35,206 bases of DNA, from the NCBI GenBank assembly GCA_003221615.1, contig QHSQ01000171.1, positions 1-35,206 of the forward strand. Reading direction: 5' to 3'. This stretch comes from Candidatus Rokuibacteriota bacterium (GTDB taxonomy: Bacteria > Methylomirabilota > Methylomirabilia > Rokubacteriales > CSP1-6). Under the pieces are notes generated by a model. That model was not told where the DNA came from, made no database searches, and saw only the letters and a list, made by a program, of their open reading frames with translations. The number at the start of each line of letters is the position of its first letter. Position 1 is the first letter of the stretch. The translations under genes and the position numbers were made by a program. This document shows positions 1 to 35,206 of the stretch, in pieces.

Positions 1-245
1 GAGCACGCGGAACCCGTTTTTCGCCATGGCCCCACTCCCTCCTAGCCTTGGAGCCTACCACTTCAGCCCGTCGCAAATCCGGCACAACTGTTGCGCGCGA
101 CCGGAGCCGGGGACGCAGGCGAGGCTAGCGAAGCGAGGCGAGGAGAGCTTTTGCGGTGATGAGATCTGCGGTACTCAGCCCCTCAGTGAACCGGTGGTAG
201 ACAGGTGAAGACCAGAGATTACGTTTTCACGGACTACGGGAAGCG
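1..245. other. No gene recognised at the left edge
   Basis: I see no convincing gene here. A 60-codon open frame at 26-208 has no recognisable domain and poor composition for a protein. The stretch 393-610, between the HiPIP-like remnant and the P460-like gene, is likewise featureless apart from the ribosome binding site at its right end. Confidence 0.4.
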
Positions 246-392
246 GTGAGCCCGCGGCTGGCGGCGGTCGATCATGAACACGGAACGAACGGCTGCTTCA
301 ACTTCCAACCGCGGTATGCGTGCAAATTCGTCCACGGCGACATCAGCCCGAGCGGCTGGTGCCAGCGTGAGGACCATGGGACGCGCTCGTAG
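246..392 (+). pseudogene. High-potential iron-sulfur protein (HiPIP)-like C-terminal remnant
   Basis: An open frame ending in TAG at 390-392 encodes GCFNFQPRYACKFV followed by HGDISPSGWC, which resembles the C-terminal half of HiPIPs (CxxC, then Cys, then GWC). HiPIPs are small periplasmic electron carriers holding a 4Fe-4S cluster on four Cys. Here only three Cys remain: the first Cys of the expected CxxC is Thr. No Tat signal or credible start codon precedes it; the GTG at 246 is only the nearest candidate. I read it as a decayed or truncated gene. The next gene downstream, a P460-like protein, is also redox-type. The family call rests on motif memory alone. Confidence 0.35.
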
Positions 393-625
393 CGCCCGCT
401 GATGAGTTGGTAGAAGAGGTTGGCGCCAACCCAGTCAACCCCAGGCCTTATGTCGACTACCCCCTGGGTCGGAGGGAGCATGGCAACTCCCTCCTGTCTG
501 CCGGCGTGAGAGACGTTATGGTGCCGAGGGGCTCGGAGCCCCAGAAAATTTTCGCCGGGTGTATCGCCTCGCGTCGGCGGTGCCTCTAAAGGGCAACCGA
601 CCGCAGACGTAGAAAGGAACTTCAC

Positions 626-1222
626 TTGGCGAGGCTTGTCACGATCGTGACCGCCACGACACTGGGCATCGGCATCTCCGTGCTGGTTTCGATCCGGCCC
701 GGAGACGCCGCCGACACAAAGATCATCGACGCCACGTCGTTCCGCTGCGTCACGTCGATGACGCCCGTGCGCCAGTTCTACGTGGACAACCTGCGCGGCG
801 ACCTGGCCGCGACGGTGGCGGCCGCGAACTCCCCGACGGGCGCAGTCTACCCGCCCGGCTCGGTCATCCAGCTGATTCCCGGGGAGGCTATGGTGAAGCG
901 GGACAAGGGCTTCAATGCGGTCACGCACGACTGGGAGTTCTTCGAGCTCGACGTCTCCAAGACCGGCACACAGATCCGCAAGCGAGGCTTCGCCGACGTG
1001 GTGAATCGATTTGGCGGCAACGGCTTCGCCTGTCACATCGCGGCCCGTCCCGAGTGGGACCTGGTGTGCGAGAACGACCACGGCTGCGCGCCTATCCCCG
1101 TGACCCGTGTGATGATCCGCGCACTGCAGCGGACCGATCCGCGGTGTAACAATCCGCCACCGAGCCGCGAGGACGCGGAAGCCCTCCGACAGCTGCAAGA
1201 GCTGCTCAAGCCTCGGGAGTAA
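626..1222 (+). CDS. Secreted cytochrome P460-like protein with altered haem motif
   Basis: The start is TTG, chosen because AAAGGA lies about 8 bases upstream and the product then opens with a signal peptide (hydrophobic residues 4-22, likely cleavage near GDAADT). The mature part has the order seen in cytochrome P460-type proteins: a PPGSVIQLIPGEAMVKR stretch, a GFNAVTHDWEFFELD core, then NRFGGNGFACH. P460 proteins are periplasmic c-type haem enzymes that oxidise hydroxylamine or related N compounds and carry CxxCH. Here the motif reads GFACH, so the first haem-linking Cys is Gly (codon GGC instead of TGC). Downstream Cys residues in VCENDHGC and DPRC could form a disulfide. It may bind haem through one thioether, or not at all. 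Family assignment is moderate and function open. Confidence 0.72.
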   Translation: MARLVTIVTATTLGIGISVLVSIRPGDAADTKIIDATSFRCVTSMTPVRQFYVDNLRGDLAATVAAANSPTGAVYPPGSVIQLIPGEAMVKRDKGFNAVTHDWEFFELDVSKTGTQIRKRGFADVVNRFGGNGFACHIAARPEWDLVCENDHGCAPIPVTRVMIRALQRTDPRCNNPPPSREDAEALRQLQELLKPRE

Positions 1223-1314
1223 ACCGACTCAGGCAAGGCCCGTTACCGCATCGTGCTGGACGTGGATTCTGATCCGGTTGACTAACGGACAAGACGTTTT
1301 CGAGGTAAGCAATC

Positions 1315-2043
1315 ATGAGCGGCTCGCCGAAGACAGCCATCGTGACCGGAGCTTCGCAGGGAATCGGTGCGGGAATCGTGAAAGGGTTTGTCGAACGGGG
1401 TTTCAACGTCGTCGCCAACTCCCGGAAAGTGACCCAATCCACCGAGATCGCGGCCACCGACCACGTCGCTCTGGTGGACGGCCACATCGGCGAGCCGGCA
1501 ACTGCCGCCAAGATCGTCGAGACGGCGCTGGCTCGCTTCATGTCGATCGACGCACTGGTCAATAACGCCGGCATCTTCTTCACGAAACCGTTCACGGACT
1601 ACACGGCCGAGGACTTCAAGTCGCTCGTCTCGACGAACGTCGAGGGCTTCCTGTACGTGACCCAACTCTCCATCAAGCAGATGTTGGCGCAAAAGACCGG
1701 TGGGAGCATTGTCACGATCACAGCGGCCCTTGCTCGCAACCCGATCCGGGGCGTCACGGCGGCGGTGCCGATGATCACCAAAGGTGGTCTCGAAACGATC
1801 ACCCAGCATCTTGCGATGGAGTACGCGAAAGACGGCATCCGCGTGAACGCCGTCGCGCCCGGCGTCGTCTACACGCCGCTTCACCGGGAGACTCCGAAGA
1901 ACGTGATGGAGAGCCTGTCGCCGATGGGTCGGCCTTCGACGGTCAAGGACATCACGGATGCGGTCATGTACCTGACCGACGCCGCCACGGTCACTGGTGA
2001 CATCCTGTACGTCGATGGCGGCTCTCATTTCGGCCGCTGGTAA
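1315..2043 (+). CDS. SDR-family oxidoreductase lacking the catalytic Tyr
   Basis: This 242-residue protein has the classical short-chain dehydrogenase fold: the cofactor motif TGASQGIG (residues 11-18), NNAG (83-86) and the segment GIRVNAVAPGVVYTP. SDRs normally reduce carbonyls or oxidise alcohols with NAD(P)(H) using Ser, Tyr and Lys in YxxxK. Here the Lys is kept (K156) but the Tyr position is Pro152 (PMITK), and the catalytic Ser region reads TITAALAR without a Ser. I recall other SDR-like proteins with a similar TKGGL segment, so this may be a divergent clade rather than a recent mutation. The ATG follows a purine-rich GAGGTAAG about 8 bases upstream. It probably binds a nucleotide cofactor; catalysis is uncertain. 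Confidence 0.88.
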   Translation: MSGSPKTAIVTGASQGIGAGIVKGFVERGFNVVANSRKVTQSTEIAATDHVALVDGHIGEPATAAKIVETALARFMSIDALVNNAGIFFTKPFTDYTAEDFKSLVSTNVEGFLYVTQLSIKQMLAQKTGGSIVTITAALARNPIRGVTAAVPMITKGGLETITQHLAMEYAKDGIRVNAVAPGVVYTPLHRETPKNVMESLSPMGRPSTVKDITDAVMYLTDAATVTGDILYVDGGSHFGRW

Positions 2044-2419
2044 TTGAAGGGAGCTTCGTGAGCTTCGATGGGCGGCGTTAGCGTTGCCGCTGGAGCGGAT
2101 GCTACCATGCACGCGCCGATGAGCGACCCTGAGTCCTGCAGTGCGCGTGCTGGCAGCGACGCGTCACCGGGTGGCCCGGCGGGTGGCTATGAACCACCAC
2201 GCCCCTCTGGCCCCTAGGGCTCGCTCACCCGCGACCGCCATGCATCCCTCGTACGTGCTCTAGGCCGTGACTTTCCTCTGCTTCCGGCCTTCGCGACGGC
2301 GGTCCTCTTCTTCAGCGGCGCCGTGACACTGTTCTACACCCGGTATCTCGTGGCACCGCAGACGCTGCCGTCCGGCGACGGCGCCAGGGCAGCGCGCTGA
2401 GCGCCGGTGTGTCCGGGCC
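2044..2419. other. Intergenic stretch with a possible membrane-segment remnant
   Basis: No complete gene is evident. On the plus strand a frame closing at TGA 2398-2400 reads through AFATAVLFFSGAVTLFYTRY, a plausible single transmembrane helix, but it is preceded by a TAG near 2215 and has no ATG or ribosome binding site. It could be the tail of a lost membrane protein. I see no terminator-like hairpin behind the SDR gene. Confidence 0.3.
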
Positions 2420-4069
2420 ATGACCCTGATCGCGGCCGCCCAGTTTCTGGCGAGTCTGCTCAACGGGATGGCCCTGATGGGCCTGCTCTTCTACGGGCTG
2501 AACGCGTACGTCATGATCGCGCTGCACTGGAGAACCAGCCGAGGGAGACACGCGGTGCCCGCGCCACCCGATGTGTTCGTGTGGCCGCCGGTCACCGTGC
2601 AGCTACCCCTCTACAACGAGCGGTACGTGGCCCGGCGGCTGCTGCAAGCGGCGGCCAACCTCGACTACCCTTCAGACAAGCTCGAGATCCAGGTCCTGGA
2701 CGATTCGACGGACGACACGAAGGGCATCGTCGCCGAGATGGTGCAGCGTCTGCAGGCTCTCGGCGTTGACATCGTCCACATGCTCCGGGTCGAGCGCACG
2801 GGCTTCAAGGCCGGAGCGCTGGCGGCTGGGCTCGAGAAGGCGCGCGGGGAGTTCGTGGCGATCTTCGACGCGGACTTCGTTCCGCCCTCGGATTTTCTTC
2901 GGCGAACCATCCCCTATTTCGCGGAGTCGCGCGTCGGGGTCGTCCAGACGCGCTGGGGGCATCTCAACCAGGATTTCTCCCTGCTGACACGGGCGCAGTC
3001 GCTGGGCATCGATGGTCACTTCGGCGTCGAACAGACGGCGCGGTGCGGCGGCCATCTCCTGCTCAACTTCAACGGGACGGCCGGCATCTGGCGGAGGTCC
3101 GCCATCGAGGACGCCGGTGGCTGGGCGCATGACACCCTCACGGAGGATCTCGATCTCAGTTATCGAGCCCAACTCCGCCGGTGGCAGATCCTCTATGTGC
3201 CGGAGATCGTCTGTCCGGCCGAGTTGCCGGTCGTCATCTCGGGGTTCAAGTCCCAGCAACGGCGCTGGGCCAAGGGCTCGATCCAAACGGCCGTGAAGCT
3301 CTTGCCGCGCGTGCTGAGCTCAGGACTGAGCCTCTGGACCAAGTACCAGGCCTTTGTGCATCTGACCTATTACATGATTCACCCGCTGATGCTGGTTGTC
3401 GTGTTGCTCTCGATTCCGGCGTTCGCCGTCGGCGGGCTCGTGCCATCGAGGACTGCCTTGGCGTTGAAGTCCATCGTCTTCGCGCTGGCCAGCGTCGGCC
3501 CCGCCTGTATGCTCATCTACGCTCAGCTGGTGCTGCCGGCGCGCCGCTGGCATCACGCGCTCTGGCTTCCGAGCCTTCTGGTGATTGGTGTCGGCGTGGC
3601 CTGGAGCACGAGCCTCGCGGTGCTCTCGGCGTTCTGGAGCCGAGACCTGCGCTTCGTCCGGACGCCCAAGTTCGGGATCGGCCCGGGTGGCGGGCAGTGG
3701 CGAGGGAGGCGCTATGCGAGCAGCCGCCCGTGGGGTGGACTCGCGGAGCTAGGCCTCGGTCTCTACTGCGCCTGGACGGCGTGGGTGCTGGGAGAGCAGG
3801 GTCACTACGGCGTGCTCCCGTTCATGCTGCTCTACACTGCGGGCTTCCTCACCGTCGGCGCCCTCACAGTGCTCCAGGCGATGCCCAGGGTGCGGGGAGC
3901 CGTGCTGCTTCTTCTCGCTCTGCTTGGGGGCGTTTCTTATTGCGCGTCCACCCAGGTATCTGACCCCTTCAGCTTGACCGAGACATTCGAAAAGGAGATC
4001 CGCAGCGGCTGGCCGTCCGCCGTACCGCGGTGGTCCGTCGAGATAAGGAGAGGGCCGGCTTTCTTGTAG
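2420..4069 (+). CDS. Membrane glycosyltransferase, GT2 (cellulose synthase-like)
   Basis: This 549-residue GT-A glycosyltransferase is anchored in the inner membrane. One N-terminal helix (about residues 8-30) precedes the cytosolic domain, which holds the processive GT2 signature residues: DD at 94-95 (VLDDS), DAD at 150-152, TED at 241-243 (catalytic base) and QQRRW at 279-283. Several hydrophobic segments follow from about residue 310. Such enzymes polymerise or transfer a sugar from a nucleotide sugar while passing the chain across the membrane; the glycan cannot be read from sequence. The last 44 residues or so (CASTQVSDPFSL onward) lie antisense to the end of the opposite-strand lipoprotein gene and look non-native, so the stop may have been lost and the frame extended. 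The ribosome binding site is weak. Confidence 0.9.
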   Translation: MTLIAAAQFLASLLNGMALMGLLFYGLNAYVMIALHWRTSRGRHAVPAPPDVFVWPPVTVQLPLYNERYVARRLLQAAANLDYPSDKLEIQVLDDSTDDTKGIVAEMVQRLQALGVDIVHMLRVERTGFKAGALAAGLEKARGEFVAIFDADFVPPSDFLRRTIPYFAESRVGVVQTRWGHLNQDFSLLTRAQSLGIDGHFGVEQTARCGGHLLLNFNGTAGIWRRSAIEDAGGWAHDTLTEDLDLSYRAQLRRWQILYVPEIVCPAELPVVISGFKSQQRRWAKGSIQTAVKLLPRVLSSGLSLWTKYQAFVHLTYYMIHPLMLVVVLLSIPAFAVGGLVPSRTALALKSIVFALASVGPACMLIYAQLVLPARRWHHALWLPSLLVIGVGVAWSTSLAVLSAFWSRDLRFVRTPKFGIGPGGGQWRGRRYASSRPWGGLAELGLGLYCAWTAWVLGEQGHYGVLPFMLLYTAGFLTVGALTVLQAMPRVRGAVLLLLALLGGVSYCASTQVSDPFSLTETFEKEIRSGWPSAVPRWSVEIRRGPAFL

Positions 4070-4668
4070 CCCTCCCACGTTGCGATCACGACGCTCGGCT
4101 TCTTGGGTCCGCCGCGGTGGTAGACCATTTGCTCGACGCGGTTGTCTTTGCCGACGTAGAGGTCCCAGGTGTCGCCGGGCGTGTAACCGCCTTCCGAGGG
4201 ATACTTGACCGAGATCAGCTTGGACGAGCCGCTGCCCAGCGGCAATCCTTGCATGCCCTTGTCTTGCACATTGGCGCTGGTGTCCCAGTAAACATGGAAC
4301 GGGAAGAGCAGCCAATATTGATCGTTGACGAAACCCGGGTCGACGTCGTCCTTCACATTGGCAGGTTGTTTGTCCAGTTGAGAGCGAACGTATGTAGCCT
4401 TGACGGGCTTGCCGTCCTTATCCTTTCCTTCGAAAGAGACTTGCCCGGTCTTGGGCTCCCAAACCCATGCACGGGAGAGATTCACTCCGGGGAACTCAGC
4501 GTTGAAGGTGTAGCGGATCGCATCAATTTGCCCGAACGAATCAAGACCATAGGTCTTGGCAATCTGTTCGGCAACAGGCGGGCGCTGCTGCGAGCAGGAG
4601 GTTACAGCAAGGACCAGCACTCCGAACAGCAGAAGGCGGATTATCGTTATGCGGCTCGACTTCTTCAT
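3937..4668 (-). CDS. Putative lipoprotein, unknown function
   Basis: A 243-residue protein starts at the ATG at 4668, directly behind GGAGGGA; the frame is open further upstream, but that part overlaps the next gene and has no site. The N-terminus is a lipoprotein signal: KK, a hydrophobic core IRLLLFGVLVLAV, then TSCS with Cys as the lipidated residue. The mature domain has no family I can name; motifs include SRAWVWEPKTGQVSFEGKD, LLFPFHVYWDTS and GYTPGDTWDLYVGKDNRVEQ. It looks like a beta-rich envelope protein. The gene lies 23 bp behind the GT-C glycosyltransferase on the same strand, so it may be the last gene of the glycan operon. Its 3' end overlaps the facing glycosyltransferase gene by 133 bp. 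Confidence 0.8.
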   Translation of the reverse strand: MKKSSRITIIRLLLFGVLVLAVTSCSQQRPPVAEQIAKTYGLDSFGQIDAIRYTFNAEFPGVNLSRAWVWEPKTGQVSFEGKDKDGKPVKATYVRSQLDKQPANVKDDVDPGFVNDQYWLLFPFHVYWDTSANVQDKGMQGLPLGSGSSKLISVKYPSEGGYTPGDTWDLYVGKDNRVEQMVYHRGGPKKPSVVIATWEGYKKAGPLLISTDHRGTADGQPLRISFSNVSVKLKGSDTWVDAQ

Positions 4669-4691
4669 GGAGTTCCCTCCTCTAACCCCAC

Positions 4692-5981
4692 CTAGTTCGT
4701 TGAGCATTGGGGAATTGCCGGTTGCACGAGTCGGCGCAGCCAGATGATTGTAGCGCCAGCGGCTACGGCTCCGTATTCCACCACCATGATCCATCCAGGA
4801 ACCACCCAGGGACGTCCAGTTGTACGCAGATGCCACACGTAGTACGTGGGGAAAATGCTCACCGTCCAGATGATGATTGGCAGCGCCGAGGTCGATCGCA
4901 GGAACGGCAGCAGCCAGAGCAGGTACCACGGATACACGACTGGTGCACATAGAATGGAGGCGGCCATCGGCCAGGCAAATGCGTACGACGGCCACGCCTC
5001 GGACCGTCTTCTGAGCCAGATTGCGGTCAGAATGCCGGTGAGAACTGCCAGTCCCGCTACCAGCGCCGGAGCCGCCACACGCTCGAGCGCTGCAAACACC
5101 GGATCATTGAAGCGGAAGCTCTGGACATACGTGCCGAGCGAACCGATCGGAATCTGCCCCTGTTGGAGAAATGGTGTGTAAAGGAGTCCACACACGATCG
5201 CCGCCAGCGCACCGTCTCGTACACGAACACGCTTCCAGTAGAGTGGCAGCAGAACAATCGGCAGCAATTTGACTGCGACAGCCAGCCCAAATGCCAGGGC
5301 GGCAACCGTGCGCCAGCGGCGCCCCAGCGCGGCGAACGACACCACTAGCAGCAGCGCGCCGACAATGTCGATATGACCACTGCCCGCCACTTCCGTGGCC
5401 AGCAATGGGTGCCAGGCGTAAGCAAGAACCCAGTGCACTCCTTCTCGACTCGAGCGCAAGAGATGCAGCAACACCAGAACAATCGCCGCATCGCAAACCA
5501 CAAACGCTACTTTGAACGCAAAAATAGACTCGTGAATCGCTGTCACCGCTCGGAAGAAGAGCTGCGCGCCCGCCGGATATGGACTCGGTACATCCGGGTT
5601 GTTCAGCGTGCGCGTTTCGGGCGTATGCAGCGCGTCGAGCGCAGGGTCGCTGGGAACGAGGACATAGGGGCTATAGCCGAGCCGTTGCACGCGGCCATCC
5701 CAAAGATATCGGTGAACGTCATCATCCGGACCCGGCGGCATCCGGAGAAACAAAACATGCCACACCGCCGCCAACACGAGCCCCATGACGACTACGCGCT
5801 TCGGGAGTATTTGCGTCGAGAGGAGCTCACGAATAGCAAGAAGGTACGCGACGCCAGCAACGGCCAGCGGAACGATGAAGGACGGCGCACCCAGGCTGCT
5901 GAACTTGCGCGAGCAGATCGTAAGCGTCACGAGCATGATAGCGCCGAGTCCGTACAGCCGATGCGAGGGTGAGAGCTTCAC
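4692..5981 (-). CDS. GT-C type polyprenol-phosphate-dependent glycosyltransferase (GT87/MptB-like)
   Basis: A 429-residue multi-spanning membrane protein with about ten hydrophobic helices. The first extracytoplasmic loop carries PPGPDDDVHRYLWDGRVQ, with acidic residues placed as in GT-C mannosyltransferases and DUF2029/GT87 proteins; later motifs are GSGHIDIVGALLL, KLLPIVLLPLYW and VYPWYLLWLLPF. GT-C enzymes take a sugar from a lipid-phosphate donor on the outer face of the membrane. I place the start at the GTG at 5981 because it overlaps the upstream stop as GTGA and GGGAG sits 7 bases ahead; a longer frame from 6038 would overlap the upstream gene by 61 bp. The DPM1-like gene upstream could supply the lipid-linked sugar. 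Confidence 0.85.
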   Translation of the reverse strand: MKLSPSHRLYGLGAIMLVTLTICSRKFSSLGAPSFIVPLAVAGVAYLLAIRELLSTQILPKRVVVMGLVLAAVWHVLFLRMPPGPDDDVHRYLWDGRVQRLGYSPYVLVPSDPALDALHTPETRTLNNPDVPSPYPAGAQLFFRAVTAIHESIFAFKVAFVVCDAAIVLVLLHLLRSSREGVHWVLAYAWHPLLATEVAGSGHIDIVGALLLVVSFAALGRRWRTVAALAFGLAVAVKLLPIVLLPLYWKRVRVRDGALAAIVCGLLYTPFLQQGQIPIGSLGTYVQSFRFNDPVFAALERVAAPALVAGLAVLTGILTAIWLRRRSEAWPSYAFAWPMAASILCAPVVYPWYLLWLLPFLRSTSALPIIIWTVSIFPTYYVWHLRTTGRPWVVPGWIMVVEYGAVAAGATIIWLRRLVQPAIPQCSTN

Positions 5982-6709
5982 AGCTCTCCCAAACACTGAC
6001 GCAGGTGCGCGACTGCGTGTTCCCACTCGCCGAACCATGCCGCAGTTCTCGGCGCCTTTGCCGGCGCGAGCCGCAGCTCGCGAGCCAGCTGAATCAAATC
6101 GTCTGCGACGTCGATGTCGTAGAAGGGTTCTGTGAAGCCCGTCGAAAGCCCGAGGAGCTTCGTGCGTGTCAGTAATCCGTCACACGCGCTCCTTGTCCCC
6201 ATTCCATCTCCGTCGAAGAGCGACGGGTGAGCGAGCTTGGCACCAACGAGGTAGTAGCCGCCATCGTGCGTTGGCCCGACAACCACGTCATGCGTGGCGA
6301 GTATTTCGAAAGCGCGGCCCAGAACAGACGGCGCGAGGTGTGGACTGTCGCTGTTGAACGCGACGACGGGCTGCCGCCCAGCAGCGGTGAAGTGTCGAAA
6401 CACAGAGGTGAGTCCTGCGGCGAGGCCTTCACCCTTCTGCGCCACGATCGGAACTGTATTGCCCAGCAGGGCTGCCAGCTCCTCCGTGTCCGACTCCGGA
6501 CACATCACCGCGACCTCCACGCTCGTCAGCGACTTTGCCAGCGCGACCGTGTCCTCTAAAAGGCAGCGATACAGCGCCGTGACGGCGGGAGAAGGGAGGC
6601 TTTGACTGAGCCGAGTCTTGACCATGCCCGGCTTTGGGGCTTTCGCCATAATGACGAGCGTGCGGTTTTGGGAAGAAGCACGCATGGTGGTCTGGCTCGA
6701 GGATTCCAC
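5978..6709 (-). CDS. GT-A superfamily protein, DUF2064 (TIGR04282-like)
   Basis: A 243-residue nucleotidyl or glycosyl transferase-fold protein. The N-terminal TLVIMAKAPKPGMVKTRLS is the nucleotide-binding signature of the DUF2064/TIGR04282 family, and FNSDSPHL supplies the acidic metal site. Members often occur beside a second glycosyltransferase, as here, and act in the cytosol on a nucleotide sugar; exact substrates are poorly defined. The start is uncertain: GTG at 6709 follows a small hairpin, while ATG at 6685 is also possible, and neither has a strong ribosome binding site. It is the third gene of the glycan operon and overlaps the GT-C gene by four bases. Confidence 0.88.
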   Translation of the reverse strand: MESSSQTTMRASSQNRTLVIMAKAPKPGMVKTRLSQSLPSPAVTALYRCLLEDTVALAKSLTSVEVAVMCPESDTEELAALLGNTVPIVAQKGEGLAAGLTSVFRHFTAAGRQPVVAFNSDSPHLAPSVLGRAFEILATHDVVVGPTHDGGYYLVGAKLAHPSLFDGDGMGTRSACDGLLTRTKLLGLSTGFTEPFYDIDVADDLIQLARELRLAPAKAPRTAAWFGEWEHAVAHLRQCLGEL

Positions 6710-6725
6710 GAGAGATCGGTCTCTC
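6710..6725. repeat. Perfect hairpin between two glycosyltransferase genes
   Basis: GAGAGA, a 4-nt loop and TCTCTC fill almost exactly the gap between the stop of the DPM1-like gene (6724) and the GTG start at 6709. In mRNA it would form a 6-bp stem just ahead of the start and could modulate initiation. There is no U tract, so an intrinsic terminator is unlikely. Confidence 0.5.
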
Positions 6726-7437
6726 AGGACTTACGCCGTCGCGGCGTTCCCGTCCTTCGCGGTCGAAACGAGTGGCGCACGATCCGGCTGAGGATAAACC
6801 ATGCGGCTCCCACCGTCCCCTTTGCCGTACCGCTGATTTTGGACTTTCCAATTCGCGGGTAATAGCTCACCGGGACTTCGACGATGCGAAATCCCGCGAG
6901 GGCACCCTTCAAGATCATCTCCACCGCCCAGCCGTAGGTGGCTTCTTCGAGCGCAAGAGCACGAAGCACATCGGCGCGCCCGGCGCGAAACGGGCCGAGG
7001 TCGCTGATCTTCACACCGTACAGAAGCCGGATCAGGCTGGCCGCGAGACGGTTACCGAATACTGCATGCCAGGGCAGCGCCCCGGAGTTGCGGGTGGTCC
7101 CAAGGCGCGAACCCATGGTGATATCGGCGCGGCCCTCGATAATCGGAGCCAAGAGAATCGGCAACTCCGAGGGTCGGTCGCTATAGTCTCCGTCGAGGAA
7201 AACGACCACATCAGGATTTTGCGTATTCGCAAGCCCTGTCAAGCAAGCGCGCCCGTAGCCTCGGCGAGGCTCCAGGATGACTTGTGCTCCCATCTTTCGG
7301 GCGAGATCGGGCGTTCCGTCAGTCGAATTGCTGTCGACCACGATGACTTCCGTGACGAGATCGGAAGGCAGATCGGCAAGCACACGGCCAATGGCCTGCG
7401 CTTCGTTATAGGTTGGAATGATGACCGATACTCGCAC
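6724..7437 (-). CDS. Glycosyltransferase family 2, DPM1-like
   Basis: A 237-residue GT-A enzyme similar to dolichol- or polyprenol-phosphate mannosyltransferases. It opens with VSVIIPTYNEAQ, followed by Asp35 (VVDSNSTDGT), DGD at 82-84 and the TMGSRLG segment. It has no C-terminal membrane helices, matching the DPM1 subtype that acts at the cytosolic membrane face and moves a sugar from a nucleotide donor to polyprenyl phosphate. That product is the donor type used by GT-C enzymes, and a GT-C gene sits two genes downstream. The start is a GTG 10 bp behind the DoxX stop. The C-terminus is strongly basic (RPRRTGTPRRRKS). Sugar identity is unknown. Confidence 0.92.
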   Translation of the reverse strand: MRVSVIIPTYNEAQAIGRVLADLPSDLVTEVIVVDSNSTDGTPDLARKMGAQVILEPRRGYGRACLTGLANTQNPDVVVFLDGDYSDRPSELPILLAPIIEGRADITMGSRLGTTRNSGALPWHAVFGNRLAASLIRLLYGVKISDLGPFRAGRADVLRALALEEATYGWAVEMILKGALAGFRIVEVPVSYYPRIGKSKISGTAKGTVGAAWFILSRIVRHSFRPRRTGTPRRRKS

Positions 7438-7447
7438 GCAGATCTCA

Positions 7448-7954
7448 TCACCACCACGGAGACGAGGGGCGCCGCTGTGCCAGTAACGCGTCGACGCCCC
7501 AGGCTCGACCTGCGCGTCCTACCGCGAGTCCGAGCGATGCGAGCACCGGAACCAGTAGTTCCCAAATCCACGACGTGCCCCATTCCGAGACCCACAGGCT
7601 CGCGAGGAACAGGAACGCGACAAAGGCGGCCGGACGCGTCAGCAGACCGATGACCAGGAGGATCCCCAGCGAGATCTCGGTCGCCGCCTGCATGGGCGCT
7701 GCCATGGCGGCATGGCTCGCCATCAATCCCATCACCCACTTCCATGCCGCCGGTGCGTGGCTCGCCTTGATGTAGTAGTTGATCAGGTTTGCATAGCCCG
7801 CCGGATTGTAGAGGCCCTTCCCCAGATTCTCGAAGAAAACCCACACAAACATCGCGCCGACCGTCAGCCGCACGATTGCCAGACCCTTTGCTACTTGCGG
7901 TCGGTCGGCCGCGCTGGCTACGTCATTTCGCAGTGAGGTTGCGTTCATTGTCAT
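7448..7954 (-). CDS. DoxX/DoxD-like membrane protein
   Basis: A 168-residue protein with four predicted transmembrane helices, opening the glycan operon. The first helix carries FVWVFFENLGKGLYNP and a later one ATEISLGILLVIGLLTRPAA, the pattern of DoxX/DoxD (TQO small subunit-like) proteins. Family roles range from thiosulfate:quinone oxidation partners to oxidative-stress membrane complexes; nothing here fixes the role. The ATG at 7954 has GAGGTG about 6 bases upstream. The next gene begins 10 bp after its stop, so the four downstream genes are probably co-transcribed from a promoter in 7955-8231. Confidence 0.83.
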   Translation of the reverse strand: MTMNATSLRNDVASAADRPQVAKGLAIVRLTVGAMFVWVFFENLGKGLYNPAGYANLINYYIKASHAPAAWKWVMGLMASHAAMAAPMQAATEISLGILLVIGLLTRPAAFVAFLFLASLWVSEWGTSWIWELLVPVLASLGLAVGRAGRAWGVDALLAQRRPSSPWW

Positions 7955-8231
7955 CGTGCACCTCGGCCCCAGATGCTATACCAGATCGAAAATGTTCGAC
8001 AGGAGGCCGCGGGCACAGCCGTAAGGAGCCCAGATCGCGTGAGATCCGCGCCTTCCACGGGTGCGCTCCGGGCCGCAGCAGAAACGCCGCCGGGGATGAC
8101 GTCTTGGACGCATGGGATGACCCCTCTCACTGCTCGTACCACGGGTTTCCCTACACCATCCCCGCGCGTCTTGACTCGGCGATCACGTGGGCAAGTGGGA
8201 GTCGGCGAGGAATCCGCCGCCGAAGGCGCGA
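7955..8231. other. Intergenic region upstream of the glycan operon
   Basis: The stretch separates the O-methyltransferase stop from the DoxX start, both minus strand. It must hold the promoter of the glycan operon if the upstream operon terminates. No clear sigma-70 boxes, no strong terminator and no open frame with recognisable protein composition were seen. Confidence 0.35.
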
Positions 8232-9269
8232 CTACGAACGCACGCCTTCGAGAATGCTGAACGATGACGACGCCGGGTGGATTTTCACCAGGCTGAAGCC
8301 TGACGCATCAAAGAGCGTCCGATACTGTGCTTCCGTACGTTCCTGACCTCCCCCAGACACGAGGTGGAGGATGTCGCTCACTTTGATGCGCGCTGGTGCA
8401 TTCCCCGCCGGGACGATTGCCTGGATCACTAAAAGACGCCCACCACTCGTCATGGCCTCGCGACAGTTTCGCAGCACCCGCGCGGCCTTGGCGTCGTCCA
8501 TCCCGTGCAGGATGCTCTTGAGGATGTAGACGTCCCCGCCGCTGGGCACGGACTCGAAGTAGTCCCCCGCGACGAGCTCGCAACGCGCTGCCACGCCGGC
8601 GGCCTCGAGCACGGTTCGAGCATCATCGATGAGCGCGGGGAGCTCTACGAGAATGCCGCGGAGAAGGGGAGATTGCCTCAGGATAGCTGCAATGAGCTCG
8701 CCGCGGCCCCCGCCGACATCGACGATCCGTTGATACGTAGTAAAGCCATAGGCGGTCACGAGCGCGGGGATCGCCCTTCGTGTGAGTTCCGCCATGCCCT
8801 CACTGAATCGTTCGAACGCGTCGGGATTTTGCGCATACCACTCCCAGTTGGTCATGCCATAGATATGCTCGACCGCCGATTTGCCCGTCTTCACGCTGTA
8901 GAGCAGCTCGCCCCAGGCCCGCCATCTGGATTCCTCGGCCTGCATGACGGCCAATCCGCGAAGCGAGCCAGGTACCCCGGTCTGCAGTGGCGCGGCAAGC
9001 GGCGTCAGTTCGAAGGCGCCTTCCTCAGTCTCCGCAAAGATGCCATTGCTCGCGAGGGCGCGCAGCACGCGATAGAGGGCATGCGGATGAACTCCCGTCC
9101 GCGAGGCTAGTTCGTCACAGCTTCTCGCCCCGCCTTTGAGGAGATCGGCTATCTCGAGACGAGCCGCTACATGAATCAGCTGGCTCAGCCTGTAGGCCAT
9201 GATCATCTCGGTCAGGCTATCGGCGGCCGATGCTTCGACTACATGATCGAAATGACTGGACGGTGGCAC
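8232..9269 (-). CDS. SAM-dependent O-methyltransferase, acetylserotonin O-methyltransferase-like
   Basis: A 345-residue class I methyltransferase of the plant-type O-methyltransferase family. An N-terminal winged-helix dimerisation domain (MAYRLSQLIHVAARLEIADL, then LASRTGVHPHALYRVLRAL) is followed by the SAM-binding glycine loop VDVGGGRGEL, the acidic GDYFESVP segment and KSILHGMDD with the usual catalytic His. It would methylate a hydroxyl of a small, probably aromatic, molecule in the cytosol. I chose the GTG at 9269: GAGGAGG lies 5-7 bases ahead and the start then falls 14 bp behind the monooxygenase stop. It is the last gene of the operon that includes the MerB-like selenoprotein. Substrate is unknown. 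Confidence 0.9.
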   Translation of the reverse strand: MPPSSHFDHVVEASAADSLTEMIMAYRLSQLIHVAARLEIADLLKGGARSCDELASRTGVHPHALYRVLRALASNGIFAETEEGAFELTPLAAPLQTGVPGSLRGLAVMQAEESRWRAWGELLYSVKTGKSAVEHIYGMTNWEWYAQNPDAFERFSEGMAELTRRAIPALVTAYGFTTYQRIVDVGGGRGELIAAILRQSPLLRGILVELPALIDDARTVLEAAGVAARCELVAGDYFESVPSGGDVYILKSILHGMDDAKAARVLRNCREAMTSGGRLLVIQAIVPAGNAPARIKVSDILHLVSGGGQERTEAQYRTLFDASGFSLVKIHPASSSFSILEGVRS

Positions 9270-9283
9270 GGCGTCCTCCTCAC

Positions 9284-10486
9284 TCAGTGCATCTCGGCCA
9301 CCTTCATCTTCTCGCGCCACGCTGGCCGGTATGCCTTGACCGCCGGAATGACTTCGCGGGTCATGAGATCGATGCTGTGGATCGCCGCGGCATGAGACAT
9401 GAGACCTTCACGGCCCCAAAGAGTCATATAGGCTGGGTCGACGAGATCGATGATGTGCTGGAGTTTCTTCACCACCGTGTCCGGGTTCCCGGACACGATC
9501 TGGTACGTGGCGTGGGCGCCCTCGTACGAGAGAGCGGGACCACCGGGCGTGATGTTCACCGCGCCCGTCCTCGCCTGTTCGCGCCGGCTCGTCCGCGCCG
9601 CGTGGCTGACATAGCCGGCGGGCTGCAGCCACTGGCGCGGCGCGATCCCGAACGATGTCCCGAGTTGCCAGTAGAAGTGCCGGCCCTGCTCGTAGGCCTC
9701 CTCGTCCGTATCCGCCACGCTCACCCGGATCACGTAGCCGCGGTGCTCCGCTGTGGGCGTGAACCCGGTCTCGAGCGCCACGTCGTCGTAGAGATCGTAG
9801 ATCTCGTCGATCACGTCGAGCGGCGGCGCGAGAGCCACGTAGGGATAGCGATGCTCGGCGGCCCAGCGGACAGATTCCGGGCTCACCACGCCGGGAATCC
9901 AGATGGGCGGATGCGGTTTCTGGAGGGGGCGCATCCACGGGTTGACGACCCGGTACTCGTAGTGTCGGCCCGCCCAGCGGAACGGGCCCGGCGTGGTCCA
10001 CGCCTTGACGATCACGTCGTGAGCCTCGTCGAACCGTTCGCGGTTGTAGGCGGGATTCACGTTGGTGGCCAGACTTTCCTGCCCGAGCCCCCGCACGAAA
10101 CCGCAGACCACGCGACCGCCCGAGAGGATGTCGATCATCGCGACTTCCTCTGCGACGCGTAGCGGGTTGTCGTGAATGGGCAAGACGTTGCCGAGGAAGA
10201 CGATGCGGCCCTTCCGCGTCGCCCGGGCGAGGACGGCGCCGATCACGTTCACGGACGGCATCATGCTGAGCGGGTTGTTGTGGTGCTCGTTGATCATGAT
10301 CCCGTCGAAGCCCGTCTCGGTGCAGTACACGAGCTCGTCGAAATACATCGCGTAGAGCTCGCGCGCCCGCTCGGGACTGAAGTGCTCGTTGGGGAACAAG
10401 AGATTGTTGTAGCCGCGCTGCCGGGCCTCGTCTTGCGGGTACGCCGTGTAGCCCATCTCGGTAAAGAAGTAGACTTCCTTGACCAT
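9284..10486 (-). CDS. LLM-class flavin-dependent monooxygenase
   Basis: A 400-residue luciferase-like monooxygenase (bacterial luciferase/F420 reductase superfamily TIM barrel). Recognisable parts are FDGIMINEHHNNP near the N-terminus, the flavin-site segment NVLPIHDNPLRVAEEVAMID, LSGGRVVCGFVRGLGQE and KPHPPIWIPGVVSPES. Such enzymes use FMNH2 or F420 with O2 to oxidise or cleave small organic molecules, including C-S bonds. The ATG at 10486 has GAGGAGG upstream. It lies 25 bp behind the MerB-like selenoprotein gene and 14 bp ahead of the methyltransferase, so it is in the same transcript. A combined catabolic or detoxifying role with its neighbours is inference. Confidence 0.92.
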   Translation of the reverse strand: MVKEVYFFTEMGYTAYPQDEARQRGYNNLLFPNEHFSPERARELYAMYFDELVYCTETGFDGIMINEHHNNPLSMMPSVNVIGAVLARATRKGRIVFLGNVLPIHDNPLRVAEEVAMIDILSGGRVVCGFVRGLGQESLATNVNPAYNRERFDEAHDVIVKAWTTPGPFRWAGRHYEYRVVNPWMRPLQKPHPPIWIPGVVSPESVRWAAEHRYPYVALAPPLDVIDEIYDLYDDVALETGFTPTAEHRGYVIRVSVADTDEEAYEQGRHFYWQLGTSFGIAPRQWLQPAGYVSHAARTSRREQARTGAVNITPGGPALSYEGAHATYQIVSGNPDTVVKKLQHIIDLVDPAYMTLWGREGLMSHAAAIHSIDLMTREVIPAVKAYRPAWREKMKVAEMH

Positions 10487-10511
10487 GGCTCGGCCTCCTC
10501 CAGGGACCGCG

Positions 10512-11261
10512 TCAGGCCTGCGACGGCGTGCCGGGCGGCGTCACCATCAGGGCGTCAGGGGTCCCCAGCCAGAACGGGCTGCGCTTGTTGATCTGCTCGA
10601 GATAGGCGCGGCGCTCGGCGGCTCGCCGCGGGTACCACGCCGATAGATAGTCCTGGTCCAGCATGTGGCGGCGCGTCTCCGTCCCGAAGAAGCCGGCGAG
10701 GGCGGCGAGCGTGATGAAGCCCTCCTCCGCGCGCGGCTGGAACGCGGGCCAGCGGCGAGCATGCTCTTCCGCCCGGAAGAGGTTCATGCCTGTTCAGAGA
10801 AACGGCGGCCGGCCTCGCGAGGGGCCGAACCCATAGTTGAGGTGGCCGATGACCCCGGGTGGGTCGACCCAGACGATACGACCGTCGCGCATTTCGACCG
10901 TGACCGGGTCGCCGCAGTCCAGGCACGGGGCATCGATGCGGACCGTCTCGCCGGGGAACAGCCAGGTGACAGAGGTCGCCTCGAAGCCGCACTGAGCGAA
11001 CCACCGCTGGGCACCGCGCACGGTGACCCGGTACTGTGTCGGCAAGTTGTTGAGCGGCGGGAACGACGCGATGTAGTCCGTGTCGGGATGGAGCCAGCCG
11101 ATCGGGTAGGCTTGCATCACGTCATGGAGGAGTCGGCGCCCTTCTTCGACAGGAAGCCCGAGCGCGCGGGCGAGCTCGGCATAGTGAGGCGCGCGCCCGG
11201 TCTCGACGAGCCCGCGCATGATGCGCTGAAACATCCGGTCCATGAGGAGCGGGTGGGGCAT
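10512..11261 (-). CDS. MerB-like (alkylmercury lyase family) selenoprotein, in-frame UGA = Sec156
   Basis: Two frames that look like separate ORFs (155 and 91 residues) are in the same frame, separated by one UGA at 10794-10796. Read through, they give 249 residues. Residues 15-50 form a helix-turn-helix like the MerB N-terminus (HYAELARALGLPVEEGRRLL). The lyase core follows: Cys91 in AQCGFEA aligns with MerB Cys96, Glu94 with Asp99, Cys113 with Cys117, and the UGA with catalytic Cys159, because the next residues TGMNLFRAEEHARRW match the CHHVHFF-type segment after Cys159. MerB breaks carbon-mercury bonds; this divergent homologue may use another substrate. A strong SECIS-like hairpin follows the UGA. 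Downstream codons are intact and family-like, arguing against a nonsense mutation. The ATG at 11261 has only a distant GAGGA. It lies between the amidohydrolase and monooxygenase genes. Confidence 0.83.
10758..10790 (-). promoter_or_regulatory. Bacterial SECIS-like hairpin of the MerB-like gene
   Basis: On the mRNA strand, counting the U of UGA as 1, CUCUUCC (16-22) pairs perfectly with GGAAGAG (27-33) around a GGGC loop (23-26). A lower stem GCAUG (8-12) with CAUGC (34-38) continues after a 3-nt bulge AAC at 13-15, and G7-U39 can add a wobble pair. Nineteen bases separate the UGA from the loop, inside the 16-37 nt range known for bacterial SECIS elements, and the loop begins with G as SelB requires. 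The geometry parallels E. coli fdhF, whose GGUC loop begins at position 22. Confidence 0.75.
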
Positions 11262-11297
11262 CGCTGGGCTTCGGGTCCTCGTCGACGGACCCGCGCC

Positions 11298-12443
11298 TTA
11301 TGCTCCCCCCAGCCCGTAGAGCGCGGCGGCATTGTCATGAGTCAGCTTGCGGCGCACCTCCGGGGACAGGTGCCGCATCTGCCGCTCGATCGCTTCGCGG
11401 GAGTTGGGCCAGACGCTGTCGGGGTGGGGATAGTCCGACGCCCACAGCAGGTGGCCCTCGCCGAAGAACGGAATGAGCGAGATCGCCACATGGTCTTCCT
11501 GGAAGGTCGCGTAGATCTGCCGCTTGAAGAGCTCGCTCGGCTTCGTTTCGAGGGCGCTGCCGCCCTTGTCGGCCCAGAATTCCTTCGCCTCCCAGAGGCG
11601 CCAGTGACGGTAGTCGAGCTCCTGAACGAGCCAGGGGAGCCAGCCCGTGCCGGCCTCTGCCATCACCATGCGCAATCTCGGGTGGCGCTCGAGGATGCCC
11701 CAGGCGAAGAGGTCGACGAAGGGCTCGAGGAAGTTCGCGAGGAAGAACTTGGTGTTCTCGAAGACGCTCGCGGCCTTGCCGGCGACGCGATCGCCCGGCT
11801 TGCCGACGAACACCGTGATGTGCCAGGAGAGGATGATGCCGCTCTCCTCGAGCGCCTGCCAGAGCGGCTCCCAGGCCGGGTCGTCGAGCTTGGGGTTGAT
11901 GTTGGCGATCATGAGATTCACCTGGCGCACGCCGCCCTTCGCCCTCACCCGCTCGAGCTCGGCGAGCGCGCCCTCGGGCGTCTCCGGCAGCATCGGCAGG
12001 CCGATGAGCCGGTCGGGCGCCGCCTTGCAGAAGTCGAGCAGCCAGTCGTTGTAGACGCGATAGCAGGCGGTGCGTAGCACGGGATCGTCGGTCGAGATCT
12101 GGAAGATCGGCCCGAAGATCACCTGGGTCGAGACGCCGTCGCGGTCCATGTCGGCCAGACGCAGCTCGGCGACGGCCGGGCGGCGCGCGCTCGGGTCGTA
12201 GATGCCGGCGCGGTCGAAGGCGTTGTAGAGCTGCTTGATCGGCCGCGTTGAACCCGTCGCCGGCGGCTTGCCGTCCCAGCGGCCCCAGACCTTCCCGTCG
12301 CACACCCAGACCGCCTGCCCGTCGCGCTCCTCGACATGCGGCGCGCGGTCCAGCAGCGACGCGGGCAACCGCGTGGTCCACAGATCCGCGGGCAGCTGGC
12401 TGAGATCCATGTGATCGTCGCAGGAGATGAGCCGGTCAGTCAT
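11298..12443 (-). CDS. Amidohydrolase-2 family metal-dependent hydrolase
   Basis: A 381-residue protein of the amidohydrolase 2 family (PF04909, ACMSD-like TIM barrel). The N-terminal metal site reads SCDDHMD (His-x-Asp rather than HxH), a central His occurs in LSWHITVFVG and the C-terminal Asp in LLWASDYPHPDS. Typical markers RLADMDRDGVSTQVIFGP and RLRMVMAEAGTGWLPW are present. Members hydrolyse or decarboxylate small organic acids. The ATG at 12443 has GGAGG 7 bases upstream. It sits 86 bp behind the CMD selenoprotein and 36 bp ahead of the MerB-like selenoprotein. A more distant family member is encoded at 30585-31835. Substrate is unknown. Confidence 0.92.
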   Translation of the reverse strand: MTDRLISCDDHMDLSQLPADLWTTRLPASLLDRAPHVEERDGQAVWVCDGKVWGRWDGKPPATGSTRPIKQLYNAFDRAGIYDPSARRPAVAELRLADMDRDGVSTQVIFGPIFQISTDDPVLRTACYRVYNDWLLDFCKAAPDRLIGLPMLPETPEGALAELERVRAKGGVRQVNLMIANINPKLDDPAWEPLWQALEESGIILSWHITVFVGKPGDRVAGKAASVFENTKFFLANFLEPFVDLFAWGILERHPRLRMVMAEAGTGWLPWLVQELDYRHWRLWEAKEFWADKGGSALETKPSELFKRQIYATFQEDHVAISLIPFFGEGHLLWASDYPHPDSVWPNSREAIERQMRHLSPEVRRKLTHDNAAALYGLGGA

Positions 12444-12529
12444 GTGATCCTCCGGTCGATGGACGTATCGCCCCGCCGCGCGGCAACTGGCCGATCCTAC
12501 CGCGTCTCGCCGCTCTCACGCATCAGACA

Positions 12530-13090
12530 TTACCCTTGCTTCCAGAACCCTTGCGACGGGATGCGGAACGCCCGGTTGAAACGCGAGGATGCATTCTCCC
12601 ACGCGATGATCATCGTCAGCTCCGCGATGGTGTCGTCATCGTAGTGCCGCTGCATGCGCGCGAACAGCTCGTCGTCGACATCGCGGCGCGTGTCCGTGAT
12701 CGCATCGGCGTATTCGAGCGCGATCTTCTCGGCGTCGCTGAAGAGTGGGCTCTTCGCATAGTCGGTGAGCAGCGCCTGGAGCTTCTCCGTCGAGATACCG
12801 TTCCGGCTGCCAACGGCAGCATTGGCGTCCTGTCAGAACTCGCAGCCGTTCCACCAGGCGACTCGACGGTTGAGCAGCGCCCTCAGCGTAGCTGGCACGC
12901 GCTTCGTCTCCTGTTGGAGGGCGGCCCACATCGCCTGCGCCGCGCGGAAGTACGCCGGGTTGCGCGCGTAGAAAAGATAGGGATAGAGCGGCGCGCCCCG
13001 GAGCTTGCGCTGTTCCTCGAGCGTTTCGCGCAGATCGTCCGGGAGCGTCTCGACATCGACCGGCCGGATGCGCGTTTTCCCCTCCAGCAT
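12530..13090 (-). CDS. Carboxymuconolactone decarboxylase/AhpD-like selenoprotein, CxxU
   Basis: The frame from ATG 13090 (GGAGGAGGT 5-6 bases upstream) reaches UGA at 12833-12835 and continues open to TAA at 12530, giving 186 residues with Sec86. The protein is a typical CMD/AhpD-like fold: YLFYARNPAYFRAAQAMW, then WWNGCEF followed by the UGA and QDANAAVG, then SPLFSDAEKIALEYADAIT, TIAELTMIIAWENASSRFN and IPSQGF at the end. AhpD-like proteins use CxxC for disulfide chemistry; here Cys83 and Sec86 make CxxU, a known selenoprotein variant. The usual His four residues after the second redox residue is Asn90. Likely a cytosolic thiol-dependent peroxidase or oxidoreductase. It is the first gene of a five-gene minus-strand cluster. 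Confidence 0.87.
12803..12825 (-). promoter_or_regulatory. Bacterial SECIS-like hairpin of the CMD gene
   Basis: Counting the U of UGA as 1, GCUGCC (16-21) pairs perfectly with GGCAGC (25-30) around the triloop GUU (22-24). CC at 11-12 can pair with GG at 32-33 beyond an asymmetric internal loop whose 5' side is AAU (13-15). The loop begins with G 18 bases past the UGA, as expected for a bacterial SECIS. The AAN bulge at 13-15 and the start of the upper stem at 16 match the MerB-like gene. Confidence 0.65.
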
Positions 13091-13149
13091 GGCCACCTCC
13101 TCCAGGTCCAGCTGTGCGGCGCCCCACGAGCCATTCGCCCCGCGCCGCA

Positions 13150-13240
13150 CGCGGCCCAATCTAGACACTTACAGAGCATCGTGATCCGCGCACGCTCGCC
13201 GACCAGCGCCACAATCTCGCCGGTGAGAGGGCCGGTGCAT
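13150..13240 (-). pseudogene. Decayed second copy of the arsR 5' end
   Basis: Read on the minus strand, this stretch encodes TGPLTGEIVALVGERARITM, which aligns with the first residues of the intact ArsR protein nearby (TGPIIAEIAALVGDPARATM). After the ATG at 13238-13240 two bases are missing, putting the start out of frame. The sequence then passes into CKCLDWAAC, which recalls the CRLCLDW motif late in the intact protein, so an internal deletion may have joined the two ends. Homology continues upstream to about 13315 through the promoter region. The result is a gene remnant ending close to the CMD selenoprotein start. Confidence 0.45.
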
Positions 13241-13287
13241 CACGGCCGCGATCTTACAGCCGAAACGGTCGGACGCGCCGACGACCA

Positions 13288-13305
13288 CTTCGATGGTGAT
13301 CGAAG
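13288..13305. promoter_or_regulatory. Candidate ArsR operator, copy 1 (next to the remnant)
   Basis: CTTCGA and TCGAAG flank a 6-bp spacer TGGTGA. Nearly the same palindrome lies upstream of the intact arsR gene, in the same relative position to the start codon. Located about 50 bp upstream of the remnant ATG and 200 bp upstream of the CMD selenoprotein start, it could still control that operon. Confidence 0.4.
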
Positions 13306-13333
13306 CGTCTGCCGAGGTTCCTCAGCGGCGCCA

Positions 13334-14047
13334 CTAGCGTTTCCTGCGGTCGCCCGATTCGGGCGCGTCGATGCCGAAGATCTTCTGGAAGCCCTGCCGT
13401 CCCAACGGAGTGACGATGACGGCATGGCTGCGCTTCATCCTGTCGATCCAGCCGAGATCAAAATAGCGCTTGGTGATCGCGGCCCCTACCCCACCCGCGA
13501 TGTGTGGGCGTCGCTCGGTCCAATCGAGGCAGAGTCGGCAAACGTGGCGGCGTGTCGAACGCCGTGTGGGAAGCTCGATCCCGAACTCGGTGAAAAAACG
13601 GGTGCCTGCTGTCGTGATCTCGGCGGCTTCGTCGTCGAGCGCGACGTATTCGCGGGCGACGAAAGAATCGGTGAGATCAACGCTCAGGCGACCCGCAAGG
13701 TGGTCGTAGCAAATTCGCGCCGCACTGAGCGCGCGTGCTTCACGGGAGAGCGGGCGGTATCGCGGTCTCTTCTGGAGCGCGACGGCGACGATCCCGTCGA
13801 TCATGTCTGCCACTGTCGGCGAGGCAAGCCGGAAATAGCGATGCCGCCCATTACGGACCACCGACAGCAAGCCGGCCTCTGTCAATTTCCCGAGATGGGT
13901 GCTGGCGGTTTGAGGCGTGATTCGGGCCGCAATGGCAAGCTCGCTCGCGGTCAGAGCACGGCCATCGAGAAGGGCCGACACCATCGTCGCTCTCGCAGGG
14001 TCTCCGACCAGCGCCGCGATCTCGGCGATGATAGGCCCTGTAATCAT
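13334..14047 (-). CDS. ArsR-family winged-helix transcriptional regulator
   Basis: A 237-residue DNA-binding regulator. The N-terminal 90 residues form the ArsR winged helix: LVGDPARATMVSALLDGRALT, the recognition region ITPQTASTHLGKLTEAGLL, and the wing VVRNGRHRYFRLAS. The long C-terminal domain is unlike small metal sensors and has CRLCLDWTERRPHIAGG, a motif shared by a subgroup of long ArsR proteins, with two Cys that might sense a metal or oxidant. It lies 70 bp downstream of the oligopeptide-binding protein gene. A palindrome 36 bp upstream of its ATG is a candidate autoregulatory operator, and a decayed homologue follows it. It may regulate the selenoprotein operon downstream, an inference from position. 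Confidence 0.86.
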   Translation of the reverse strand: MITGPIIAEIAALVGDPARATMVSALLDGRALTASELAIAARITPQTASTHLGKLTEAGLLSVVRNGRHRYFRLASPTVADMIDGIVAVALQKRPRYRPLSREARALSAARICYDHLAGRLSVDLTDSFVAREYVALDDEAAEITTAGTRFFTEFGIELPTRRSTRRHVCRLCLDWTERRPHIAGGVGAAITKRYFDLGWIDRMKRSHAVIVTPLGRQGFQKIFGIDAPESGDRRKR

Positions 14048-14082
14048 GTCCGCTATCTAACACCCGAATCGGTCGAGGAACA

Positions 14083-14100
14083 CTTCGACGGTGATCGAAG
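14083..14100. promoter_or_regulatory. Candidate ArsR operator, copy 2 (upstream of arsR)
   Basis: CTTCGA-CGGTGA-TCGAAG is a perfect 6-bp inverted repeat that extends to 7 of 8 matches. It lies just upstream of arsR, inside the short gap behind the binding-protein gene. The same element stands before the arsR remnant. ArsR proteins bind such palindromes near their own promoters; binding here is inferred. Confidence 0.45.
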
Positions 14101-14117
14101 CGGCCGCGGCGGGTCCG

Positions 14118-15713
14118 TTACTGGTCCTTCACCTTCAAGTCCTCCCAGGGATAGGCGTAACCGGTCGTGATGGTCGGGAAGACGTCCTGCCATTTCTGCG
14201 CCGCGACCCGAGGGCCGATTGCGTTGATGAACGCGTGGCGGAACACGGGCACGAGGTAGTAATTCTCGAGGATCCCACGCTGGATCTCCTCGGCCAGCTT
14301 CTTTCGCTCCGCCGGATTGATCGATCGCTCGTACTGGTCGAACTTACCGTCGAGGTCCGTCACGCAGATGCGGTCCCGGGAGTTGAAACCGCCGCACTTG
14401 AAGAAGGCCTCGTACCAGAATGACCAGCTCCCGGCGATCCTGGTGGCCTGAAAAATGATCTGGATCCCGGGCCAATCTTTGAGCCCGCCCTGGAGCCGCT
14501 GCAGGAAGATGCCGCGCTCCATGGTCTGCAGCCTGGCGCGGATGCCGATCTCGCGGAGCTGCGCGATGACGCGCTCGCCGCGGGAATAGAACGGGGGCAC
14601 GGGTGTCACCCACTCCACATCGAAACCGTTAGGGAATCCCGCTTCGCGCATCAGCTGCTTCGCCCGCTCAAGGTTGCGTTCGAACTCGGGCCATTCGATC
14701 GCATACTGCACGTCGTTGTTGATCCAGTTGCCGGTGACCTTGCCCAGACCTCCGGACTCCGCTTGATTGATGGCACGCCGATCGATGGCCAGGCTCACAG
14801 CTTCGCGCACCCGCTTGTCACGGAAGGGATTCTTGGGGTCCTGGAATCCGGGAAACTCCAGCCACCAGGATCCCGAGAGCACCGGCGCCAGCATGACGCC
14901 CGGAAGCTTTCCGACCTTGTTGATCAGCTCACCGGGAACGAAGTAGATGATATCCGCCTCGCCGCGCTCCAGCATGGCCACACGAGTGGCCGCCTCCGGC
15001 ACCGAGATCATCACCAACTGCTTCGCGTTCACCGGACGGTAGTAGCCGTCGAAGGCCTCCAACTCGATCTTCACCCCCGGCTCCTGCCGGATGAGGCGGT
15101 AGGGACCGGCTCCGATGGGCCTCTGCTTGAAGGCGTCCGCGCCCACCTGCTTGTAGTACTTTTCAGGCACAACCCAGCCGGGTCCGGCAACGTTGGCGGT
15201 CCCGAAGAGCACGGCAAAGTCGAGGAAGGGCTCTTTGAAGAGGAAGCGGATCGTGCGGTCGTCGACGATCTCGACCCGCTCCGTCTTCTTCTTGAACACG
15301 TCGGCCTTGGCACCCCGGTAGTTCTCATAGCTGAACTTGACGTCCTGCGGAGTGACAGGGTCGCCGTTGTGGAACTTGATCCCTCGCCGCAGCGTGAACG
15401 TGGCGCTCCTCGAATCCGCGGCGATTGTGAAGTGCTCGGCCAGGGCGGGATGGTTGTAGAGCTCGGTGCCCTGATTCTTGATGAGGGCGTCGTGGATCGC
15501 GGTGAGGAAATTGTCGGGAGTAGCGGTGCCGTCGTGCTCCTGGGGGTCCAGCCAGCGCGATGCGATGCCGGCATGCCACGCGAGGACGATCTTGCCTTTG
15601 GCCGCGGCCCCGGCCGGTGACGAGACGCATATGGCCGTCGAGGCGATAGCGGTCAGAGTCAGTGCGACGGCCAGGAGGTCGAACAGATGACGTGCCTTGA
15701 CGGAACGCCTCAT
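14118..15713 (-). CDS. ABC transporter substrate-binding protein, peptide/nickel family (SBP_bac_5)
   Basis: A 531-residue periplasmic solute-binding protein. It begins with a Sec signal peptide (LLAVALTLTAIASTAICVSS, cleavage near AGAAAKG). The mature protein has the family-5 marks: SATFTLRRGIKFHNGDPVTP, PIGAGPYRL, NPFRDKRVREAVSLAIDRRAI and AKQLMREAGFPNG. Such proteins deliver oligopeptides, opines, nickel chelates or sugars to DppBCDF-type transporters. No permease or ATPase of that type is in the window, so it is an orphan or works with a transporter elsewhere. The gene follows the class IV aminotransferase by 34 bp and precedes arsR, which suggests co-transcription. Ligand cannot be predicted. 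Confidence 0.92.
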   Translation of the reverse strand: MRRSVKARHLFDLLAVALTLTAIASTAICVSSPAGAAAKGKIVLAWHAGIASRWLDPQEHDGTATPDNFLTAIHDALIKNQGTELYNHPALAEHFTIAADSRSATFTLRRGIKFHNGDPVTPQDVKFSYENYRGAKADVFKKKTERVEIVDDRTIRFLFKEPFLDFAVLFGTANVAGPGWVVPEKYYKQVGADAFKQRPIGAGPYRLIRQEPGVKIELEAFDGYYRPVNAKQLVMISVPEAATRVAMLERGEADIIYFVPGELINKVGKLPGVMLAPVLSGSWWLEFPGFQDPKNPFRDKRVREAVSLAIDRRAINQAESGGLGKVTGNWINNDVQYAIEWPEFERNLERAKQLMREAGFPNGFDVEWVTPVPPFYSRGERVIAQLREIGIRARLQTMERGIFLQRLQGGLKDWPGIQIIFQATRIAGSWSFWYEAFFKCGGFNSRDRICVTDLDGKFDQYERSINPAERKKLAEEIQRGILENYYLVPVFRHAFINAIGPRVAAQKWQDVFPTITTGYAYPWEDLKVKDQ

Positions 15714-15747
15714 GGGTTGGTCGTACCTCCCTTCGTGGTCGCGCGGC

Positions 15748-16668
15748 CTAGTCGAGCCGCTTCAGGTATTGGCCGACAAAATCGAAGTCGACGATCCGGC
15801 AGTACGCGTCGCTGAGCTGCCGCGTGATCGGCCCTGGAATCGAGGACCCGACGCGAACGTCGTTCACACTCTGCACCGGACAGATGCAGAGGCTGGTCGA
15901 TGTCAAAAAGGCCTCTTCGGCGTTGTACGCGTCGTAGAGATCGAGGTCCTTCTCCACGACCGTGACACCGAGTCCGCGCGCGAGCTCGATCACGGTTTCG
16001 CGGCTGATGCCGGCAAGCACGTATTGCTCGCGAGGGGTGTACAGGGTTCCCCCACGGACCACGAAGATATTGCTGCCCATGCCCTCGGCTAGATTGCCGT
16101 TCGTGTCGAGAAGTACCGCCCACGCTTCGGGGTCCCGAGCTTTCACCTCGAGATTCGCTGCGATCACATTCAGATAGTTGTGCGTCTTGACGCGCGGCGA
16201 AAGGGCTTCCGGCGAAGCGCGACGGATCGACGGTGTCAGCACGCGAATTCCGTCGCGGTAGAGCGACGCTCGCTCCCGGAGGGGCAGCGGCACACATTCG
16301 ACGATGACGGTCGATCCCTCATGGCCAAAGATCTTCTGATCGGACGGATCGAGCCCGCGCGAGACGCGCTGCGTGACCCAGTAGTCGTCGTTGGGTTCGA
16401 GGAGCGGCAGATTCCGCCGGAGCACCTCCTCGGTGACCTCGGCCATTGTCGCCGGCGGCAGCCCGGGATCGATGCGTAGATAGCGCAGAGACCGATACAG
16501 TCGGTCGATGTGCTCTCGCACCTTGAAAATGCGATGGCCAAAGGTGCGCGTGGTGTCGAAGACCGCGTCGCCATACTTGAAGCCACGGTCCCGGAACGGG
16601 ACGAGGACCTCTGATTCGAGGAGAAAACGTCCATTGAAGTATGCGATACGTCCGGGCACCTTCGTCAT
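15748..16668 (-). CDS. Class IV (fold-type IV) PLP aminotransferase, BCAT/DAAT-like
   Basis: A 306-residue PLP enzyme. The ATG at 16668 is chosen because GGAGGT lies 7 bases upstream; the frame extends further, but without a site. It shows the fold-type IV pattern: YFNGRF at the start, FRDRGFKYGDAVFDTTRT, the PLP lysine K161 in RVKTHNYLN, E195 in NGNLAEGMGSNIFVV and STSLCICPVQSV. Family members are branched-chain aminotransferase, D-amino-acid aminotransferase and 4-amino-4-deoxychorismate lyase. Which one applies is unclear; the E-x-x-x-SNIF segment fits the whole class. It lies between the TauD dioxygenase (122 bp upstream) and the solute-binding protein. Confidence 0.9.
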   Translation of the reverse strand: MTKVPGRIAYFNGRFLLESEVLVPFRDRGFKYGDAVFDTTRTFGHRIFKVREHIDRLYRSLRYLRIDPGLPPATMAEVTEEVLRRNLPLLEPNDDYWVTQRVSRGLDPSDQKIFGHEGSTVIVECVPLPLRERASLYRDGIRVLTPSIRRASPEALSPRVKTHNYLNVIAANLEVKARDPEAWAVLLDTNGNLAEGMGSNIFVVRGGTLYTPREQYVLAGISRETVIELARGLGVTVVEKDLDLYDAYNAEEAFLTSTSLCICPVQSVNDVRVGSSIPGPITRQLSDAYCRIVDFDFVGQYLKRLD

Positions 16669-16790
16669 CTTGCGGACCTCCGCGCGTGACAGCGTTCTGC
16701 CTCTCTTCGGTGCGGATGCTACCACACCGATCGTTTCGCCCTGCGGGCCTGACGCCCCATGCCCTCCGGCGCGAGAGCCAGAACGCGCAC

Positions 16791-17636
16791 TCAGTTCAGA
16801 TATACGATCGTGCGCAGCATGATGCGGCGCTCATTCGGGCGGTAGTCGCCAGCGCCGCGGTGCATCGTGGCCCGCTCGTCCCACATCAGCACATCGCCGA
16901 CGCGCCAGCGGTGGTAATAGACAAAGCGCTCCTGGGTGGCGTGTTCGGCGAGCTCCTCGATCAGCGGCCAGGCCTCCTCCCGCTTCATGCCGACGAAGCC
17001 ATGCGTGTGCATGGGATTGACGAATAGGATCGGCCGTCCGGTTACCGGATGCCGCGTGACCGCCGGCCACGGCACTTCTTGATACTTCTTCTCGGTCACG
17101 CCCTTGTCGTCGCCATACAAACGCTCTCCGGCGGGACCAGTGCTGCGGCCGTGCAGACCGGTGAGCCCTGACAGAAGCTGCTTCCTTGCCTCGGGCAGCG
17201 CCTCGAACGCCGCGCCCATGTCGGCGAACATGGTGCCGCCCTTCTCCGAGGGCACCTCCTTGGCATGCAGCATCGCCAGCAGCGGGAGTGTGTCCTCGTA
17301 GGTCGAATCGGTGTGCCAGTCGGTGGCGCGCTTCACGCCGTACCAATCGGTCTTGCCCGTCTCGTCCACGTTGGTCAGCCAGGAAACCTCCGGACAATCG
17401 GCGTGGCGATACTTGATCAGCGCGTGGGGGCGCGGGGTACCGAAACGCCGGCCGAAGGCCGCGAGCTCGGCCGCGCCCACATCCTGGTCCCGGAACACTA
17501 GCACCGGATGCTCCGCAAAGACCCCTTGGATCCAGGCAAAGATGCCGTCCTCGAGAGGCTTTGACAGATCGATCCCGAGGGCCTCGGTCCCCAGCGCTGC
17601 ACCGAGCGGGCGGAGTTGTGGTGCCTGTGTTGTCAT
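16791..17636 (-). CDS. TauD/TfdA-family Fe(II)/2-oxoglutarate dioxygenase
   Basis: A 281-residue cytosolic dioxygenase. The ATG at 17636 follows GGAGGATT, giving the standard family N-terminus LRPLGAALGTEALGIDLSKP. The iron triad is visible as H108-x-D110 (DWHTDSTYED) and H259 (MHRGAGDYRPNERR), with the 2-oxoglutarate-binding Arg just after it. The middle segment PAVTRHPVTGRPILFVNP is typical of TauD/TfdA. These enzymes hydroxylate a substrate to release, for example, sulfite from taurine or glyoxylate from 2,4-D. It is read divergently from the DUF899 gene, so 17637-17900 holds two promoters. The substrate is not evident. Confidence 0.92.
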   Translation of the reverse strand: MTTQAPQLRPLGAALGTEALGIDLSKPLEDGIFAWIQGVFAEHPVLVFRDQDVGAAELAAFGRRFGTPRPHALIKYRHADCPEVSWLTNVDETGKTDWYGVKRATDWHTDSTYEDTLPLLAMLHAKEVPSEKGGTMFADMGAAFEALPEARKQLLSGLTGLHGRSTGPAGERLYGDDKGVTEKKYQEVPWPAVTRHPVTGRPILFVNPMHTHGFVGMKREEAWPLIEELAEHATQERFVYYHRWRVGDVLMWDERATMHRGAGDYRPNERRIMLRTIVYLN

Positions 17637-17900
17637 GACCAATCCTCCATGGTTGCCGGGAATTATATCCCTCACTTCCTCGCTGTGGCGCAGCCGCCCC
17701 CTCGAGCATCGCCCGCCGCAATTGGCGAGAGATCTGGCCGCCGAGATCTCGGCGGCCGACGGACGTGGAAGCTCAGTGAATTGGCCTGGTCGTTCGGACA
17801 CGAACTGGCTCTTCACGCGAGTCTTTTCGATCCTATCCTAGGTCCGAGGCGGCCCGGAGCCCGGGCGCAGAGTCGCGAGAGCTCGAGGAGGAGGGATCAC

Positions 17901-18623
17901 ATGGCAACTCACAAGGTGGTGAAACACGAGGAGTGGCTCACGGCACGGAAGAAGCACCTGACGAAGGAGAAGGAGTTCACCCGGATGCGTGACCAGCTGA
18001 GCCGGGAGCGGCGCGAGCTGCCCTGGGAGCTCGTCGACAAGCAATACACCTTTCAGGGCGAGCGCGGGACGCAGACGCTCAGCGACGTCTTCGAGGGACG
18101 CGGCCAGCTGGTTGTCTATCACGCGATGTTCAATCCCGACACCGCGGGGCCCCATACGCCCTGGACGGCCGACGCGCCCTGCTTCGTATGCTCCTTCTGG
18201 ATGGACAACTTCAACGGAATCACGGTCCACCTGAATCACCGCGACATCACAATGGCCGCGGTCTCGCGGGCTCCCTACCCGAAGCTTGCCGCCTACAAGA
18301 AACGGATGGGCTGGGGCTTTCCGTGGCTGTCATCGCTCGGCAGCGACTTCAACGTGGACCATCGCGTCTCGTTCACCGATGAGAAGGCCGAGAAGGTCGA
18401 CTACAACTACCGGCTCCGCCCGTGGGGGCTGACCGAGGCACCCGGCATCAGCGTGTTCCTGAAGGACGGCGGCCAGATCTACCACACGTATTCGACCTAT
18501 GAGCGTGGGCTCGACATGTTGAACGTCGCCTACCACTACATGGATCTCGTACCGAAGGGCCGCGATGAGGGCGACTCCGGCGCGACTGGGTGGGTTCGCC
18601 GTCGCGACGAGTATCAGGGCTGA
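17901..18623 (+). CDS. DUF899 family thioredoxin-like protein
   Basis: A 240-residue cytosolic protein of the DUF899 family, a thioredoxin-fold group. The ATG at 17901 has a strong GAGGAGGAGGGA upstream. Family marks are EWLTARKKHLTKEKEFTR, RRELPWELVDKQYTF, then DAPCFVCSFWMDN with a CxxC at 94-97, and the C-terminal TYSTYERGLDMLN. The CxxC sits where thioredoxin-fold proteins carry their redox site. Biochemistry of the family is little known. The stop overlaps the next start as TGATG, so the DUF2182 gene is probably translationally coupled. Confidence 0.9.
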   Translation: MATHKVVKHEEWLTARKKHLTKEKEFTRMRDQLSRERRELPWELVDKQYTFQGERGTQTLSDVFEGRGQLVVYHAMFNPDTAGPHTPWTADAPCFVCSFWMDNFNGITVHLNHRDITMAAVSRAPYPKLAAYKKRMGWGFPWLSSLGSDFNVDHRVSFTDEKAEKVDYNYRLRPWGLTEAPGISVFLKDGGQIYHTYSTYERGLDMLNVAYHYMDLVPKGRDEGDSGATGWVRRRDEYQG

Positions 18624-19432
18624 TGGATAGCGGCCGACTCCTTCTGGCGATCGGGATGGTCAGGCAAGCGAGGCCAGCCGGATTCTGTCCAGCGTGCCGA
18701 GTGCTGATGAAGGCCCTCGACGCCCGACAGGAACTGGCCAAACCTACGATCGCCGCATTGGTCGTCCTCGCGGTCGCCGGCGTTGCGTGGGCGGCCATGG
18801 TCCAGCAATCGTGCTCGATGGCCGGAATGGACGGAATGGACATGGGCCTCGGCCCGATCGAGTCCTTCGCCGCGACCTGGGTCGTGATGATGGCGGCGAT
18901 GATGCTGCCCTCGGCGATCCCGGTGGTCCTCGAGTTCGCGCGAACGGCCGAACGGCGACGGGGATGGCAGGTCGCCACTGGAGTGCTTGCGGGCACGTAC
19001 CTCGGCGTGTGGCTGGTGTTTGGCGTGGTGTGCTACGCGGTCTACACCGCCCTGAGAATGCCCTGGCCCAACCAGGATGTGGTCGTTGGAGTGGCGCTGG
19101 CTCTGGCCGGCGTTTATTCTGCCAGCCCGATCAAACGGGCGAGCCAGGCCCGGTGCCGCGAGCTATGTGCGCTGCATGGGCCGCTTCCCTTCAACCTGAT
19201 GCGGAGCGCTGCTGTCGCGGGCACGCGCTACGGCCTCAGCTGCCTTGGATGCAGCGCGGCGCTCATGGTGGCCATGGTCCTTCTCGGGATGTCCAGTCTG
19301 TGGTGGGCGGTGATCCTGGGCATCGTCGTCCTCATCTACAAGCTCGCGCCTCCGCTGCGAATGCGATACGAACTGGTCCTCTCGGCCGCACTGGTGGCGC
19401 TCGGCGTGGCTCACGTGATGATGGTCATTTGA
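18623..19432 (+). CDS. DUF2182 integral membrane protein (metal-binding-like)
   Basis: A 269-residue protein with about six transmembrane helices. It carries the DUF2182 hallmark region: a Met-rich loop SCSMAGMDGMDMG, then AATWVVMMAAMMLPSAIPVV, and later GLSCLGCSAALMVAMVLLGM. The methionine cluster suggests soft-metal binding, often annotated as a predicted metal-binding membrane protein; the role is not established. I place the start at the ATG overlapping the DUF899 stop. A later ATG at 18707 would remove 28 residues including an FCPACR Cys pair and fits the usual N-terminus equally well. Its stop lies 26 bp from the facing SMP-30 gene, without an obvious shared terminator. Confidence 0.84.
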   Translation: MDSGRLLLAIGMVRQARPAGFCPACRVLMKALDARQELAKPTIAALVVLAVAGVAWAAMVQQSCSMAGMDGMDMGLGPIESFAATWVVMMAAMMLPSAIPVVLEFARTAERRRGWQVATGVLAGTYLGVWLVFGVVCYAVYTALRMPWPNQDVVVGVALALAGVYSASPIKRASQARCRELCALHGPLPFNLMRSAAVAGTRYGLSCLGCSAALMVAMVLLGMSSLWWAVILGIVVLIYKLAPPLRMRYELVLSAALVALGVAHVMMVI

Positions 19433-19458
19433 GCCTCCGACGGCGGCCGAGGGTCTTC

Positions 19459-20682
19459 TCAGCTTGGCGCAGCGCCCTGCGTGTTGACGTATAGGGCGTA
19501 GAGCGACTGGCTGCCGCACATGAACAACCGATTACGCTTCGGGCCGCCGAACGCGATGTTCGCGCACACTTCGGGCAGCCGAATGCGTCCGATGAGTTTG
19601 CTCTCCGGGGTCCACACGGTCACGCCGCTGTAGCCGAGACCGCGTCCACCCGGATTGCCGTTGCTCGACACCCAGACGTTCCCGTCGATGTCACAGCGGG
19701 CTCCGTCGGGGCCGCACTTGATGCCATCGACCATGAAGTCACTGAAGAGCTTCTGGCTCGACAGCTTGTTGTCCGCGCCGACGTCGAACACGTGCATGTC
19801 GCGCTTGCCGCCTGGGCCCTTGTCTCCAGGACCGGGGCCGGTGCTGATGACGTAGAGCTTCTTGAAGTCGGGCGAGAAGGTCAGGCCGTTTGGGTTGGGC
19901 AGCTGGTCTTCGCTGACAACGCGGTCGAGGCGACCGCTCGGATCGGCGCGATACACGGCCGTGGGCAGCTCACGCTTGAGGTTCGCGACTTCGGGCGGTT
20001 GTCCGAGACGATGCTTGAAACGGCCCATCGGATTGCTCGGGCCACCAGGCGCGTCGGGCGTGCCTTCGTACAGCTGGCCACCATACGGCGGATCGGTGAA
20101 CCAGTAGCTACCGTCGGGATGTGGCACGATGTCATTCGGCGAGTTGAGTCGCTTGCCCTGGTATGAGTCGGCGATGATCGTGACGGAGCCATCGTGCTCG
20201 TACCGAACGACGCGTCTGGTCAAGTGCTCGCAGGAGAGCTGGCGGCCCTGGAAGTCGAACGTGTTGCCGTTGCTGTTGTTCGACGGCATGCGGAAAACCT
20301 TCACGCTCCCATCGTCTTCGAGCCAGCGGAGCTGCCGATTGTTCGGGATGTCGCTCCAGACGAGATAGCGTCCTTGCCCGCACCACGCCGGGCCTTCCGA
20401 CCAGAGCGCGCCCGTCCACAGCCGCTTGATCGGCGTGTTGCCCTGCCGGTAACGGTTGAACAGCGGATCGATCGTGATCACGTCGGGATCGACGTACGTG
20501 GTCGGGTTTGCATCAGGCGACCAGTCGCGCGGGGGTGTGGTGATCGTGCTCGCCGGCTCGGCGGGTTTGCCGGCCGGTGGCGCCTGCGCCCTCACGACGA
20601 TGGGGGCGAGCGTCACGGTCCCTGTGAGAGCCCCTGCCGCACCGACGAATTTTCGCCGCGTGATCAGGCTACCGTTGTCCAA
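19459..20682 (-). CDS. Tat-exported SMP-30/gluconolactonase family protein
   Basis: A 407-residue six-bladed beta-propeller lactonase-type protein. The start is TTG at 20682, supported by AAGGAGGA 6-7 bases upstream. The N-terminus is a twin-arginine signal (ITRRKFVGAAGALTGTVTL, cleavage near VRAQA), so the enzyme folds before export. Metal-site residues of the SMP-30 family can be seen in LWSEGPAW (Glu), LNSPNDIVPHPDGS (Asn), NPNGLTFSPD (Asn) and MVDGIKCGPDG (Asp). Family members hydrolyse sugar lactones or organophosphates in a divalent-metal-dependent way. It is divergent from the dioxygenase gene at 20883; the 200-bp gap holds both promoters. Substrate unknown. Confidence 0.89.
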   Translation of the reverse strand: MDNGSLITRRKFVGAAGALTGTVTLAPIVVRAQAPPAGKPAEPASTITTPPRDWSPDANPTTYVDPDVITIDPLFNRYRQGNTPIKRLWTGALWSEGPAWCGQGRYLVWSDIPNNRQLRWLEDDGSVKVFRMPSNNSNGNTFDFQGRQLSCEHLTRRVVRYEHDGSVTIIADSYQGKRLNSPNDIVPHPDGSYWFTDPPYGGQLYEGTPDAPGGPSNPMGRFKHRLGQPPEVANLKRELPTAVYRADPSGRLDRVVSEDQLPNPNGLTFSPDFKKLYVISTGPGPGDKGPGGKRDMHVFDVGADNKLSSQKLFSDFMVDGIKCGPDGARCDIDGNVWVSSNGNPGGRGLGYSGVTVWTPESKLIGRIRLPEVCANIAFGGPKRNRLFMCGSQSLYALYVNTQGAAPS

Positions 20683-20882
20683 TGGCGGTCCTCCTTGACC
20701 GGAAAGACAAGGCCACTGCTCGCTCCGTTGCGTTCCACGACGAAAACCGTATCAGAGGGGTCTGGCGAGTCCCGAAGGAATAGTGATCCTGACCTTGTCA
20801 ACGGGGAATCGCTGGTCTAGAGTCGCGGCCATCGACTCCAGAGGCGAAGGCTGAGCCGTACCCGCGTCATCAGGAGGGGAAG

Positions 20883-21797
20883 ATGCCTTACAGAATCTCT
20901 CGACTGGGCACCGTGGAAATCCGCAGCCTCGACCTCGACCGCGATCTCGACTATTACGTGAATGTTTTGGGACTGCAGTTGACGGGGCACGAAGGGAGAA
21001 CCGCGTACCTCAAGGGCTGGGACGAACGCCACGCGTACTCGCTGATTCTGACCGAGGCTGACCGAGCGGGGATGGTTCGGCTGGCTTTTCGGACCGTCGA
21101 TCCCGAGGACCTCGACTACTACGAAAACCGCCTACGGCGATTCAGCGTCAAGTACGACATCGTCCCCGAAGATTACCGGCGCGGCCGCGCGCTTCGCTTC
21201 ACCGCGCCCTCGGGTCACGTCGTCGAGCTCTACAACGAGATGGATTACACGGGGAACATCTTGCCTTCCGTCAACCCCGCTCCGTGGCCAGAAGGCCTCA
21301 AGGGAATCGCGCCTCCGCGTCTGGATCACACGCTCGTGACGGCGCCCGATCCCCCCAAGGCGATCCAGTTCTTTCAGGAGGTCCTCGAATTCCGCGTGAG
21401 CGAGATGCTCGTCAATCCTGAGGGGGTGCCAATCGCCGCATGGCTCTGGCAACGGCCCTCGCCACACGACATCGCGATCGTGCCGGGGCGGGCCGGCGGA
21501 TTTCACCATGCTGCATTCGCCGTGGATTCCGCCGAAGCGCTCTTCCGCGCGGCGGATATCCTGACGATGCACAAGGCCCGGATCGACTATGGCCCCGGCC
21601 GTCATGGGATCACGCGGGGCACGACGATCTACTTCTTCGATCCGTCCGGCAACCGGCTCGAGACCTTTGGCGGCTACACTGCCTACCAGATGGATCCGGA
21701 TTGCCGGGCGATCAAATGGACGACGGACCAAATTGGGCCCGCCGTCTTCTACTATTCCCAGGAGCTGAACGAGACGTTCCTGAGCGTCTACACATAA
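20883..21797 (+). CDS. Catechol 2,3-dioxygenase-like extradiol dioxygenase (VOC family)
   Basis: At 304 residues the length matches XylE-type catechol 2,3-dioxygenases. Two glyoxalase/VOC modules are present; the C-terminal one supplies Fe(II) ligands H149 (RLDHTLV), H209 (GGFHHAAF) and E260 (GNRLETFGG), spaced nearly as in XylE (153, 214, 265). The ring-cleavage signature GITRGTTIYFFDPSGNRLE is intact. It would open catechol-type rings next to the two hydroxyls (meta cleavage) in the cytosol. The ATG has GGAGGGGAAG upstream. Directly downstream are a ferredoxin-like remnant and a broken binding-protein gene; XylT-type ferredoxins that reactivate this enzyme class often sit beside it, so the loss is relevant. 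Confidence 0.92.
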   Translation: MPYRISRLGTVEIRSLDLDRDLDYYVNVLGLQLTGHEGRTAYLKGWDERHAYSLILTEADRAGMVRLAFRTVDPEDLDYYENRLRRFSVKYDIVPEDYRRGRALRFTAPSGHVVELYNEMDYTGNILPSVNPAPWPEGLKGIAPPRLDHTLVTAPDPPKAIQFFQEVLEFRVSEMLVNPEGVPIAAWLWQRPSPHDIAIVPGRAGGFHHAAFAVDSAEALFRAADILTMHKARIDYGPGRHGITRGTTIYFFDPSGNRLETFGGYTAYQMDPDCRAIKWTTDQIGPAVFYYSQELNETFLSVYT

Positions 21798-21854
21798 GTC
21801 GTGGCCGCGGACGACAGCCGTACAAACCGCCGCGCGCACGCCGTCGGTCTGTAC

Positions 21855-22031
21855 ATGATCAGCTTCAGCCCGTTCGGAGATCCTGTCGTATGCCGTGGCG
21901 ACGAAACCGTGTTATCCGCCATCTTGAGATCTGGGGCGAAGGTTCTCTTCGGGTGGCACCCTGACGTCGATCCGACGCGCGGCAAACGCATCTGCCGCGG
22001 GCTTGTCTATCACGTCGCAGTTGAGAGATGA
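21855..22031 (+). pseudogene. Truncated plant-type [2Fe-2S] ferredoxin-like remnant
   Basis: The frame encodes SPFGDPVVCRGDETVLSAIL followed by RSGAKVLFG, the N-terminal half of a plant-type 2Fe-2S ferredoxin domain. At the point where the cluster motif CxxGxCGxC should begin, it switches to WHPDVDPTRGKRICRG and ends, so the iron-sulfur ligands are missing. I read it as the surviving 5' part of a ferredoxin gene, possibly of the XylT type found near catechol 2,3-dioxygenases. Protein function is unlikely. Confidence 0.45.
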
Positions 22032-22054
22032 TCCCGGGGGCGAGAGAGGATACG

Positions 22055-22758
22055 ATGCGACTCACCGTTGCTGACGCGATCTCTCCTTCCTACTTCGTGG
22101 CCATCGCCGCCATACAGCTTGGGTTCTTTCAGCAGGAAGGCGTCGACATGGAGTTCGTCTTCTCGCCGCCGAATCCATCGCAGGCCCTGAAGGACGGGAC
22201 GATCGACTTCTTCGGCGGCTCTCCGTACACAGGGCTGCGGACCTTCCCGGGATGGCGTGGCGGCGTACTTCTGTGCGCGCTCTCGCACTACACCTACTGG
22301 TTCCTGGCGATCCGTTCCGCGGCTACTGGGGCAACGGCCTGCGGGCGGATCTGGGAGTAAAGCGGGGCATCGCCAAGATCCTGCTCGATGTGCGCCGAGG
22401 CGACGGGCCGCCCGCGGCCCGCCACTGGACCTTCCCCGCACTCGCGACCACGGAGCGACTCGTCAGGGAGCATCCGGAGATAGCCGCAGGCGCCGTGCGG
22501 GCCATCGTGAAAACCCAGCGGGCGCTGCGCGCCAACCCGCCGCTGGCCGTGAAGGCCGCGCAACGACTGTTTCCCGCCGAGGAGGCCGGTCTCATCGCGT
22601 ACGAGGTCGCGCGAGATGGTCCCTTCTACGACGCGACCATCAGCGAGGAGATGGTCACCCACATCAGCCGGTTCGCCCGCGAGATCGGTGCCCTCGAAGG
22701 GCAGGTCAAATACGACGAAGTGGTCGCGACCCAGTTCGCCGCTCTCTGGAAAGGGTAA
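22055..22758 (+). pseudogene. Broken ABC transporter substrate-binding protein (NMT1/SsuA-like), internal deletion
   Basis: A gene with a good start (ATG 22055 behind GAGAGAGGA) encodes VADAISPSYFVAIAAIQLGF and continues to LLCALSHYTYWFLAIRS, the N-terminal lobe of an NMT1/thiamine- or sulfonate-type binding protein. It then runs into a TAA at 22358. The C-terminal lobe appears in another frame from about 22323 (RGYWGNGLRADLGVKRG, then TFPALATTERLVREHPE) to TAA at 22758. The two parts total about 230 residues against the usual 310-330, so an internal deletion of roughly 80-90 codons with a frame change is the simplest reading. No signal peptide is seen. It precedes the molybdopterin oxidoreductase by 50 bp. 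Confidence 0.75.
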
Positions 22759-22808
22759 GACCACACGATGAGCCTCGCGTCGTTGATCCACGCTACCCGG
22801 AGGACTCG

Positions 22809-24833
22809 ATGAGCACCGTGGTGCGCACGATGTGTCCGATGAACTGCCACCCCACACTCTGCGGGATGCTCGTCGAGATCGAGGACGGCCGGGTGCGGTC
22901 CGTCAAGGGCGATCCGGACAATCCCGACAGCCAGGGGTTCCTCTGCATCCGCGGGCACGCTTCAAGGGAGATCATCGACAACCCGGCGCGGCTGCTCCAT
23001 CCCATGGTGCGCGACCGGCGCGGCATCGGCGACTGGCGGCGCGCCAGCTGGGACGAGGTGCTCGACCGGATCGCCGAACGGATGCGCGAGGCCGGCCGGC
23101 AGGCGGTGGCCACGTGGACGGGCCACGGCGTCGCCGCCAACAACTACGGCGTGCGGCTCACCGGCAACCTCGTTCGCCGCTTCGCCAATCTCTACGGCTG
23201 CCAGACGTGGAGCGCGCAGATGATCTGCTGGGGACTGGGCGGCTTCGGTCTTGGCCTCACGGGCCTGCTGGAGACGAGCACCAAGGAGGACATGGGCGCC
23301 CACGCCAATCTCATCGTCCTCTGGGGCGCCAACCTGGCCAGCCAGCCGAACACCGCGCGCCACGTGGCCGCGGCCCGCCGGCGCGGCGCCCACGTCGTCA
23401 CCGTGGACGTGCGCGAGACCGAGGCGGCCGCCCAGTCCGACGAGGTCTTCGTGCTCCGCCCCGGAACAGACGCGGCGCTGGCCCTGGCGATGATGCACGT
23501 GATCGTGCGCGAGGGCCTGCACGATCGCGCGTTTGTCGAGCGGCACACGCTCGGCTTCGACGAGCTGGCGGCCCACGCGCGCGCGCACTCGCCGGCGTGG
23601 GCGGAGCCGATCACCGGCATCCCCGCCGCGCGCATCGAGGCCCTCGCGCGCCGCTACGCGACCACGCGTCCGGCGATGATCGTGATCGGTGGCAGCTCGA
23701 TGTACAAGGGCGCCAACGGCGCGCAGGCGGGCCGCACCATCGCCTGCCTGCCGGCGCTCACCGGCAACCTCGGCGTTCCCGGCGGCGGCTTCGGCCCTCG
23801 CCACGGCTCGAGCTCGCACGGCCAGGCGCTGGCCAGCATCGCCGCCAACGACCGGAGGCCGCCCGGCGACTACGTCATCGACCAGATGCCTCGCATCACC
23901 GAGGCGCTCGTCGAGGGACGCATCCGAGTCATGCTGCTGTGGGGCACCAACATGGTCTCGTCGTTCGCCGACGCCAGCCGCGTCGCGGAGGGGCTGCGTC
24001 TCTGTGATCTCGTGGCGGTGCACGATCTGTTCATGAACGACACCGCGCGCGAGTGCGCGGACGTGCTCCTGCCCGCCACCTCGTGGCTGGAGGAGCTGGG
24101 CATGAAAGGCACGAACACCCATCTCTACCTGATGCCGCAAGCCCTCGAGCCGCCCGGTGAGGCGCGCTCCGCGTCGTGGGTGCTGCGCGAGCTGGCGCGG
24201 CGGCTCGGCCTCGACGACTTCTTCCCCTGGGCGTCGGACGAGGACATGATCGACGCCGTCCTCGACCACCCCGCCACCGGCCACGCGACCGTCGCCCGGA
24301 TCCGCGCCGCCGGCGGCATCCATCCGATGAACGTCTCGCACGTCGCCTATCCGACCTTCGCGTTCGACACGCCGTCGGGGAAGGTCGAGTTCCTCTCCGA
24401 GCGCGCAAAGCGCCACGGGCTGCCGGCGCTGCCCGTGTACGAGCCGCTGCCGTCGTCACCCTACCCGCTGATCTTCCGGCAGGGACGCACGCTCACGCAC
24501 TTCCACGGCTTCTACGACCACGGGCGCGCGCTACCGTCGCTGGCCAGGGCCGACTCCGGGCCCGTGCTGTGGATCTCGCCGGCCGACGCCGCCGCGCGCG
24601 GTGTGACCGACGGCGCGGCGATCCGGATCCACAACGAACGCGGAGCGCTCGAGGCTCGAGCGCGCGTGACCGAGAAGGTCCCCGCAGGCACCGTATGGAT
24701 GCGCGACGGCTGGCGCGGGGTCAATGACCTCACCAGCGGGGCGCCGGCCGTCCCAGACGAGGCGTGCGCGCTCTTCCCCTTCACCGTGGGGCAGTCCGCC
24801 TACGACGCTCGCGTCGAGGTCTCGCCGCTGTGA
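22809..24833 (+). CDS. Molybdopterin-dependent oxidoreductase (DMSO reductase superfamily)
   Basis: A 674-residue bis-MGD enzyme starting at ATG 22809 (GGAGG 7 bases upstream); the longer open frame upstream crosses the pseudogene and is ignored. C9, C13, C18 and C46 form the N-terminal 4Fe-4S site (MCPMNCHPTLCG then FLCIRG). C140 (QMICWGLGG) is placed where NapA or formate dehydrogenase has its Mo-ligating Cys or Sec. Middle segments VLWGANLASQPN and MLLWGTNMVSS, and the C-terminal cofactor-capping domain after GRTLTHFHGFYDHGR, fit the family. No Tat signal is seen, so it is probably cytosolic. No electron-transfer subunit or chaperone is adjacent. Substrate is undetermined. Confidence 0.92.
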   Translation: MSTVVRTMCPMNCHPTLCGMLVEIEDGRVRSVKGDPDNPDSQGFLCIRGHASREIIDNPARLLHPMVRDRRGIGDWRRASWDEVLDRIAERMREAGRQAVATWTGHGVAANNYGVRLTGNLVRRFANLYGCQTWSAQMICWGLGGFGLGLTGLLETSTKEDMGAHANLIVLWGANLASQPNTARHVAAARRRGAHVVTVDVRETEAAAQSDEVFVLRPGTDAALALAMMHVIVREGLHDRAFVERHTLGFDELAAHARAHSPAWAEPITGIPAARIEALARRYATTRPAMIVIGGSSMYKGANGAQAGRTIACLPALTGNLGVPGGGFGPRHGSSSHGQALASIAANDRRPPGDYVIDQMPRITEALVEGRIRVMLLWGTNMVSSFADASRVAEGLRLCDLVAVHDLFMNDTARECADVLLPATSWLEELGMKGTNTHLYLMPQALEPPGEARSASWVLRELARRLGLDDFFPWASDEDMIDAVLDHPATGHATVARIRAAGGIHPMNVSHVAYPTFAFDTPSGKVEFLSERAKRHGLPALPVYEPLPSSPYPLIFRQGRTLTHFHGFYDHGRALPSLARADSGPVLWISPADAAARGVTDGAAIRIHNERGALEARARVTEKVPAGTVWMRDGWRGVNDLTSGAPAVPDEACALFPFTVGQSAYDARVEVSPL

Positions 24834-24867
24834 TGCGGGCGAGGAGCTAGACGCGGCGCTTGGCACG

Positions 24868-25773
24868 CTAACCCGAATCTGACATCCGCAGCCTCACCCC
24901 GGCGCGCTCCTCCTGGAGCGTCGAGGCCTTGAGGCGATCGGCATCGCCCCAACCGCGGTTCATCGCCTCCTGCAACTCCATCTGGCAGAGATCGAGCAGG
25001 CGCGTGGGGACGTTATGGGCTCGGGCGAGATCCGCCGCCAGCCCGAAGTCTTTGTGGGCCAGGGCCAGCGCGAAGCGTGCGGTGAAGTCGCCTCGAAACA
25101 GCGTTGCCGGCATGCGCTTGATGAAGGTCATGTTCTGGCCCACGATGCATCCGGCCCCGAACGCCTCGACGAGGCGCGGCATCGCCACGCCCGCCTTGAC
25201 CCCCAGGGTCAAGCACTCGGCGATCAGCAAGTCGATGCTCATGGCCAGCGCGTTGTGGACGATCTTGGTGACCGACCCGGCGCCAAGCTCGCCGACCCAG
25301 ACCACGGACCGTGAGAATGTATCGAGCACGGGCTTCACCGATCTCAGGATCGCCGCGTCGCCGCCCACGAACAGCGTGAGCTGACCTTCGAGGGCGCCCT
25401 CGCGGCCGCCGTCCAACGGCGCGTCGAGGAGTTGCGCCCCGCGCGTGGCGAGCGCGGCGCCCACGTCGCGGACGACCGCGGGGTCGTTGGTCGTGTGATC
25501 GATCACGACGACCCCTGAGCGCGCGCCCTCCAGAACGCCTCCGGCACCGAGGGTTACTGCGCGCATCTCCGTTGGGCCGGGAACGCAGACACAGACGACG
25601 TCGCACTGCGCCGCGACCGCCCCCGGGGATTCCGCCCAAACTGCGCCGCGGTCGAGCACGGGCGCGGCGGCGCTGCGCCGCAGGTCGTGGACCACGAGCG
25701 GAAACCCTGCCTGGCGCACGAAGCCCGCCATCGGCGCACCCATATTGCCCAGGCCGATGAACCCTACCCGCAT
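24868..25773 (-). CDS. 3-hydroxyisobutyrate dehydrogenase-like NAD(P)-dependent oxidoreductase
   Basis: A 301-residue beta-hydroxyacid dehydrogenase. The Rossmann motif GFIGLGNMGAPM is at residues 4-15, the substrate motif DAPLDGG at 117-123 (usually DAPVSGG), and the catalytic Lys is K170 in GAGSVTKIVHN with N174. The C-terminal AHKDFGLA motif is also present. Family members oxidise 3-hydroxyisobutyrate or tartronate semialdehyde-type substrates with NAD(P)+. The ATG has GGAGGAG upstream, 16 bp behind livM, so it is probably the last gene of the transporter operon. A link to valine breakdown would suit a branched-chain importer; this is inference. Confidence 0.9.
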   Translation of the reverse strand: MRVGFIGLGNMGAPMAGFVRQAGFPLVVHDLRRSAAAPVLDRGAVWAESPGAVAAQCDVVCVCVPGPTEMRAVTLGAGGVLEGARSGVVVIDHTTNDPAVVRDVGAALATRGAQLLDAPLDGGREGALEGQLTLFVGGDAAILRSVKPVLDTFSRSVVWVGELGAGSVTKIVHNALAMSIDLLIAECLTLGVKAGVAMPRLVEAFGAGCIVGQNMTFIKRMPATLFRGDFTARFALALAHKDFGLAADLARAHNVPTRLLDLCQMELQEAMNRGWGDADRLKASTLQEERAGVRLRMSDSG

Positions 25774-25789
25774 CGCGTTCTCCTCCCTG

Positions 25790-26677
25790 TCACTTCGACC
25801 CCGGCGTCTCCGGCAGCAAACCCTCCGGACGCCGGATCATCATCACCACGAGCACCACGCCGACCAGGATCTGCTGCGCGGCGGCGAGCCGCACGCCCGT
25901 CAGGAACGGGATCACATCCTTGGCGAACCGGCTACCCTCGAGCAACCCGAGGAGCACCAGCGAGCCGAGGAGCGCGCCGCGGTTGTTCCCGCTGCCGCCG
26001 AGAATGAGCGCGAGCCAGACATAGAGGCTCTCCTGCGGGAGAAACATATTTGGCTCGACGTACGCGAGGTAGTGCGCGAAGAGAACACCGGCGAGCCCCG
26101 CCACGCCGGCGCCGAGCGCGAAGGCTTGGACCTTGAAGCGGAAGACCGGCTTTCCGGCGACGGCCGCGACCACCTCGTCCTCGCGGATCGCGCGAAGGAC
26201 ACGACCGAACGGCGAGCGGCGCACCCGCTCGAGCGCGGCATAGACGAGACCGAGCGCGGCCAGCACGAGGATCAGGTAGAAGAGATGGTACTGGCTCGGG
26301 AACCACGCGTGGAGCGGGCGTGGGATCGCGGTCACACCGTTTGCGCCACGCGTGAGCCACGCCTCGTTCAGCAGAAACAATCTCAGGACTTCGGCGAAGC
26401 CGAGGGTGACGATGGCGAGATAGTCCTCCCGCAGCCGCAGCGCCACGAGAGCCAGCGCGGCGCCGGCGGCGGCGGCGAGCGCGACGCCCGCGGGCCACGC
26501 CAGCAAGAGCGACACGCCGCCGACGGCCAGCAGGGCGGAGGTGTAGGCGCCAACCGCAAAGAACGCGATCGCGCCCAGGTTCACCAGGCCGGTCAGTCCC
26601 CACTGAACGTTCAGGCCGAGGGTCAGGAGCGCGCGCACGCCGACAAGGGTCAGGATGGCGGTGAGGTACGCGATCAC
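25790..26677 (-). CDS. livM: Branched-chain amino-acid-type ABC transporter permease LivM
   Basis: A 295-residue inner-membrane permease with eight or more helices, starting at GTG 26677, 10 bp behind livH. It has the LivM marks QWGLTGLVNLGAIAFFAVGA near the N-terminus, the EAA-like loop RSPFGRVLRAIREDEVVAAV, and LGGSGNNRGALLGSLVLL near the C-terminus. With LivH it forms the membrane channel of a HAAT-type importer. Ligands of this class include branched-chain amino acids, amides, urea and aromatic acids, so the substrate is not fixed by the permease. Confidence 0.93.
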   Translation of the reverse strand: MIAYLTAILTLVGVRALLTLGLNVQWGLTGLVNLGAIAFFAVGAYTSALLAVGGVSLLLAWPAGVALAAAAGAALALVALRLREDYLAIVTLGFAEVLRLFLLNEAWLTRGANGVTAIPRPLHAWFPSQYHLFYLILVLAALGLVYAALERVRRSPFGRVLRAIREDEVVAAVAGKPVFRFKVQAFALGAGVAGLAGVLFAHYLAYVEPNMFLPQESLYVWLALILGGSGNNRGALLGSLVLLGLLEGSRFAKDVIPFLTGVRLAAAQQILVGVVLVVMMIRRPEGLLPETPGSK

Positions 26678-26687
26678 CGACGCAATC

Positions 26688-27548
26688 TCACGAGCGCGAG
26701 CCGGCGAGGCCGCTCGGACGCACGAGCAAGACGGCCAGGATGATCACGAACCCGATCGCCGTCTTGTAGGTCGGGGGTACGATCAGCGTGCCGGTTTCCT
26801 CCACGATGCCCACGATGAGGGCGCCGGCGAAGGCACCAGGCGCCGAGCCGATCCCGCCGAGAATGGCCGCGGCGAAGACCGAGATGATGATGCCGCCACC
26901 CATCAACGGATCGATGCTGGCGTCCAGGCCGAGGAAGACGCCAGCGCCGCCCGCGAGGGCGCCGCCCCCGAAGGTGGCGACCGCGATCACGTGGTTGGTG
27001 GGAACGCCTTTGACGGCCGAGAGCAGAGGATTGTCGGCCGTCGCCCGCATCGCGACACCGAGCCGCGTGTGGAGCAGGAACGCCTGCGCGAGCGCCATCA
27101 GGGCCACCGTCACGCCGAGGATCAGGAGTTGCTCGTGGCCGATGCGCAGCCCGGCCACGCTGGCGGCACGGGTCACCGGCACGTCGTAAGCGCGAAAGTC
27201 GTTGCCCCAGACGAAGCGCACGACGTTTTCCAGAACGAAGGCGACGCCGATCGACGCGATGGCCAGCGAGAACGGCCGCCGATCGCGCATCGGACGAAAG
27301 GCGATCCGGTCCACCGCGAGGGCGACACCGCCGGTCGCTAGCAGCGCGCCGAGCCACGCCGCTTCCAGCGGGGCGCGCGCGCCCGCGTTCAGCGCGAGGG
27401 CCGCGTAGGCGCCGACCGTCAGGTACGTGCTGACCGCGAAGTTGGGAAAGCGCAGGAGCCGCCAGAGCAGCGAGAAAGCGACGGTCGGCAGCGCGAGGAT
27501 GCCGCCCGTCACGATCCCGTTGAAGACGTATTGCGCGATGGGCGGCAT
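26688..27548 (-). CDS. livH: Branched-chain amino-acid-type ABC transporter permease LivH
   Basis: A 286-residue permease with about eight transmembrane helices. The opening PPIAQYVFNGIVTGGILALP is typical of LivH; the cytoplasmic loop has HTRLGVAMRATADNPLLSAV, and the end has AAILGGIGSAPGAFAGALIV. It pairs with LivM in the inner membrane. The ATG lies 15 bp behind the binding-protein stop, and livM follows after 10 bp, so expression is coordinated. Confidence 0.93.
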   Translation of the reverse strand: MPPIAQYVFNGIVTGGILALPTVAFSLLWRLLRFPNFAVSTYLTVGAYAALALNAGARAPLEAAWLGALLATGGVALAVDRIAFRPMRDRRPFSLAIASIGVAFVLENVVRFVWGNDFRAYDVPVTRAASVAGLRIGHEQLLILGVTVALMALAQAFLLHTRLGVAMRATADNPLLSAVKGVPTNHVIAVATFGGGALAGGAGVFLGLDASIDPLMGGGIIISVFAAAILGGIGSAPGAFAGALIVGIVEETGTLIVPPTYKTAIGFVIILAVLLVRPSGLAGSRS

Positions 27549-27563
27549 CCGCGCGCGAACCAG

Positions 27564-28796
27564 TCAGGGATTGATGATGGTGACGAGCTCGGACTTGCCC
27601 TTGCGCACCTGCTGGACGGCGAAGGGCGCCGAGAGGATATCGCCGATCGCGTCGAAGTCGCACGCGCCCGACGCGCCCTCGTAGTTGATCTTCTTGCCCT
27701 CACCGAGGAGCTTCGCGCCCTCGGCGAAGGTATACACGACGGTTCCAGGCGGGTTGGCGACCGCGCGCAGGTTGTCCTTGATCACGGTGCCCGATGCTTC
27801 ACCCTTGCCGGCCGCGAGCGCGAGCGCCACGATGGACATCTGGTCCCACGCCTGGGGCGCGTAGGGGCTGGTGTCGTTGCGCGGCACCGCGGCGGAGAAG
27901 TCCTTGTAGGCCGGAGAGTCGAATAGCGGCGCGCGATCCATGTTCCAGATTCCCTCCGACACCTCCGCGCTCGCCCCCTCGATGAACTTTGCGTTGACGG
28001 CGAAGCTCGGGGCCAGGACCGCGCCCTTGTAACCGGCCTTGTAGATATCCTTCGCCATCACGACGGAATCAGGGGTGTAGCCTTCGAGCATGATCAGGTC
28101 GGGATTGGTGGCCAGAATGCGCGTGACCTCGCTCCGGTAGGACGGCTTCTTGTCCTCGTAGATGAGGTCATCGGTGATGGTCACGCCCGCCGCTCGGAGA
28201 ATCCCGCTGAAGGCGTCGCCGAACGAGCGCGCATACGGCGTTTGGAGCGCCAGGTAGGCGACCCGCTTCCACTCCTTCTTCGAGACGACGAACTTCGCGT
28301 ACATGCTCCCCTGGAGCTTCGTGTTGGGCTGGGTGCGTGCGACGTAGCCCTTGTGCTCCCCCTGCGTCACGGCGTCGGCGCCCGACACGCCGATGAGGAA
28401 GACTTGCGCCTCTACGCACAGAGGCCTGACGGCCAGAGTCACCGCCGACGCCCACGTCGAGACGATCGCGACCACCTTGTTGACGTCGATCAGCTTGCGC
28501 GCCGCGCGCACGCCCGCCTCGGCGCTGGTCTGGTCGTCCTCGTGAAAGAGCTGCACGGGCCGGCCGTGGATACCGCCCGCCTTGTTGATCCGCTCGACGA
28601 CGGCCACCACCGCGCGCTGCATGTCCGGCCCATACGATCCGCCGGCACCCGTGAGCGGACACAGAGTCCCGATATTGATCGGCGCTTTCGCCTGCGCCGA
28701 AAGCATCCCCGGTACCCCCACCACGAGTCCCGCCGCAGCCGACCCCTTCAACACCGCCCGTCGCGTCAAGAGCTCACGTCGCGTGATCGTCCTCAT
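27564..28796 (-). CDS. ABC transporter substrate-binding protein, LivJ/LivK-like, Tat signal
   Basis: A 410-residue periplasmic binding protein. The ATG at 28796 follows GGAGG 8 bases upstream; the longer frame runs into the inverted repeat and is rejected. The N-terminus TRRELLTRRAVLKGSAAAG looks like a twin-arginine signal with cleavage near LSAQA. The mature part begins PINIGTLCPLTGAGGSYGPD and contains NKAGGIHGRPVQLFHEDDQT, the HAAT/Peripla_BP_6 signature, then DANKVVAIVSTWAS-like strands. It captures the ligand and hands it to LivHM. Ligand identity cannot be read; related proteins bind amino acids, amides or aromatic acids. It lies between livF and livH. Confidence 0.92.
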   Translation of the reverse strand: MRTITRRELLTRRAVLKGSAAAGLVVGVPGMLSAQAKAPINIGTLCPLTGAGGSYGPDMQRAVVAVVERINKAGGIHGRPVQLFHEDDQTSAEAGVRAARKLIDVNKVVAIVSTWASAVTLAVRPLCVEAQVFLIGVSGADAVTQGEHKGYVARTQPNTKLQGSMYAKFVVSKKEWKRVAYLALQTPYARSFGDAFSGILRAAGVTITDDLIYEDKKPSYRSEVTRILATNPDLIMLEGYTPDSVVMAKDIYKAGYKGAVLAPSFAVNAKFIEGASAEVSEGIWNMDRAPLFDSPAYKDFSAAVPRNDTSPYAPQAWDQMSIVALALAAGKGEASGTVIKDNLRAVANPPGTVVYTFAEGAKLLGEGKKINYEGASGACDFDAIGDILSAPFAVQQVRKGKSELVTIINP

Positions 28797-28854
28797 GTCT
28801 GCCCTCCTGCGTGACGTCGAGTCCGGATCATTCATGAACCCGCACACGCGTTCC

Positions 28855-28957
28855 CGAACGGTCGGCGCGGTGGGTGGCCCCACTTCGCGCGCCGGGGGAC
28901 CCCACACCGGGCGGGGGTGGCGCGCGAAGCGGGGCCGCCCGCCGCGCCGGCCGTTCG
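28855..28957. repeat. Long imperfect inverted repeat between livF and the binding-protein gene
   Basis: Arms of 39 bp (28855-28893 and 28919-28957) match at 35 positions around a 25-bp loop. Three of the four mismatches would be G-U pairs in plus-strand RNA. The core GGCGCGCGAAG..GGGGCC is very GC-rich and there is no U tract. It lies in the only long gap (195 bp) of the liv operon, just behind livF and ahead of the binding protein. It could stabilise 3' ends, set the relative level of binding protein, or be a palindromic repeat element. Confidence 0.72.
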
Positions 28958-28991
28958 CCGCAACGCGCGTAAGTGTTCCTGATGAGCCGAG

Positions 28992-29699
28992 CTAGCCGCC
29001 AAGATAGAGATGTCGGATCTCAGGGTCGTCGCGCAGCACGTCGCCCGGTCCTTCGGCGCGTACGCGCCCCATCGCCAGCACGTACCCTCGCCGGCACAGG
29101 CCGAGCGACTCGCGCGCATTCTGCTCGACGAGCAGGATGCCGAGCCCGCGCGCATTGATCTCGCGCACGCGATCGAACACGAGGCGCTGGAGCGCGGGGG
29201 CCAGGCCGGCCGAGGGCTCGTCGAGGAGCAACAGGCACGGTTGCACCATCAGCGCCATCGCGATCGCGAGCATCTGGCGCTCGCCGCCCGACAGGGTGCC
29301 CGCCCGCGCGCGCCGCCGTGCCGCGAGGATCGGGAAGAGCTCGACGACGGCCCCTGCCCGCTCGTCGAACGAACGGCTTGCCGTCCATGCGCCGATCGTC
29401 AGGTTCTCCCACACGCTGAGCGACGGGAACACGTTGGCCTCTTGGGGCACGTAGCAGAGGCCGCTCTCGACGATGCGCCGCGTACCGGCTTCGGTGATGT
29501 CGGCGCCGCGCAGCACGATCCGACCCCCGCGCGGCCGCACGAGGCCCGCCAACGCCTTCAGCAAGGTCGATTTTCCGGCGCCGTTGGGCCCGATGACGGC
29601 GACCAGCTCGCCGGCCTCGACGCGCAGCGAGAGACCGCGGAGGATCTCGTGGTCGCCGTAGCCGGCCGAGAGATCACGCACCTCGAGCAGCGCGGTCAC
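28992..29699 (-). CDS. livF: ABC transporter ATPase LivF
   Basis: A 235-residue ATPase. The Walker A GPNGAGKST, signature LSGGERQMLAIA and Walker B CLLLLDEPSAGLAP are complete, and VCYVPQEANVFPSLSVWENL is the LivF-type Q-loop region. It powers the LivHM permease with LivG. Its start overlaps the livG stop by four bases (ATGA), showing translational coupling. A 195-bp gap with a long inverted repeat follows before the binding-protein gene. Confidence 0.94.
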   Translation of the reverse strand: MTALLEVRDLSAGYGDHEILRGLSLRVEAGELVAVIGPNGAGKSTLLKALAGLVRPRGGRIVLRGADITEAGTRRIVESGLCYVPQEANVFPSLSVWENLTIGAWTASRSFDERAGAVVELFPILAARRRARAGTLSGGERQMLAIAMALMVQPCLLLLDEPSAGLAPALQRLVFDRVREINARGLGILLVEQNARESLGLCRRGYVLAMGRVRAEGPGDVLRDDPEIRHLYLGG

Positions 29700-30487
29700 G
29701 CGGCGGTCCCGAGGTACGCCTCGAGCACGCGGGGATCGCGCCGCACCTCAGCGAACGGGCCCTCCAGGAGGGTCCGTCCCTGGGCCATCACGATCACCGG
29801 ATCGCAGAGCTCGGTGACGAGGTCCATGTCGTGCTCGATGAGGAGGAACGTCCGCCCGGCCGCGCGGAGCGTGCGGATCGCCTCCACGAGCGAGCGCATC
29901 AGCGTGGGGTTCACGCCAGCGCCGGGCTCGTCGAGCAAGATCATGCGCGGCTCGCTCATGAGCGCGCGCGCCAGCTCGAGTAGCTTCTTCTGGCCACCGG
30001 AGAGAGTCTCCGCCCGGTCGCCGGCCAGCGGTGCCAGCTCCACGGACTCGAGGATCGCGTGGGCGCGCTCACGGAGGCGCTGCTCCGCGGCCGCCACGCG
30101 CGCTGGCGACGTGAAGACGCGCGCGAGCCCCTCGCCCGGCTGCGCGTGCGCGTATACGAGCACGTTTTCCAGCACGCTCATCCGACCGAGTGGCCTCGGG
30201 ATCTGAAAGGTACGGGCGACCCCCCGTCGCGCGATCGCGTGCGCGGAGAGTCCGTCGAGCCGATCCTCGCCGAGCCGGATCTCGCCGCCGTCGGCCGGCG
30301 TGAGACCGCTGATCACGTTGAAGAGCGTCGTCTTGCCGGCGCCGTTCGGTCCGATGAGGCCGGTGATCGAGCCCTCGCGGACCGAGAGCGTGCATCCGGC
30401 GAGTGCCTCCACGCCGCCGAAGCGCTTGGTGATCCCGGTGACGGAGAGCAGTGGAGTCGTGGCGGATCTCCCGTGGCTCCGGATCAT
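29696..30487 (-). CDS. livG: ABC transporter ATPase LivG
   Basis: A 263-residue ATPase opening the transporter operon. Walker A GPNGAGKTT, signature LSGGQKKLLELA and Walker B RMILLDEPGAGVNP are present, with the LivG-type GVARTFQIPRPLGRMSVLENV segment after the Q-loop. It forms a heterodimer with LivF on the cytosolic face. The first 12-14 residues are not conserved in the family, so the true start may lie slightly downstream. The 97-bp gap to the divergent amidohydrolase gene must carry both promoters. Confidence 0.93.
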   Translation of the reverse strand: MIRSHGRSATTPLLSVTGITKRFGGVEALAGCTLSVREGSITGLIGPNGAGKTTLFNVISGLTPADGGEIRLGEDRLDGLSAHAIARRGVARTFQIPRPLGRMSVLENVLVYAHAQPGEGLARVFTSPARVAAAEQRLRERAHAILESVELAPLAGDRAETLSGGQKKLLELARALMSEPRMILLDEPGAGVNPTLMRSLVEAIRTLRAAGRTFLLIEHDMDLVTELCDPVIVMAQGRTLLEGPFAEVRRDPRVLEAYLGTAA

Positions 30488-30584
30488 ACGTCAGACACGG
30501 CGCGAAAGGCAGTGCGAGCCGGTCGTCGGGTTTCATGGTACGGTCGTGCCGTTCGCGCTCCACTCGCGCAAAAAGGAGCAGGCG

Positions 30585-31835
30585 ATGACCGACCGACCCG
30601 ACCTGGTGATCGACGGCGACGGGCACGTGATCGAGGTCGATGCGACCTACGAGCGGATCGACCCGCAGTACCGCGAGCGGCGTCCTCGCTACACGCAGGC
30701 GGGCCGCGGCTACATCGTGCGCCTCGTGGATGGCAAGGTGTGGGGCCCCGAGACCGACATCGGGTTCGTGGGCGTCAACGGCAACTTGCCGCCGCCGAAG
30801 GGCAAGGCCATCCACTATCGCCGGATGGGGACCTACAATCCCTGGGCGCGACTGGCAGACATGGACCGCGATCAGATCGACGTGGCCGTCATCTACCCCA
30901 CTGACGAGCTGCCGCTCACGGTGACCCGCGACGGCGGCTTCGCCGCAGCGCGCGCGCAAGCGTACAACGACTGGCTCTACGACTACTGCCAGGTGTGTCC
31001 GTCACGGCTCAAGGGCGTCGGCCTGGTGGCGCTGCAGGACGTGCAGGGCGCCATCGCGGAGATGCACCGCGCGGTGAGCCGGCTCCGCATGGTGGCCATC
31101 CAGATCGGCTGCACCGTGCGCGAGGACACGCTGCTGAGCGACCCGCGGCTCACCGACTTCTGGGCGGAAGCCGACCGCCTCGGCGTGCCGATCGCCGTCC
31201 ACGGGCCGGCGCTGCCGTCGCTGTTCCGGAGCTACTTCGACCTCAACCGGCCCGACCACATGCTGGAAGCCTCGCACATGGCGCACACGTTCGCGCAGAT
31301 GCTCGCGTGCTCCAACATCGTAACGAGTGGCCTCCTGGAGCGGTTCCGCAACCTGAAGGTAGCCTTCCTGGAGGCGGGTGCGGGGTGGGTGCCGTACTGG
31401 ATGCACCGCATGGACGAGTACAACGAGGTCGCGCCCGAGCGCTGGGCGCACATCTCGGCGAAGCCGAGCGAGTACATCAAGGGCGGCCGCGTGTTCTTCA
31501 GCTGCGAGCCCGGCGACGAGTTCATCTCGTTCTTCGTCGAGCACGTCGGGGAGGACGCGATGCTGTTCGCCTCCGACTACCTGCACTTCGACGCGCTATT
31601 CGTCGGCGAGCCGGGCCACGACGGCAACCCCTATCCCGGGACGGTCGCCACCTTGCTCGGGCGAAAGGACGTCTCCGATTCGGCCAAGCGCAAGATGCTG
31701 CTCGACAACAGCCTGCGCTTCTACGACATGGACAAGGCGGCGCTCGGCCGCCGTGGCGCGCCCGTCACGCGGTCCGAGCCGGCGGAGGCGCGCCGCAACA
31801 CGATGCCGGGGACGATCTCCGCGCGGGACGACTGA
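30585..31835 (+). CDS. Amidohydrolase-2 family metal-dependent hydrolase
   Basis: A 416-residue amidohydrolase-2 protein. ATG 30585 has AAAAGGAG 7 bases upstream; a longer frame through the livG region lacks support. The N-terminal metal site reads VIDGDGHVIE, then WARLADMDRDQIDVAVIYPT, IAVHGPALPSL (central His), LKVAFLEAGAGWVPYW and the C-terminal Asp of MLFASDYLHFDA. Such proteins hydrolyse or decarboxylate small acids. Divergent transcription from livG suggests shared control with the importer, whose cargo it may process. The C-terminal 40 residues are polar and probably disordered. Confidence 0.92.
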   Translation: MTDRPDLVIDGDGHVIEVDATYERIDPQYRERRPRYTQAGRGYIVRLVDGKVWGPETDIGFVGVNGNLPPPKGKAIHYRRMGTYNPWARLADMDRDQIDVAVIYPTDELPLTVTRDGGFAAARAQAYNDWLYDYCQVCPSRLKGVGLVALQDVQGAIAEMHRAVSRLRMVAIQIGCTVREDTLLSDPRLTDFWAEADRLGVPIAVHGPALPSLFRSYFDLNRPDHMLEASHMAHTFAQMLACSNIVTSGLLERFRNLKVAFLEAGAGWVPYWMHRMDEYNEVAPERWAHISAKPSEYIKGGRVFFSCEPGDEFISFFVEHVGEDAMLFASDYLHFDALFVGEPGHDGNPYPGTVATLLGRKDVSDSAKRKMLLDNSLRFYDMDKAALGRRGAPVTRSEPAEARRNTMPGTISARDD

Positions 31836-31961
31836 GCCCAAGGCGCCCAGCATCTCGATCGCCAGGTCCCGGGGGGAGTCGAGGTCTTCTCTCAGTAGGC
31901 CGACCCTGATCAAGGCGTTGATCAGCAAAGTTCATGATCGGGCACCCTCCCTCTCTGGGTT

Positions 31962-32504
31962 TTACGACGCCGCGCCTCGAGCTCCGGTTCCGGTGACAGC
32001 GACGGCGGGGCTGCACAGCGCGCTCCGCGCGAACACAGCAACGATCACGAGGCTTATCGCGGCTCCAATGAGCCCATCGAACAGTCGATCCATCCCGCTC
32101 GTATCACCCGGCACGTACAACGTCGCCACCAGGATTGCTGACACCGCTGCCTGAACGTTGATCACCGCTCGGCCGTCGAGTAACACCGCGACCGACGTGG
32201 CCAGCGCCACGACGACCGCGATCTGCCATGGCCCCGTACCGATCGCAGAGATCAGCAGAGCGCCGATGCCGACTCCGACGCTGGCCCCGACGATCAGCTC
32301 GATCGCTCGACGCAGCCGCTGGCCGAGTGTCATATCGATGGAGACGATGGCCGCAACCGGCGCGAACAACGGCGCGTGGTGCCCGAAGAGATGCACGGCG
32401 ACGAACCAGGAGAGGCCGGCGGCCAAGGCCGTCTGAATCAGCGGGACGGCAACGCTTCGCCAACAACTCAGTCGCCCCGTGAGGTGCTCGCCAAGGCGCG
32501 ACAC
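31962..32504 (-). CDS. Short FUSC/aromatic acid exporter-like membrane protein, possibly truncated
   Basis: A 180-residue protein with four or five hydrophobic helices, starting at GTG 32504 nine bases behind the OsmC stop and without a clear ribosome binding site. The repeat-like helices LIQTALAAGLSWFVAVHLFG, TLGQRLRRAIELIVGASVGV and RAVINVQAAVSAILVATLYV resemble the N-terminal membrane unit of FUSC/DUF939-type proteins. These are usually 340 residues or longer with a cytosolic tail, so this copy seems cut short. Downstream, in another frame near 31836-31928, LINALIRVGLLREDLDSPRD reads like a detached soluble tail, which may be the remainder after a deletion. It is the last gene of the sigma-factor operon. 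Confidence 0.62.
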   Translation of the reverse strand: MSRLGEHLTGRLSCWRSVAVPLIQTALAAGLSWFVAVHLFGHHAPLFAPVAAIVSIDMTLGQRLRRAIELIVGASVGVGIGALLISAIGTGPWQIAVVVALATSVAVLLDGRAVINVQAAVSAILVATLYVPGDTSGMDRLFDGLIGAAISLVIVAVFARSALCSPAVAVTGTGARGAAS

Positions 32505-32513
32505 GGTCGGCGT

Positions 32514-33020
32514 CTACGTCGCGGCGTCGCGCCCTTCGCGAACCGTGACGGTCTGCTCACCGATTCGCAGCGTGGCATCCCAGCTGATGTCGATGGCGTC
32601 CTTCACGCTTTGATGCGCGGGACAGCCTTCGGGATGAAGGTGGAGCGCACGCTCGGTTGCCTCGCGCGCCTCCGGCGGTACGGCCACGTCATAGTGGACG
32701 TGGATCGACTTGATCCGGATCGTGTTGCCGACGCCCGAAATGCGACCGTCGACGGTTGCCTTGAACGAATCACGATCGAACGCGATCTTGCGCCCTGCCA
32801 GGGCGCCGCGCAGCGTGCCGTACATTCACCCCGCGACTGCGGCCACGATATGGTCGAGCGTCGAGGCGATCGGCGGCCCTTCCTTGGCACCGTAGTACTG
32901 ACGGAGGGCTCCCTGGACACCATAGACGACGGGCTCCCGCACTTCGCCGAGATAGGCGTGTCGGTAGCCGTCACGGTACTCGAGACGCGCGCGCGAGATG
33001 TATTCGAACTCGTCAGCCAT
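32514..33020 (-). CDS. OsmC-like selenoprotein, in-frame UGA = Sec65
   Basis: Two short frames, 33020-32826 and 32825-32514, are in the same frame and meet at a UGA (32826-32828). Read through, they give 168 residues, the normal OsmC length. The start at ATG 33020 has GGGAGG 7 bases upstream. Before the UGA lies PPIASTLDHIVAAVAG and after it MYGTLRGALAGRKIAF, matching the OsmC helix that carries the peroxidatic Cys (ACxxxAL-type), so Sec65 replaces that Cys. The second OsmC Cys is C133 in LHPEGCPAH. OsmC/Ohr proteins reduce organic hydroperoxides with lipoyl or thiol donors; OsmC-like selenoproteins are known. A dihydrolipoamide dehydrogenase-like gene lies 23 bp upstream and may be its reductant source. 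A SECIS-like hairpin follows the UGA. Confidence 0.87.
32781..32810 (-). promoter_or_regulatory. Bacterial SECIS-like hairpin of the OsmC gene
   Basis: Counting the U of UGA as 1, GCGCCC (23-28) pairs perfectly with GGGCGC (34-39) around UGGCA; an added U29-A33 pair would leave a GGC triloop. A lower stem CGCG (19-22) with CGCG (45-48) follows across a 5-nt 3' bulge. The loop lies 25-26 bases past the UGA, inside the bacterial SECIS range, and has G at its first or second position. Confidence 0.62.
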
Positions 33021-33043
33021 CGTCTGCCTCCCTCGCTCGTGGG

Positions 33044-34456
33044 TCAACGCGATGCGGTGCGATGCGCCAGCGGCGGCACATTCGACAAGAGCGCGCCGAG
33101 TCCCTCCGCCATCGTCAGGTGGGCCAGAACGGCGTCGCGAAGCTTGGGATAAGGCAGCTCGGCCAGCATGGCCGCCTGAACCGCCGCCATCACCTCACCG
33201 GCCTCGGGCCCGATCATCGTGAAGCCGAGGATACGATCGTCACTTGCCGAGACGAGCGCTTTCATCAAGCCCGGCCGTGCGTCCACCGCTTGCACCCGCA
33301 GCACGTCGCTCATCGGGAGCTTCGCCACGCGGGTCGCCACGCCCTGGCGATGTGCGTCGCGCTCGCTCAATCCAACGTGGGCCAGTGGCGGATCCGTGAA
33401 CACGCAGTACGGGATCAGCCGGTCGCGCGTGCTGCGGTTGCCGCCGGCAAGATTGTCTTTGATGATCCGGAAGTCGTCGACCGAGGCGTGCGTGAAGTGT
33501 GGGGTCCCGGCGCATTCGCCGATAGCCCAGACGTCCGGCGCGGTCGTCTCGAGCCGGTCGTTGACACGCACGTAGCCCCGAGCGCCGAGCTCGATGCCGG
33601 CCTGCTCGAGGCCCACCCCGGCCGTGTTGGGTGTGCGCCCTACGGCGACGAGGATGTCGCTGCCTTCGATCCGTTGCTCGCCGTCTGCCGTCCGCACCAG
33701 CACCGTGACGTCCTTTCCCGACCGACCGTGCACACGGAGCGTCTGGGCCCCGACGAGACATTCGATGCCTTCGGCGCTCAGGATCCGCTGCACTTCACTG
33801 GAGATGTCGGGATCTTCCTGGCTGAGAAGCTGCGGGTCATGCTGGATGATCGTCACGCGACTGCCGAAGCGACGGTACGCCTGGCTGAATTCGACACCGA
33901 CATAGCCTCCGCCCAGCACGACCAGGTGTGGCGGCACGTGGTCGAATTCCAGCGCTTCGATGCTGGTCAGCGGGCCGGACGCCTCCAGGCCGGGAACGCC
34001 GGGAATCGTCCCGTGGGTGCCGACGTTGACGAAGACCTTGTCTGCGTGGAGGACACGCGCCCCCCCGTCGTTCAGACGCACCTCCAGTGTTTTCGGAGCG
34101 ACGAAACGGCCGGTCCCCATGATCAGCTCGGTGCCGCTGTCCTTGTAGGCGCGCAGGTGCGCGTCGACCTGCCTGTCGACCATGTCGCGCTTGCGCTGGC
34201 GAACCTTCATCATGTCGACCGCGACGCGATCGGTCATCGTCCCGAACTCCGCGCCGTGGCGCGCGACGTACGCGACGTTCGCGCTCCATATCTCGTTCTT
34301 GCTCGGCATGCAGTTGATGTTCGGGCACGAGCCGCCGATCCATCGGCGCTCCACGACCGCCGTGCGTCGGCCGGATCGTGCCAGATCCCAGGCGAGCAGC
34401 TTCCCGCCCTGTCCACTGCCGAGCACGAGCGCGTCGAACCGTTCCGGTGCAGCCAT
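33044..34456 (-). CDS. FAD-dependent pyridine nucleotide-disulfide oxidoreductase (dihydrolipoamide dehydrogenase/MerA-like)
   Basis: A 470-residue class I flavoprotein disulfide reductase. ATG 34456 has GGAGGGA 6-7 bases upstream. The FAD motif LVLGSGQGGK is at the N-terminus, the redox disulfide C44-C49 is in GGSCPNINCMPSK, the NAD(P)H motif is LVVLGGGYVGVEF, and DVWAIGECAG is the second FAD segment. The C-terminal HLTMAE matches the HPTxxE acid-base region. There is no C-terminal Cys pair, so mercuric reductase activity is not indicated. Such enzymes reduce lipoamide, glutathione or mycothiol disulfides in the cytosol. Between the sigma factor and the OsmC selenoprotein, it is a good candidate to supply reducing power to the latter. 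Confidence 0.92.
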   Translation of the reverse strand: MAAPERFDALVLGSGQGGKLLAWDLARSGRRTAVVERRWIGGSCPNINCMPSKNEIWSANVAYVARHGAEFGTMTDRVAVDMMKVRQRKRDMVDRQVDAHLRAYKDSGTELIMGTGRFVAPKTLEVRLNDGGARVLHADKVFVNVGTHGTIPGVPGLEASGPLTSIEALEFDHVPPHLVVLGGGYVGVEFSQAYRRFGSRVTIIQHDPQLLSQEDPDISSEVQRILSAEGIECLVGAQTLRVHGRSGKDVTVLVRTADGEQRIEGSDILVAVGRTPNTAGVGLEQAGIELGARGYVRVNDRLETTAPDVWAIGECAGTPHFTHASVDDFRIIKDNLAGGNRSTRDRLIPYCVFTDPPLAHVGLSERDAHRQGVATRVAKLPMSDVLRVQAVDARPGLMKALVSASDDRILGFTMIGPEAGEVMAAVQAAMLAELPYPKLRDAVLAHLTMAEGLGALLSNVPPLAHRTASR

Positions 34457-34487
34457 ACAGTCCCTCCAGGCAGAAGGTCTTCGGACG

Positions 34488-35144
34488 TCAGCCTTCTGAT
34501 GAACGTGTCTGCACTCCGGTTTCGGAGGTCCCTTCGATTTGCATGAACGTCGAGAGCCGTTTGCGAAGCAGGAGACGCGCACGGTGGGCGCGGGTCTTCG
34601 CCGTCCCAACTGTGATCCCTAGGGCGTCGGCGACCTCGGCCATCGATAATCCTTCGACATCGCGCAGGACGATCGCGGCCCGATAGTGAGGCGGAAGCTC
34701 CGAGACCGCCGAGCTGAGCACGCCCCGAAGCTCCGTTCGCATCGCCGGGTCGTCGAGCTTCGTCGACCAGTCGGTGATCCGATCCGCATGGTGGCCATCC
34801 TCGTGGAACTGGGGAAGGACTTCGTCAAGCGTGATCTCGTTGCGTCGGTGTGCGCCGCTTCGGCGGTTCTGGTAAGCGGCGTTTGCGGTGATGCGGTAGA
34901 TCCACGATCGCAGTGACGACTCACGCCGGAACGTGTCGATCTTCCTCACCACGTTCCAGAACGCGTCCTGCACGACCTCCTCGGCGTCTTGTCGGTTGCC
35001 CGTGATCGCGATCGCGAGGCGATACGCGCGGTCGCCGAATGTGGCGACGAGACACTCGGCGGCGGTCGCATCGCGCCGGCGCAACGCTTCGACGAGCCGC
35101 CAGTCGCAGTCACCTTTCTGCTGAATGCCATCCGGATGAATCAC
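34488..35144 (-). CDS. ECF-type RNA polymerase sigma factor (sigma-70 family)
   Basis: A 218-residue extracytoplasmic-function sigma factor. Region 2 is clear (FGDRAYRLAIAITGNRQDAE, then EEVVQDAFWNVVRKIDTFR and SLRSWIYRITANAAYQNRRS); region 4 includes LPPHYRAAIVLRDVEGLSMA and the helix-turn-helix VADALGITVGTAKTRAHRAR. It would direct polymerase to a stress regulon. No anti-sigma gene is visible downstream; the next genes are the reductase and OsmC selenoprotein, 31 and 23 bp apart, so the sigma factor probably drives its own operon. The GTG start at 35144 lacks a ribosome binding site and may be slightly long. Only 62 bp remain upstream in the window. Confidence 0.92.
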   Translation of the reverse strand: MIHPDGIQQKGDCDWRLVEALRRRDATAAECLVATFGDRAYRLAIAITGNRQDAEEVVQDAFWNVVRKIDTFRRESSLRSWIYRITANAAYQNRRSGAHRRNEITLDEVLPQFHEDGHHADRITDWSTKLDDPAMRTELRGVLSSAVSELPPHYRAAIVLRDVEGLSMAEVADALGITVGTAKTRAHRARLLLRKRLSTFMQIEGTSETGVQTRSSEG

Positions 35145-35206
35145 GACGTCGAGCGGGGCGCGCGGTGCGCGGCCAGCGTTCCTTGATACCCTGAGCTGCT
35201 TGACGT

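Follow-up and report, generated by a model that had tools for sequence, protein, structure and literature searches.

Predicted selenocysteine at the catalytic Cys159 position in a separate clade of MerB-like proteins

MerB (alkylmercury lyase; PF03243, NF009710, NF033555) is the textbook methylmercury-degrading enzyme. The R-Hg substrate is bound by Cys96 and Cys159, and the carbon group is protonated through Asp99 (PMC4525700); organomercurial lyase proper has a strict Cys96/Asp99/Cys159 triad (PMC8261052). A MerB-like selenoprotein of the same Pfam family (PF03243) has already been listed as SaoL, model NF040728, with the motif CU (PMC9312934, PMC13188914). SaoL belongs to the Sao (selenocysteine-assisted organometallic) systems, in which it is the MerB-like organometallic lyase. 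A first-pass annotation of the DNA studied here had stated that no selenocysteine (Sec)-containing MerB homologue was described, which is contradicted by SaoL in these two sources and by locus L204, a true SaoL whose 175.1 bits exceed the NF040728 cut-off of 140 (E 9.4e-52).

The window analyzed here is a stretch of 35,206 nucleotides from a metagenome-assembled genome (MAG) of Candidatus Rokuibacteriota (contig QHSQ01000171.1). On its minus strand, from 11261 to 10512, one UGA lies inside a single reading frame for a MerB-fold protein of 249 residues, with the ATG start at 11261, the in-frame UGA at 10796-10794 (residue 156), and the terminal TGA at 10514-10512. The joined protein matches PF03243 over residues 73-180 (E = 2.8e-14), and its score of 53.6 bits against a gathering cut-off of 27 places it in the MerB superfamily. 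The match runs across the UGA, which bears out the earlier proposal that this codon splits one MerB-family protein. An AlphaFold2 model built from 68 family sequences has a mean pLDDT of 93.4, and a Foldseek search of the PDB returned eleven chains at E <= 0.001, every one of them MerB (E=7.2e-11 to 3f2f).

A HMMER alignment to the solved MerB proteins defines the active site. Cys91 (10989..10991, minus strand, as for all features of the gene) corresponds to MerB Cys96, Glu94 (10980..10982) replaces Asp99, and the UGA codon (10794..10796) corresponds to Cys159, so the residue assignments proposed from the sequence by the first-pass annotation hold against the PDB MerB sequences. The two adjacent MerB cysteines at the UGA column were told apart with the C160S mutant entry 3f2g. 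A Cys113-x-x-Cys116 motif (10914..10925) includes the invariant Cys113, equivalent to MerB Cys117, and a variable Cys116. The modeled structure and the alignment together leave very little doubt that the protein has the MerB fold with a homologous active site.

Compared with MerB, the window protein is about 22% identical in the structural alignment and keeps the Cys96 equivalent, but it has Sec for Cys159 and Glu for Asp99. The resulting Cys91/Glu94/Sec156 arrangement departs from the strict triad, and the scores against the MerB equivalog cut-offs fall far below them (27.4 vs 193 and 24 vs 200). With SaoL, the protein shares the MerB superfamily, Sec at the identical column (DTC-U-NVMNFF in L204), and a hairpin after the Sec codon. 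It differs in that the residue before Sec is Leu (L-U), whereas SaoL has Cys in its CU motif; the scanned neighbors of the window gene belong to families other than sao; and the score against NF040728 is 35.3 bits, below the cut-off of 140. Over 68 members of the window clade, the best NF040728 E-value is 1.1e-12, and no other NCBIfam model matched any of the 68 at E <= 0.001. The tree assigns the window family to a distinct clade with support of 96/97, to which neither SaoL nor MerB nor the two other Sec paralogues of the host belong. The below-cut-off NCBIfam scores and the separate clade therefore make the window family a new branch among MerB-like selenoproteins. As far as checked, the new elements are this clade without an NCBIfam model, a Sec156 column without exception, and a second in-frame UGA in 33 of 79 loci. 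Deng et al. 2026, cited in PMC13188914, reportedly describe a MAG from Methylomirabilota for which 63 selenoproteins are predicted, and some of the present genes may already be listed there. A single Sec at this site is familiar from SaoL; a widespread unnamed family that often carries two should surprise specialists.

The active-site correspondence suggests a mechanism. A selenolate is ionised at neutral pH and is softer than a thiolate. SelB and tRNA-Sec would decode the UGA at codon 156, aided by a hairpin predicted just downstream, and the Sec156 selenolate would take the place of the attacking thiolate of MerB Cys159. Cys91 would provide the second soft ligand and Glu94 the proton relay. 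The selenolate/thiolate pair could then bind a soft, organo-bound metal or metalloid, after which the carbon group would be protonated off, much as MerB does with R-Hg. Overall, the best explanation of the locus is a MerB-fold selenoprotein that carries out MerB-type carbon-metal(loid) cleavage, to which we assign a probability of roughly 0.6; by analogy with MerB, the lyase function itself is probable. That mercury is the main substrate appears rather unlikely: organomercury is one candidate, a link that we infer from the fold and the active site. Several features speak against the mercury or lyase reading, among them the Glu in place of Asp99, the catabolic-looking neighbors, and the lack, described below, of mer genes nearby and of a MerA above cut-off in the host. 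The Asp99 position does tolerate change, since MerB2 has Ser there in the alignment. Surveys for the Cys96/Asp99/Cys159 triad would miss these genes, and ORF callers split them in two. Should the clade prove to break carbon-metal bonds, the turnover of organometals in soil, sediment, and groundwater has been undercounted.

The gene neighborhood bears on the choice of reaction. The window gene is preceded, after a gap of 36 nt, by an Amidohydro_2 gene (11298..12443, minus strand; PF04909, E=1.9e-33) and followed, after 25 nt, by a luciferase-like (LLM) oxidoreductase gene (9284..10486, minus strand; PF00296, E=4.7e-39), both likely in the same operon. The next gene, an O-methyltransferase (8232..9320, minus strand; PF00891, E=2.4e-42), overlaps the LLM gene by 37 nt. 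The scanned neighbors in the window are thus of families other than mer, and the 25 commonest families in a set of 99 adjacent proteins include no mer genes. No MerA above cut-off was found in the host MAG. Elsewhere in the window, 33044-34609 encodes an FAD disulfide reductase that is related to MerA and lipoamide dehydrogenase, scores below the listed NCBIfam cut-offs, and has a C-terminus without the vicinal cysteine pair.

This setting lends some weight to a different function for the same selenoprotein, in which the MerB fold was recruited for a redox reaction or for C-S or C-Se cleavage in a catabolic pathway shared with the amidohydrolase and LLM neighbors. The order Amidohydro_2, Sec gene, LLM, O-methyltransferase in the operon fits such a role, as do the Glu at the Asp99 position, the absence of mer context, and the LLM-type proteins, which are the commonest identified neighbor family (6 of the 99 adjacent proteins). 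The context is weak evidence, however, because neighbors vary from genome to genome, with conservation only among close relatives, and these genomes probably contain many LLM genes. Moreover, the two soft-metal ligand positions of MerB are Cys or Sec throughout the window clade. We regard such a function as possible, though clearly the less probable choice. A broader view, possible but less likely than not, is of a large selenium-dependent family in which Sec at the 159 column is obligatory, a second Sec is frequent, and the natural substrate is a catabolic one other than organomercury. This might be an organometal(loid), a carbon-sulfur, or a carbon-selenium compound, and the chemistry of the MerB fold would then be much wider than mercury resistance. 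If the clade does not cleave carbon-metal bonds, a new selenium-dependent reaction awaits discovery.

One line of evidence that the UGA is translated is its conservation. When 84,980 species genomes were searched with two peptide patterns, neither of which includes the UGA site, 80 loci were recovered, in Rokubacteria, Deltaproteobacteria, Chloroflexi, Nitrospinae, Nitrospirae, Acidimicrobiia, Betaproteobacteria, and others. UGA occupies the residue 156 column in all 79 loci that extend across it, so that Sec at this column has no exception among the loci compared; as the search patterns left the position free, chance is excluded. The UGA is kept in close Rokubacterial orthologues of about 57-90% identity, and in seven of eight pairwise comparisons with orthologues most substitutions 3' of it, as upstream, affect the third base of the codon. 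The remaining orthologue, L096, has a small insertion (seen as L029) but was compared in an ungapped alignment. Several Acidimicrobiia members (L132, L136, L142, L143, L146, L147, L150, and L152) carry a C-terminal extension, with a reading frame of 366 residues.

The second line of evidence is a SECIS-type hairpin at 10764..10781 (minus strand), identified by structure prediction and covariation across 77 aligned genes. It begins fifteen bases past the first base of the UGA and has the consensus CUCUUCC-GGUC-GGAAGAG; in the window, the 7-bp stem CUCUUCC/GGAAGAG closes a 4-nt loop, GGGC, in place of the family GGUC. Across the 77 genes, 98.1% of cells are paired, against 42-58% in every slid control, and 16 cells have changed on both sides, a count that none of 500 shuffles reached. 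With the protein and the codon usage of each gene held fixed, the region 3' of the UGA is structured beyond expectation in 78 genes (mean z -1.53), whereas ten control positions lie near 0. Of the 78 genes, 72 carry the GGUC loop. The window gene is one of three without the loop U, which 75 genes have; its G at 10772 makes codon 164 GCG (Ala) as compared with UCG (Ser). Since the loop departs from GGUC, the window gene may be read through with lower efficiency; alternatively, the base itself may be erroneous. Taken alone, the window hairpin is not significant (z -0.58 under the synonymous-codon null, z -1.23 under dinucleotide shuffling), and Rfam at gathering thresholds gave no match in the window. 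The hairpin is also present in the Sec genes of a Rokubacterial paralogue clade and is weakened or lost in its two Cys genes, L177 and L180; as far as sequence comparison goes, this weakening is a natural control for a Sec-linked hairpin.

The host has the means to insert Sec. Its MAG encodes tRNA-Sec, SelB, and SelA on one contig (C263) and SelD on another (C106), the SelD gene itself with an in-frame UGA. Of 27 gene-bearing genomes sampled, 26 have a SelB above cut-off; within Methylomirabilota this co-occurrence carries no information, since a SelB above cut-off is present in 83 of 94 genomes. Cysteine occupies the Sec column in the wider superfamily, in Methylomirabilota sequences (L170-L180) and in an actinobacterial sample (L234, L240, L241, L243, and L244). 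Two checks proposed with the original annotation, a complete host selA/selB/selC/selD set and Cys homologues at position 156, have thus both come out in its favor, the homologues lying in sister clades.

Together, these comparisons make it nearly certain that the window gene encodes a selenoprotein. If the UGA were instead a true stop, the locus would hold either one gene that is truncated or in decay or two separate short ones, and the ORF listing does give two ORFs here, the second with an ATG a few codons past the UGA; the atypical hairpin loop of the window also fits. We reject both a stop codon and a pseudogene as very improbable: the 79 loci that cover the site conserve the UGA together with the two halves, most substitutions past it affect third codon positions, the hairpin covaries, and the Sec machinery is complete. 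A sequencing or assembly error, for which a MAG of 596 contigs with 8.55% estimated contamination might give some cause, or a code with TGA as a sense codon, is refuted to the point of being negligible, because independently assembled genomes of many phyla share this UGA. TGA terminates 18 of the 32 called window ORFs of 140 codons or more, which makes the genetic code standard, without TGA reassignment.

The clade also offers a second substitution. In 33 of the 79 loci, L107 among them, another in-frame UGA replaces Cys91, the equivalent of MerB Cys96. A 14-codon structure window gave no signal at this second UGA. Codons +4 to +12 after the site have z -1.47 in 30 Sec91 genes vs -0.11 in 46 Cys91 genes, a difference that is supportive only, because the window was picked from eight tried. 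All 30 Sec91 genes have the Leu codon CTG at +5. In the PMC13188914 catalogue, where SaoL has one Sec, no double-Sec MerB relative was found. Because nature supplies Cys/Cys, Cys/Sec, and Sec/Sec forms at the same pair of sites, the series is useful for asking when Sec replaces Cys. Provided that the clade does break carbon-metal bonds, an enzyme with two catalytic Sec residues also offers a direct test of what selenium contributes to soft-metal chemistry. A Desulfobacterota group (L206, L208-L210), outside both the window clade and SaoL, likewise has UGA at both catalytic cysteine positions. It shares Sec at the same column and a similar hairpin with the window protein but belongs to another clade, a long branch grouped with SaoL, with the motif U(K/R)(E/K)SV(Y/F)F.

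Further MerB-like selenoproteins occur in the host and its relatives. Across 95 Methylomirabilota genomes, the host included, the majority of PF03243 matches have exactly one in-frame TGA, so that MerB-like proteins of this phylum usually take the Sec form. The two paralogues in the host MAG, on contigs C121 and C458 (SLUTTINFFRSEEH), are PF03243 proteins with Sec at the same column and the same hairpin; unlike the window protein, they fall on the MerB/SaoL side of the tree. The C121 paralogue (L070, 990-2462) is flanked by a YruB-type Sec-glutaredoxin with the motif WSSTUQSCH on one side and by a divergent regulator of the MerR family on the other, and this cluster is a possible selenium-based mercury resistance cluster. 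The two other Sec MerB paralogues of the host, one of them being this neighbor of a MerR-type regulator and a Sec-glutaredoxin, are better candidates for mercury resistance than the window gene. Another Sec MerB type, AHUPSTNFFCTEE, is found in a Methylomirabilota family (f5; L044 and L047), with a Sec-glutaredoxin (SQPGUGACH) encoded just downstream.
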